Assembly (NCBI GenBank): GCA_028386065.3
Contig: JAKUCV010007289.1
Location: forward strand, 17,017-81,016
Source of the DNA: Turnera subulata
Lineage: Eukaryota > Streptophyta > Magnoliopsida > Malpighiales > Passifloraceae
Length of the DNA stretch: 64,000 nt
Direction of reading: 5' to 3'
Position 1 is the first letter of the stretch, and each line of letters opens with the position of its first letter. A model generated the notes under the pieces. That model did no database searches and was not told the origin of the DNA. It was given only the letters and a program-made list of their open reading frames with translations. Below are positions 1 to 64,000 of this stretch, piece by piece. The position numbers and the translations under genes were made by a program.

Positions 1-1790
1 AATGGACATTTGCAACTTGCATACCATATCTCATAGTCATGGCATCCAGCTATAGCCAATAGAATTCGGATAGATTTAACTATGGCAACTAGTGTGAAGG
101 TTTCATCATAGTCAATACCATGAACTAGCTTGAAACCTTTCGCAACCAATTGCCCTTAAAGGTAATCACATTACCATCCATGTCGGTCTTTCACAAAGAC
201 CCACTTGCACCCTATAAGTTTTACCCTTTCAGGTGGATCAAACAAGGTCCATACCTTGTTTTAATACATGGATTCCATTTCCGAATTCATAGCTTCAAGC
301 CACTTCTTGGAGTCTAAACCCGTAATGATCAGCTGATAGAAAGTGAGCTCATCCTGACTTATGAGCATCACATCTTTAATATGAGTTATGAGAAATCCAT
401 ATTTCCCAAGCTCATACCGAGTCCTATCCGACCTACGCGGTTCATGTGTTTTAGGTACAGGATTCTCATCCACAACAACTTGCGGATCCTGTCCTTTGTT
501 CCATCTCATCCTCTTTATCTCGAATTTCTTCGAGTTCTATTATCCTCCCACTGATTTTTCTAGAAATAAACACTCTTTCTAGAAAACAGCAGTCTGAGCC
601 ACAAACACTTTGTGCTCTATGGGATTATAGAAATAATACCCTTTAAGGTATCGTATAAAAGGCACTTGTCGGATTTAGGGTCGTATTTATCTGATACTTC
701 ACGTCTCACATAAGCGTCTCAACCCTAAATACTCAAAAGACAAATTGGGACACTTCCCAGTGCATATCTCATATGGTGTCTTTTCGACCGATTTAGATGG
801 GATACGGTTAAGGTAAATGCAGCACTCAATAATGCATGTCCTTAAAAGGAAATAGAAGGTCAGCTTGACTCATCATAGAACGAACCATGTCCAACAAGGT
901 TCTGTTCCTCCTTTCGGATACACTATACCATATGCATACCCGGTGGAGTAAGTTGTGATACTATACCACAACCCTTTAGATGATCAAGAAGCTCTCGGTC
1001 TAAGTATTCACCACCTCGATCTGATCGAAGCACCTTAATACTTTTCGGAGTCGATTCTGTACTTCATTCTTGAATTCTTTGAACTTTTCAAAGGATTCTG
1101 ACTTGTGTCTCATTAGATTCACATAGCCGTATCTACTGAAGTCATCAGTAAATGTAATGAAGTATTGAAAACCACCTCTAGCCTGTGTAGACATAGGTCC
1201 GCATACATCAGTATGTATTAGACCTACCAAGTCCTAGGCTCTTCACCTTTACCCGTAAAGGAAGCCTTAGTCATTTTGCCTAATAAATATATATCATATG
1301 TCTCAAATGATTCACAATCAAATGAGTCTAACAGTCCATCAATATGGAATTTAGAAATAGGAGTCTCGTTTATATGGGCCAAATGACTATACTAGAGATA
1401 GGTTTCACTAGAATCATATAATCTAACCTTCTTCGTATTAATGTTATAGATAGGCGTCACTAGGTTTAGAACATACAAATCATCGTTTAAAATGCACCAT
1501 CATAATCAATTTCATTGAAATAAATAGAACAACAATTGTTCTTTATTATCAATGAAAACTTTTCTTGTCCATACAAGACACATAAATCAAATTCCTGCTT
1601 ATGGTAGGCACATAATAACAATTGTGCAGTTCTAAAACCAAACCATTCGGTAAGGATAGATAGAAAGTCCCTACGGCTAATGTAGCAACTCTTGCTCCAA
1701 TTCCGAGGGGTAGGTTTATCTCATCCTTAGCCAATTTCTCACTCTTTCTTTGTTCCTTCACATTTCATAAATGTGAGAACCACATCTGGT
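1..1790 (-). pseudogene. Copia pol remnant of element A (protease, integrase, start of reverse transcriptase)
   Basis: Translated minus-strand pieces match the pol of element B in order. The protease and pre-integrase part lies at about 1790-1250 and keeps the block YYVPTISRNLI. The integrase core lies at about 1250-700 (DVCGPMS, then FITFTDDFSRYGY). The linker with RRSDRTRYE lies at 509-261. The start of reverse transcriptase lies at 250-1, with the GCKWVF block near 200. The frame is broken by many stops and indels, so no polyprotein can be made. Copia-type order (integrase before reverse transcriptase) is clear. The rest lies outside the window. Confidence 0.8.
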
Positions 1791-2514
1791 ATCTAATACC
1801 ATGATGCAGAGGTAGAGATATTAGCCTCTATAACAAAATACCTGAAGCGGAAGTCTCACTTCCCTTCTGCTTCTTCACCTCTTCAAGGTAAACAGGGCAG
1901 TTGCGTTTCTAATGGCCTGGTTTATTGCAACGGAAACAATTTCCTACCTTTGCAATACCACCCTTGGGTTTCAGCACATCAGAATAAGAAGATGCACAAG
2001 CACCAAACCTTTTGGTACATTACTTCTTCTTCTCTAACTTTGCTTTACCCTTTCCTTTTCCAAGGAAAACAAGATCCCTAAGGCTCTCAATGTATCTAAA
2101 CATCTCTAGCACATGAGGTCTAACGGGTGATAACTTAGCCATCTTGCATTGGAACAATGCTTTAGAGGTCTCGTACCTCCCATGCCTTACTTGCTCTCTT
2201 CAGAGCAATTTCAGATGTTCGATCATATCGAACGCCCACATGTTCTCATCTTGCTTCAGAAGCTCAGAGTCCATGGAAATTACCATAAGGCATGTAACAT
2301 CCAATGCATCATCAACATGCTACTCACAAGCATCTACTTCTGCCCTAGAAGCATTAGCCGCCAATTCATTAAGAACAAGCCCTTCAAGGACATACAAATT
2401 TTTCTTGTTTGAAGACTATCCTCAAAATGTGATGCCACTCTAGGAAACTATTCCTATTCAGCTTGTCCTACTCTAGGACCAATCGCAATAATAGGTGCTA
2501 GTGTTTTGTGCCAT
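1791..2514 (-). pseudogene. Copia gag remnant of element A
   Basis: The start codon is the reverse of CAT at 2512-2514 and gives a MAQNTS-like N-terminus, matching MTQNTS of element B. The homology runs to a degenerate CCHC zinc-knuckle region near 1940-1895. Compared with B, a segment corresponding to about 9345-9520 of B is missing. Stops and frameshifts break the frame. In life this would be the nucleocapsid precursor of a copia particle. Confidence 0.75.
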
Positions 2515-3078
2515 GGTAATTCTACAACAAGATCAACTCACACAAATAATAGTCATGCATACAAATCATTTAATAAGGAATTCTATTAAATGTACTCCTA
2601 CTATATAAATCAAGACAATTATATAAGTAGGCCAAGATCCATATTTCACTACAACATAAGTCAGCTAGGGCTGATCACCTACATCATAGCTATTTAGGTA
2701 GACAACTCTTGTCAATTACATCTCTATGTAACTCTTGGATAGTTGAGTGAACAACACCTTGTCCAAGTCTATCTTATAGACATTGCTCAACCCTTGCCTC
2801 TAGGTTCTTAATCCTATTAAGGTAACCTAGTTAAGTCCAAACCCACAACAAGCAATCGGGATATTACAATTATCCTCTCGAACCTTGCTAGGATAAACAT
2901 AGGCACCTTGCTAGGGCAAAACCTACCTAGTGTTGATCTAAGCAATGATTAGTGCTCATCATGGAAGGCAACTAAGAACTTAATATTTCATCAACATATG
3001 TTTCCAACACATCACATGCTTGTTCTTGATAAATCATACATTGATGTTAAGCAAATTTGGAAAACAAAAATGCAAGTG

Positions 3079-3827
3079 AACATCGATGTCCATAAATGAA
3101 CATCGATGTCTATGAGAATCTGATTCTCGCCAACAATTGGCAGCACTTAGTATTTCGGCCATATCCGGAGCTATAGAGCTCGGATTTGTGCAAACTTGGT
3201 GTCCCTGGAAAGCTAAGAAGTAGAGCTACAACTTTGCTGTTCAGGCCAGACACCAATTCGGCCTCCTTCTGTACTCAATTTGCTGTTGAAGTAGCTGCAG
3301 TCCACAACATCGATGTTGAACCCTTCAACATCGATGTTTGGAGTTTGCGAATCCATAAAACATCGATGTTTTCAAGCAAACATCGATGTTGGAGATTGCC
3401 GAATGCATAAAACATCGATGTTGACACTTAAACATCGATGTTTGAGTACTTGAACTCCAAACCATTTGGCAGTAGCTCAAAAACATCGATGTTGGACATT
3501 AAAACATCGATGTTTTGAGTACTTGAAAGTTCAATATCTTGGCAGTAGCATTATAACATCGATGTTTAACATTTAAACATCGATGTTTTGGTCCTGGAAC
3601 TCAAGAACATCGATGTTGACACTCAAACATCGATGTTGTTGGAGCTCTGGAACTCAAACCAATTTCGCCGAGCTCAAATAACATCGATGTTTAACATTTA
3701 AACATCGATGTTGTTGAGTGTCTGCATGAAAACATCGATGTTGACTATACAACATCGATGTTTTGGAGATTCGGCCAAGGCCAATCTTCAGGCCAACATC
3801 GATGTTGGTCACAGCAACATCGATGTT
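3079..3827. repeat. Array of paired AACATCGATGTT palindromes in the leader of element A
   Basis: Twenty copies in ten pairs start at 3079/3099, 3306/3327, 3359/3379, 3411/3431, 3482/3503, 3555/3576, 3606/3626, 3680/3701, 3731/3751 and 3795/3816. Eighteen match the 12-mer exactly; the first pair ends in C. Start-to-start distance within a pair is always 20 or 21 bp. Successive pairs start about 51-53, 64 or 71-74 bp apart. The array lies between the primer binding site and gag. A further palindrome, GAACGA-N3-TCGTTC, lies at 3845-3859. Confidence 0.95.
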
Positions 3828-4266
3828 TTGGCCAAACATTGCTTGAACGACAATCGTTCGAAACACAAACCGACGCTCGGTTTTTCTTAGTCGAACTCTT
3901 CGATCTACCGCCAAAACATCTTGATTGATATCTCACACCAATCAAGTTCTTGTTGTCAAAACATTTTTGACAAATCAACCTCAACAACATATACATCACA
4001 TGTACACAATTGAATACAATATGACATGATCATGCTCTATCACATAAAACATATCATGTATATTTACTCAAAACACATCAAATATATGCATATACTTGCA
4101 TGGCAAATCACATATAGCAAAACAAAACCAACATATCATTTGACAAAACACAAAGACATTATGTTCAAAATCATTTGGCATATCACATACACAAAATGAT
4201 TCCTACACATTCTAAGGTGATCATATCACATATGAATCACTTATACGGTTTAGAACTTCACAAGAA

Positions 4267-4279
4267 GGCTCCGCTACCA
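4267..4279 (-). other. Primer binding site of element A
   Basis: On the minus strand the LTR ends in ...ACTTACA and is followed by one base and TGGTAGCGGAGCC. This is the expected place and TGG start of a retrotransposon primer site. It differs at two or three positions from the usual copia initiator-Met site TGGTATCAGAGCC. The same 13-mer occurs in element G. Confidence 0.7.
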
Positions 4280-4280
4280 C

Positions 4281-6034
4281 TGTAAGTTTCCCTAGGCTAT
4301 ATGACAATCATATACAAGCAAAAGATGCAGCGGAAGCAAAGGAAACTTAGCCAAGAACCACATGTGAAGCATATAAACCGTATAACAAAATTTCGTACCT
4401 TGTTTGGTTGAGGTCTTTCACCCAACTGCTGGAACGAATCTTCTAGACCAAGACGAAGGCTGGAACGAATCAGTTAGAGCAAGAAGAAGCCCTGCTCCTC
4501 TACGGTATCCACATGAACCGTGACCTTCCCGGAATCGTCACACGAATCCAAGAACGAGCTCCCCGGACTGATGTGCTAGCAAGAGTAAAACCGGGGCATG
4601 AATGGTTGTGGTGTTTCTCTTGTTCTCTAACAAGGGTGTATGTGTGTATGCTCTCTCAAGTTCTCAAGAACTCTTCTCAAGAACAAAAATCAGAGTATGC
4701 CAAGATGAAGAGGAAGTGATCTAATCACTTAAACCATACATCCATAGCTAGTGGTCTTTGTTGGTGTTCTTTCTTCTCTCTTTTACAAGGAAGAAGAAGA
4801 GGAAGTGTGTAAGTGTACTCAAGACTCTCTTGAGCTTCTAGTGTGTCTCAAAACGTGATGTGCAGCTCTCAAAGGGTCTGAAAAACTGATCACCACACAC
4901 ACACACACTTCCCCCACTCACATGATGCAAAAGGTTAAAGGAGACAATGGTGGCCAACATATTTGGCCTACCTGCCACTAAATTATGTCATCACATAATA
5001 ATCTATGCACCATACCTTATCATCATGCACAGCACCTAAAGTGGCACTAAAGGGGCTCAATAATGTTGACATTCAGCAAACCAACCACCTAAAAACGACC
5101 TTGGTTCAACCCTGGTCCAACCACGGTCCAACCACAAACCGGTCCAACCATGGTCCAAACACGGTTCAACCACCTGCTCGAATCAACGGCTCTATGTGTG
5201 TGACCCTGTAGGCACTTGTAACGTCCGGCAATAATTGTAAAATCCCATTTTACAATTATAAGCAAAGAGCGGCGTCTAGCAACACATCATTGCTACCCGA
5301 ACGACAAGATCAGTACTGATTCTCTATGCCTCGTAAGTATGTCATCGTCCCTTCGTCCCATTATAAAGATTAAACCGAGACATGGAATATGTCAATCTCG
5401 TATATGTTTAATCTCGGTTTCTTGATCCTCGAGTTAACTGTGTAAAACGGATACCAATGATATCAACATATCATAATCCGAGCACGGCCGTGCATTTACA
5501 GTTCAACTCTATCAAGAAACCATCCGATAATATACCCGTTATATGGGTTGGACGAATCCCCTCTTGATCAATCAAAACCCACTACATACTCGGCATATAC
5601 CCAATGATTACCCTTATGTCCACCCAGTTACGGGTGACTAGGAATAATATCAAAGTACATGATTCATATGTTGGATACCTTGACGATCTCAGGTCGGAGG
5701 ACAATCACATCTATAAGAAACACTAATGACATACATATAACGCTCCATGTAGTGTTCTTATGTGGGTCAGTCCAGTCCACAAGTTCTCCAACTTGTACCC
5801 GTATGTAGAATTCATATCACATATAAATTCTCAACATACGCTAGTCTTGATCTATTATTACAACCCATCCATAATAATAATCGACTAGGCACATTTAAGA
5901 ATATGAAATATTCTAGGGTTATAAGTATGTGCAAGCGTTTATCTCATAAACGATACTTATTGGAATAACCTTAAAGTGTATGTACATGACTATAAATGAA
6001 CATCCATGATTGGCTTTTGGGCATATTACTAACA
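4281..6034 (-). repeat. 5' LTR of element A
   Basis: On the minus strand it begins TGTTAGTAATATGCCC and ends CTTACA, giving 1754 bp. It aligns with the 3' LTR of B (12623-14153), although about 220 bp longer. It contains a cluster of GGTCCAACC/ACCATGGT words at about 5101-5172 and a CA run near 4892-4908. Confidence 0.85.
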
Positions 6035-7475
6035 GTAAATACATTAAGGTTATTCCAATAAATATGTTTATGAGATAAACGCTTGCACATATTTATAACC
6101 CTAGAATATTTTATATTCTTAAATGTCCCTAGTTGATTATTATTATGGATGAGTTGTAATAATAAATTAAGACTAGCGTATGTTGAGAATTATATGAGAT
6201 ATGAATTCTACATACGGGTACAAGTTAGAGAACTTGTGGACTGGACCGACCCAACATAAGAACACTACATGGAACGTTATATAATTGTCATTAGTGGTTT
6301 TTATATGTATTGTCCTTAGACCTGAGATCATCAAGGTTCCCAACATGAGAGTCATATATTTTGATATTACTCTTGGCTATTCGTAACTGAGTAGACCTTA
6401 TTGTAATCATTGGGTATATGATATAATGTGTAATGGGTTTTGTATGATCAAGATGGGATTCGTCCAACCCTTATAACGGGTATATTATCAGATGGGCCTC
6501 TTGATAGAGTTGAACTGTAAATGCATGGCCATGCTCGGACTATATGATATGGTGATATCATAAGTATCCGCTTTACACAATTAACTCGAGGATCAAGAAA
6601 CTTAGAATAAACATATACGAGATTGACTTATTACATGTCTCGTGTTTAATCTTGAAAATGTGACGAAAGGATATTGACATGTTTCCGAGGCATACTGAAT
6701 TAGTACTGATCTTGTCGTTTTGGAAGCAATGATGTGTTGCTAGACACCGCTTATTGTTTACAATTGTAAAATGAGATTTTACAATTATTGCCAAATGTTA
6801 CAAGTGCCTACAGGGTCACACACTTAGAACTGTTGATTCGAGCTGGTGGTTGAACCATGGTTGGACCGTGGTTTGACCAGGTGGTTGGACCATGGTTGGA
6901 CCGTGGTTGGTCCAGGGTTGTTTTGGAATTATTGAACCAGAATTAGTGCTGTGATGTGTTGATATATGATAATGCATTAGTGGTAAACATGATAATGGGA
7001 ATCACAATCATGATAGTTGGTGGACCATTATGTTGGCCATTTGTCTAATTAAACTATGCATTGATTGAGAATGAGGATAGGGTGAAGGATGATTAGGTTT
7101 TAGACCAGGTCATTCAACTACACACCATATTCTTTCACACACATACACTCCTTTCTTTGAGAAAGAAAGAGAACACCACTAACACAAGTTCTAGCTCCCG
7201 GAAATCTAGAGCTAGCAATGTTGTTCGGGAGTGCTCGGGTTGGTAATCGTGAGATGATTTTCGGCTAGTTATCGACGGTTCGTGTGGATACCGTAGAGGA
7301 GCAGGATTTCTGTCCGGTTCTTGCTGATTCAACCAAACAGTTGAGTGAAAGATCTCAACCATTTCCAGGTACGATTTTTGTCATTCGGTTTACTCTGTTT
7401 CACATGGATCCTCTATGAGTACCGGGTCTTTCCGCTGCATTTTGATTGTCAAGTTTGCATGCCTGGATACTTACA
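6035..7475 (+). repeat. Truncated 5' LTR of element B
   Basis: It aligns with 12690-14153 and lacks the TGTTAG end. It ends ...GGATACTTACA before the primer site. It is the mirror image of the LTR of A, so 4281-6034 and 6035-7475 form a long inverted repeat with almost no loop. Confidence 0.85.
6846..6920. repeat. Short-period GGTTGGACC/ACCATGGT cluster in the A/B LTR
   Basis: Units of about 11 bp (TGGTTGGACCA, TGGTTGGACCG and variants) follow each other. Each has GGT/ACC arms, and junctions make ACCATGGT palindromes. Equivalent clusters lie at 13487-13570 (3' LTR of B) and 5101-5172 (LTR of A, reversed). Confidence 0.75.
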
Positions 7476-7476
7476 G

Positions 7477-7489
7477 TGGTTGCGGAGCC
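7477..7489 (+). other. Primer binding site of element B
   Basis: TGGTTGCGGAGCC begins two bases after the LTR end. It differs from the site of element A by one base. It fixes the 3' border of the 5' LTR. Confidence 0.65.
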
Positions 7490-7819
7490 TCTTGTGAAAC
7501 ACTAAACCGAATTAGATGTTCATCTTGTTATATGTGATATAGCATAAACGTGATAGTATATGTGATATGCTGAATTCATTTGCATATGTGATATGTTGAA
7601 TTTCAATTTTGTATACATGATACATGTTTATGATGGTGTTTGTCTAAAGTGTTTTGACAATGAACGCTTGATTGGTATGTGATATCAATCAAGGTGTTCT
7701 TCGCAGTAAGTCGAATGAGTTCGACAAGGAGAAATCGATTGTCGGTTTTTGTATGGAACGATAGTCGTTCTAGTACAGCAAGGATGTTCACATGAGTTTT
7801 GCCTTGGCCGGATCTTCCA

Positions 7820-8313
7820 AACAACGATGTTCTAATGAAGATTGGCTTTGGCAGAATCTTGAAACATCGATTTTCAAGAGTTAAACATCGATGTTCTCAT
7901 GACGAGTGGCCTTGGCAGAACTCTCAAACATCGATGTTCAAGAGTTAAACATCGATATTCTAGAGCACTGCCAAATTAGTTTGAGCTCCAGAAATCTCAA
8001 ACAACGATGTTTAAAAGTTAGACATCAATGTTTAAAACTACTGCCAGAAATCTTGAACTTCCAGAACTTCAAGACATCGATGTTCACAAGTTAAAGATCG
8101 ATGTTCTTGGGCTTTGCCAAAAGATTTCGAGTTCCAGAATTCTCAAACATCGATGTGTAAGAGTTAAACATCGATGTTAAAGAGTCAGACATTGATGCTC
8201 AAGAGTCAGAAATCGATGGTCAAGAGTTAAACATCGATGTTCTTGAACACTGCCAAGTAGTTGGGAGAATCAGATTCTCACAACATCGAAGTTCAAAGTT
8301 AGACATCGACGTT
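7820..8313. repeat. Palindrome array in the leader of element B, with a 21-bp ladder
   Basis: Copies of AACATCGATGTT, many with one or two changes, start at 7820, 7863/7884, 7927/7948, 8001/8022, 8073/8094, 8146/8167/8188/8209/8230 and 8282/8302. The run of five is an exact 21-bp ladder with a similar linker (AAGAGTTA or AAGAGTCA). The position matches the array of element A. A palindrome GAACGATAGTCGTTC lies just upstream at 7756-7770. Confidence 0.93.
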
Positions 8314-8877
8314 CTTATGTGTTTTTGGTTTCCAAATTTACAAAACATCAATATATGATTTGTTGATTATATGCATGTGATGTATGAACATAATATGTTG
8401 ATGTAAATAATAAGTTCCTCTTATGTTGCCTTCCATGATAAGCACTCATCATTGCTTAGATCAACACTTGGCAGGTTTTGCCAAAGCAAGGTGCCAATGT
8501 TTATCCTAGCAAGGTGCGATGGGATAATTGTAATATCCAAACTGCTTATTGTGGGTTGAACTTAACTAGGTCATCTTAATGGGATTGAGGACTTAGAGGC
8601 AAAGAGTTGAGCTATGCCTATGAGATAAACAAGAACAAGTGTTGTTCCCTCAACTATCCAAGAGTTACATGAGATGTAATTGACAAGAGTTGTCTACCTT
8701 AATAACTATGATGTAAGCAATCAGCCAAAGCTGACGTATCTTGTAGTGAAATATGGATCTTGGCCTACTTATCATATTTTGATTCATAGTAGGAGCATCA
8801 TTTAATAAATATTCCTTGTTAAGTGATTTTATACATGTCTCTTATTTGTGTGAGTTGATCAATGTTGTAGAGTTATC

Positions 8878-9783
8878 ATGACACAAAACACTAGTAAACA
8901 ATCACTGCGATCTGTCCTTGAGAAGGAAAAGCTGAATGAGAATAACTTCCTAAAGTGGCATCGCAATTTGAGGATAGTCCTCAAACAAGAAAAGAAGTTG
9001 TATGTCCTAGAAGGGCCCGTTCCAAATGAACTGGCGCCTAATGCTCCTAGGGCGGAAAGAGATGCTTACAAGAAGCATCTTGATGATGCATTGGATGTTG
9101 CATGCCTTATGCTTGTTAACATGGACTCTGAGCTTAAGAAGCAACATGAGAACTTGGGTGCGTTCGATATGATCGAACATCTGAAAATGCTTTTTGATGA
9201 GCAAGCAAGGTATGAGAGGTATGAGACCTCTAAGACATTGTTCTAATGCAAGATGGCTGAGTCATCACCGGTGAGACTTCATGTGCTCAAAATGATTGGG
9301 TACATTGAGAGCCTTGAGGGTCTAGGTTTTCCTTTGCAAAAGGAGTTGGCTGTTGATCTAGTCCTGCAATCGTTGCCAGATAGTTACAGCCAATTTGTCA
9401 TGAATTTCAATATGAATCTTCTTGACAAATATTTGTCTGAGTTGTTTAATATGTTAGGAACAGTTGAGCAACAAATGAAGGCAAACAAATCCAACAACAT
9501 TTTGATGGTTGGAAAAGGCAAAGGAAAGGGTAAAGCCAAGTTTTACAAGAAGAATAAATGTGCCAAAAGGTTTGGTGCATGTGCATCTTCTTGTTCCCAT
9601 GTGCTGAAACCCAAAGGTGGTATTGCGAAGGAAGGACAATGTTTCCATTGCAATAAACCTAGCCATTGGAAACGCAACTGCCCTATTTACCTTGAAGAGG
9701 TGAAGAAACAGAAGGGAAGTAAGACTTCCACTTCAGGTATTTTTGTTATAGAAGCTAATATCTCATCTCTGCATCATGGGTAC
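8878..9783 (+). pseudogene. Copia gag of element B
   Basis: The frame starts MTQNTSKQSL and carries the copia gag core with FLKWHRNLRIVLKQEKKLYV and later DMIEHLKMLFDEQARYERYE. A stop at 9244-9246 (TAA where CAA/Gln is expected) splits it; the same frame continues from 9247. A zinc knuckle CFHCNKPSHWKRNC (C-x2-C-x4-H-x4-C) is encoded near 9639-9680. Gag would coat the RNA in virus-like particles. The Gln-to-stop change fits C-to-T decay of methylated DNA. Confidence 0.88.
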
Positions 9784-12608
9784 TAGAAACCGGATGTGGT
9801 TCTCATATTTTTGTAAATGTGCAGGAACTGAGAAAGAGTAGAAGATTAGCAAAGGGAGAGATAGACCTGCGCGTTGGAAATGGAGCAAGAGTTGCTGCAT
9901 TAGCCGTAGGGACTTACCAGCTACCCTTACCGAGTGGTTTTGTTTTAGAACTTGACGATTGTTATTATGTTCCTACCATAAGCAGGAATTTGATTTCTGT
10001 TTCTTGTCTGGACAAGAAAGGTTTTTCATTTGTAATAAAGAACAATTGTTGTTCTATTTATTTCAATGATATTTATTATGGTGGTCCATATTTAAGCAAT
10101 GGTTTGTATGTTCTAAACCTAGAAACACCAATCTATAACATTAATACGAAGAAGGTTAGATTAAGCGATTATTATGAAACCTACCTTTGGCATTGTCGTT
10201 TGGGCCATATAAACGAGACTCGTATTTCTAAACTCCATAAAGATGGACTTTTAAACTCATTTGATTTTGAATCATATGAGACATGTGAGTCATTTTTATT
10301 AGGCAAAATGACGAAGGCTCCTTTTGCTGGTAAAGGTGAAAGAGCTTCGGACTTGTTAGGTCTTATACATTCTGATGTATGTGGACCTATGTCAACACAG
10401 GCTAGAGGTGGTTTTTAGTACTTCATTACATTGACTGATGATTACAGTAGATATGGCTATATGTATCTTATGAAGGACAAGTCAGAATCCTTTGAAAAGT
10501 TTAAAGAATTCAAGAGTGAAGTACAGAATCAACTTGGCAAGAGTATTAAAATGCTTCGATCTGATCGAGGAGGTGAATAGTTAGACCGAGATTTTCTTGA
10601 TCATCTAAAGCAATGTGGTATTGTATCACAACTTATTCCACCAGGTACGCCTCAATGGAATGGTGTATCTGAAAGGAGGAATAGAACTTTGTTAGACATA
10701 GTTCGTTCTATGATGAGTCAAGCTGACCCTCCTTCTTCATTTTGGGGACATGCATTATTAAGTGCTGCCTTTACACTTAACCGTGTTCCATCTAATTCGG
10801 TTGAAAAGACACCATATGAGATATGGACAGGGAAGCGTCCCAATTTGTCTTTTATGAGGATCTGGGGTTGTGAGGCTTTCGTGAGACGAGAAGCATCAGA
10901 TAAACTCGGCCCTAAATCCGTCAAGTGCCTCTTTGTTGGACATCCTTAGGAAACTAAAGGATATTATTTCTATAATCCCACAAAGCACAAAGTGTTTGTT
11001 GCTCGTACTGCTATTTTTCTAGAAAGAGAATTCATTTCTAGAAAGATCAGTGGGAGAAAAAATAGAACTCAAAGAAGTTCGAGGCATAGAGGCTGAGATG
11101 GAACAAGGACAGGAACCACAAGATGTTGTGGGTGAAAAACCTATTCCTGTAACACATGGACTACGTAGGTCTGATAGGACTCGGCATGAGCCTGAGAGAT
11201 ATGGATTTCTTATGACTCATACTGGAGACGTGATGCTCATAGAAGAGGATGAGCCCACTTCCTATCAGTAGGCTAATACGGGTCCAGACTCTAAGAAGTG
11301 GCTAGAAGCCATGAATTCGGAGATGGAATCCATGTATGAAAATATGGTATGGACCTTAGTTGAACCACCTGAAAGGATAAAACCTATTGGGTGCAAGTGG
11401 GTCTTTAAGAAAAAGACCGACATGGATGGTAATGTGAATACCTTTAAAGGGCGATTGGTTGCGAAAGGTTTTAAACAAGTTCATGTTATTGACTATGATG
11501 AAACTTTCTCACCAGTTGCCATGGTTAAATCCATCCGGATTCTATTGGCTATAGCAACAAACCATGACTATGAGATATGGCAAATGGATGTCAAAACCGC
11601 TTTCCTTAATGGAAATTTTTTAGAGGATGTGTACATGACACAACCTGAAGGTTTTGTCACTCCAGAAAATGCTAACAAGGTATGCAAGTTGCAAAGATCC
11701 ATTTATGGAATAAAGCAAGCTTTTAGGAGTTGGAATCTTCATTTTGATGAAGTAATGAAATAGTTTGGTTTCATTAAATATGAAGATGAGCCATGTGTTT
11801 ACAAGAAGGTTAGTGGGAGCACTATCGTTTTCTTGTTATTGTATGTTGACGACATTCTACTCATTGGAAATGACATTCCGACACTACGGTCTGTAAAGAC
11901 TTGGTTAGGAAAGAATTTCTCAATGAAGGACTTAGGAGAAGCTGCCTACGTGCTAGGTACAAAGATCTAAAGAGATAGATCCAAAAGACTTCTTGGGCTA
12001 AGTCAAAGTACATATATTGACAAGGTGCTAAAGAGGTTTAGCATGCAAGATTCCAAGAAAGGTTTCTTGTCATGTCACATGGCATATCTCTCTCAAAGAA
12101 TCAATGTCCTAGTACATCTAAAGAGAGAGAGAGCAAGTGAGTAAGATCCCTTATGCATCTGCTATAGGATCTATCATGTATGCCATGCTATATACTCGAC
12201 CAAATGTCGCATATGCATTAGGTGTCACGAGCAGATATCAATCTGATCCCAGTGAAGGTCACTGGACAGCGTTTAAGAACATCCTTAAGTACTTGAGAAG
12301 AACTAAGGATGCATTCCTTGTATACGGAAACGTTGATGAGCTTGTTATAAAGTGTTACACAGATGCTAGCATCCAAATCGACAGGGATGACTTTAGATCG
12401 CAGTCAGGTTATGTGTTTTTTCTTGGAGGTGGTGCTGTTTGTTGGAAGAGTTCCAGGCAAGAAATATTTGTCGACTCTTCAAATAAGGGTGTGCAAAGTT
12501 CCTTCAGAGAACTATGTAACAGATTCAATGACTAAGCCTCTCACACAGCAGAAGCATGATGGTCATGCCACATCCATTGGTATTAGATACATGGATGATT
12601 GGCTTTAG
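9784..12608 (+). pseudogene. Copia pol of element B (protease, integrase, reverse transcriptase, RNase H)
   Basis: Domains follow copia order. The protease catalytic block near 9778-9795 reads LETGCG in the frame that continues it, so the catalytic Asp of DTG is replaced by Glu. The pre-integrase block with CRLGHINETRISKLH is near 10195. The integrase core has DVCGPM (about 10376), RSDRGGE (about 10560) and WNGVSERRNR (about 10655). Reverse transcriptase runs from 11311 with GCKWVFKKKTDMDGN and YVDDILLIGND (about 11843). RNase H has YTDAS near 12357. Stops lie at 10417, 10575, 10947, 11270, 11761 and 11968, several of them possible CAG-to-TAG or similar changes. Not translatable. Confidence 0.88.
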
Positions 12609-12611
12609 TGC

Positions 12612-12622
12612 AAGTGGGAGAT
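12612..12622 (+). other. Polypurine tract of element B
   Basis: AAGTGGGAGAT stands directly before TGTTAG of the 3' LTR, as in most copia elements. It marks the start of plus-strand DNA synthesis. Confidence 0.8.
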
Positions 12623-14153
12623 TGTTAGTGTAATATGCCCAAAAGACAATCAATGGATGATTGTACATAGTCATGTAAATTTATTAAGGTTATTCCAATA
12701 AATATGTTTATGAGAAAAACGCTTGCACATATTTATAACCCTAGAATATTTTATATTCTTAAATGTCCCTAGTCGATTATTATTATGGATGGGTTGTAAT
12801 AATAAGTTAAGGCTAGCGTATGTTGAGAATTATATGAGATATGAATTCTACATACGGGTACAAGTTAGAGAACTTGTGGACTGGACCGACCCGACATAAG
12901 AACACTACATGGAACGTTATATGATTGTCATTAGTGGTTCTTATATGTATTGTCCTTAGACCTGAGATCATCAAGGCTCCCAACATGAGAGTCACATACT
13001 TTGATATTACTCTTGGCTATTCGTAACTGAGTAGACCTTATTGTAATCATTGGGTATATGATATAATGTGTAATGGGTTTTGTATGATCAAGATGGGATT
13101 CGTCCAACCCTTATAACGGGTATATTATCAGATGGGCCTCTTGATAGAGTTGAACTGTAAATGCATGGCCATGCTCGGACTATATGATATGGTGATACCA
13201 TAAGTATCCGCTTTACACAATTAACTCGAGGATCAAGAAACTTAGATTAAACATATACGAGATTGACTTATTCCATGTCTCGTGTTTAATCTTGATAATG
13301 TGATGAAAGGGTAATGACATGTTTCCGAGGCATAATGAATCAGTACTGATCTTGTCGTTTGGGTAGCAATGATGTGTTGCTAGACACCGCTCATTGTTTA
13401 TAATTGTAAAATGAGATTTTACAATTATTGCCAAATGTTACAAGTGCCTATAGGGTCACACACTTAGGACTGTTGATTCGAGCTGGTGGTTGAACCATGG
13501 TTGGACCGTGGTTCGACATAGTGGTTGGACCATGGTTGGACCATGATTGGATCGTAGTTGGACCAGGGTCGTTTTGGTTCACTAATTGTCTGAATTATTG
13601 AACCAGAATTAGTGCTGTGATGTGTTGATATATGATAATGCATTAGTGGTAGACAAGATAATGGGAATCATAATCATGATAGTTGGTGGACCATTATGTT
13701 GGCCATTATGTTGGTCATTTGTCTAATTAAACTATGCATTGATTGAGAATGAGGAAAGGGTGAAGGATGATCAGGTTTTAGACCAGGTCATTAAACTACA
13801 CACCATATTCTTTCACACACATACACTCCTTTCTTTGAGAAAGATAAAAAACACCACAAACACAAGTTCTAGCTCCCGAAAATCTTCTGCTAGCACTGTT
13901 GTTCGGGAGTGCTCGGGTTGCTAATAGTGAGACAATTTCCAGCTAGTTATCAAAGGTTCGTGTGGATACCGTAGAGGAGCAGGATTTCTGTCCGGTTCTT
14001 GCTGATTCAACCAAACAGTTGAGTAAAAGATCTCAACCATTTCCAGGTACGATTTTTGTCATTCGGTTTACTCTGTTTTACATGGATCCTCCTTGAGTAT
14101 CGGGTCTTTCCGCTGCATTTTGATTGTCAAGTTTGCATGCCCGGATACTTACA
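12623..14153 (+). repeat. 3' LTR of element B
   Basis: It begins TGTTAGTGTAATATGCCC and ends GGATACTTACA, 1531 bp, with TGT...ACA ends. It matches 6035-7475 closely. The 5 bp after it (CTTTG) cannot be paired because the other end of the element is truncated. Confidence 0.88.
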
Positions 14154-14228
14154 CTTTGCTATGTTCCTATGATATGTACTCCCTTTCTGCTGATGCCAAA
14201 AAGGGGAGAAAACTGTTGTTGTGTTGAT

Positions 14229-14440
14229 TGATTGTATGCAGGAACAATGGTTATGGTTTCAGTGAGAATCCAAAATTGATTGATCGTATGCACGAACTAT
14301 GGTTTTGGTTTCTGTGACAAACAAAAAACCCTCAGAGAAACATGTGCATGGTTATGGTTTCTGTGAAAAACCAAAATTGTTTGTATGCAGGAACAATGGT
14401 TATGCTTTCTGTGAGAAACCAAAAACCACCAGAGAAACAT
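14229..14440. repeat. Direct subrepeats with TTGGTTT...AAACCAA hairpin words in element C
   Basis: Two copies about 150 bp apart share TGTATGCAGGAACAATGGTT followed by a GGTTTC-GTGAGAA block and AGAGAAACATGTGCA. Within and after them the word (T)GGTTTCTGTGA-AAACC recurs. The clearest inverted repeat is TTGGTTTCTGCCACAAACCAA near 14608-14628. Ten-odd bases of stem with a 7-base loop could fold in RNA. Confidence 0.7.
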
Positions 14441-14932
14441 GTGCACATGTGTTTGACTATGGAGGCACTGTTGAAAGCATTTGTTAATGCTACTATCGTG
14501 ATATGTTTGGTATCAAAACCATATATGCTTAATCTTATTAAGTCTTACGCAGGAAGTATAGAGTTGAAAATCGGGTTTTAATCAAAAGGCACACTTCAGT
14601 TTATGAATTGGTTTCTGCCACAAACCAAAATATACGATAATGAATGCTGCGCGACTTCGTATTTGTTATTATGCATTTTACCAATCTTTCGTGCATAATG
14701 TGGAAACTAAAGGGGAAGATATATGATTGGCTGATTGCCAATATAAAATTCATAAGGAATACTTCATTTGCTTTTTAATTTTTATCCTTGCTGAATTACA
14801 AAAATATTTTTAAAAGGGGGAGCAACAAAACAGGGGGAGCTTTTCAAAACATGAGTATATGTTCAGAGCCCTTGTTACATGTAAAATCAACAAACATTTG
14901 TCATCATAAAAAAGGGACAGACTGTTGACAAA

Positions 14933-15430
14933 AAATTAGGGTTAATCACCTCTTAATGATGAACTGCGATTAACCATGTTGATTATCTGGTTTTGATGAC
15001 TAACAAATTACAAATTTGTTGTTAGCTTTGACTGTGTTGATTTTCGCTTACAGGAAGAATTATGGTTTTGCTGATACCATATCTCAGACACACAACTTAT
15101 GGTTCTTATCGATACCATTTCTGCAAAGCTGTCGCTTTCAACCTTTTGAGTAAAGTGCGTGTGGTCCTGCAAGCATTTAAACCCCACTTCCAACCGTTTG
15201 AATTGATAAACAAATAAGAGGGAAGACTTTATGGAAGTGCAGAAGATGTTCCCACCCAACTCCTACTTAACTCTGGAAGATGGTCCAAACTTTCCAGATT
15301 TGGTAATACTTTGCAACCAAGAAGTTGACATAGCACAACGTCACCAAACTGATGCTTTTATGAACTGAAGTCAACTGGAGTAGAAGGAGCCGTTGCAAGA
15401 GCATAATCCCCACACCCAGATTCTATAAAG
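14933..15430 (+). repeat. Truncated LTR of element C
   Basis: It starts TGTTGACAAAAAATTAGGG and aligns with the reverse complement of the solo LTR at 39707-40843 as far as the TATA box TATAAAGAG. The R-U5 half is missing. It then runs into (AC)n and the Y1 segment. Confidence 0.75.
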
Positions 15431-15984
15431 AGGGTCATTTACACACACATATATTGTTCTTGTTTAATATTGAGTTGAAACATTAGTAGACATTACCACA
15501 ATATCCTTTGCCAAGTCATAATGTAATTGTACAAGGCATTGTCCCCCAAGACATTGTGGTATGCATTTTACGTAATAATTTCGTATGCAATCACTTTTCT
15601 AATTTGCTATTTGTGTGATTTTGAGGGATGCTCACTATGATCGATCTTCCTACTATATTTCTATTGTTTTTATGTTTGTTTAAAATCAATATTACAAATT
15701 TATTGCATAATTGTTTTTTCACTTGCAGGTTTGTAACGATGAATCTCTTGACGAAATGCCTTAGACCACAAAGCCATAAACTGAATTCCAAGTATTGTCT
15801 TTCTCATTGGAATTATGTTTACTTTGGTGACAGTAATTTTGATATTGTTGCTGTTCTTGGATGTAAATTTAATTAGGCTTAGAAGTGCTCATTCTTAAAA
15901 ACAAAAAAAAAATAGTAAGGGAAGCCATACTAGCCAACCTAGTTCAAATTATGCATCATGATGCTTCTTATCATAAGTGGACTT

Positions 15985-16790
15985 CATGCATGCTTGAGCC
16001 TACCGTAAGCGTTCACGAATTTTCGTAAGCATAACAGCCCTTGCAAGCAAGACATTGTCAAGAGATTCAACTGGAATTGGGCCAGCAGTATAACAGAGCA
16101 AACTCGGTGGATCCCTGTTATAAACAATCTTGAAATGAGAAGTGAGCAAGGCAGAATGAAAAGCGGCGTTATCACAGTACTCGCCCCAAAGTAGCAAAAA
16201 ATTGATTTGTTTGATGAATCACCTAGAAAGTACCCGCAAGTACATTTGAATGGTTCCATTCACCGCTTCCATATGACCATCAATTTAAGGATGGTAAGAG
16301 ATGGAGAACTAAAGCTTGGTATCCCGAAAACGGAAGAGCTCTTTCCAAAATAAACCAGTAAAAACGAAATCAGTATCAAAAGTAATGGTGTCAGGAACTC
16401 TGTGGATGCAAACGATTTGACCAAAGAAAACCTATGTGACACGAGTTGTTGTGTATGGGTGTGCCAAAGCTATTAAGTGGACATATTTGGAGAAACGATC
16501 AAACGCGACTAGGATCGTTGTTTTGCTCCACGACCGTGGTAAACAATCAATAAATCCATGGAAATAACTGCCCAAACATGAGATGGAAATTGAAGTAGTT
16601 GTAGCTGTCCGGCGGGGCTCAAATGTTTCGTTTTGTTGCATTGATAAATAGGGCAATTAACAACACAGTTTGGCACTGTGAATTTCATGCCCTTCAAGTA
16701 AAAATTCTTATTGATGCGTTGTTAAGTCCTCTCAACTCCCTCTTGTGCACTTTCATGATAAGAAGAAAGAGTTGCATGCAGCTAAGAAGT
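15985..16790 (-). pseudogene. Gypsy (chromovirus-like) integrase fragment, copy 1
   Basis: Minus-strand pieces carry an integrase in order. They include CNKTKHLSPAGQLQ (the CxxC-zinc tail and linker), then DCLPRSWSKTTILVAFDRFSKYVHLIALAHPY, a typical gypsy core. The C-terminal part has VYNRDPPSLLCYTAGPIPVESLDNVLLAR, like the YGREPPPLLPY block of chromovirus integrases. Frameshifts and stops separate the pieces. No reverse transcriptase is attached, so it is a fragment carried inside Y. Confidence 0.78.
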
Positions 16791-16806
16791 AGTAGGAAGT
16801 AGTTTC

Positions 16807-18503
16807 AGGGTTCGTACTTTCTTAAAAATACTTCATGGGGGTCTTTACTATTTTTTCTCCATTTTACAGGTCTATACTAATATTATTTGTCCTTTTTTGA
16901 GAGCTCGAGCAGCCCCGTACATGATGTGGACTGCCAGGCTCGGGGTGAAACTTATGCCCTTACTTTTTTGACACATCGTAGCGTTTGAGGCGCATGCCCC
17001 GCATACAATATTCACTGTACTAACTGGGCCCCACTTTCATTTTAAAAAAAACTAATTTTCAGCTTTCTAAAATATAATTTTTATTTCACATTTCATTTAA
17101 CAAAAAAACAAAAATAAAGAATAATCATTTTTTTCCAAAAATAGTTTTCTTTATTTAAAAAATCAATTTTTTTCGTTTTGAAAATTCATAAAACAAATAA
17201 TAATTAGAAAATTACATTCCAACCGATTTTTTTATGTTATAAAATCATTTTTTAAAATTTTAAAATTAATTAAACAAAATTAGAAGTGAAAAAAAAACTT
17301 CAATTGACCAAATCGACTAAACCAAATCCCAAAAATTAGTTACAGTTGCAAAGAACCTTAAATCATTAATTTCCTCAATGCAATCCCTAAATCCCCACAT
17401 TCAGTCAAACCATTACCCAAATGTCACAATTCCTAGTGCATGATAGTAGATTAGGAACCTAATTCCCCAATTTTGCATCACCGTAGAACAAACCCATCAA
17501 TGGTGAGCCTATCGCCCAAGTGAGTTAGCTCACCCTTGATTAGGTGGGCCTTTAGCTCGAGCAACCACGGCGTGTGGTTGAAGACCACTCGGTGGCGCGA
17601 TGGTGCCCAAAAGGACAGTGGCGGCATGAGGAGGAAGAGACTGGTTGCAGGGCGTACGGTGGTTGGCCAGACGTGTGGTGGCGCCTTGTGACATTTTAGT
17701 CTTTGGGTATGCCCCTCCTCTTCCGCTTTACCCTAATTGCCAATTACAACATTCAATGTATAATCTGGTGGTAGAGGGGGAGAAGACAAAGGTTAACATG
17801 TCTTGCTTGAAATTCTTTGATATGAGAATTGGAGGGCTAGTCATCGTCCTAAATGTTCTCTTGTTTGCAGAGAACCCAACTAGGGTGGAGCGGAAATTGG
17901 TGTGAAGTTTGTTTGCGGCAGGAAGAAACTACCAGGCTCGACCGGAGCGGTGATGATGGCCATGGGAAGTGGAGGATGATCTCCTCAGTTTCTAGGGGAC
18001 GAGCGATTAGTGATTTGTTAAAAAAAGAAAGAGAAATTTATGGTTATAAATTTTTATGTTTTGAAGGAAAGAGAATAGAGCACCACCAACCGAATTACAT
18101 GTAACGTTTAGATTTTCAAAAGTAATATCTTGTCACCAATTAGTAGTTCAATAGTTTCTATTTTTGGGGACGGCTAAAGTAATTCTTTTCATATTATCAT
18201 GACCGGTCGGTTGTTTTTTTGTTTAATATAGTTAATGATTTAAGAAAATTATAATTCAAAATATAGAAAATAAAAAAATAGGGTTTGGGGGAAAAAATTG
18301 CAAAGCGAACCCATATTGTTCGCTGGCTGGCAGTTGTCAAAATAATTAAGCGAGTATATTTCATCCTTGAGCGGGGCAGTCCATGTTATTCATGGGGCTG
18401 CCCGAGACTCCTAAAAGGGACAAATAATATTAGTATAGACCCGTAAAGAAGAAAAAAAATAGTTGAGTCCCCCAAAAAGTATTTTTGAAATTATACGGAC
18501 CCT
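16807..18503. mobile_element. Non-autonomous TIR DNA element (Mutator-like), copy 1
   Basis: Inverted ends of about 144 bp pair 16807-16950 with 18360-18503. Shared blocks include GTCTATACTAATATTATTTG and GGGCAGCCCC. The interior is AT-rich at both flanks with a GC-richer core (about 17500-17980). Small ORFs in the core match nothing I recognise. Long TIRs with an unrelated interior suit a MULE or Pack-MULE. No convincing 9-bp target duplication was found, so the superfamily is uncertain. The core could be captured host DNA. Confidence 0.6.
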
Positions 18504-18755
18504 AAATATGTCATTTACTCGATTGGGGGTGCCATTTTGCTGGAGAAGTCCTTCTTGGAGGGACCAGTCAGCACCCAGTTGTTGAAAATTGACTTGATCA
18601 CGCAGCTGCTATAAATTAGCTGAGATGTGCATTTTTTCTTGCCATGCATCCAACAAAAAAGCAAAATAGCACGTGACTGGTTTTTTAGTGGTTGCATTTG
18701 AATCTTTTAAGAACCTTATCAATTCTTGTTATAAAATATAATTTCAATTTTTTCG

Positions 18756-19092
18756 AGGTCCATGAAGAAGTCAGTTATAGGGGACCTTCATGTCAAGGAA
18801 TTAGTGGATTCAATAAATTTAGAAATGCAAAAAGTCCACTTCAGGATGGAAAAAAAAAAGTAAATTATCATTTTCGCGGATATGGTGAAGCTTTTGATGC
18901 CCAAGTAGGTTTTGACGAAGAATGTGGTTTGTCTGCTCAGGTTTTACATAGGATTTTTAGGAAGATATGCTTTGAGCCGTCTAGTGGATATGGATTATCA
19001 AGCAAGAATTGATCAACTGGTACTAGGGGCTTATGGACTTCCCCAATTATGAATGCGAGTTTTCTTATGGGGTGCATGTTCCACCATGGTGA
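18756..19092 (+). pseudogene. Chromomethylase (plant C5-cytosine methyltransferase) fragment, copy 1
   Basis: The translated piece has the catalytic motif IV block GPSCQGISGFNKFRN (intact enzymes have PPCQGISGFNRFRN with the catalytic Cys). After a frameshift in a run of ten A, a second frame gives ADMVKLLMPK, then KNVV where motif VI ENVV is expected. It continues [19 protein letters not shown] and GAYGLPQ followed by a stop and MRVFLWGA, matching motif VIII. An intact chromomethylase methylates CHG sites in heterochromatin. Here only one stretch of the catalytic domain is left, with stops, no chromodomain and no start. Preceding T-rich sequence may be intron. Confidence 0.8.
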
Positions 19093-19132
19093 TAATTCTT
19101 TGACTTTTATGGTATAATTTTTGTTGTTACAT

Positions 19133-20735
19133 TGTGAGAACCCGACCCAAAATCACTCGAAGGTTCTCACCTTTCCCTTTATACCTTCCTCTTAGCCAGC
19201 TCAAGTATCTTTGGAGTCGCCACTCGAATTTTATTGTTAGGGAAAATTCGGGAAAAAACCTTTCATGACTCCATTTAGGCAACCGATTAACGAACCAAAG
19301 ATGCTGGACTCGGGGGTTCGTCATGATTGGGAAGGTGTTCGGCACCCATCCATGTTGGGGTGAAACTTTCTGCAATTGAAGAAACTAAGTGTGCCTTGTG
19401 AAAAGTGTGTGTGTAGTGTGGAAATGAATCACATAGAAATAACAAAAAGAAATTAAAAGCAAAAAGGAAAAATAAAATACTTGGGTTTGAGTCTCCACCA
19501 CTATGGACCACTTACGTACCCAGGCCACCGGGTTCAAATCCCACGCAGTTCTTTTGTAAACATCACAGCAATCACATCATCAAAAGCATCAGCAAATCAT
19601 CAAGCAAATGATGAAAACAAAAGGGTTTATGTTACCACTTGTAGCACTCCTCTAGCTCATTGGTTTGGGTCGGATTGTGAACCCACTTTCTTGCCACTCC
19701 TTAGCTCAATGGTTGGTTCCCTCTTGCTCTACCCTTGCTGGATTATTGTTGATGCTTCCCACGAAATTTCACCAGAGTTTCTGCCTATAAGAAGATTTCT
19801 AGGCTTGGAGAAGTAGAGTTTCTCCAAGCAACAAAGCTTATGGGGGTGTGTGTAAATGAGAGAATGATCCCTTGAAATGTGAGTGAGAGGTCCTATTTAT
19901 AGCGTTTTGGGGTGTGCAGAGGCGTGGGCCTGCTTGATGACCAAGGTCTCAGCCAAAAATCTGGGCCAAAACCGTCTAGAATCAAATTAAGGGCAAAAAT
20001 CGGGGAAATTGGGCAATCTGGGCATCCATGACCACCATGGCCGCAGTCATGGGCTAGATGGCCGCCAGGTCCGGCGGTCATCCAGCCATGGCCGCTCGGC
20101 ACCCCCTGCGTTTCTCCGTTCTTTCCATTTTTTTTACCTGATTTCCCCTTAATTCTTCCCTGACTTGACTTCACCACCGTAATTAACCCATAATCAACCC
20201 AGAATCACCTCTTTTCTTGATTAGTACTTCCCAACCATCTCGTAATTGATTTATTACACATTAAGTCCCCATTTTATGCATAAATCATACCAAAAACACA
20301 TTTACCATTAAAGGGTGGTTTAACTCTGATTTTCCACGAAAATCATAGCTCAAATTAGTCTGCAAGTAATGATTTATGGGCTACTTAACTCTGGAAAATC
20401 CAAATTTTATTAAATTAGGCCTCAATTTCATTCTTAACCCAAAAATAATTCATCTCATTATAATCAGGTTAAAATTAACAAGAATGCCCAAATAAATAAA
20501 ATAGGATAATATTTCAATGAACTGGACTTTAGTATATTTTTATCCTAATATTAAATCATCTCATTAATCCTAAGGCTCAAACATATAAACCCCAATTCAT
20601 AAAATATGCGTTCCACTAAAATAAATTCCAATTGTGGCTTAGCCAAAGACCAAATCATCTCATTAATCTCATGGTTTGAGCATACCTGAAATCTAAATTA
20701 GAGAAGTATTCATGGGTCAAATTTGGGTGTTCACA
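19133..20735 (-). repeat. 3' LTR of element F
   Basis: On the plus strand it runs TGTGAGAACCCGACC to GGGTGTTCACA, with TGTGA/TCACA ends, 1603 bp. It contains the Tat-type block GGAGTCGCCAC...GGGAAGGTGTTCGGCACCC. A GC-rich cluster of ATGGCCGCC/GGCGGTCAT words lies at 20026-20105, upstream of the TATA box on the minus strand. Beyond the inner end the minus strand reads ACGAGGGGCATA, a likely polypurine tract. Confidence 0.85.
19893..19902 (-). promoter_or_regulatory. TATA box of the F LTR (3' copy)
   Basis: The minus strand reads GCTATAAATAGGACC. The 5' LTR has the same box at about 36573-36582. Its position inside the LTR, with the GC-rich word cluster 120 bp upstream, suits a U3 promoter. 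Confidence 0.7.
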
Positions 20736-21046
20736 TATGCCCCTCGTTGATGAGTCAATAGAAGCTAAGGGCGAAACAACGCAAGAAAAAAGGAACAACC
20801 AAATTTGAATGAATTGATGTGAGTGGTGTGTCGATGGTTGGAGCACCCAGTGCTCCACTTCATGAATCATCTCATCCTGAAGGCTGGGGATTGTCGGGAA
20901 TCATCTCAACCCGGAGTTATGGGAATCATATCATCTTAAGGTTTATGATAGAATCATCTCATCTATCGGGCCGTTAGCAAATAATCATCTTATCTCTACT
21001 ATCTAGGGATTTTATCATCCTCCTTGGGGAATTCAGTGCTTTTCAA

Positions 21047-21850
21047 GGTTTGCGAGAGCCATGTCCTAGCTCTGGGATATCTGTCCCAAGGTTTGCGGGA
21101 CCCACGTCCCGGCTTTAGATCTGTATCTCAAAATTTACGGGAGCCACGTCCCGATTTTCGGTATGTATCTCAAGGTTTGCAGGAGCCACGTCTCACAGGG
21201 TTTGCGGGAGCCACGTTCTGGCGTTGGTTTATATATCTGGGTTTGCGGGTGCTCGGTCTCGGCTTTGGTTTGTGTCTCAAGGTTTGCAGGTGCTCGATCC
21301 CGGCTTCAGGCTGTTTCTTTCTCACTGGTTTGCGGGAGCTAGGTCCTGGCTTTTGGATATGTGTCTTTCGGGATTTGCGGGATCTAGGCCCTGGCTTCTG
21401 GGTATATGTCTCTCGGGGTTTGCGCGAGCTAGGTCCCAGCTTCTGGATGTCTCAACTCTGGTTTTACTTCATATCTGGTTTCTCATCTCACATTTTGTGG
21501 GTGCTAGGTCCCGACATTTGGCTTGCACATCTATTGGTTTTTTCGGGGTTCTCTCATCTCAAGGTTTGCGAGGACTGATCCTCAGCTTTGAGTTCACTCG
21601 TCTCATGGGTTTGTGTTTTGCTCATTTCATGGTTGATTCATCTCTAGATTTATTCATCTTTGGGTTTTTTAGGTTCCCCCATGTTTGATCTACCGCTTCT
21701 CTCGGTTTGCGGGTGCTAGGTCCCGGCCTCTCGTTTGCTAATCTCTAGTTTCCCTCATATTTGAATTCCCTCATGGTTTTCTCTCACCTCACGGTTTGCG
21801 GGTGCTGGGTCCTGGCTTTGGGTTCGCTCCTCTCCGGGTTACAAGGATCA
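21047..21850 (+). repeat. Degenerate 42-bp minisatellite in element F
   Basis: The unit GGTTTGCGGGAGCCACGTCCCGGCTT...GTATCTCAA recurs. The first starts are 21047, 21090, 21132, 21174, 21199, 21240, 21281, 21327, 21371 and 21417, giving steps of mostly 41-46 bp. Because 42 is a multiple of three, it opens a 14-residue repeat frame (LRDPRPGFRSVSQ-like). That frame is probably a by-product. It lies near the 3' end of the internal region of F, where Tat elements often carry tandem repeats. Confidence 0.8.
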
Positions 21851-22039
21851 TGTCCTCGGGTTTTCTTCATGGATGACTCTTTTTTGGGGTATCTTACGTC
21901 TGGGTCTCTCAGGTTCTCTCGTTATCTTACAGATTCAGGCGGGTTTGGATCACATACCCCTAGGAACATTAACTGGGTTTGTTAGGTGTGTCTGTGGCTC
22001 GTGCCTCTCGTGTCCCTAGGTTCCCTAGTGGGTGTGAAG

Positions 22040-22330
22040 GAGGTGAGGTGTATCGTGCCCCTTACCTACATGCGGGCACATCATGCCCCTGGTTTGAAAT
22101 TCTCAAAATGGGGCATGATGCCCCCAGCATTGCCTAATCATAGTTTTGGAGGTGTGGTTTTTGAAAAAGGGGGCTTAGTGTGCCCCTGGTTCACAATTAT
22201 CCCAAGTGTCCCAATCCCTAGTAAAAAAAAATCAAGTAAATGGGCTCGCTAGGCCCCTAGAAAGTTTATTACCTAGGGTGGGGTACCATGCCCCTGGACT
22301 TTAATTAAGGTGGGGTATGATGCCCCTAAT
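22040..22330. repeat. Dispersed GGGGCATGATGCCCC inverted repeats in element F
   Basis: A perfect 15-bp inverted repeat lies at 22110-22124. Near copies lie at 22280-22294 (GGGGTACCATGCCCC) and 22312-22326 (GGGGTATGATGCCCC). Weaker versions lie near 22050, 22072 and 22172. The bases between them are not repeated. Confidence 0.75.
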
Positions 22331-22500
22331 CCCAGTCGACAGGAAATTAATGCTTAATACACAGGTAATCACTCGACTCCAAGCAACAATTCTTATTATT
22401 CGGGACTAAAAAATATGCATACAGGGGTTTTGTCTCAGAGGAAAAGCCATTCTGGGGCGCGGGGCCTTTGAAAAATCGTAGAGGGGCTAAAAAGACGTGT

Positions 22501-22610
22501 GGCGGTCATGCGGGGAAGCAAGCCAGGGCTGGGCAGCCATGTGGGGATGACCGCCACAGTTGGGCGGTCTTCCCGCCATGACCGCCGGCTCTAGGCTGGT
22601 TTTAAATCCC
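22501..22610 (+). promoter_or_regulatory. GC-rich word cluster and possible promoter of an antisense ORF in F
   Basis: GGCGGTCATG, ATGACCGCC, GGCGGTCTTCCCGCCATG and ACCGCCGG follow within 90 bp. The same words fill the U3 of the F LTRs (20026-20105 and 36714-36810). GGTTTTAAATCCCC at about 22598-22611, followed by a CT-rich leader, could be a core promoter reading away from the element's own sense. This is inferred from layout only. Confidence 0.4.
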
Positions 22611-23184
22611 CATTCTTCCCTCTCTCTCTCTCCTCATTTCATCCAAATCATCCCAAAACCCCCAAAACCTCATAAATTTCTCATCCCCCATTACCCCTCA
22701 AATATTGTAAAACCTTTCCCAAACTCTCCTACTCCTCATCCATAGCATCAACATCATCTAATCTCCCAAAATCACCCGAAGAATACACGAAGAAATATCG
22801 CCCAAAATCCAATCCGGAGGAAAACACAAGCCTGTTGTTGAAATCCCCTGGTAGGCACATCTCTTCTCAACTCCTCAATGTTCAAGTAAGTGATCCAAAC
22901 ACAAAAAACGCAATGAAATCCCATTTTAATTGAAATTTGAGTTTATGCCCTTATGTCCCTTAAATTCGAATTTGTGCGGTCCATGTTGTGTTTGATTGTT
23001 TAGAAATGCTCCACAAATGTCTATAATGCTCCCCCACATGCTTTTTTTAAGCATTGAACACAAGAACTCAAAATTTGAAGTATTGCCAATTTGGGGCTTT
23101 AGGGTTCTTGGCATGTTGACGACTTGACTAGCTTTGGTGACTACTCCTCTTTCATAAGCACATACTTGATGCCACCTCTGACTG

Positions 23185-23776
23185 TTCCGTAGGCAGGAGG
23201 ATTAGTAACTAGTGCACACCCATCTCAGCAGAGTTCAGCTCACAAGAAGAAGAAGAGCACTAGGGAAACATCTTTTGCGTCGGGTCCTATCCTCCCAACT
23301 TGTGAGGCTGACTTTGAGTCTTTTCATGATTCTTATAGGCGTTGGTGAGTGCCTTTTTTCGAAGACCCTCCTCCTGATTTCCCACCTTTCCCTACTGACA
23401 TTACCTCGGTACTACCTTAAACCATCTCATTAACTGGTCCTTTCCCTTTTTATGTGTTTTGATTAACTCTCTTCTGACAACAGATTTCGGCTGCTGTGGC
23501 ATCTAGACTCTGGACACTGATCGGGCGGGTGAAGACGACTATGACAGCCCAGGCTATTTGAATACGTGAGTTGACTTCCTGTATGAGTGAGGGTGGCTGT
23601 ACCCGTCCTGTGCCTTTACCTCGAGATCCTCGTCCTCATGGACCCTTTGTTCCACCAGCTTCCCCTCAACCGAGCCCTCATCCCACTGATCACGCATCTG
23701 GTGATTCTGACGATACCATCCAGGAGCACACTCGACCAGTTCACCAGACTCGTGGCAAGAAGAGATGGCCTTGATT
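23185..23776 (+). pseudogene. Putative antisense accessory ORF of element F, exon-like pieces
   Basis: Plus-strand frames, opposite to F, give SQQSSAHKKKKSTRETSF and DFESFHDSYRRW before a GT-rich break. Further on comes a Pro-rich tail with RPVPLPRDPRPHGPFVPPA, then DHASGDSDDTIQEHTRPVH and a final KKRWP. Codon texture and pauses at GTGAGT/CAG suggest exons. Some Tat elements carry an antisense gene at the 3' side, which would fit. Function is not recognised, and stops between pieces make a working gene unlikely or spliced. Confidence 0.35.
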
Positions 23777-24642
23777 TGAAGGTATGCCCTATTTTCTAGA
23801 TGTATGTACTTTGATGGATTTACTCTTCCTCTTGTATGCATGTATGCGTGTTTGTTTCCCTATGTGTGAACTGCAACCATGTATGCTTTTTTTTTTCAAA
23901 AAATTACCAAGTCGTATGTCATGTGCGTCAAGTTGGTCTAGATGTTGGTTTGGTGGGTTTCCACCAGGTTTCAAATTCCCCCACTCTCATTCATTTAATG
24001 AATCACGAAAGACTATTCTAGGCAGCTCCATCAATGGCATTGACCCAAGTCACCCAAAACATCGTTAGCCCTAACTTTTGCATAGGCCGCCCTTTCGGGT
24101 TTTCAACCTGTTAGAACAGGTGCCCTACACTAGGGGGGGTGATTGGCGTTTTTCGGACAAATTCAAAAACTTGCAGGAAATAAATGCAGAATTGAAAGAA
24201 TAAGGACACACCAAAATTTATACTGGTTCACACACACAACTTGTGTGGCTAATCCAGTCCTCCGAGAGACTCTTTCAAAGATTTCTCTAACTAGGTTAAT
24301 GTTCCGGGTGCTTAACAAACCGTATACAAAACTAGAGCTCGAGTCACACGAAACTCTGCTTGCTTGAAGATACCTCACTTCAAGACTTCTCTCAAGAAAG
24401 AAAAACACTCTTCCTATGAGTTACTACAAGGGAACAATCCTCCCTTAAAAGTGTATGAAAAACTCTTAAAATCACTCAAACAGAAGCTCTCTTAAAGAGT
24501 GGATATGAGTAACAAGTAAAGCTCTATAAAGGCAACTCTCAAATCTCAAGAAAATTGGCTCATTAAAAATTGCAATGTATGTATGATAATTGATGCTTAA
24601 AATGTAGAGAGTTGATTCTATTAAACAGAGATGTAAATCCTC

Positions 24643-24651
24643 TATTTATAT
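24643..24651 (-). promoter_or_regulatory. TATA box of the G LTR (3' copy)
   Basis: The minus strand reads ACATATAAATAGAGGA. The nearest palindrome of the upstream array starts 97 bp away at 24748. The 5' LTR shows the same spacing. Confidence 0.75.
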
Positions 24652-24747
24652 GTCTCAAAACATGTATAATCGTTATGGAATCAATCCAAAACACCTTTAG
24701 ACAAAATGGCATTGGGAGTTGAAAAAGGTATCTGCTCACAACGGCAC

Positions 24748-25260
24748 AACATCGATATTTAGGTATGGAACAACGATGTTTTAGCCAGTAAATTTGAAAT
24801 TTTGGGCTAACGGTCATGAGAACATCGATGTTTTAGGAATGAACATCGACAATTATGACAGCTAATAGGGATTATTAGGTCTAACGGCTCCCAAAACATC
24901 GATGTTTGCCATGGGAACATCGATGTTTTGAAACACTGCCAAAACAGATTAAAGATGAGCATCATGGGAGCATTGATGTCTTAATGATGAACATTGATGT
25001 TTGATGTTGGAACATCGATGTTGGCCATTCGGACATCGATGTTTTGAGCCTCTGCCGAAGTTCTAAAGAAAACAAATTGAGGGAACATCGATGTCTTGAA
25101 TTGGAACATTGATGTTCTGGTGCTGCAAAGATTTTTAAGTGCAACGGTCACAAGAACATCGATGTTTGGGAAGCCAACATCGATGTTCTGGGCTACTGCC
25201 TGTTTTCTGGAACATTGTTAGGCAGGAACATCGATGTTTGAAAACATGAACATCGATGTT
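24748..25260. repeat. Palindrome array in U3 of the 3' LTR of G
   Basis: Sixteen copies start at 24748/24769, 24821/24842, 24895/24916, 24969/24990/25011/25032, 25084/25105, 25155/25176 and 25227/25249. Starts within a set are 21 bp apart (22 in the last pair). Several copies are decayed, for example ACATTGATGTT, where CG became TG. Confidence 0.95.
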
Positions 25261-25549
25261 CAATACTCAAAAATTATTTTTGTGTTTGAAAGAATGCTAT
25301 TTGATGCATTTGTAAAATTGATTTTGTTTTGAGCCAATGTCTTTAGAAGAATTGAGTGTTTTACCCTTGTACATTTTGTGTTCGTAACCCATCTTGCTTG
25401 TTACTTCAATTCTTGTGCTCTTTTCTCTTTGGACCTTTGTTCTTTGATTGATTTCTTTTTGCTTCAAGGTTCTTTGTCATCAATTGAGTCATGCTTTGTT
25501 TGTCAATATCAAAACCCTGAAATGAGACAAGGAGACATGAGTTCTTACA

Positions 25550-25567
25550 ATTTCCCCCTTTTTGATA
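25550..25567 (-). other. Polypurine tract of element G
   Basis: The minus strand reads ATCAAAAAGGGGGAAAT directly before the 3' LTR. This is a textbook position and composition for the plus-strand primer. Confidence 0.85.
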
Positions 25568-25734
25568 ATGACAAACAAATAAGAGTATATGCCAAGTTTT
25601 ATGAATGTAATTCCCCCTAACTTGGTGCATATTACTTCTTCTTATCTTCCCCCTTTTGGCATTGGCAAAAATAAATAGCAAGAGGAAATATTTTATTGAA
25701 TTGAAAAGACATAAACATAACAAGAGATAAGAGT

Positions 25735-27033
25735 TTAGAAAGTTGGGCTTTCGCTCCCATCATCATCCTCTTCTCCTTCAGCTGCTCCTTCAGCATCATC
25801 TCCTTCTTGACCATCCTCCACATCCATTGGATCTTCGTCCACAGTTTCAGTGTTGTCCTCATCATCATCATCACCTTCATCGTCAAAATTGTAGCCGTGA
25901 AGTGTGGTGTGATATGGTGGAGGATTATAGTTCACACGGGCAAAGTAAGACCGAAGAGAGTGGCCTTGTCGTTGCACTTCCGTGTCAATCCTCTCTATTG
26001 CTCGGCTCATGCTTGTCATGCTTAATTGAAGACCATGGGTGGAATCAGCAATGGATTCAAGAGTGACTCCGGAGGGTTGGCGTCGAGAAGCGGCAGCACA
26101 GGAGCTTTCTGCTGAAGCAGTTCTTGGAGCTTGCTCGGAAGTTTGTCCGGTCTTTGGTTCTGCCACAGATTTTCTGCTGTGAAACGTGGCATCACTGATT
26201 GTCCAAAGTTTTGAGTGAGGAACCTGTGCACCGACGCAAGCATTGACACCTGCATGCAACAAAATGCACACGACTAGGAAGGGATATGGTAGGGGATGGT
26301 CAGGAAAGGTGGATGGATAGTCCGACATGTGCATAAGCACAAATCGTGCCCAATTAATTGGGGCATGGTGAAGGATGGCATGAAGCACTTTCATATCTTC
26401 AACGGATATGATTGTGTGGTTGCTGTCTCTTGGCTTGATGACCCGGGTGAGAAGGTAGAACAGAAGTCGGTACTCCGGGTTGATTGTCTGAATTGTTGGC
26501 CGCCCGGAACTGTGACGAACAAGGGTCGTAAAGCCAAGCTCATTCAGGAAGGGTGGTTCATGGATGGTGGCCCAATGATCACCTCCGTATGATGCAATAT
26601 GGTCTCCCTGAAAAGGCAAGGCAGCAACCGTGCCAAATTCTTCCAACGTCATGTTGATGGAGACTCCATTTACGTGAGCAGTCAGGCTATCACCATCTCG
26701 GCGGAGGGTGGAGTAAAAGGCTTGTACAAAGTCGCCACTGAATTGAAGCTGACTGTGGGTCACGAACCCCCATAATCTCGATGCTTGAAGAAGGGGCTCC
26801 AGCTGTGTGTAATTCTTCATGGCGGGGTAAATTGTCGGAAGATAACGAGGGGTTGTAATGACCCGCTTGGAGAAGTGAGACATGAAGTTGTGAAGGTCGG
26901 CCCTGGAAGAGAACCAAATGGAGGTGCCTTCCACGGCATAGCGAGGGGCTGAGCTGGACGAGCCTCCTCTTTGCTTGGATGGTCTCTCCTTAGCGGGAGA
27001 TTTGCCTTTGGAACTTTTCTTCCCACCTGTCAT
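25735..27033 (-). CDS. ORF3, accessory protein of copia element G (432 aa, intact)
   Basis: The frame is open for 432 codons from the ATG at 27033 (MTGGKKSSKG). An upstream in-frame Met at 27171 would add 46 hydrophobic residues, but it lies before the TATA-like box side of the leader, so the inner start is preferred. Residues 4-28 are basic and Ser-rich, like a nuclear signal. Residues 35-270 form a globular part (LQFSGDFVQAFYSTLRRD near 95-112, LEEFGTVAALPF near 130-141). It resembles the plant transposon-protein domain seen in many dicot annotations. Residues 325-356 could form a coiled coil, and 384-430 are strongly acidic. It sits where SIRE elements have their env-like ORF, but no signal peptide, transmembrane or envelope trait is visible. 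Function is unknown; a chromatin or DNA-binding role is inference. Confidence 0.8.
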   Translation of the reverse strand: MTGGKKSSKGKSPAKERPSKQRGGSSSSAPRYAVEGTSIWFSSRADLHNFMSHFSKRVITTPRYLPTIYPAMKNYTQLEPLLQASRLWGFVTHSQLQFSGDFVQAFYSTLRRDGDSLTAHVNGVSINMTLEEFGTVAALPFQGDHIASYGGDHWATIHEPPFLNELGFTTLVRHSSGRPTIQTINPEYRLLFYLLTRVIKPRDSNHTIISVEDMKVLHAILHHAPINWARFVLMHMSDYPSTFPDHPLPYPFLVVCILLHAGVNACVGAQVPHSKLWTISDATFHSRKSVAEPKTGQTSEQAPRTASAESSCAAASRRQPSGVTLESIADSTHGLQLSMTSMSRAIERIDTEVQRQGHSLRSYFARVNYNPPPYHTTLHGYNFDDEGDDDDEDNTETVDEDPMDVEDGQEGDDAEGAAEGEEDDDGSESPTF

Positions 27034-27127
27034 ATTTGAGAAAAAAAAGAGTAGGAGAATGATGTGGAGAGTAAATATAGAGTGAATGAACAGTAGAAAG
27101 TGTGTAAAATGAGAGAAGGAGGCATCA

Positions 27128-27134
27128 CTTATAT
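27128..27134 (-). promoter_or_regulatory. TATA-like box upstream of ORF3
   Basis: The minus strand reads CCCCATATAAGTGATG, 95 bp before the ORF3 start. The nearest palindrome of the spacer array starts 91 bp further upstream (27225), nearly the spacing found in the LTR. Confidence 0.45.
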
Positions 27135-27224
27135 GGGGGAGCAAAAAATAGAGCCGTTGTAGTCCTTGCAACAGGCTCCAACGGCTAGTTAACGGCTATT
27201 TTTTTTTTGAATCACAAACGTATA

Positions 27225-27823
27225 AACATCGATGTCTGGTAAGAAGAACATCGATGTTGAGCCTCGCCAACGGCTATATTTTTGAAATTTTCACGGTCAA
27301 AATCGATGTTCTGGTTGAAGACATCGATGTTTGATTCCCCATCGGCTATATTTTTTTTTAAAAGTATGGTCGAAACATCGATGTTCATAAGTTCAACATC
27401 GATGTTGTGGAGCCTCTGGACAAAATCTGAAATGCCGACAATCGAGACAACATCGATGTTGGGGGGTGAGGACATCGATGTTTCAGACTATTGGAAAAGA
27501 GTTCAAGAACTCATGATAGAACATCGATGTCTTACCGGTAAGCATCGATGTTTAAAATTACTGGAAAAGAGGGTACTTACGGAACATCGATGTTTTGATA
27601 CTGAACATCGATGTTTAGGTATGCTGGTTAAAATCTTGATTCTGCACATGAGACAAACATCGATGTTGGGCGTAGACATCGATGTTGTAAGCTACTGGTT
27701 GAAAATGTGACGATCTCTAGTCCAGTCAACATCGATGTTTGATCCTCAACATCGATGTTTACGGCCTCAGGGCCAGTTTTGTATAGTCCAAACATCGATG
27801 TTTTGGTGTGCAACATCGTTGAT
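27225..27823. repeat. Palindrome array between pol and ORF3 of G
   Basis: Nine pairs start at 27225/27247, 27299/27320, 27374/27395, 27449/27471, 27520/27541, 27583/27604, 27656/27675, 27728/27748 and 27791/27812. Distances within pairs are 19-22 bp. Pairs start 63 or 71-75 bp apart. Most copies match AACATCGATGTT in 11 or 12 positions; the last is degraded. Sequence between pairs shares only loose words with the LTR arrays. Confidence 0.95.
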
Positions 27824-27957
27824 GAGCAGTCTCGGCATCCTTATTCCCCCTGTCTTTTTGCCTAAATGAGGTGTACCTGCAAATTAACTTAGAGTACACT
27901 CCGACGCTCAAGTCAGTAAAGAATCGATACGATAGAACCATACAAAAGTTGCACAAA

Positions 27958-28776
27958 TTAGATCAATGTTGAGTCAAGTATTCCTATTTCATTTCGAATT
28001 CGGAAGAACGACTCTTTCTCTAAAGGTTTGGTGAAAATATCGGCTAGTTGAAATTTTGTGTCCACAAATTCAACAGCTATGTCTCCCTTGAGAACGTGAT
28101 CTCTAATAAAGTGATGTCTAATATCAATATGTTTTGTCCTTGAATGTAAGAATGGATTCTTAGTTAGACTTATGGCACTAGTATTGTCACACCTAAGAGG
28201 AATTTGATTAATGGTACGACCATAATCCTCAAGTTGTTGTTTCATCCAAATGATTTGAGCACAACAACTACCAGCTGCCATGTATTCCGCCTCGGTGGTG
28301 GATAAGGCTACACTAGCTTGTTTTTTACTAAACCAAGAAACTAAGGAGCTGCCAAGTAAGTGACAAGTTCCACTAGTACTTTTACGATCTAGTTTGCATC
28401 CGGCAAAGTCTGAGTCAGAATAGCCTATGAGTTGAAGTGTAGAACCTTTAGGATACCATAGTCCAACATTAATTGTGCCTATTAGGTATTTCATAATTCT
28501 TTTAATTGCCTTAAGATGAGACTCTTTAGGACATGATTGATACCTAGCACATAAGCAAACACTAAGCATATTGTCTGGCCTACTTGCAGTTAAGTAGAGA
28601 AGGGATCCGATCATACCTCGATACTTTTTGAGCTCAACTTCCTTACCTTTCTCATCCTTATCTAAATGTTCGGAAATGCTCATTGGTGTTTCCATTTCCT
28701 TTGATCCGTCCATTTCAAAACGCTTAAGCAATTCCTTGCAATACTTTGACTGGGAGATGAATGTGCCTTCTTTCAT
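27958..28776 (-). pseudogene. Copia RNase H and end of reverse transcriptase, element G
   Basis: A 272-codon frame ends the polyprotein. It starts FISQSKYCKELLKRF and holds the RNase H residues in SDSDFAGCKLDRKSTSG, TTEAEYMAA, RCDNTSAI and HSRTKHIDIRHHFIRD. The C-terminus DIFTKPLEKESFFRIRNEIG is the usual copia end. A stop at about 28777 separates it from the preceding reverse transcriptase. The domain itself is uninterrupted. Confidence 0.88.
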
Positions 28777-30724
28777 TTGTTAGACTTGTAGGCCCAAAAA
28801 GAAGGTCAATTCTCCCATCATGGACATCTCAAATTCGCTGGCCATCATAGCAGAGAATTCCGTACACAAGGACAAGTTAGTAGCACCGAAAATTATATCA
28901 TCTACATAAATTTGTACTAAGAGCATTGTTTTTACTTTTAATAAAGAGTGTAGTATCAACCTTCCCTCTTTTGAACCCATTGTCCAAAAGAAATTTGCTC
29001 AAGCATTCATACCAAGCTCTAGGAGCTTGCTTAAGACCGTAGAGTGCTTTCTTAAGTCTGAAAACATGATCAGCAAAGCCTGGGGGTTGATTAACATACA
29101 CTTCTTCTTGAATGAAGCCATTTAGAAATGCACTTTTGACATCCATTTGATACAACTTAAAGTCCATTGATGATGCAAATGCAAGCAATAGGAGAATAGA
29201 TTCTAAGCGTCCAACAGGTGCATATGTTTCTTCAAAATCAATTCCCTCTTCTTGATTGTAGCCTTTTGCTACTAATCTAGCTTTGTTTCTAGTTATTATG
29301 CCATTTTCCTCTAGTTTATTTCCAAAAACCCATTTTGTGCCAATTATTGTATGACCAATGGGCCGTGGAACCAATTTCCAAACATCATTACGTTTGAATT
29401 GATTTAGCTCTTCTTGCATAGCCAAGGTCCAATGTTCATCATTAATTGCTTCAGAAATGGTTGTAGCCTCAATTTGTGAAACAAATGCCATATGACCTAT
29501 AGTGTTTCTAAGAGAATTACGAGTACTTACCCCGCGGTTGATATCACCAATTACCGTTTCAAGAGGATGGTCTTTCGATTCTTGCCATCCTCTAGGTAGT
29601 TCTTGATTGACATCAACCGTTGTTTCTTCCACGTTTGCGCTGTCTTGATGAGAAGATAATTCAGCAGGGGTATTTCCATCTTTGGGTAAGTGACTTGGCT
29701 CTTCTTCTTCTTTGTCACCCAAGGATATCTTCTCAAGTGTACCTACAAGATCATCACAAAAGTCCTTTCTCGCCAAGCGAGTATCATTTTCTGCAAACAC
29801 AACATGAGGGGACTCTTCAACATTTAAAGTGCGTTTATTGAAGACTCTATACGCTTTGTTGCACAATGAATAACCGAGAAAGATTCCTTCATCAGATTTT
29901 GCATCGAATTTTCCCAAATTGTCTTTCCCATTATTATGAACAAAACATTTGCATCCAAAGACTCGTAAATGAGAAATGTTAGGCTTTCGTCCCTTGTATA
30001 ATTCATAGGGCGTTTTCATGAGTATTGGCCTAATAATTGCTCGGTTTAACACATAGCAGGTCGTACTCACTGCATCAGCCCAGAAATACTTGGGAATTTT
30101 AGCCTCATTGAGCATTGTTCTTGCCATTTCCTCAAGACACCGATTCTTGCGTTCAACAACGCCATTTTGTTGTGGTGTCCGAGGGGCTGAGAAATCATGC
30201 TCAATGCCATGTTTATCACAAAAAGTTGAAAATTGATTATTTTCGAATTCACCTCCATGATCACTTCTAATGTAAGCAATTGAACAATCTTTTTCATTTT
30301 GAATTTTCTTAAGAAAGCTCTTGAAAACATTAATTGCTTCACTTTTATGTGTAAGAAATAAGGTCCAAGTGTATCTTGTGTAATCATCAACAATTACAAA
30401 GGCATAATAGTTACCTCCAAGGCTTTTGGTTTGTGAGGGACCAAAGAGATCCATGTGCAAAAGTTGAAGTGGTCTAGATGTTGAGACAACGTTCTTGGAA
30501 TTGAACGAAGCTCTCACTTGCTTCCCCTTTTGACATGCATCACATATAGAATTCTTCTCAAATTTAATCTTTGGAATACCAACCACTAAGTCTTGAGTCA
30601 CCAATTTGTTTAACATCTTCATATTAACGTGAGCTATTCTACGATGCCATAACCACATATCATCTTCTTTGCTCATTAGACATTTTGAAAACTTTGATGA
30701 AGACTCTTCCAAGTTAACCATTTA
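28777..30724 (-). pseudogene. Copia integrase and reverse transcriptase, element G
   Basis: A long frame at 30721-28898 starts in the pre-integrase zinc region ([20 protein letters not shown]). It contains the integrase triad context [17 protein letters not shown] and [12 protein letters not shown], then the reverse transcriptase with [22 protein letters not shown] and [13 protein letters not shown] frameshift near 28900 puts the catalytic YVDDIIFG block (about 28895-28921) in another frame, followed by a stop. A stop just after 30721 divides it from protease. These enzymes copy the RNA and insert the DNA. Confidence 0.9.
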
Positions 30725-31100
30725 AATGTTGTCAATTCTATCACCATGTAGAATGATCTTATTATCACTAAGACGTTCTACGGTGCATGACTTGGAATAA
30801 AAAATCACACGATTTCCCTTGTCACATAATTGACTTATGCTCAAGAGATTGTGTTTAAGACCTTTAACTAGTAAAACATTATCAATGGAGGAAGATTCAT
30901 TTTTACCAACCGAGCCAATGCCGATGATCTAACCTTTGTTGTTGTCTCCAAAGACAATGTTTCCTCCATTTGATGGCTTAATTTGCAAGAACTTAGACGC
31001 TTCTCCGGTCATGTGCTTGGAGCATCCGCTATCAAGGTACCAAAGTACACTTGATGCCTTCAAGCATACCTGCAAAAGCAAATCAATGAGTTTTTGGCAC
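30725..31100 (-). pseudogene. Copia protease, element G
   Basis: The piece includes WYLDSGCSKHMTG near 31045-31005, with the DSG catalytic triplet of copia aspartic proteases, and later NIVFGDNNKG. A stop near 30930 and another before 30721 interrupt it. In frame it would follow gag directly and cleave the polyprotein. Confidence 0.8.
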
Positions 31101-32049
31101 CCAAATCTTCTTGGGTCCTTGAGTGTTAGGAGCATAGTGGTAATGAGCTTCTTCTTGCGCCCAATGCCTATGCCTAGTAAAGCAAACAGGAGCAATGTGT
31201 CCTATTCTATTGCAATAATGGCAAATAACGTTTGGGTTGTGCATCCATCTCGGATGATAATAGTTATTATGTTGCCTATGTTTGTGCACTTTACTCACCT
31301 TGTTTTCCTTAGGTTGAACCTTAGGTTTCCTAGGCTTAGTCTCAATTTTCTTCTTCTTAGGCTCATTTTTTAATCCTACTCCATGTTTAGTTGATTGCAA
31401 ATTACCTAAGAGAGAATTCAACTTCTTTTGAGGGGTGTTAAATTTCTTGAGTGTTGTTTCAAGTTCATTAACTTGTTCTTTTAATGTCTCACATGATAAA
31501 CACTCCCTAGTTTTTGTTTCAAGTTCTCCAATTTGTTCCTTTGGTGATTTACATGATGCACATTCCTTAATTGGACTTTCCGGTTCATTAGTACTCTTCT
31601 TTCCGTAGAGTCCATGTTCATCTTTAAGTTTTACATTTTCTATAGACAATTTTTCCACATTATTTTCTAAAGTTGTAATTTGTCTCTTCTTCATCGCTGT
31701 CGGATGATTCATCACTGGAATCGCCTCCCCAAGAGATGTATGTCCTTTACTTCTTGTAGGGCTTCTTTTCCGCACAATAGAGCATGTTGATTGATTTGGC
31801 GTTGTTTCCAACCATCGTAATGTCTGCAGCGTTATACTCCTCCTCTGTCTTTGGCACTGTGATTTCACCAACTTTGTTCGTCGGAATTTGCTCTCCGATC
31901 TTCATGATTCGCCAAAGAGCATAGTTGTTGGATTGGAGGAAGATTCTCATCCTCTCCTTCCAGTAGCTGTAGTTGGTGCCATCAAAGAGCGGTGGACGAG
32001 TGGTTGATTGTCCTTCGAAAAGTCCTGCATAATTACTTGAAGAAGCCAT
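31083..32049 (-). pseudogene. Copia gag of element G, central part deleted
   Basis: The start MASSSNYAGLFEG at 32049 and PPLFDGTNYSYWKERM are typical of SIRE-type gag. After about 100 codons (KKPYKK, stop at 31747) the sequence jumps to the Ser/Glu-rich part near SSDES, so most of the capsid core is missing. The C-terminal part in another frame has a long charged region and a zinc knuckle CHYCNRIGHIAPVC (C-x2-C-x4-H-x4-C). The start codon lies only about 40 bp after the primer site. Such a gag could not build a particle by itself. Confidence 0.85.
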
Positions 32050-32089
32050 GGAAAGTTTCTCTCAAATGGTTAAGTCTTTCAGAGAGTTA

Positions 32090-32102
32090 GGCTCCGCTAC
32101 CA
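32090..32102 (-). other. Primer binding site of element G
   Basis: The minus strand reads TGGTAGCGGAGCC two bases after the LTR end. It is identical to the site of element A although the two families differ in gag and pol. Confidence 0.75.
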
Positions 32103-32645
32103 ATTGTTAGAACAGGTGCCCTATGCTAGAGGGGGGGGGGGGGGGGAATAGCGTTTTTCGGACAAATTCAAAAACTTGCAGGAAATAAATGCGGAATTGA
32201 AAGAATAAGGACACACCAAAATTTATACTGGTTCATGCACACAACTTGTGTGGCTAATCCAGTCCTCCGAGAGACTCTCTCGAAGATTTCTCTAACTAGG
32301 TTAAGCTTCCGGGTGCTTAACAAATCGTATACAAAACTAGAGCTCGAGTCACACGAAACTCTGCTTGCTTGAAGATACCTCACTTCAAGATTTCTCTCAA
32401 GAAAGAAAAACACTCTTCCTATGAGTTACTACAAGGGAACAATCCTCCCTTAAAGGTGTATGCAACTCTTAAAATCACTCAAACAGAAGCTCTCTTAAAG
32501 AGTGGATATGAGTAACAAGTAAAGCTCTATAAAGGCAACTCTCAATTCTCAAGGAAATTGGCTCATTAAAAATTGCAATGTATGTATGATAATTGATGCT
32601 TAAAATGTAGAGAGTTGATTCTAATAAACAGAGATGTAAATCCTC

Positions 32646-32654
32646 TATTTATAT
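32646..32654 (-). promoter_or_regulatory. TATA box of the G LTR (5' copy)
   Basis: The minus strand reads ACATATAAATAGAGGA. It lies 97 bp downstream of the last palindrome (32751) and would drive the genomic RNA. Confidence 0.78.
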
Positions 32655-32750
32655 GTCTCAAAACATGTATAATCGTTATGGAATCAATCCAAAACACCTT
32701 TAGACAAAATGGCATGGGGAGTTGAAAAAGGTGTCTGCTCACAACGACAC

Positions 32751-33262
32751 AACATCGATGTTTAGGTATGGAACATCGATGTTTTAGCCAGTAAACTTGA
32801 AATTTTGGGCTAACGGTCATGAGAACATCGATGTTTTAGGAATGAACATCGATGTTGTGACAGCTAATATGGATTATTAGGTCTAACGGTTACCAAAACA
32901 TCGATGTTTGCCATGGGAACATCGATGTTTTGAAACACTGCCAAAACAGATTAAAGATGAGCATCATGGGAACATCGATGTCTTAATGATGAACATCGAT
33001 GTTTGATGTTGGAACATCGATGTTGGCCATTCGGACATCGATGTTTTGAGCCTCTGCCGAAGTTCTAAAAAAAACAAATTGAGGGAACATCGATGTCTTG
33101 AATTGGAACATCGATGTTCTGGTGCTGCAAAGAGTTTTAAGTGCAACGGTCACAAGAACATCGATGTTTGGGAAGCCAACATCGATGTTTTGGGCTACTG
33201 CCTGTTTTCTGGAACATTGTTAGGCAGGAACATCGATGTTTGAAAACATGAACATCGATGTT
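32751..33262. repeat. Palindrome array in U3 of the 5' LTR of G (best preserved)
   Basis: Sixteen copies start at 32751/32772, 32824/32845, 32897/32918, 32971/32992/33013/33034, 33086/33107, 33157/33178 and 33229/33251. All match the 12-mer in at least 11 positions. Spacing is 21 bp in every set except the last (22). Sets begin 71-74 or 52 bp apart. The 9-bp linkers (TAGGTATGG, TTAGGAATG, TGCCATGGG, TGGGAAGCC and others) differ from each other. Confidence 0.97.
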
Positions 33263-33546
33263 CAACACACAAAAATCATTTTTGTGTTTGAATTTGATGC
33301 ATGTGTAAAATTGATTTTGTTTTGAGCCAATGTCTTTAGAAGAATCGAGTGTTTTACCGTTGTACATTTTGTGTTCCTAACCCATCTTGCTTGTTACTTC
33401 AATTCTTGTGCTCTTTTCTCTTTGGACCTTTGTTCTTTGATTGATTTCTTTTTGCTTCCAAATTGTTTGTCATCAATTGAGTCATGCTTTGTTTGTCAAT
33501 ATCAAAACCTGAATTGAGACAAGGAGACATGAGTTCTAACACAACC

Positions 33547-35789
33547 AAGCAGACATGTCCTAACTTTTGCCTAGGCTGCCCTTTCGGGTTTCCAACCTAG
33601 CGGACTGATTCCCCCTCTCTTTTCTTCTTTCTTCTTTCATTTTCGCTTCCTCAAGGATGTACAACTGTTGACTATATAGCCTGATAAGGAAGAGCTTACA
33701 AGCTTCTTGTTCATAGTGAAGCCTTCAAAAAACAACCCAAATTTTAATCCCTACTTTTTTGTTTGCTGATGGAGGCATACCTTGGAAAAATCCCGAGGGC
33801 AATACTATAGGTGACTAAGGACTCTCCCCGAGAAGTGTAACCCAAATTCGAATCTTACCATATCCCTTCATCAATTTAGCTTAGGAACCAAGATCATTTA
33901 GACCGAACTTATTATTGAGTTGCCTGCGTACCAGCGAAAAGACGACGTTCATTCTCCATAGATCAAAACGAAAAAGTCTTAAAAGTATTCTTCCCAAAAG
34001 TTTTAAATGTCACATTGGTTGTGAGGTCACAAAATTCTTCTCCTCCTTTTTTTTTCTTTCTGCATTTTTTTCCTCTTTTTCTTTTTCTTCTTTTTCTTTT
34101 TTTTTTCTCTTTTTTTTGGACGGTGACTTCATAAGTCAGGCTTTGGAACATAATTTGAACATATAGGAATCTAAGATGAATTCGACTTACTGGATCAGGT
34201 CCCTGCAGTTCATTTTATGGTTCCCAAGTTAAATTGACAAACTTTGGTAAAACTTAAAACCGCATACTCATAAATAAAGGAACGAGAATTTTCATTCATT
34301 TCATGGAAATTAAATAACAAAACAAAAGACTAACGACACTGACTCTCCAGGGTGAGGTTCTCAAGGGCGAACCAAGATTCCCTTCTTTATTCTAAAAAAC
34401 AAACTACAAAACTCGATATTTAAGAAAACCCGATCTACCCCATCTGACAACTCTAAACATCCTTTTCTAATGTCCATCCTATCTTGTCTGGATATACGAG
34501 CTTCCTCTGTGGGACCATAGTAACGGTTTCACTAGGATCATCTTACTAGACTTCAATCATCATGGCCTCATCTTCAGCTTCTGGATCTTCCTCGTCTTCT
34601 TCAATAACCATCATTCCATCTTGAGGCTTCAAACATTCATCAGACCTCGAAGCATCACTCCAATCATCCCACTTGCTCTCCCTCATTTCCTTAATGGAAT
34701 CCCACAGGGTTTCTTTTGCCTTCAAACTTTCTTGAGTGAGTACAGCATTTTGGAGTTGAGTGCCCCTTATCACATGTTCGACCAGAGCGTATTGTCCCAT
34801 AGCATCTAGGAATCGTTTCATGGCCACTGGGGCAAATGGTTGCCCGAGTAGGACACCCCGGAGGATTATCTCCTCTAACTTACTCATTAAACCCCAAAAG
34901 GTGGCTTGAACATACCTTTCTTGTTGGAGGCTCTAGTCTTCGTATACTGGTTGTTCATCTCCCCCCATTGGTCCGTCCCCTGAGTTCATCCTCGTGCTCA
35001 TGCCACCTTTTGATTGGTTGGTATGCTCATTACTCATGATTCCTCTCTACTGTCAAAGATGAAAAGGTGGAATTCAAGATCTCATTCAGGTAGGTTAGAA
35101 GAAAAAGGGATTGTTAACAACGGGTTCCAGAAAAGAGGGTGATGTGGGAATTGACTTCCGACTCGGTTATGCTTCACTCATTTTAAAAGTATGCAAAATG
35201 TCATGCGTTATGCAAATCTAATCTTCGAATTTTCAGGATAGTTGAACATTTACTCAAATCATCATAAAATGAGTCTTCTTCTGAGTCTTGGCATATCACT
35301 CCTTGAAGATTGAGTATTTTTCTTGCTTGATAACCGTGGATGATCTCCCCCTCTTCTCCACTTTTCACATCCCCGATGTATGCACAAATTCGAGCCCCAA
35401 AATAACAAGATACAACACACATATACATGGCACAACATATATCATCCAAATGCACGTACCACTTATTGAATTATCATGCATGAAATGCTCAGGGTATGTA
35501 GCTGGTCGGGGTCTATAGATTGCCGATAGAGAATATGTTGGTCTACTCACATGTGACATTGAATATCGCGTGAGGTCCAAGGCCCATTAATCCCCATCAT
35601 TGCTAAGCATGGAGAAACGGGTTCACTCAAACCACTATCGCTTAAGGAAAGCATGTAACAGATTTGGATTCCCTCGCCCTCTTACGGTAGAGGCTTCACA
35701 TCAATTGTCATGAATGCAAGGCACTTATGATGACACGTAAAAAGGCATATAAAATTCAACGATTGTACAAAGTTTCTTAAACCCTCAGA
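33547..35789 (-). other. 5' internal region of element F, mostly non-coding
   Basis: The part next to the 5' LTR (35040-35790) aligns with the leader of element D (57540-58040). It shares CTACTCACATGTGAC and a GGTAGAGGC block. A polypyrimidine tract lies at about 34040-34120. CTAGGCTGCCCTTTCGGGTTT at 33571 repeats a block on the other side of G (24086-24106). No gag homologous to Retrotrans_gag was found. One small ORF is listed separately. Confidence 0.65.
34546..34887 (-). CDS. Small ORF of element F, unknown product
   Basis: 113 codons starting MSKLEEIILRGVLLGQPF. The middle is helical and charged (LKAKETLWDSIKEMRESKWDDW), and the end is acidic (EEDEEDPEAEDEA). I do not recognise a family. 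It lies where gag would be expected, on the sense strand of F, and could be a remnant of a gag-like protein or an accessory frame. Coding status is uncertain. Confidence 0.35.
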   Translation of the reverse strand: MSKLEEIILRGVLLGQPFAPVAMKRFLDAMGQYALVEHVIRGTQLQNAVLTQESLKAKETLWDSIKEMRESKWDDWSDASRSDECLKPQDGMMVIEEDEEDPEAEDEAMMIEV

Positions 35790-35810
35790 ATTCCCAGCGG
35801 AGTCCCCACC
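35790..35810 (-). other. Primer binding site of element F
   Basis: The minus strand reads GGTGGGGACTCCGCTGGGAA directly after the LTR. Tat/Ogre elements use TGGCGACTCCGCTGGGGA, complementary to a tRNA 3' end, usually given as Arg. Two or three positions differ. Confidence 0.7.
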
Positions 35811-37444
35811 TATGAGAACCTGACCCAAAATCACTTGGAGATTCTCACATTTCCCTTTACACCTTCCTCTTAACTGTTATCCAACATCTTTGGAGTCGCC
35901 ACATGAATTTTATTGTATCAAAAAATTCGGAAAAAACCTTTCATAACTCCATTTAGGCAACCGATTAACGAAGCAAAGATGCTGGACCCGGGGGTTTGTC
36001 AAGGATGGAAAGGTGTTAATCACCCATCCATGTTGGGGTGAAACTTTGTGCAATTGAAGAAACAAATTATGCCTTGTGAAAGTGTGTACACAGTGAGGAA
36101 TTCAATCACATAGAAATAACAAAATGAAATTGAAAACAAAAAGGAAAAATAAAATAATTGGGGTTGAGCCTCCACCACTAGAGACCACCTACGTACCCCG
36201 GCGACCGGGTTCAAAGCCCACATAGTTCTTGTGTCAACTTCACAGAAATCACATCATCAAAAGCATCAGCAGATCATCAATCAAATGATGAAAACAAAAG
36301 GGTTTATGTTACCTCTTGTAGCCCTCCTCTAGCTCCTTGGTTTGGGTTGGATTGTGTATCCACTTTCTTCCCACTCCCTAGCTCAATGGTTGGTTCCCTC
36401 TTGCTCTACCCTTGCTGGATTATTGTTGATGCTTCCCACGAAATTTCACCAGAGTTTCTGCCTACAAGAAGATTTCTAGGCTTGGAGAAGTACATTTTCT
36501 TCAAGCAACGAAGCGTATCAGGGTGTGTGTGTGTAAATGAGAGATTGATCCATTGAAATGTGAGTGAGAGGTCCTATTTATAGTGTTCTGGGGTGTATAG
36601 GGGCGTGGACCTGCTTAATGACCAAGGTCTCAGCCACAAAATTGGGCCAAAACCGTGTAGAATCATATTAGAGGCGAAAATCGGGGAGATTGGGCAATCT
36701 GGGCATCCATGACCCCCATGGCCGGCAGTCATGGGCTGGATGGCCACCATGGCTGGCGGTCATGGGCTGGATGGCCGCCAGGCCCGGAGGTCTTCCCGCC
36801 ATGGCCACCAGGCACCCCCACGTTTCCCCGTTCTTTCCATTTTTTGCACTCGGTTTCCCCTAATTCCTTTCTGAATTGATTCTACCACATAATTAACCGC
36901 TAATCATCCCAGAATCACCTCTTTTCTTGAATAGTACTCCCCTAATCATCTCCTTGTTGATTGATTACACATTAAAACCCCATTTTATGCCCAAATCATA
37001 CCAAAAACACATTTACCACTAAAGGGTGATTTAACTCTAATTTTCAACTAGAATCAGAGCTAAAATTTGTCTGCAAGTAATGTGCTTATAAATCAACTCT
37101 CGAAAGTCCATATTTTATTAACTTAGGCCCTAAAATTCATCCTTAACCCAAAAATAAATTATCTTATTATAATTAGGATAAAATAAACAAGAAAGCTCAA
37201 ATAAATAAAATAGAATAATATTTCAATAAACTGGACTTTAGTATATTTTTATCCTAAGATTAAATCATCTCATTAATCCTAAGGCTCAAACATATAAACC
37301 CCAATTCATAAAATATGTATTCCAGTAAAATAAATTCCAAGTGCGCCTTAGCTAAAGACCAAATCATCTTATTAATCTCATGGTTTGAGCATACCTGAAA
37401 TCTAAATTAGAGGAGTATTCATGGGTCAAATTTGGGTGTTCACA
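35811..37444 (-). repeat. 5' LTR of element F
   Basis: On the plus strand it runs TATGAGAACCTGACC to GGGTGTTCACA, 1634 bp, aligned with 19133-20735. The GC-rich word cluster at 36714-36810 is longer than in the 3' LTR. A TATA box lies at about 36573-36582 (minus). Confidence 0.87.
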
Positions 37445-37617
37445 TACATACACACATACATATATTTGTATGTATGTATGTATGTATGTAAATATAAAAA
37501 TTATACCACAAAAGTAAAATAATTTTCACCTTGGTATGTATGTAAATATAAAATTTATTACCATAAAAGTCAAAGAATTATCACCATGGTGGAAAAAGCA
37601 CCCCAGAGAATTATATA
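37445..37617. repeat. GTAT microsatellite and inverted flank of F
   Basis: (GTAT)n lies at about 37470-37490. GAATTATCACCATGGTGGAA near 37577-37596 is the reverse complement of the flank left of F (19080-19100). F therefore sits inside a local inverted repeat. No gene is visible. Confidence 0.7.
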
Positions 37618-38144
37618 TATACACACACAAATATTGTTCTTATTTAATATAGAGTTGAATAGTAGACTTTACCACCATACCCCTTGAAAAGTCATAATGT
37701 AATTGTACAAGGCGTAGTCCCACAAGGCTTTGAGGTATGTATTTTACGTAATAATATTGTATGCAATCACATTTCTAATTTTCTATTTGTGTGAAGATCT
37801 TCTGTTGTAACTCCTTTTTTCTTTTTTGCTTGATTGTACCATAATGTTGTTGGTCATGAAAATTGTACTGTGGTGAACATGAAAAAAAATAATAATAATT
37901 TTGAAGGATGTTGTATCTGATCTTCCTACGATGTTTCTATTGTTTTTATGCTTTTTTTTTAAATCAATACTGCAATTTTATTGCATAATTATTTTTTCAC
38001 TTGCTGATTAGTATCGATGAATCTCTTGAAGAAGCCATAGACCACAAAGCAATAAACTGAATTCCAAGTATTGTCTTTCTCTTTGGAATTATGTTTACTT
38101 TGGTGACAGTAATATTGATATTGTTGTTCTCCTTTGATGTAACT

Positions 38145-39060
38145 TTAATTAGGCTTAGAAGTGCTGATTTTTGAAAACAAAAAAATAAGCAGGGAAAGCC
38201 ATACTAGCCAGCTTAGTTCAAATTCTGCATCACGATACTTCTTATCATAAGTGGACTTCATGCATGCTTGAGCCTGGTGTAAGTGTTCATGAATTTCCGT
38301 AAGCATAACATCCCTTGCAAGCAAGGCATCGTCAAGAGATTGAACTGAAATTGGGCCACAAGTATAGCAGAGCAACCTCCCTGATATAAACAAACTTAAA
38401 ATGAGAAGTGAACAAGGCAGAATGAAAAGTGGCATTATAACAGTAATCACCCCAAAGTAGCAAAAAATTGATTTGTTGGATGAATCACATAGAAAGTACC
38501 GCAGGTACATTTCAGTGGTGTGTTTCACCACTTCTATTTGACCATAAATTTAGGGATGGTAAGGAGAACCGCAGCTTGGTATCCTTAAAACGGAAGAGGT
38601 CTTTCCAAAATAAACCGGTAAAAACAAAATAGCTGTCAAAAGTGATGGTGTCAAGAACTCCGTTCAAGCAAACGATTTGATGAAAGGAAACCTATGTGAC
38701 ACGAGTTGTCGTCTATGGTGTGCCAAAGCAATTTAGTGGGCATATTTGGAGAAACAATCAAACGCGACTAGGATCATTGTTTTGCCCCACGACCGTAGCA
38801 AACCATCAATGAATCCATGGAAATGACTGCCCAAACAAGAGATGGAAAAAGAAGTAGCTGTAGTAGTCCCGCGGGGCTCAAATGTTTATTTTTGTTGCAT
38901 TGACAAAAGGCAATCAACAACATAGTTTGCCACTCCGAATTTCTTGCCCTTCAAGTAAAAATTGTTTTTTGATGCGTTGTAAAGTCCTCTCGACTCCCTC
39001 TTGTGCACTTTCATGATAAGAGGAAAGAGTTGTATGCACCTAAGAAGTAGTAGGATGTAG
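38145..39060 (-). pseudogene. Gypsy integrase fragment, copy 2
   Basis: It matches copy 1 over its length. Minus-strand text includes LLCYTCGPISVQSLDDALLARD and QAQACMKSTYDKKYRDAEFELSW, the end of a chromovirus-type integrase. The core region near 38700-38900 is frameshifted. It is non-functional. Confidence 0.75.
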
Positions 39061-39064
39061 ATTC

Positions 39065-41883
39065 AGGGTTTGCACTATCTTAAAAATACTTCTTGGGGGT
39101 GTTTATTATTTTCTTCTTTTTACGGGTTTGTACTAATATTATTTGTCTTTTTAGGAATCCCGTGTAGCCCCGTAGATGACGTGGACTGCCCGGCTCAGGG
39201 TGAAACTTATGCCCTTACTTTTCTACACATGGCAATGTTTGAGGCGCATGCCCCGCATACACTATTCACTGTACAAATTGGGCCCTACTTTCTTTTTTTT
39301 TTTCTAAAAAAACCAATTTTTAGCTTTCTAAAATATAATTTTATTTCACAATTCATTTGAAAATTAAATAAAATTAGTGAAAGAATTCTTTTTTCGCAAA
39401 AAATAGTTTTCTTTATTTAACAAATCAATTTTTTCGTTTAGAAAACTAATAAAACAAATAATAATTGGAAAAGTACATTCCAAATGAATTTTTTTATGCT
39501 ACAAAATCATTTTTTTAAAATTATAAAATTCAAACAACAAAAATAGCAGTGAAAAAAAAACTTCAATTGACGAAATCGACTAAACCAAATCCAAAAAATT
39601 AGTTACAGTTACAAAGAACCTTAAATCCCTAATTTCTTCATTGCAATCCCTAAATCCCCACATTCACTCAAACCATTACCCAAATCTCATAATTCCTAGT
39701 GCATGATGTAGGCCCAAAAGTGCCTGAGAGGGGGGTTGAATTAGGCTTTAAACTTTTTTCGGACAGAGAGATTTGGTTTCTGCGGTACCAAATCTTTGCG
39801 GAAAGATTTGGTTTCTGTGGTACCAAATCTTTCGAGCACTTAGCGAGTGTATATATTAAGAAAGCAAGTAAAAAAAGAGTGGAAGAGAGTGAACACAGAC
39901 GATTTAGAGTGGTTCCCCCTCTCCAGGTACTCCACTACCTAGAGGTTCCTTCCTTTAGGATTTCAAACACTCACTATACTTAGGTTTTTGCGGGATCAAC
40001 CTTAACCTTCACAAACACAAGCTTTTCTAGGCTAAGCTCGAACATTTACAAGTTTTTCACATGCTAAACTCTAACCTTAAAAGCTTTTCACAGGCTAAGC
40101 TTTAACCTACCCTCAAATCCAATCCTAGACTTGAGTACCCAACAAAACTAAACCAAGCCCTGCTTACAAATTGCCCCTTAGAAATAGTTTCACTTTGTAA
40201 GCGGAAAAACCAGATCAGACACCAAATCTTTTAGCTCAAGTATACGTTCAGAGTATGTACAATTGCTGGGATAAGCTTCCAGAGGTCTAAGCATCTCTCT
40301 TTATAGAATCTGGGTGTGGGGAATAAGCACTTGTAACGGCTCCTTGTACTCCTGTTGACTTCAGTTCATAAATGCTTCAGTTTGGTGCCGTTATGCAAGT
40401 CAACTCCTTGGTTGCAAAGAATTACCAATTCTAGAAAGTTTGGACGACCTTTTGGAGTTCAGTGGGAGTTAGGTGGGAACATCTTCTACAGTTCCATAAA
40501 GTCTTCCCTCCTACTTGTTGATCAATTCAAACGGTTGGAAGTGGGATTTAAATGCTTGCAGGACCATGCACAACTTGCTCAAAAAGTTGATAGTGGCAGC
40601 TTTGTACATATGGTATCGGTAAAAACCATATGTCATGTATGCAAGATATGGTAGCGATAAAAACCATATGTCGTGTGTCCATGATATCTTATCGGCAGAA
40701 ACCATAATTTTCCTGTATGAAAAAAACAGCAGAAGCAAAGCTTGCAACACACTTGTAATTTATTAGTCATCAAAACTAGATAATCAACATGGTTAATCAC
40801 AGTTTAGCATTAAAAGGTGATTGACCCTAATTTTTGGTCAACACATGATAGTAGAATAGGAACCTAATTTCCCAATTTTGCATCTTCGTAGAACAAACGC
40901 ATCAATGGTGAGCCTACCGCCCAAGTGAGTTAACTCACCATTGATTAGGTGGGGCTCTAGCTCAAGCAACCATGACATGAGGTTGAAGACCATTCGGTGG
41001 CACGATGGTGCACAAAATGACAGTGGCGGCATCAAGAGGAAGAGGCTGGTTGCAGGGCGCATGGTGATTGGCCAGACGTGTGGTGGCGCCTTGTGACATT
41101 CTAGCCTTTGGGTATGCCCCTCCTCTTCCACTTTATCCTTATTGCCAATTACAACATTCAATATATAGTCCAGTGCCGTAGTGGGGAGAAGACAAAGGGT
41201 GAACACGTCTTGCTTGAAAATCTTTGATTTGAGAATTGCAGGGCTAGTCAACGTCCTAGTTGTTCTCTTGCTTGCAGAGAAGTCAACTAGGGTGGAGCGG
41301 AAATTGGTGCGGGGTTGGCTGCGGCAGAAAGAAACTACTTGGCTCGACCGGAGCGGTGATGATGGCCATGGGAAGTGGAGGATGACCTCCTCAGTTTCTA
41401 GAAGACGAAAGATTACTGATCTGTTAAAAAAGAAAGAGAAATTTATGGTTATAAATTTTTAAGTTTTCAAGGAAAGAAAATAGAGCACCACCAACCGGAT
41501 TACATGTAATATTTAGATTTTTAATAGCAATATCTTGTCACTAATTAGTAGTCCTACAGTTTCTATTTTTTGGGCACGGCTAAAGCCATTCTTGTCATAT
41601 TATCATGACCAGTTGGTTGATTTTTTCTGTTTAATATAGTTAATGAATTAAAAAATTATAATTTAAAATTTAGAAAAATAAAAAAAAATATGTTTTGGGA
41701 AAAAAAATTGGGGAGCGAACCCATAATGTTCGCGGGCTGCCAGTTGTCAAAAAAATTTAGCGAGTGCGTTTCCTCTCAGATCGGGACAGTCCACATTATT
41801 CCTGGCGCTTCCCGGGACCCCTAAAAGGGACAAATAATATTAGTATAGACCCTTAGAGAAGACAAAAAATAGTTGAGACCCCC
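39065..41883. mobile_element. TIR DNA element, copy 2, with solo LTR inserted
   Basis: The left end (39065-39200) and right end (41760-41883) are inverted copies, as in 16807-18503. The outermost 34 bp or so of the right end are deleted. The inside matches copy 1 except for the solo LTR. A minus-strand frame at 41251-40838 covers the GC-richer core and stays unrecognised. Confidence 0.6.
39707..40843 (-). mobile_element. Solo LTR of the element C family
   Basis: On the minus strand it runs TGTTGACCAAAAATTAGGG to GGGCCTACA, 1137 bp, flanked by the duplication CATGA at 39702-39706 and 40844-40848. Y1 has the uninterrupted site GTGCATGATAGTAG near 17440. The TATA box is TATAAAGAG (minus, about 40299-40306). 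Two copies of GATTTGGTTTCTG-GGTACCAAATC, inverted repeats with a 7-base loop, lie at 39767-39835. Confidence 0.93.
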
Positions 41884-42137
41884 AATATGCCATTTACTCA
41901 ATTGAGGGTGCCATTCTGTAGGAGAAGTCCTTCTTGGAGGGACCACTCAGCACCCAGTTCTTAACAATTGACCTGATCACGTAACTGCTATAAGTTAGCT
42001 GAGATGCGCATTTTTTTTGGCCATTCATCCAACAAAATAGCAAAATAGCACGTGGCTGTTTTTTTAGCAGTTATATTTGAATTTTTTTATGAACCCTATC
42101 AGTTATTCTTATAAAATATAATTTGAATTTTTTCTAG

Positions 42138-42440
42138 GCCCAGGAAGATGGAATAAGTGGGTTCAATAGATTTACAAATGCAAAAAAACTACTTGAGGAT
42201 TAAAAAACAGCAAATGATCATTTTCGTGGATATGGTGAAGCGTTTGATGCCCAAGTAGGTTTTGACGGAGAATGTGGTTTGTCTGCTCAAGTTTTCCATA
42301 GGATCTTTAGGAAGATATGCTTTGGGCGGTCTAGGGATATGGATTATCAAGCAAGAATTGATCAACTGGTAATAGGGGCTTATGGACTTCCCCAATTATG
42401 AATGCGAGTTTTCAAAAGGGGTGCTTGTTCCACCAAGGTG
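42138..42440 (+). pseudogene. Chromomethylase fragment, copy 2
   Basis: The motif IV region is more degraded than in copy 1. The next part is better: one frame gives QQMIIFVDMVKRLMPK, a stop, then VLTENVV with the motif VI ENV triplet intact. YQARIDQLV and GAYGLPQ follow. It confirms that the gene piece was already part of Y before duplication. Confidence 0.75.
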
Positions 42441-42455
42441 ATAATTCTTTGACTT

Positions 42456-43493
42456 TGGTGACAGTAATTTTGATATTGTCGTTGTCCTTGGATCTAACTT
42501 TAATTAGGCTTAGAAGTGCTCATTCTTAATAAAAAAATTAGTAGGGGAAGCCATACCAGCCAACCTATTTCAAATCCCGCATCATGTTGCTTCTTATCGT
42601 AAGTGGACTTCATGCATGCTTGAGCCTGCTGTATGCGTTCATGAATTTCCGTAAGCATAACATCCCTTGCGAGCAAGGCATCGTCAAGAGATTCAACTGG
42701 AATTGGGCCAGTAGTATAATAGAGCAACATAGGTGGATCCCTGTCATAAACAACGTCTAATTGAGAAGTGAGCAAGGCAGAATGAAAAGCGGCATTACAA
42801 CATTACTCACCGGAAAGTAGCAAAAAATTGATTTGTTGGATGAATCACCTAGAAAGTACTGCAAGTACATTTCAATGGTACGATTCACCACTTCCATTTG
42901 ATCATCAATTTAGTGGTAGTAAGAGATGGAGAACTACAGCTTGGTATCATGAAAATGGAAGAGTTCTTTCCAAAATAAACCGATTAAAACGAAATCCCTA
43001 TCAAAAGTAATGGTGTGAGGAACTCCTTGCAAGCAAACGATCTGATCAAAGGAAACCTATGCGACACGAGTTGTTGTGTACGGGTGTGCCAAAGCAATTA
43101 AGTGGGCATATTTGGAGAAACGATCAAACGCGACTAGGATCGTTGTTTTGCCCCACGACAGTGGCAAACAATCAATAAATCCACGAAAATAACTGCCCGA
43201 ACTTGAGTTGGAAATTGAAGTAGTAATAGCAGTCCGACGGGGCTCAAATGTTTAGTTTTGTTGCAATGACAAACAGGGCAATCAACAACATCGTTTGCCA
43301 CTCCGAATTTCATGCCCTTCAAGTTAAAACTCTTTTTGACGCGTTGTAATGTCTTCTCGACTCCCTCTTGTGCACTTTCATGATAAGAGGAAAGAGTTGT
43401 GTGCACCTATGTAGTAGTAGGAAGTAGATTCAGGTTTGTACTATCTTAAAAATATTTATTGGGGGTCTTTACTAATTTCTCCTTTTTACGAGT
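42456..43493 (-). pseudogene. Segment Y3 with gypsy integrase fragment, copy 3
   Basis: It aligns with 15822-16900 and 38095-39130. Minus-strand text includes YHESAQEGVEKTLQRVKKSF, then DCPVCHCNKTKHLSP with the integrase zinc cysteines, and PPMLLYYTTGPIPVESLDDALLAR. At 43431-43493 the left TIR of a third DNA element begins and is cut by the LTR E'. Confidence 0.75.
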
Positions 43494-44994
43494 TGACGGA
43501 CATGAAATATGCATAGTTTTAGGCATGATTTTAGATATATTTTCTCTCGATTTATGATGACGATATGCCTCACTTTGCATTATTTCATCATATTTCCTTA
43601 AATCCCATCCCTTACTGTATGATTAGTGATTCCGGGGGCATTTTGAAGAATTTTGGAGATTTTATTGGAGAATTCGTTGAATCAGCCTCTGGCACAGCAT
43701 GAGCCTGTTTGACAGCCTGTTGTTCTCTGTAGAATCAGTAAAAGGCCACGAATACCCCTCCAATCATAAGTTATCCACTGGATTTCACCACCTTTCCCAT
43801 AATCCACGAAGCCATCACGCCACTCCATCAATCTCAAAAAGAGATGAAATCAATTGCACAGAAAAATGGGAAGAAATCGCATACAGCCTCAGGCACAGGC
43901 TCAGCCTGTGGAATCTCCAGATGACCAGAACGCAAAGAAAAGAATATTAAACTCAGCCACTTGTAGAGCTTCACCACTTGCAGAACTTTCAACTCTGCAA
44001 TCATGACCTGAGCGACTCAAAAGACTTTAAGCATGGGAAAGAGGGGATAATCGTCACACCCAAAGAATTTAACAATTAAAGAACCATTATCCTCCCCCTA
44101 AGTCTTCTAAAAATCTGCAGATTTGCAGATTTCACCCATTCGGCACACCCAAGCTGCCTTACCTCGAGGAGCAAGATGGGCAACTGAAGCTCAACTTGCC
44201 CAACAGCCATACCTTCCAGCACGTGGGAGAGAAGTGAAGCGAGGAATCTGCACCATAAAAGAGAAGGAGAAAGGAAGAACACGCTCCGAACTGGACCCCT
44301 CGATCAATACCCATAAACCTGTAGAACTTTGCAACAAAAGGGTTAAAGGGAAAAACACGTTTCTGCAGCCTTTTCTGGGCAGAAATCGTGTTGTCCGTAA
44401 CCTCCAGCTTGGTTCCAACACTATGCTACCCTTAGTTTCTTTTGATTTTGTAACCTTCATTATGAACTAAACAACCCCTCTTAGGCTGAAGGGGTGAAGC
44501 ATGTCTCTGTTCTTAGTGCAATAAATTGCTCTCCCTATGTTCTTAACCGTATTTCTTGTTTGGTTGTTGTAAACTCGCTCCATGTTTGAGTCTTGATCAA
44601 ACCCATACATGATTATAGGTAACTAGGTGAAGGACCGAAAGGAGAAACCATAGTTGCTGGAACAACAACAACCAACCCTTAGCTCTTAGTTTCGAAAGAA
44701 ATTAGGAACTGATTGAGGAATTAGCCTCAACACCCATTCTTAATCCCCTTAGTTTGACCGATGCGAAAGCATTTGGATGAGTGAGAACTTTGGGAGGAAC
44801 CTGTTAGTGAAAGCAAATGGGTTCAGTATAGGTTGAGAGCGCCTAGAAGAACCAATCTGTGTAATTGACCTTGTGTTCTCGATAGGCTCAGCCACAGGCT
44901 CAGTCACGGACTCAGCACTGTCTCAGCCTGTTGCAGCATGGTCAAGAAAATGACACCACTTTTATTCTGATTCTTGACTGGTTGTTGAGCAGTC
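43494..44994 (+). repeat. LTR E', left part, interrupted by element E
   Basis: It begins TGACGGACATGAAATATGCATAG and aligns with the reversed E LTR, so it is an older relative in plus orientation. It carries CACAGGCTCAGCCTGTG words near 43890 and 44890. It continues at 53872 after E. Short ORFs inside it are not supported as genes. Confidence 0.75.
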
Positions 44995-47129
44995 TGATGC
45001 GTGCTTTCCTGCAAGTGCACAGGGTCAATTTAGTACTTATCAAGGTCGTATCCACAGGGACTGGGTGGAATTAATTTTACTTCAATTTCGGACTAACTAG
45101 ACTGGAGAATGATTAAACAAGGGGTGAATTTGACGAATAATGGTAGAGAAATAAAAGCAAGCAGTAAAATAAATGTAACAAGAATTTAACTGAGGAAGAG
45201 ATCAGGAATGGTGAATTCTTAGGCATCCGGGGTCCACATGTACCGGTTTTATGCTTGTAAACTGCTCTACAGCCTCAGTCACAGACCGACACTGTGATGA
45301 GGCTGTGACTAATGAGATGTCTTTACGGGGCTCCCAACCTAAGGTACTATCAACGGCTTTTGATCTTATTAATAGTTCCCTAAGCTTCCATCTACCCCCT
45401 GTCACTAGAGTAGACGTCCACTTAGGGATTAAGCTCGGTGTTGGTGCGGGTGCCCACAGTGTCTCCTTACCTTCTTTTGAATGCTTAAGGAGTAAAGGTT
45501 GACTATTGTAGGTCTTGCACTCCTGGCTTCTCCTTTCGGTCCTTCGCCAGGTTGCTACTAAATAAGAATATGCTACCCAATAATCAATCAAGAATCAAAC
45601 TAGGAATGTTGTTACCTCTTAACTCGTACTGTCACAGAGTGAGGCGGTGCATGCTATAGCTTGGCACTGTCGACAGCAAAATACACTGTGACAAGCTGAG
45701 GCCATGCTGGGCACAGCCTGAGGCTGTGGACGGCAAAAGGTCAATTATAAAGATTGGTTCTTGCAGGCGCTCTCAACCTATACTGAACCCCTTTGTTTTC
45801 ACTCACAGGTTCCTCCCAAGGTTCTCATATTCCAAGTGCTTTCACATAGGTCAAACTCAAGGGGGATGAAGATTTGTTGTTGAGGCTAATTCCTCACCTA
45901 GTTTCTAATTCTGTCACGAGTTGAAAACTATGGTTTGGTTGTTGTTTTTCTGGTGACTAAGGTTTCTCCTTTCGGTTCTTCACCTAGCTACTTGAGTTCA
46001 TGCATTGGTTTGATCAGAACCTAAACATGGATTAATAACTCAACAACTAAAGCAAGAAGGAAGGGGATAAAACAAGAGCAGTTCATTAAACACAAATCGG
46101 GTACATGCTTCCCCCTTCAACCTAAGAGGGGTTGTTTAGTTCATGCTCAGAATTACAAAAATAATGGAAATAAAGATGGGCATAGGTTTTGGAACAGATT
46201 GGAGGTTAGGGGCGACACAATTTCTGCAGAAAAACCTGCAGAATCGTGTACCCCCTTGAAAACCCAAGGTTCTGGGTTTAAACCTCTGTTCCAGAACTTC
46301 TGTGATTTTCTGGGTATATGATCTCTGGATTCCTCTATGCCAGGATGTTCTTTCTCCTCTTCTCTTCACCCTTTTGTAGATGCAGCTCCCTTCTCTTCCT
46401 CCTCCCCACCTGCTGGAGAGCATGGGTGTTTGGGCAAGTTGGCTCCTCTGTCCTTCAGCGTGTGTGTCAGGATAGGGAGCATGATGGGCAGCAATTGGTG
46501 GGTGGTGAGTTCCAAGACACTCTTTTGCAGAGGATAACCAAGATTCCTTTTGGGCGTCATGTGCCCATTGCTCCTTTTCCTTCAAAGTGCTCTGGGAATG
46601 TCAGGAGAATGACTATTTTAAGTTAGTGGAGCGGGTGGTGCAAGTGGCGGTGTTTTTTATTCTTTTCGCATTTTCTGGGTTTCTGCCGCGTGTACAGCCT
46701 CACGCTGTGGCTGAGGCTGTGACAGCTCTTTCTCAAATTCTTCCTTTAATTGGCTTCTGTTTCTTTCGTCGATGGTGAGATGTCATGAGGACTTCCTGGA
46801 TCGTGGTGAGTGCAATGTGATTCAGTGAAAACTTGGTGATTTGAGGGTGGTTTGAGACCTCCAATTGAATTCTCGATGAACAACAGCCTCAGTCACAGCC
46901 TCAAGGGTTCTGTCACAGGCTCACGGTGTGCTGAGGCTGTATCTTCAAATTCTTCAATGAAATCCTCCCAAATTGGTTGAAATGCACCTGAAATCACTAA
47001 TTATGCAGTGAAGGATAGGAATACAGGAAATACGACGGAATTATGCATAGGAGGCATATAATCATGAAAGAATGAGCACATATCATGCCTGAAATCATGC
47101 CTAAAACTATGCATATTTCGTGTGTATCA
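44995..47129 (-). repeat. 3' LTR of element E
   Basis: 2135 bp, aligned with 51740-53871. It holds about ten inverted-repeat words of the ACAGCCTCAG/CTGAGGCTGT type, for example near 45269, 45640, 45705, 46695 and 46885. Confidence 0.9.
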
Positions 47130-49035
47130 AAATACCCCAAACTGAAGATTTTGCTTGTCCTCAAGCAAACAGAAGAATAAAAGGAGGCATGATTTAAAGG
47201 GGAGAGAAGGCTAATCTCAATGCATCGAGTTTTCACTATGCTTCACCCTTGTGATGTCTCAATTTAAGCATTCTTAAATTTTCCTCCAAAACTGCATCAA
47301 TCTCAATCAAATTCCTTGTCAGTAGATTTTTGTCATAAAAATCACAGGAGTAATCATGCAACTAACCTCCAATCATCTATCGTCAAAGGGATCCTGCCAA
47401 AATCATTTTTCGATAAGTGGAAACATTACCTCATATGCAGACCCATTATCCCTTATCTCCACTAATGTGCAAAAGTAATCAAGCAAGGATCCCCAGGACT
47501 TTTCTGTGTTGTGCTGAGGCTAGGGTGATGGTCTTCAATGGATGGTGGATGGTCTGAGCAAAAGTTGGTGGCCAGTGAACTTGAAATTCCCAGTTTATTT
47601 TGTTGACAGTCTGAGGCTGTATAGGGACTATTGACTGTACATTCCTTGCGTTTTCATGCTACCCAGAGGCTTAATGTATCCCCTTGTGTTGAGATGGAGT
47701 TTGATTCACAAAATGTTTCTTTTCTCCTAATTTCTCCTTCTCATGTCTTTCTTCTCCCTTCTGGCTGCTTTGTTTTTTTTTTTGGAACATTTTTTTTTTG
47801 CAGCTGGGAAGAGGCAGTACAAGCTGTGTGGTAGCATTCTGCGTATGTATTCGTTGAGAGCAAACAGCCTCAGATGCTTGGTGGGAATGATTCTTGTTCA
47901 CAGACTCATCAACAGGGTGAGGTTGTGGGAATGGAATTGTGCCTTGGCACATGATGGCCCCTGTTTCGGTTTCAAGTGGTTGAGGTGAGATGAAACAGGG
48001 TGAAAGAATAAATAGGGACCATCTTAGTCGGCTCAAATGGGGTTGCAATGGACAGATGAGTGTGGTATGGATTTATGAGGTCTGTTGGGTATGCAAAAGA
48101 TGGCCTAGATCCTTTCCTTGCTTGAAGAACTCTTACTTGTATTTCGCCTTGACAGGGATAAGGATCTGTTCTGAAGGTAGACAGGCTGAGCCTGTTGCAT
48201 TTTGAAAACCATTTAGCAAGATTCTTCTTATCTGACAGATTCATGGAGTGCAATTGTTTGATTGTACCTATTCTGCTTGTTCTGAAAATGAAGACAAGTC
48301 CTGAGATTAAAGATTGAGCAGTACTAAATGGAAAAGGGAAAGAAGCATAAATATTACGACAGGCTCACACTGTGGAAAAGCATAATGAAGAACAGAAAAG
48401 CACTGAAATTTGCATTATTCCCAGAAAAGTACACAAGTTAGAATTGCACCCTAAAAATACCCCAAACTGAGAAATTTGCAGTGTCCTCACTGCGAAAACT
48501 AAACAAAAAAATAGGTGCAATGTGAAAACAAATCCAAGTCAATGAAACACACATAATTGAAATGAAAGACAAAAGTGCTACAAAAAATACCCCAAACTGA
48601 AACTTCTATCCTATGTGGTGTGGTGGAGCATCTTAAAACTAGATTAGAGGTGCTGAAAGTTCGTCACAGGCTCAGCCTGTGTTGAGGCTGTGCAAGCATT
48701 AAAGTCCTTTTTACAATGAAATAATTAAGACTTAAAGTCGAAAAGGGTATAGAAGAACTTCCTTGATGAGTTTCTGACTTGACGACTCCTTTCTCCATCG
48801 AGTTGCAGCAACTGATTGTTCAAAACAAAAGAGATACACAAAACAAAAACAAAACAAAATAACCAAATCAAAATTAACGAAAGGCAAGGGAAATAAAAAA
48901 AAATTACCTCGCTTGGGTTGCCTCCCAAGAAGCGCTTCTTTCTTGTCTTGTAGCTGGACATTCTCCTCGCCTAGGTGGTTGGAGGGTTTTGGGGAAATTG
49001 AATCTTCCTGAAGGTGTCCATAGTAGGGCGATAGA
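47130..49035 (-). other. 3' non-coding region of E with three polypurine-tract-like copies
   Basis: The polypurine tract at the LTR border is CAGTTTGGGGTATT (minus, 47130-47144). The block AAAATACCCCAAACTGA recurs at about 48454-48470 and 48584-48600. CACAGGCTGAGCCTGT-like words lie near 48182 and 48661. No coding frame is recognised. Confidence 0.7.
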
Positions 49036-49038
49036 TTT

Positions 49039-50130
49039 TTAACTCCTTGCGATGGACCCTGAACAGGTTGATTCCTTCACCTCCATTCTCCATTCTCCTA
49101 TGAGGTAAACAGCGAAGAATGGTGAACGGACCAGTCCATTTGGATCGCCTTGTTTTTCGAAAAAAGACCTGGCCTCCCTTCTTGAAGACACGTTTGGATT
49201 TTTTCTCGCTGTCCTTTCTGGGGGTTTCTCCTTGTAAACCATCGTTTTACCCTTTACATCCAAATGCACCTTGTTTAATTTCTGAGGAAGAGGTTGTTGG
49301 ATAGGTTGTTGGACATGCTGCTGGGCAGGCTGAGCCTGTTGCCTTGTGTTGATGCCATTATCAATAGTGTCGAATTGGCAGTAGGTGTCTAAGTCCAGTT
49401 CTGGCTCAGGGGCTCTCGGCATATTGAAGTTCATTGTCTTTTCCCCGACTCTCAGTGTCACTATTCTTTCCTCAACATCTATCAATGCTCTGGCCGTGGC
49501 AAGAAACGGTCGCCCCAAAATAATAGGTGTGTGGGCATCTAACTCCATATCCGTGACCACAAAATCAACAGGTATGAGGAAGTCACCAACCCTTACAGGT
49601 ACATCTTCTAATACACCAACAGGATGTACAAGTTACCGGTCAGCAAGCTGGATTTTCATCCTTGTGGTCTTGATGTTCCCAAGTTCCATATCTCGAGCGG
49701 TGGAAAGTGGCAGCATGCTGACACTTGCCCCTAAGTCGCATAGGGCTCCTTCAATCTTCTTGCTCCCTACATGACATGGTATTGTGAAGCTCCCTGGGTC
49801 TGGGCATTTCTTGGGCGGTGGATGTTGGATTAGAGTGCTCTCGCGGGACGTCATAGTGGGTTGCTTTTCCAATTTGGCCTTGTAGAATACTTCTGGATAT
49901 GGAAGAGGAGGCTGATATGGTTTGACAGCCTGGGGTTGTTCCTCTACCTTCTTCGTGCCTACAGGCTCAGTGACGGGCTCAGCCTGTGTCTGCACTGTGC
50001 GTTCGAAGCTTGATGTTGGTGCTGTTAGTTCTACAGCGTCAGGCTGTCTAGGTGCTGTAGCCTCTAACTCCTCTTTCTTGCGAAGTGTCACTGCATTGCA
50101 ATGTTCAACCCTTGGATTCTCCACCGGTTT
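49039..50130 (-). pseudogene. Athila-type aspartic protease region of E
   Basis: The minus strand has HCNAVTLRKKEE, the usual start of this region, and a Pro-rich linker with YQPPLPYPEVF. The active-site block CDLGASVSMLP follows at about 49750-49720, then TRMKIQLADR, and in a second frame AHTPIILGRPFLATARALIDV. A stop near 49630 splits the two frames. In intact elements reverse transcriptase follows; here the frame ends about 49039 in a Pro- and Arg-rich tail without it. Confidence 0.82.
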
Positions 50131-51618
50131 TCCTGGAAGGGCTCCTTACTTGTTAATAGACATTGAGGCTTGTTGGGAAATTTGATTTTCGAGGATCCTG
50201 CTGTGGGATTTAATTTGAGAAATTTCCTCGCTCATTTTGTTTTGGTTTGCCAAGATGGACTGCAACATGTTCATCATGTCGGTGTTGCTGCCTCGTTGTC
50301 CCACCTGGTTCTGCCTTTGGTATTGGGGCTGAGCGCCTTGATGCTGTCGTTGGAATTGGGGCTGTTGTGGGGCTCTTTCTTCGCCTGGTCCTCTCGAAGA
50401 GAAATTAGGATGGTTTCTCCAGGATGGATTGTAAGAGTTTTCAAATTGGTTTTGCTTCTGTTGGATGAAGTTGGCTTGCTCAGAATCACATTCGGTGAAG
50501 AGGGGGCAGCTGGTTGTGTTGTGCGGTCCTCCACAGCCTTCACAGTCTGAGGCTGTGACTGAGGCTGTCTTGACATGAGCAGTCCTTAACTATTTTCTGA
50601 GTGCTTCAATCTCTGCTTCCAGCTTGGTTACTCTGTCAACTTCGATCAGGCCAGAGGACTTTACTCCCCTGACTTGAGCTTTTCTTTTGGACAGAGCTTC
50701 AAGGATAGCGACGCCGTCATTATAGTCCTTGTCCAAGAATGCACCGTTGGCCATTTTGTCCAAGGTGTTTTGGTCTTCATCACTCAGGCCGCAATAAAAT
50801 TGCTCAAGCTGCACGGCTTCATCAATCCTGTGGTTTGGGCACCTTCGGAGCAGTCCCTTGAATCTCTCCCAAGCGTCACGAATGGATTCGTCATAACGCT
50901 GGGAGAAACCGATGAGTTACTGCCTCAAGCTTGCAGCTTTGCTTGACGGGTGATACTCCTTCAAAGGGGACCTGACTAGGCTGTCCCAGTCTGTGAAATG
51001 GCCTGCCTCATGATTGTTGAGCCATTCAAATGCTGTGTCTCTGAGTGAGAATGGGAATACTCTCATGTATAGCTGCTCCTTGGTCATTCCGGCTACGTTC
51101 ACAGTGCTACACACTCGCAGAAAAATTCTGCAAGTGCGAGTTTGGGTCTTCTGAGGGCAGGCTTCCAAATGTGCGTCTTTCCAACATGCTGAGCAGGTTT
51201 GTTCTGATTTCGTAAGGGGCGTCGACATCTGGAATGGCTATGCTGTTATGAATGATGGTGGTTGGTGGTTGTAGGAGCTGGGACATGGGGATGTAAGGTC
51301 GCACAGGCTGAGCCTGTTCAACCTCGGGGTGTGTTCCTTCGTTGAATCTGTTCGCCATTGGTTATTGTCTTTGTTTGCTCTTCTTGCGAGACTGGCTATG
51401 TTGTTATGGTTGATGGTGGTTGGTGGTTGTAGGAGCTGGGACATGGGGATGTAAGGTCGCACAGGCTGAGCCTGTTCAACCTCGGGGTGCGCTCCTTCGT
51501 TGAATCGGTTCGCCATTGGTTGTTGTCTTTGTTTCCTCTTCTTGCGAGACTCGTGGGCTGTCCTTTCAATCTCCTGGTGGAAGGTTAGAGATGGCTTCTT
51601 GCTCCTAATTTGGGGCAT
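50131..51618 (-). pseudogene. Athila-type gag of E
   Basis: The start is likely MPQIRSKKPSLTFHQEIERT at 51618. The capsid core reads RVFPFSLRDTAFEWLNNHEA and LKEYHPSSKAASLRQ, then LEQFYCGLSDEDQNTLDKMA, typical of Retrotrans_gag in Athila. A zinc-like CEGCGGPHNTTSCP lies near 50530. A tandem duplication of about 158 bp in the N-terminal part and further indels break the frame. Several inverted-repeat words lie inside the coding part and read QPQSQPQ or AQPVRP. Confidence 0.85.
51238..51550 (-). repeat. Tandem duplication of about 158 bp in gag of E
   Basis: The block from GTAGGAGCTGGGACATGGGG onward starts at 51271 and again at 51429, with the same order through CACAGGCTGAGCCTGTTC and GTTCGCCATTGG. 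Both encode HPEVEQAQPVRPYIPMSQ. The offset is not a multiple of three, so it shifts the frame. Confidence 0.88.
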
Positions 51619-51715
51619 GCACCACCTGAAAGCTTCGACTTGGAAAAAGAAAAAAGGGTAAGTAACAAAAAGTCTAATAAGTCGGAAATAAAAAGTAAAA
51701 AGATTCAAACGCCAG

Positions 51716-51733
51716 TCCCCGGCAACAGCGCCA
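51716..51733 (-). other. Primer binding site of E (tRNA-Asp type)
   Basis: The minus strand reads TGGCGCTGTTGCCGGGGA six bases after the LTR. Athila elements use TGGCGCCGTTGCCGGGGA, complementary to tRNA-Asp; one base differs. Confidence 0.85.
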
Positions 51734-51739
51734 AAAACT

Positions 51740-53871
51740 TGATGCGTGCTTTCCTGCAAGTGCACAGGGTCAATGTAGTACTTATCAAGGTCGTATCGAC
51801 AGGGACTGGGTGGAATTAATTTTACTTCAATTTCGGACTAACTAGACTGGAGAATGATTAAACAAGGGGTGAATTTGACGAATAATGGTAGAGAAATAAA
51901 AGCAAGCAGTAAAATAAATGTAACAAGAATTTAACTGAGGAAGAGATCAGGAATGGTGAATTCGTAGGCATCCGGGGTCCACATGTACCGGTTTTATGCT
52001 TGTAAACTGCTCTACAGCCTCAGTCACAGACCGACACTGTGATGAGGCTGTGACTAATGAGATGTCTTTACGGGGCTCCCAACCTAAGGTACTATCAACG
52101 GCTTTTGATCTTATTAATAGTTCCCTAAGCTTCCATCTACCCCCTGTCACTAGAGTAGACGTCCACTTAGGGATTAAGCTCGGTGTTGGTGCGGGTGCCC
52201 ACAGTGTCTCCTTACCTTCTTTCGAATGCTTAAGGAGTAAAGGTTGACTATTGTAGGTCTAGCACTCCTGGCTTCTCCTTTCTGTCCCTCGCCAGGTTGC
52301 TACTAAATAAGAATATGCTACCCAACAATCAATCAAGAATCAATCTAGGAATGGTGTTATCTCTTGACTCGTACTGTCACAGAGTGAGGCTGTGCTTGCT
52401 ACAGCTTGGCACTGTCGACAGCAAAATACACTGTGACAAGCTAAGGCTATGCTGGGCACAGCCTGAGGCTGTGGACGGCAAAAGGTCAATTATAAAGATT
52501 GGTTCTTGCAAGCGCTCTCAACCTATACTGAACCCATTTGTTTTCACTCACAGGTTCCTCCCAAAGTTCTCATATTCCAAGTGCTTTCGCATAGGTCAAA
52601 CTCAAGGGGGATGAAGATTTGGTGTTGAGGCTAATTCCCACCTAGTTTTTAATTCTGTCACGAGTTGAAAACTATGGTTTGGTTGTTGTTTTTCTGGTGA
52701 CTAAGGTTTCTCCTTTCGGTTCTTCACCTAGCTACCTGAGTTCATGCATTGGTTTGATCAGAACCTAAACATGGATTAATAACTCAACAACTAAAGCAAG
52801 AAGGAAGGGGTTAAAACAAGAGCAGTTCATTAAAAACAAATCGGGTACATGCTTCCCCCTTCAACCTAAGAGGGGTTGTTTAGTTCATGCTCAGAATTAC
52901 AAAAATAATGGAAATAAAGATGGGCATAGGTTTCGGAATATATTGGAGGTTAGGGGCGACACAATTTCTGCAGAAAAACCTACAGAATCGTGTACCCCCT
53001 TGAAAACCCAAGGTTCTGGGTTTAAACCTCTGTTCCAGAACTTCTGTGATTTTCTGGGTGTATGATCTCTGGATTCCTCGATGCGAGGATGTTCTTTCTC
53101 CTCTTCTCTTCACCCTTTTGTAGATGCAGCTCCCTTCTCTTCCTCCTCCCCACCTACTGGGGAGCGTGGGTGTTTGGGCAAGTTGGCTCCTCTGTCCTTC
53201 AGCGTGTGTGTCAGGATAGGGAGCGTGATGGGAAGCAATTGGTGGGTGGTGAGTTCCAAGACACTCTTTTGCAGAGGATAACCAAAATTCCTTCTGGGTC
53301 ATGTGCCCATTGCTCCTTTTCCTTCAAAGTGCTCTGGGAATGTCAGGAGAATGACTTTTTTAAGTTAGTGGAGCGGGTGATGCAAGTGGCGGTATTCTTT
53401 ATTCTTTTTACATTTTCTGGGTTTCTCCCGCGTGTACAGCCTCACGCTGTGGCTGAGGCTGTGACAGCTCTTTCTAAAATTCTTCCTTTAATTGGCTTAT
53501 GTTTCTTTCGTCAGTGGTGAGATGTCATGAGAACTTCCTGGATCATGGTGAGTGCAATGTGATTCAGTGAAAACTTGGTGATTTGAGGGTGGTTTGAGAC
53601 CACCAATTGAATTCTCGATGAACAACAGCCTCAGTCACAGCCTCAAGGGTTCTGTCACAGGCTCACGCTGTGCTGAGGCTGTATCTTCAAATTCTTCAAT
53701 GAAATCCTCCCAAATTGGTTGAAATGCACCTGAAATCACTAATTATGCAGTGAAGGATAGGGATACAGGAAATGCGACGGAATTATGCATAGGAGGCATA
53801 TAATCATGAAAGAATGAGCACATATCATGCCTGAAATCATGCCTAAAACTATGCATATTTCGTGTGCATCA
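51740..53871 (-). repeat. 5' LTR of element E
   Basis: 2132 bp, nearly identical to 44995-47129, with the same set of ACAGCCTCAG/CTGAGGCTGT words. ORFs inside are parallel in both LTRs and are not separate genes. Confidence 0.9.
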
Positions 53872-54068
53872 CAGTCTATCTTAAATCTAGTAGCAGCTTG
53901 GTGAAGGACCGAAAGGAGAAGAAATGGAGAGACTCAGACTGTGGGTAATAGCACCAACACCAGCTTCACCTCTAAGTGGACGTCTACCCTAGTGACAGGG
54001 GGTAGATGGAAGCTTAGAGAACTAACAGTAAGATCGAAAGCCGTTGGTAGTACCTTAGGTTGGGATTG
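53872..54068 (+). repeat. LTR E', right part
   Basis: It continues the LTR interrupted at 44994. It aligns in reverse with 45300-45540 (AAGTGGACGTCTACCC, AAAGCCGTTG). It breaks off at about 54068, where unrelated sequence begins. Confidence 0.75.
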
Positions 54069-55050
54069 TCAAAACTCTTTAGGAATCGCAGGATTGTCAT
54101 CTCTTTCTCTTCCATTCGAGAATGGGTTTCACATCTCCAGAGTATTGATAGTGATCAAGTGGTTTGGTTTTGCGACTGGCTCGGCATGCTGAAAGTATTC
54201 GTTCGTACCAACACTCGGTTTTTTGTTCTCTTTCCGGGCATCGAGAGATTTACCTAATACCATCCTTCCCTGATCTTGAAACAATTCGGCCACTCAAAAA
54301 CCATCCCCCCATCAATCAAACCCCCAATTCTTGGTGCTATGGATACTTGTGCAATTAAGTTCATTAATGGAAGCTGGAATCTACCCCAGAACAACTAGGT
54401 TGGTCAACACTTCAAGATAGCATTGCCCCCTTCCTATCAAGCGTGGTTGAAGAAGGATACATCTGAGACCTTTCTTATACTCCTATGGGAATTCTACCTG
54501 AAGGATTCTGCCCCTGATCCATCTGAGTCTACCGGGAACGCTAGGCGTATGAGACACAAAAAGAACCCGACCTCTATTTAGATAGCTATTTTCCATATCT
54601 ACAATATGTGGAAATAAGTGAGTGAACAAACTCCCCTTTATCCATGTTTATTAATCTTTCAGCTTCTATCAATAAAAAAAGGCCGGACCCAAGTTGGGAT
54701 TCCTACATATTCATGCGCATCATTTCTTTTTTTTCCTCCTTTTTCTCATCTTTTGTTTCGTTTTTTTTTTTTTCTAATTTTCCCCTTTTTTCGAAATTTT
54801 CTTTTTCTTTCTTTCTTTATTTTTTCTTCGAGCACATAAAATCAGGCCTATGTAGTTCTTTTTGTAATTCTTTTATTGATACTATCTTTCAAATCAATTT
54901 TTCATAGAATTTTGGGAGTTGTCCATGTCATTGTATTCACACATATCACGCATGTCAAAAACAAATAAGATAAGGAAAGGGTGCCTCTTATTAAAACTCA
55001 AAAATCAACCGGCTACAGACTCGACTCATGTTTAATTGGCCATGGCATCC
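54069..55050. other. Unassigned stretch with pyrimidine-rich tract
   Basis: One plus-strand frame around 54420-54560 reads LPPSYQAWLKKDTSETFL and then LLWEFYLKDSAPD, which looks protein-like but is not recognised. A TTTTC-rich tract lies at about 54720-54830. On the minus strand the part above 54850 probably belongs to element D. Confidence 0.4.
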
Positions 55051-56021
55051 TTATTTAGACTTGATTATCCCTACTTGATTATCCCTTACTCCATTTTAAT
55101 AAAAAATCCCCATCTTCAAAAAGCCGCTTGCAGCCGAAATCTTCATCTTCTTCCCTTGGACACTCCTCTTCTTCCTCACCCAATTGCAAGCAGCAATCGA
55201 AAAACACCTCAAATCCTGGCCAACGAACTTTAGTAATGGGACAGACCCATGGTTCAGGGAATCAACAAAAAGGAAAATCTTCTCCTACTTTCACAAAATA
55301 TCCATTCAAAGTTATAAAATATGGCGCCATACTGTTCTCCCACTTTTGTCGATTTTTTCGAGCCACTGCCCTCGCTTGGGTCTTTTCTCTTTGCATCTAT
55401 AATTCTTTTGATGTTGGCTCCTAACCAAGTCCGAATTGCAGTACTATTTTTGGAAAATAGGGGATGTCTACCACTCCTTGTTGTCTTTTCCCCAATCCCA
55501 TGGCTGGAAAATTTTTCATTTTTCTCATGATTCCCATCAAAGCCGTGTTACCGAAGGCGTCATAGAATGGCGGAGGAATGACACTCTCCTTTGGTGCGAA
55601 AGTTATGGCACTTACGGATTCAAAGACAAAGCCAGACAAAGACACCTCTTCTTCTCCTTCAATCCCCAACACTGGCTTGATGCTTCCTCCTGCTACATCC
55701 CCCTCCACCGTAACTATGCCACCCTCATATGGAAACCGGAGCATTTTGATGTAAAGTAGAGGCCACGGCCAGAGCTTGGTGTAACCAGGGTCTCCCTAGA
55801 AGCAGATTGAAGCTAGATGCTATGTCAAGTACTTGGAATTCTATCATGAAAGGAGCAGGCCCTACAGTCACTTCAAGTTTCACGGTTCCCAGCACTTCTC
55901 TCCTCGAATTATCATATGCCCTAACCATCGTTTGAGAAGGTAAGAAATCTTCAGCACCATACCCTAGCAAACTTGCAACTTTCAGAGGACAAACGTTCAA
56001 GTTGGACCCATTGTCAATCAA
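55050..56021 (-). pseudogene. Tat-type gypsy protease and G-patch region of element D
   Basis: The minus strand starts MIDNGSNLNVCPLKVASLLG with the active-site D-N-G-S in place of the usual D-T/S-G. It continues MVRAYDNSRREVLGTVKLEV and SSFNLLLGRPWLHQALAV. The next frame has GMGLGKRQQGV-like text, a G-patch block known in this part of Tat pol, and further down FPEPWV. Frameshifts divide the pieces, and no reverse transcriptase follows before 54069. Confidence 0.8.
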
Positions 56022-57540
56022 TACTAATGGAATCTGGTTACCCTATGCATGAACAGTGATGTACAAAGCCTCAACATGTGCCCCTTTACTCGGGCACAGA
56101 TCATTGTCAAAGAAGGAAACAAGTTTATCTGTGCCTAAGGAGAGGCTATCATGTTGGCTAATTCCTCATGTTTGCATCTTCTTCAGTTTCTGTCGTCATA
56201 GTCGCTTCCTCGGGTTCATCATGCCAGAGAGGAGTCTGCTTAGCCACTCACCTGGATCGTGTGATGACGCCCAGCTCCTCATCTGAATTTTCATACTCAC
56301 CCAAATCAGAAACGAAACATTCTTCTCCCTGCTCGGTTGATATGACATCAATTTCTCCATGCAACAGCAACAGCAACGGGTTTGTCTTAGTATTAGACTT
56401 TTAGAGTAAGACTATCTCAATCCGTTAGATTCAATTTTGGATCAGATGGCAAAGGCGTAAGCAGGCATCAGTGGTGTGCCCGGCCATTTGGTGTAATTCA
56501 CAGTATAAGCTCGGGTCTCTGTTGTTAGGTAAATCGGGTCTCGGCACAAGCGATTGCAATAAATTCGTCTACATACACTTCTTGAGTCTTTTGCTTAAAG
56601 ACACAGGGAGAGGAGTAAACTTCCTCGGTGTTGACTCAATGCGTAGGGGTGCTTGTGTGGCAACATAATTTACTACGGCGGGCTTCTTCCCTTTTGTCGT
56701 GCCAAAATTACTTCGAGGTGCTGAAGAATCTGTTGCCACCTTGATTTTTCCTGAAGAGATTGCATCTTCCAGCTAGGTCCCTGCCCCGATAAGAGTCGTA
56801 AAATTGGCATAGTAATTTCTGATCATGCATTCGTAATACACTGGCTGGAGGTTTTTTTATCACCATTTGCACCTGCTCTTCTTGCGGGGTCGGTTCATTT
56901 GTGATGCTTTATTGCGCCACCTCATAATCAAGGCCGAGAATGTCTCGTGTACCTCTTGCTTGGTCGTTTCGATGTCCCTCTTGGTTATGTCAACCTTGGT
57001 GTTATTGCTATACTGTTTTAAGAATTCAGGATAAATGTCCTCCCACTTGCTCATCCTCGATTCATCCAAACTCCTAAATCATTTCAGAGCAGCACCGGAC
57101 AAGGTGCTTCGGAACAACTATGTCATTAGCTCATTGCTCACTCCTATGGGTTGTAGTTTCCTCACATAAATCTTCAAGTAGGTCCTTGGGCACCCGATTC
57201 CTCTAAACTTCTCTATATCAGGCATTTTGAACTTTTCGGGAAAGCGAGCACCGGGACAATGACAAACGGCTCAGATTCCAGTCATCTTCATTCAATTTGA
57301 TGTTCTTCACAACCTCTTCCATTAATCAAGCCTCTCCTTGTCATCCTTGGCTTCCTGCGTTACCGGGTCATTGTCCACATCCACTAGGTTATTCTTCTCA
57401 ACCACAGCCTTGGAGGCTAATGCTTCTTCGCTTCCAATGGCAAGCATCTTCTTCTTCCTTATCATCTCTAGCAATTCCACTATTGTTGGAACCTTAAGCA
57501 TGGCATGAACCTCTTGAATCTCAGTCAGCACTCATCTCAG
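56022..57540 (-). pseudogene. Tat-type gypsy gag of element D
   Basis: Pieces on the minus strand include an N-terminal helix region (AMLKVPTIVELLEMIRKKK, 57531-57322) and the capsid core SKWEDIYPEFLKQYSNNT with TTKQEVHETFSALIMRWRNKA (57069-56860). Later come PRKFTPLPVSLSKRL-like text near 56600 and a degenerate HQMAGHTTDAC zinc-like block near 56490. Stops and shifts are frequent. Confidence 0.75.
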
Positions 57541-58040
57541 CCATATTGCCCTAGTATCCAAATCACCGTGTGTAAAGCTCCCGGGTACCCACAGGTTCCT
57601 TTCTCTCGATACTCACATGGTTTTTTTTGGTTTTTACCTTTTTTATAGAATTAAAAGGTACATTGTTTGCAACATACTAGAAATCACAACAGATACACAT
57701 ATACACGTACCATGTATTGACTAATTATGCATGAGAAGCTCAGGGTATGCAGTTGGTTGGGGGCCAAAAGACCGTCGCAAAGAGATAGTTTGGCCTACTC
57801 ACATGTGACGTAATGCACCGCATGAGGTCACAGGCCTATTAACCCCTATCATTCCTGAACGGCGAGAAATAGATTCCCTCTAGCCGATAACCCCGTCTGT
57901 CGGCATGTAATGGACTAGGATTCCTATACCCTTTTAAGGTAGAGGCATCACACAATAATCATGAATGCAAGGCACGCAAATGACAAACAAAGAGGCATAC
58001 AATAATCAACAATTGCAAAAAATTTCAAGAACCCTCTAAG
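57541..58040 (-). other. Leader of element D
   Basis: Non-coding. It aligns with the leader of F at 35040-35790, including CTACTCACATGTGAC and the AAGGCAC block near 57973. It lies between the primer site and gag. Confidence 0.65.
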
Positions 58041-58059
58041 TCCACAGTGAAGTTGCCAA
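58041..58059 (-). other. Primer binding site of element D
   Basis: The minus strand reads TTGGCAACTTCACTGTGGA, a decayed form of the Tat/Ogre site TGGCGACTCCGCTGGGGA, just after the LTR end. Confidence 0.65.
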
Positions 58060-58060
58060 C

Positions 58061-58740
58061 TGTGAGGACCCGACCAAAAATTTAATTTGATCCCTCACTA
58101 CATCAAAGGAATCGCCACCCGAATTTTATTTAGGAAAAAATTTAGGAAAAAACCATGACATGCATTACCCGCACCAACCGGTCATAGCGTTCCAAAGATG
58201 TAGAATTTTGGGGTTCGTCACGGATGGGAAGGTGTTAGGCACCCATCCTTGTTGGGGAAAAATTGTGTGGAATGGGAGAACAATGTATGCCGATGCACAA
58301 ACAACACAACAACAAAACAAAACAAACACAAGATAGAAATTAAACACATAATTGAGCTTGAGCTTCTGCCATTAGAAACTGCCTCCGTACTCCGGTGACC
58401 GGATTCAAAGCTCACGTAGTTCATACATGGCATCACACAACACATACAACACAGCAAACGATGCTGCAACATCACAACAACATCAACATTACAACAACAC
58501 ATTGATATTAAACTCACAACATTAATATCACAACCACAACATCAACATCACCGCAATATCGCAACAACATTACATAACTCACAAGCTAGCGACATCACAG
58601 TAACATCAACAACATAATAACAAGATCAAGATCATGACAACGACATGAATATCACAGCAAAAACATCCACATCACAGCGACATCACAACATGGACATAAC
58701 ACACAACAACATAACATGAAACAAAAACAAAATTTTGCTT
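58061..58740 (-). repeat. Partial 5' LTR of element D with ACATCA-rich tract
   Basis: It begins TGTGAGGACCCGACC on the plus strand. It shares GTCGCCACCCGAATTTTATTT and GGGAAGGTGTTAGGCACCC with the F LTR. A low-complexity tract built of ACATCA/ACAACA runs from about 58430 to 58720. It stops near 58740, so the outer LTR half is lost. Confidence 0.7.
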
Positions 58741-58779
58741 GCATCCCGTTTTCAGACCGAGACTACCTACATACTGATA

Positions 58780-60045
58780 ACATCTAATTGTTTGTGTTTT
58801 GTGATGGGTTTGAATGGCTTTTACTATGTGTTCTTGGTCAATTATGTGTATATTCTTTATATTATTGTGTGTTCTCAAGCATTTTGTCAATTAGTACTTC
58901 AATTTTGCTGAATAAGCGTTTTTATCAGAATTTATCATTTTTATCGAAGAATGGAAGCTTTTTAGCCAAGTTTGGAAACCAGGCCCAATATTGGAAACTT
59001 TTTGCAGTGAGCACAACCAACTATTTTGAAGATTTTGGGTGTTCTAGGCATCGAAATTAAGTGAGACCAATTGGAGACAAAACTAGACTTCCAGAACTTT
59101 CTATGGATTATATTTCTTAATTTTTAGACGAATTTGCATGGAGCAATAATTATTTTAATCCAGCCCAGGATGCAGATTTTTCTGTGTCGATCGAGGCCCA
59201 GTTTTTCAGCGATATCTTGAGCTACGGAGGTCCAATTGAAGAGTTCAATTTATGAACAGAAAGCTGAGAGAATTATCCACAACTATGTAGAAGAGCTCAA
59301 TGCCCAGTTCGAAAGTCTTCTAGGACTTATGTGGCGTGAATATTTCGGGTCAGAAAAAAGAAAAAAGTCCAACTTGGAGTGCAAGTCAAGAATTCAATTT
59401 TCATTCAAAGGAGAGCCCCACCGACTTCCAGCAGCTAAAGAAAGTATAAAAGGACCCCCTAGGTCGACATATTCAGGATGCAGAAGTCAGAGGGTGAAGC
59501 TCTGCCGAATTGGTTAGTTATTAGGTCACACACACTAGTAGGGTTAGGGTATTCGCTCTTTTGGATCCTCTAGGTGGTACCGAATTCCTCATCCAATTTC
59601 AAAGGTTATTCCCCACAATAATTCAACATTTTTCCAGCAAGATTTGAAGGTTTAGAGTCACAGGATCACCAGTCCAATTGCAGCAGAAGTCGTCACCAGA
59701 TGAGCACAGGCCGACGCCATCATCACCAACACAAATCGGCTACCCGACTTCACTACTCTCTCTTTTATTCGAATTTCATTCTGTTTAATTCTTTACTTGA
59801 TTAATTCTTGTGAGATTTTGATGATTTGCTATTTTATTATGATGAACTAATTCTTTAATCTAGGATTAGGGATGTAGCCAATTACTTCTATGGTTTTATT
59901 ATATATGGATTGATGTTTATTTAATTGATTGTGTTAATTGTTCAATCTATGTGTGCTGAATTTATTTTCTACTTTGGATTGATTCTTATTGATTGCAACA
60001 TGAGAGAGCTGCGTGATTTATATGATGATACCTAGAAGAAAATAT
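58780..60045 (+). repeat. LTR-like region of element H, first copy
   Basis: It has features of plant gypsy LTRs: a GATATCTTGAGCTACGGAGG block near 59211, a TATA box at 59445, and a long AT-rich 3' half. The part from 59418 on is repeated at 61272-61895. The exact ends are not defined; no TG...CA pair was fixed. Confidence 0.55.
59445..59453 (+). promoter_or_regulatory. TATA box of the H LTR
   Basis: AGTATAAAAGGACCCC. The second copy has TATAAAGG at 61310-61317. Confidence 0.6.
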
Positions 60046-61271
60046 TTTCGGAATCGGGTAGTTTCCCGAGGAGCCGGCTTGGGACCTGTCATTGTCTTCA
60101 GAGTTGAGTAATCGGCTAAGGTGAGGATGGATTTCCTTTGATATGTGCTTATATTACTCGGTTGTGCTGTTTGATGAATGTTGCACTATTGATTGTTGCA
60201 TTTGTTGTGGTTTGATTCGGGAAGTTTATCCCAGTGCCTTGATTGATTTAGGGATGTTTATCCCATGATTTGATTTTGTGATGTTTATCCCCGTACGTTG
60301 AATTTTTGGATATTTATCACTGTGTCTTTTTGGTATAAAGTATAATGGGTTAAATAATAAAATGTGATAAGGATGTCGATCCTTGGTTTTGGATAGGGAT
60401 GTCTATCCCGGTGTTTTGGTTAGGGATGTTGATCCCTGAGATTTGGTTTTGGATGATGATGATATAATTGTCACGTGATAAGTAGTGGTAGGACTCGATG
60501 GTTTAAGACTGTTTTGTGGTGTCCACGATCTGGGTTACTTGTGATAAGCATGTCTATGTTTAGGATGTCTATCCCGTGATTATATTTGGAATGTCTATCC
60601 CTGGGTTACTATTTTTGGGATGTCGATCCCTGGGCTCTCTTGGATTTGATCTGGCACCCAAAATATGTTGAGAACCAGGTCTGACCCCTAGCTTATTCGT
60701 GACAGGGCCCGGAAAGATAAAATTGGGAATTGGATTTTTGTTTAAATCTTTTTGGTCTTGGACCAGTTTCGGGTAGAGTCTTTGGATTGGTGTATTTTGG
60801 TTGTTATGCCTGTTTTTGACCTTGAATAATTTATAGTGTTGCATATTGATTGTCTATCCATGGTTGGTGGGCACTTCGGACTCACCCCTCAACTGCGGGC
60901 TTTCATCCCGTAGGTTGAGTTATTTGTGGTTCAGGTATGATGCATTCCAGACAGGCTGCGGCGTTATCCCTTGGACAGGACTCGGATCCATAGTTTGCAT
61001 CAGTGTCGCATACAGTGTCTTTGTGAGTTTTAAAAGTCTTCCGCTGTGCTGATTATTATTGTTGTTGGGCCTTGGGCCGGTTGTGATGTTATTGATGTTC
61101 CCGGGTTTGGGTGATATGTTTTGATATTGGGCCGAAGGGTCGAATTTTTGATGTTTATATTTTGGGCTGTTGAGCCAAAGTTTCTGTTGTATACACTGTA
61201 TGTTGGGCTTTGTTTGGTCGGGTCGTTACAGTTCCGGCACGTGTTTACTATGTACGGTAAATATGGGTAGG
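60046..61271 (+). repeat. Foreign LTR-like fragment with GGGATGTCGATCCC words
   Basis: It separates the two copies of the H segment. About ten inverted-repeat words lie between 60210 and 60635 (for example near 60250, 60393, 60423 and 60618), with arms GGGAT/ATCCC around a 4-base centre. The rest resembles chromovirus LTR text. No coding frame is recognised. Confidence 0.6.
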
Positions 61272-61895
61272 GGCGTTTCACCCACCGACTTCCAGTAGCT
61301 AAAGACAGTATAAAGGACCCCCTAGGTCGACATATTCAGGAGGCAGAAGTCAGAGGGCGAAGCTCTGCCGAAATTGTTAGTTATTAGGTCACACACACTA
61401 GTAGGGTTAGGGTTTCCACTTTTTTGGATCCTCTAGGTGGTGCCGAATTTCTCATCCAATTTCAAAGGTTATTCCCCACAACAATTCAACATTTTTTTAG
61501 CAAGATTTGAAGGTTTAGAGTCACAAAATCACTAGTCCATTTGCAGCAGAAGTCGTCACCAGAGGAGCACAAGTCGACGCCATCATCACCAACACAAATA
61601 GGCTACCCGGCTTCACTACTCTCTCTTTTATTCGATTTTCTTTCTGTTTAATTGTTTACTTGATGAATTCTTGTGAGATTTTGATGATTTGCTATTTTAT
61701 TATGATGAACTAATTCTCTAATCTAGGATTAGGGATGTAGCCAATTACTTCTATGGTTTTATTATATATGGATTGATGTTTATTTAATTGATTGTGTTGA
61801 TTGTTCAATCTATGTGTGCTGAATTTATTATCTACTTTGGATTGATTCTTAGTGATTTATATGATGATACCTAGAAGAACATAGAATGATTGATG
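61272..61895 (+). repeat. Second copy of the H LTR segment
   Basis: It aligns with 59418-60045 at high identity, from CCCACCGACTTCCAG to ATGATACCTAGAAGAA, with one deletion of about 28 bp. It leads into the H internal region. Confidence 0.8.
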
Positions 61896-61974
61896 CTAAA
61901 ATATGCGAGAGCTGATAGTTTCTTAGGGCATGATTGATTGTTTTGTGCTTAATGAGTTTAGTATTGATGCTAGG

Positions 61975-62092
61975 CTATGCGAGAGCTACGCGCGAACAAG
62001 CAACTACGCGAGAGCTACTCGCGAACAAGCAATTCCTAAGGTCAATTCGTAGATCGAGAGAACCTTACACAAGCAACTACACGCGAACAAGC
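61975..62092 (+). repeat. Tandem 29-bp repeat upstream of gag of H
   Basis: TATGCGAGAGCTACGCGCGAAC-AAGCAAC is followed by TACGCGAGAGCTACTCGCGAAC-AAGCAAT and a partial third unit near 62075. Each has CGCGAG...CTCGCG-like arms. Confidence 0.7.
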
Positions 62093-62109
62093 AAAAGTAG
62101 AAGCAATTC

Positions 62110-63450
62110 GTGGAGCCAGTGGAGTTTCTTCAAGACACTGAATTAGAAGAGGAAGCAGAAGTTGTAGCAGATAATTTCGAGATAGTCTTCATGGCAGAAG
62201 AAGGAAACAAGACATTGCGTGACTACGCAACACCTAGTTTGGATATCGTGCAGTCGAGCATTGCAAAGCCAGCGATTAATGCCAACAATTTCGAACTGAA
62301 GACAACACTCATTCACATGGTGCAACAGGAAGAATTTGGAGACCTTGATAATGAGGACCCGAATCAACATCTACAGACATTTACAGAGATTTGTGATTTG
62401 ATCAAGATCAATGGGGCGACTGATGATGCAATTCTACTTCGTCTATTCCCATTTTCTTTGCAAGGCATGGCTAAGAAGTGGTTGAAGTCAGGAGCAGCTA
62501 TAACATACAAGACGTGGGAGGAGCTTTCAGAGGCTTTTCTTGCAAAATACTATCCACCTGATAAAGCAGCACGTATCCGGAGCAAGATTACATCAATCAT
62601 TCAATTTGATGAAGAAAGTTTTTGTGAAGCATGGGAATGTTACAAGGATCTTATTCAAGGATGCCCACAACATGGATTACCCGAATGGCATGTAGTTCAA
62701 TCTTTCTTTAATGGTTTAAATGAGCCTTTGCGCATGAGTTTGGACGCAGCTTCAGGAGGGGCATTCACGGCGCAAGCACCAGATGTGGCGTATCAGAAAT
62801 TGGAGACGATGGCGAGTAACAGTTACCAGAGCTCTTCACGATAAAACAACAAGCGAATAGCTGGAATTCTGGAAGTGGAGACAGTGACAATGCTTAATTC
62901 GAAGCTAGATTCTTTGAGCCAGCAGGTAAAATCATGTGTTGCTGCTGTTATTCCGAGTTTAATATGTGATAAATGTGCAGGTGCTGGACACAATTCAATG
63001 AATTGTCCATCCGGAGACGAATTGACCATTGAGCATATGAATTACATTCATCAACGCCAACAACAATGCGGACCCTACACCAACACATACAATCCGGAAT
63101 GGAGGAATCATCCTAATTTCTCATGGAGGGAGAGTAACCCGAACGAGCAAGGCGGTTTTCAAATGAACGATTATGGGCAGAAGAGTTCAAGCATGCAAAT
63201 TCTGAAGAATCAAGACACGGATCTTACATCTATGATCAAAGCCATGATGGAGACTCAACGTATGCAAATGGAGATGATGCAAGGATTCACCAATCGGATG
63301 GCGAATATAGAGACTCACTCGAAGATGCTTGAGATGCAACTTGCACAGCAAGCGGAGGCGATCATGAGGACACCAGAAAACCTACCGGGACAGCCAACAG
63401 TCAATCCGAGAGAGCAAGTCAACACTGTAGCACTTAGAAGTGGAAAGTAG
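62110..63450 (+). pseudogene. Athila-type gag of element H
   Basis: One frame runs from MEPVEFLQDTELEEE (an inner Met at 62191, MAEEGNKTLRDYA, is also a good start) with a single stop at 62842 before it ends at 63448. The capsid core reads NFELKTTLIHMVQQEEFG, DPNQHLQTFTEICDLIKING and RLFPFSLQGMAKKWLKSG, a clear Retrotrans_gag. The zinc knuckle CDKCAGAGHNSMNC lies near 62967-63008. NTVALRSGK precedes the TAG. It needs few changes to be open, so it is younger than A, B and D. Confidence 0.88.
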
Positions 63451-63998
63451 TTAGATGATCCCAATCCACCTAAAGAAGATGTAGCCGACACCATCATTAA
63501 GCAAGAAGAAGAAGATGAGCAACCGAAAGCAGAGAAACAGTTTCCTGAAAAGGGAGCAGTGAAAAAGAAGCAAGAGCAAAAGAAGTGGATTCCCAAGTGG
63601 AAGCTAGCGAAGCAGAAAAGAGAGCAACCGAAGGAGATATGGCCTGAAGTCAAAGCTTATGAACCACCAGTTCCATTCCCTCAGCGACTTCAGCAGGGCA
63701 AAAAAGACGAACAATACGAGAGATTTCTTGAACATTTCAAAAATTGCATATTAATGTTCCATTTACTGAAGTAATTTCTCAAATGCCTATTTTTGCTAAA
63801 TTTCTCAAGGAAATTCTTTGCAGGAAAAGGAAGCTTGAAGAATACGAGACAGTGGCTTTGACGGAGGAGTGCAGTGCAATCCTGCAGAACAAGCTGCCAC
63901 CGAAACTGAAGGACCCTGAAAGTTTTTCTATTCATTGTAATATGGGTTCTATGTGCATTGAGCAAGCTCTATGTGATTTGGGAGCCAGTGTTAGTCTT
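63451..63998 (+). pseudogene. Start of Athila pol of element H (protease), cut by window edge
   Basis: The frame continues past the stop with LDDPNPPKEDVADT and PPVPFPQRLQQGKKDEQYERF. A frameshift near 63740 leads to HINVPFTEVISQMPIFAKFL and EECSAILQNKLPPKLKDP. The end gives LCDLGASVSL with the protease active-site block. Reverse transcriptase would follow outside the window. Confidence 0.85.
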
Positions 63999-64000
63999 AT

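Follow-up and report, generated by a model that had tools for sequence, protein, structure and literature searches.

Paired palindromes at helically phased intervals in three Copia lineages of Turnera subulata: candidate promoter arrays for a dimeric DNA-binding protein

A complete Copia element of 9.4 kb lies on the minus strand at 24109..33541 of the window, the 64,000-nucleotide stretch of Turnera subulata DNA that was analysed. The element was recognised from its LTR pair, its RVT_2, rve and gag domains, a PPT cluster and a CA/ATTGG junction, and CAACC is found on both sides of it (24104-24108 and 33542-33546). Its LTRs, delimited as a pair and both on the minus strand, span 32105..33541 (5′ LTR) and 24109..25549 (3′ LTR). 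Pieces of gag, integrase and reverse transcriptase are spread over several frames, and the ENV position is occupied by an extra open reading frame (aORF) of 432 aa at 25735..27033 (minus strand), with a basic N-terminus, a PF20167-like domain and an acidic C-terminus. Four GGGGGAA PPTs were located in the element, three of them at most about 105 bp from the 3′ LTR; five were located in another element of the genome, L036. The junction between 5′ LTR and PBS is CTAACAATTGGTAGCGGAGC. Clustered PPTs and the CA/ATTGG junction are both given as Sirevirus marks in the accessible text of Bousios et al. 2010 (PMC2829016), and the lineage of the window element, which carries these hallmarks, is called S below. 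The junction was also present in a second lineage, A, and absent from a third, Y, so that it does not separate S from A.

By site scan, 16 copies of the palindrome AACATCGATGTT, mostly in pairs 21 bp apart, were found in the U3 of the 5′ LTR at 32751..33262. Thirteen are exact and three carry one mismatch (32971, 33034 and 33086). An array of 16 copies with starts 21 bp apart within sets (22 bp once) had been claimed in the initial annotation and was borne out by this count; 50-53 bp lie between sets, and one set holds four sites. The counterpart in the 3′ LTR, placed at 24748..25260 by site scan and LTR comparison, has more point changes than the array of the 5′ LTR. An internal array with linkers of its own, comprising 18 sites at no more than two mismatches, is situated between pol and the extra ORF at 27225..27823. 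Over the whole window, 84 sites were counted at up to two mismatches, where 100 dinucleotide shuffles gave 4.27 on average and never more than 10. Exact AACATCGATGTT-N9-AACATCGATGTT pairs numbered 20,153 genome-wide (518.7 Mb, 7125 contigs), against 11 for the reversed control pattern. When sequence collections were searched with the pair pattern, the viral one yielded no stretch and the prokaryote one five. Two arbitrary stretches of the genome, L038 and L039, contained no site; L039 nonetheless has a Copia pol match.

Both arrays of the window element stand ahead of a TATA box in the sense of the element. The LTR promoter carries ATATAAATAG at 32645..32654 (minus strand), 97 bp from the edge of the U3 array, and the internal promoter carries CCATATAAG at 27128..27136 (minus strand), 91 bp from the internal array and about 100 bp ahead of the extra ORF. 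The survey was extended to the 30 best aORF loci among 97 scored matches, themselves taken from 1802 first-look candidates. At least one array was present in the 1.5-kb flanks of all 30, and arrays of at least ten sites were obtained for 28 internal and 27 U3 positions. Where the pattern search found a box, the internal array and its TATA were 84-91 bp apart in 25 of 27 loci (76 and 96 bp in the other two), and the U3 TATA lay at 80 or 96-97 bp in all 24. The first TATA-like box in U3 was at 80 bp in 13 loci, 11 of which had another at 96, and at 96-97 bp in the remaining 11. No box was detected by this search at three U3 and two internal arrays.

As a side observation, AACGG words occur in long linkers and before the internal TATA, for example at 32810-32819 and 27170-27200 of the window. 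The 80 linkers contain 13 of them, where shuffles gave 3.7 (at most 9), and none was seen in the five arrays of lineages Y and A. Such words resemble the MSA element of MYB3R (cell-cycle Myb) factors; full matches to the MSA consensus numbered only three in the 80 linkers.

Arrays of this type, clusters of a palindromic motif, have already been described for Sireviruses as repeated motifs (RMs), and the window element fits the layout given for them in the available passages of PMC2829016. As in that layout, a palindromic unit is present in at least eight copies, here 16, clustered in U3 upstream of TATA. Also in agreement with it, a second cluster stands upstream of the gene at the ENV position and only where that gene is present: the sole negative element, L036, has neither an aORF match nor a linker array, and has a U3 array. 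Twelve of the 13 motifs listed there have a CGG-CCG core; AACATCGATGTT is not among the 13, and its core is instead ATCGAT, in common with the published exception, the motif ACAATCGATTGT of tobacco Tnd-1 (PMC2829016). RMs are further called Sirevirus-specific and absent from classic Copia in the same passages, whereas AACATCGATGTT was also found in two lineages judged non-Sirevirus, with the array downstream of TATA or in the leader.

The three Copia lineages that have the motif in common were assigned as follows. Lineage Y comprises two elements of the window and L035, all with the array in the leader. One window element is on the plus strand, with its array at 7820..8313 between PBS and gag (PBS-like site near 7477, gag ORF piece at 9253); the other is on the minus strand, with its leader array at 3037..3827. 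Lineage A comprises L037 and L044, which are short Copia elements. L037 is about 5.4 kb long and its LTRs measure 560 and about 700 bp; a linker domain is all but missing, gag is of the Retrotran_gag_2 type, and pol is about 38-41% identical to that of the window element. In lineage A the array is placed ahead of the PBS, about 175-375 bp past the TATA box. Pieces of RT and pol from S, Y and A shared roughly 30-48% identity between lineages by tblastn. Lineages A and Y were judged to be non-Sirevirus from size, linker, PPTs and pol identity, without a tree, and the extra ORF was not found in either among the copies searched. Their arrays are probably within the transcribed leader, where a role as RNA is conceivable.

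Some additional loci were taken as Sirevirus-like from their linker words (L045-L047); no pol match was found in these three, and L046 and L047 gave a gag-like match at 25% identity only. In L045 and L046-L047, U3-like arrays of about 20 sites recur at a distance of about 4 kb, and these loci are apparently non-autonomous copies; L047 has an additional partial array.

For the analysis of spacing, 1208 array sites were collected from 43 sequences (the window, L001, L006-L037 and L040-L048), which had been picked for arrays or the extra ORF and not randomly. After removal of alike linkers, 255 distinct intervals were retained, 248 of which fall within a quarter turn of n × 10.5 bp; in a smaller interval set the figure is 136 of 139. 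Secondary peaks near 42, 52, 63 and 73 bp had been predicted from the first array and appeared in the pooled loci at 42, 52-53, 63-64 and 73-74 bp, and the claim that the spacing keeps sites on one face of the helix is upheld by the phase of the intervals. Restricted to intervals above 24 bp, 136 of 142 are in phase. A shared ancestral repeat of about 73 bp accounts in part for the modes at 21 and 52-54 bp, which makes intervals of other lengths the fairer test. Between 28 and 68 bp and outside the 49-55 mode, 31 of 35 keep phase, although a few near 63 bp may hide a decayed site; owing to such sites and to the inherited modes, the intervals are not fully independent.

One stretch of a lineage-Y array, at 8146-8241 of the window, consists of five successive sites 21 bp apart, two of them with three mismatches. 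Its linkers are near-identical (CAAGAGTTA-like), as if the stretch had recently expanded by single 21-bp units.

Constancy of the motif was assessed by comparing copies. In the 28 internal arrays, motif divergence stays at 0.021-0.032 while divergence of the flanks spans 0.04-0.29 and that of the linkers 0.06-0.19. The 27 U3 arrays gave 0.031-0.039 for flank divergence up to 0.2, and the 26 most distant U3 pairs gave 0.166. The motif columns behind these ranges by flank class were picked by similarity to the motif, which is circular; to meet this, exact sites were defined from single reference copies in turn. The remaining copies then showed a mismatch of 0.018/0.024 for the motif, 0.139/0.127 for linkers and 0.199/0.219 for short linkers. 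Linkers as conserved as the motif would, according to the initial annotation, have spoken against its reading; between copies, the linkers diverge far more. In 101 pair clusters, the information content was 1.72-1.97 bits at 22 of the 24 motif positions, 1.44 and 1.47 bits at the two inner edges, and at most 0.35 bits in linkers and flanks, the scores being raised by the choice of sites with at most two mismatches. The base adjoining the motif only rarely extends the palindrome by T and A.

The two LTRs of one element are identical at insertion, and changes between them date from after it. Between the 5′ and 3′ LTR of the window element, 8 of 192 motif positions, 8 of 320 array-linker positions and 34 of 910 remaining positions have changed. 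After insertion the motif thus decays like its surroundings, without protection, which means that the motifs are not slow to mutate. From these comparisons of sequence, we infer that the motifs are kept constant in those copies that give rise to others.

The array also retains marks of tandem-repeat ancestry. CTGCCAA occurs in 18 of 80 linkers and in 9 of 14 arrays; after shuffling, no more than 6 linkers and 6 arrays contained it. Since long linkers share such words, the array probably descended from a repeat of about 73 bp whose linkers have diverged. The proposal that motif and spacing are conserved and that the array is not a plain tandem repeat thus stands for conservation, which goes well beyond that of the linkers, and is weakened for ancestry. 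Similarity of linkers also extends between lineages. With two arrays of uncertain lineage counted as S, besides L045, L046 and L048, the long linkers of Y and S reached a mean best score of 13.7, against at most 10.3 in 20 shuffles; those of A and S reached 11.8 against 11.2, a slight excess from five linkers. Being alike beyond shuffles, the arrays of Y and S probably share ancestry, or else have a second site, CTGCCAA, in common. Words shared between arrays, and the resemblance of Y and S linkers, could suggest a plain tandem repeat without function whose units are alike through recent expansion or conversion. Short linkers are, however, about ten times more diverged than the motifs at the same loci, and conversion would have carried the linkers along; motifs also decay like the remaining LTR after insertion. 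A functionless repeat is accordingly given very little credence.

Chromatin geometry could provide another account of the spacing, in which a 73-bp period matches half of a nucleosome and the pairs fix the rotational setting, with no dedicated factor. Pair and gap do often sum to about 73 bp. Yet the 1.7-2.0 bits at 22 of 24 motif positions are far more specific than rotational positioning requires, and the gaps from pair to pair vary (about 30, 42 and 52 bp) while the motif stays fixed, so that such an element appears highly improbable.

Neighbouring palindromes are complementary by construction, and the arrays could instead act as hairpins in RNA or single strands, with a 12-bp stem and a 9-nt loop, through small RNAs as has been proposed for maize Sireviruses, whose palindromic regions have small RNAs mapped to them in the accessible parts of PMC10760457 and PMC5311732. 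Variation within the motif peaks at the inner edge, where the loop would be closed (38 of 286, against at most 11 elsewhere), and among 143 strand-symmetric clusters 37 have a changed inner edge and 10 a changed outer edge. An inner edge more variable than the outer is allowed by a hairpin and by a protein site alike. A hairpin does not predict intervals in helical phase, nor does a hairpin between units need units that are themselves palindromic. Compensatory double changes numbered 2, against 13.6 on shuffling, in 337 unique arm-linker sequences, a set that is pseudo-replicated through the ancestral variants common to copies of a subfamily; counted by cluster, there was 1 against 2.5 expected, which is not significant with such small numbers. 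Inner changes that keep or break a wobble pair were about equally frequent (10 and 8 of 84 clusters). Taken together, hairpins are considered a rather unlikely basis for the arrays. Genome-wide, pairs with a single inner change were counted 1170 and 1243 times, from which about 72 of the double inner variant AACATCGATGTC-N9-GACATCGATGTT are expected (1170 × 1243 / 20,153). A mutual exclusion of inner-edge changes, considered as a separate candidate, was unsupported by the cluster-level count and was dropped.

Conservation of motif and spacing, phase and promoter adjacency fit a symmetric protein on neighbouring sites of the same helix face. The initial annotation, which had such a protein contact two sites at once, is borne out in part. 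The site is symmetric, the helix face is fixed and a promoter adjoins the array, the promoter being predicted from the TATA boxes of lineage S only. Taken together, the symmetric site, the pairs on one face, the phased intervals and the set TATA distances would be best explained by a homodimeric factor acting at promoters. Each AACATCGATGTT would receive one DNA-binding protein in the form of a symmetric homodimer; a distance of 21 bp between two sites would place two dimers side by side on one face, where they could cooperate, and further pairs would follow at whole numbers of turns. In lineage S the array would serve as upstream element of the LTR promoter and of the internal promoter of the extra ORF; in the two other Copia lineages, with the array downstream of TATA or in the leader, it could act in the manner of an enhancer. 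The motif serves three lineages, two of them with no extra ORF in the copies searched, and this leans towards a host factor. We regard it as fairly probable, on the pattern of sites, that the arrays are cis-regulatory and act at the level of DNA, with a putative homodimeric factor binding as neighbouring dimers. This factor would most likely be a transcription factor of the host, of which several Copia lineages make use. A literature search for a plant factor with a AACATCGATGTT site found none, and we know of none. AACATCGATGTT is also part of the glucocorticoid response element with a 4-bp spacer from crystal structures (PMC9976882 and PMC10297449, as far as accessible); the receptor is an animal one, and this overlap is taken as coincidence.

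The product of the extra ORF is itself a candidate for the binder. It would then be a self-encoded activator or anti-silencer, comparable to the VANC proteins of VANDAL elements and autoregulated through the internal array, and lineages Y and A would use it in trans. The ORF is driven by a TATA promoter with an array of its own, the 30 best of the 97 scored loci all have an array nearby, and a divergent aORF (56% identity, L048) is likewise accompanied by both arrays. Basic and acidic ends, such as those of the aORF protein, are often found in nuclear activators. Targets of VANC are likewise motif arrays in noncoding tandem repeats, according to the passages available of PMC5735166. The domain search recognised no DNA-binding domain in the aORF, its only match being PF20167 at 43.8 bits, below the curated cut-off of 45, and no relative in the PDB was found at E up to 1. 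The AlphaFold model (mean pLDDT 45) was too poor to serve as evidence for a DNA-binding protein and was discarded. In addition, the Sirevirus-like L036 keeps its U3 array with no ORF detected, and VANC motifs are largely private to one family in the accessible text of PMC5735166, whereas AACATCGATGTT is common to three lineages. A binder encoded by the extra ORF is for these reasons considered unlikely. An extension of it appears more doubtful still: as a portable cassette, the array would have passed from one Copia genus to another and would respond to a single trans factor, encoded by Sirevirus-like elements (the PF20167-like ORF, under an array promoter of its own). If true, it would amount to a VANC-like counter-silencing regulon run by a retrotransposon, with about 20,000 paired sites, and parasitised by other retrotransposons including gag-only ones.

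Database relatives of the aORF came from Turnera (58%) and Cuscuta (mostly about 40%), and a further homologue search gained few sequences. The relatives found thus belong only to Turnera subulata and Cuscuta campestris, a taxonomically odd pair; Cuscuta being parasitic, plant-to-plant transfer of such elements is conceivable.

The preferred reading, a dimeric factor on DNA, was compared with known systems. Tnt1 has repeated enhancer-like boxes in a Copia U3; to our knowledge, no fixed helical pairing of these boxes is known. VANDAL is a DNA transposon. As in VANC/VANDAL, a short motif is dense in noncoding parts of a mobile element, with tandem-repeat origin and diverged spacers; the VANC motif YAGTATTAY, however, has one orientation, is rare outside its family and has a known factor (PMC5735166 and PMC10398659, in the passages available), whereas the motif described here is a palindrome in Copia LTR elements and common to three lineages. 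Work on maize Sireviruses from 2016 describes clustered palindromes in the regulatory part of the LTR, read as secondary structure that attracts small RNAs (PMC10760457 and PMC5311732, in part), whereas spacing and variation in the present arrays favour a site at the DNA level. Neither unit spacing nor helical phase was found for RMs in the main-text passages of PMC2829016. As far as the literature found allows, the features that appear to be new are the motif as such, its occurrence in further Copia lineages, the two-turn pair with phased intervals, on which the 2016 maize paper may report spacing, and the neutral decay after insertion set against constancy between most copies.

As to what reads the palindromic arrays of Sireviruses, the literature found offers two proposals: stress factors in PMC2829016, and small RNAs together with secondary structure in PMC10760457, each as given in the accessible parts of the source. 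The two-turn pair, its phase, and neutral decay together with constancy between copies point to a putative DNA-binding protein whose copies cooperate, and the pair provides a 33-bp probe with which to look for it. Occurrence in other Copia lineages would make the array a trait that can be shared or transferred, and not one of Sireviruses only. Should the factor belong to the host, the genome would present it with a large sink of up to 40,000 sites.
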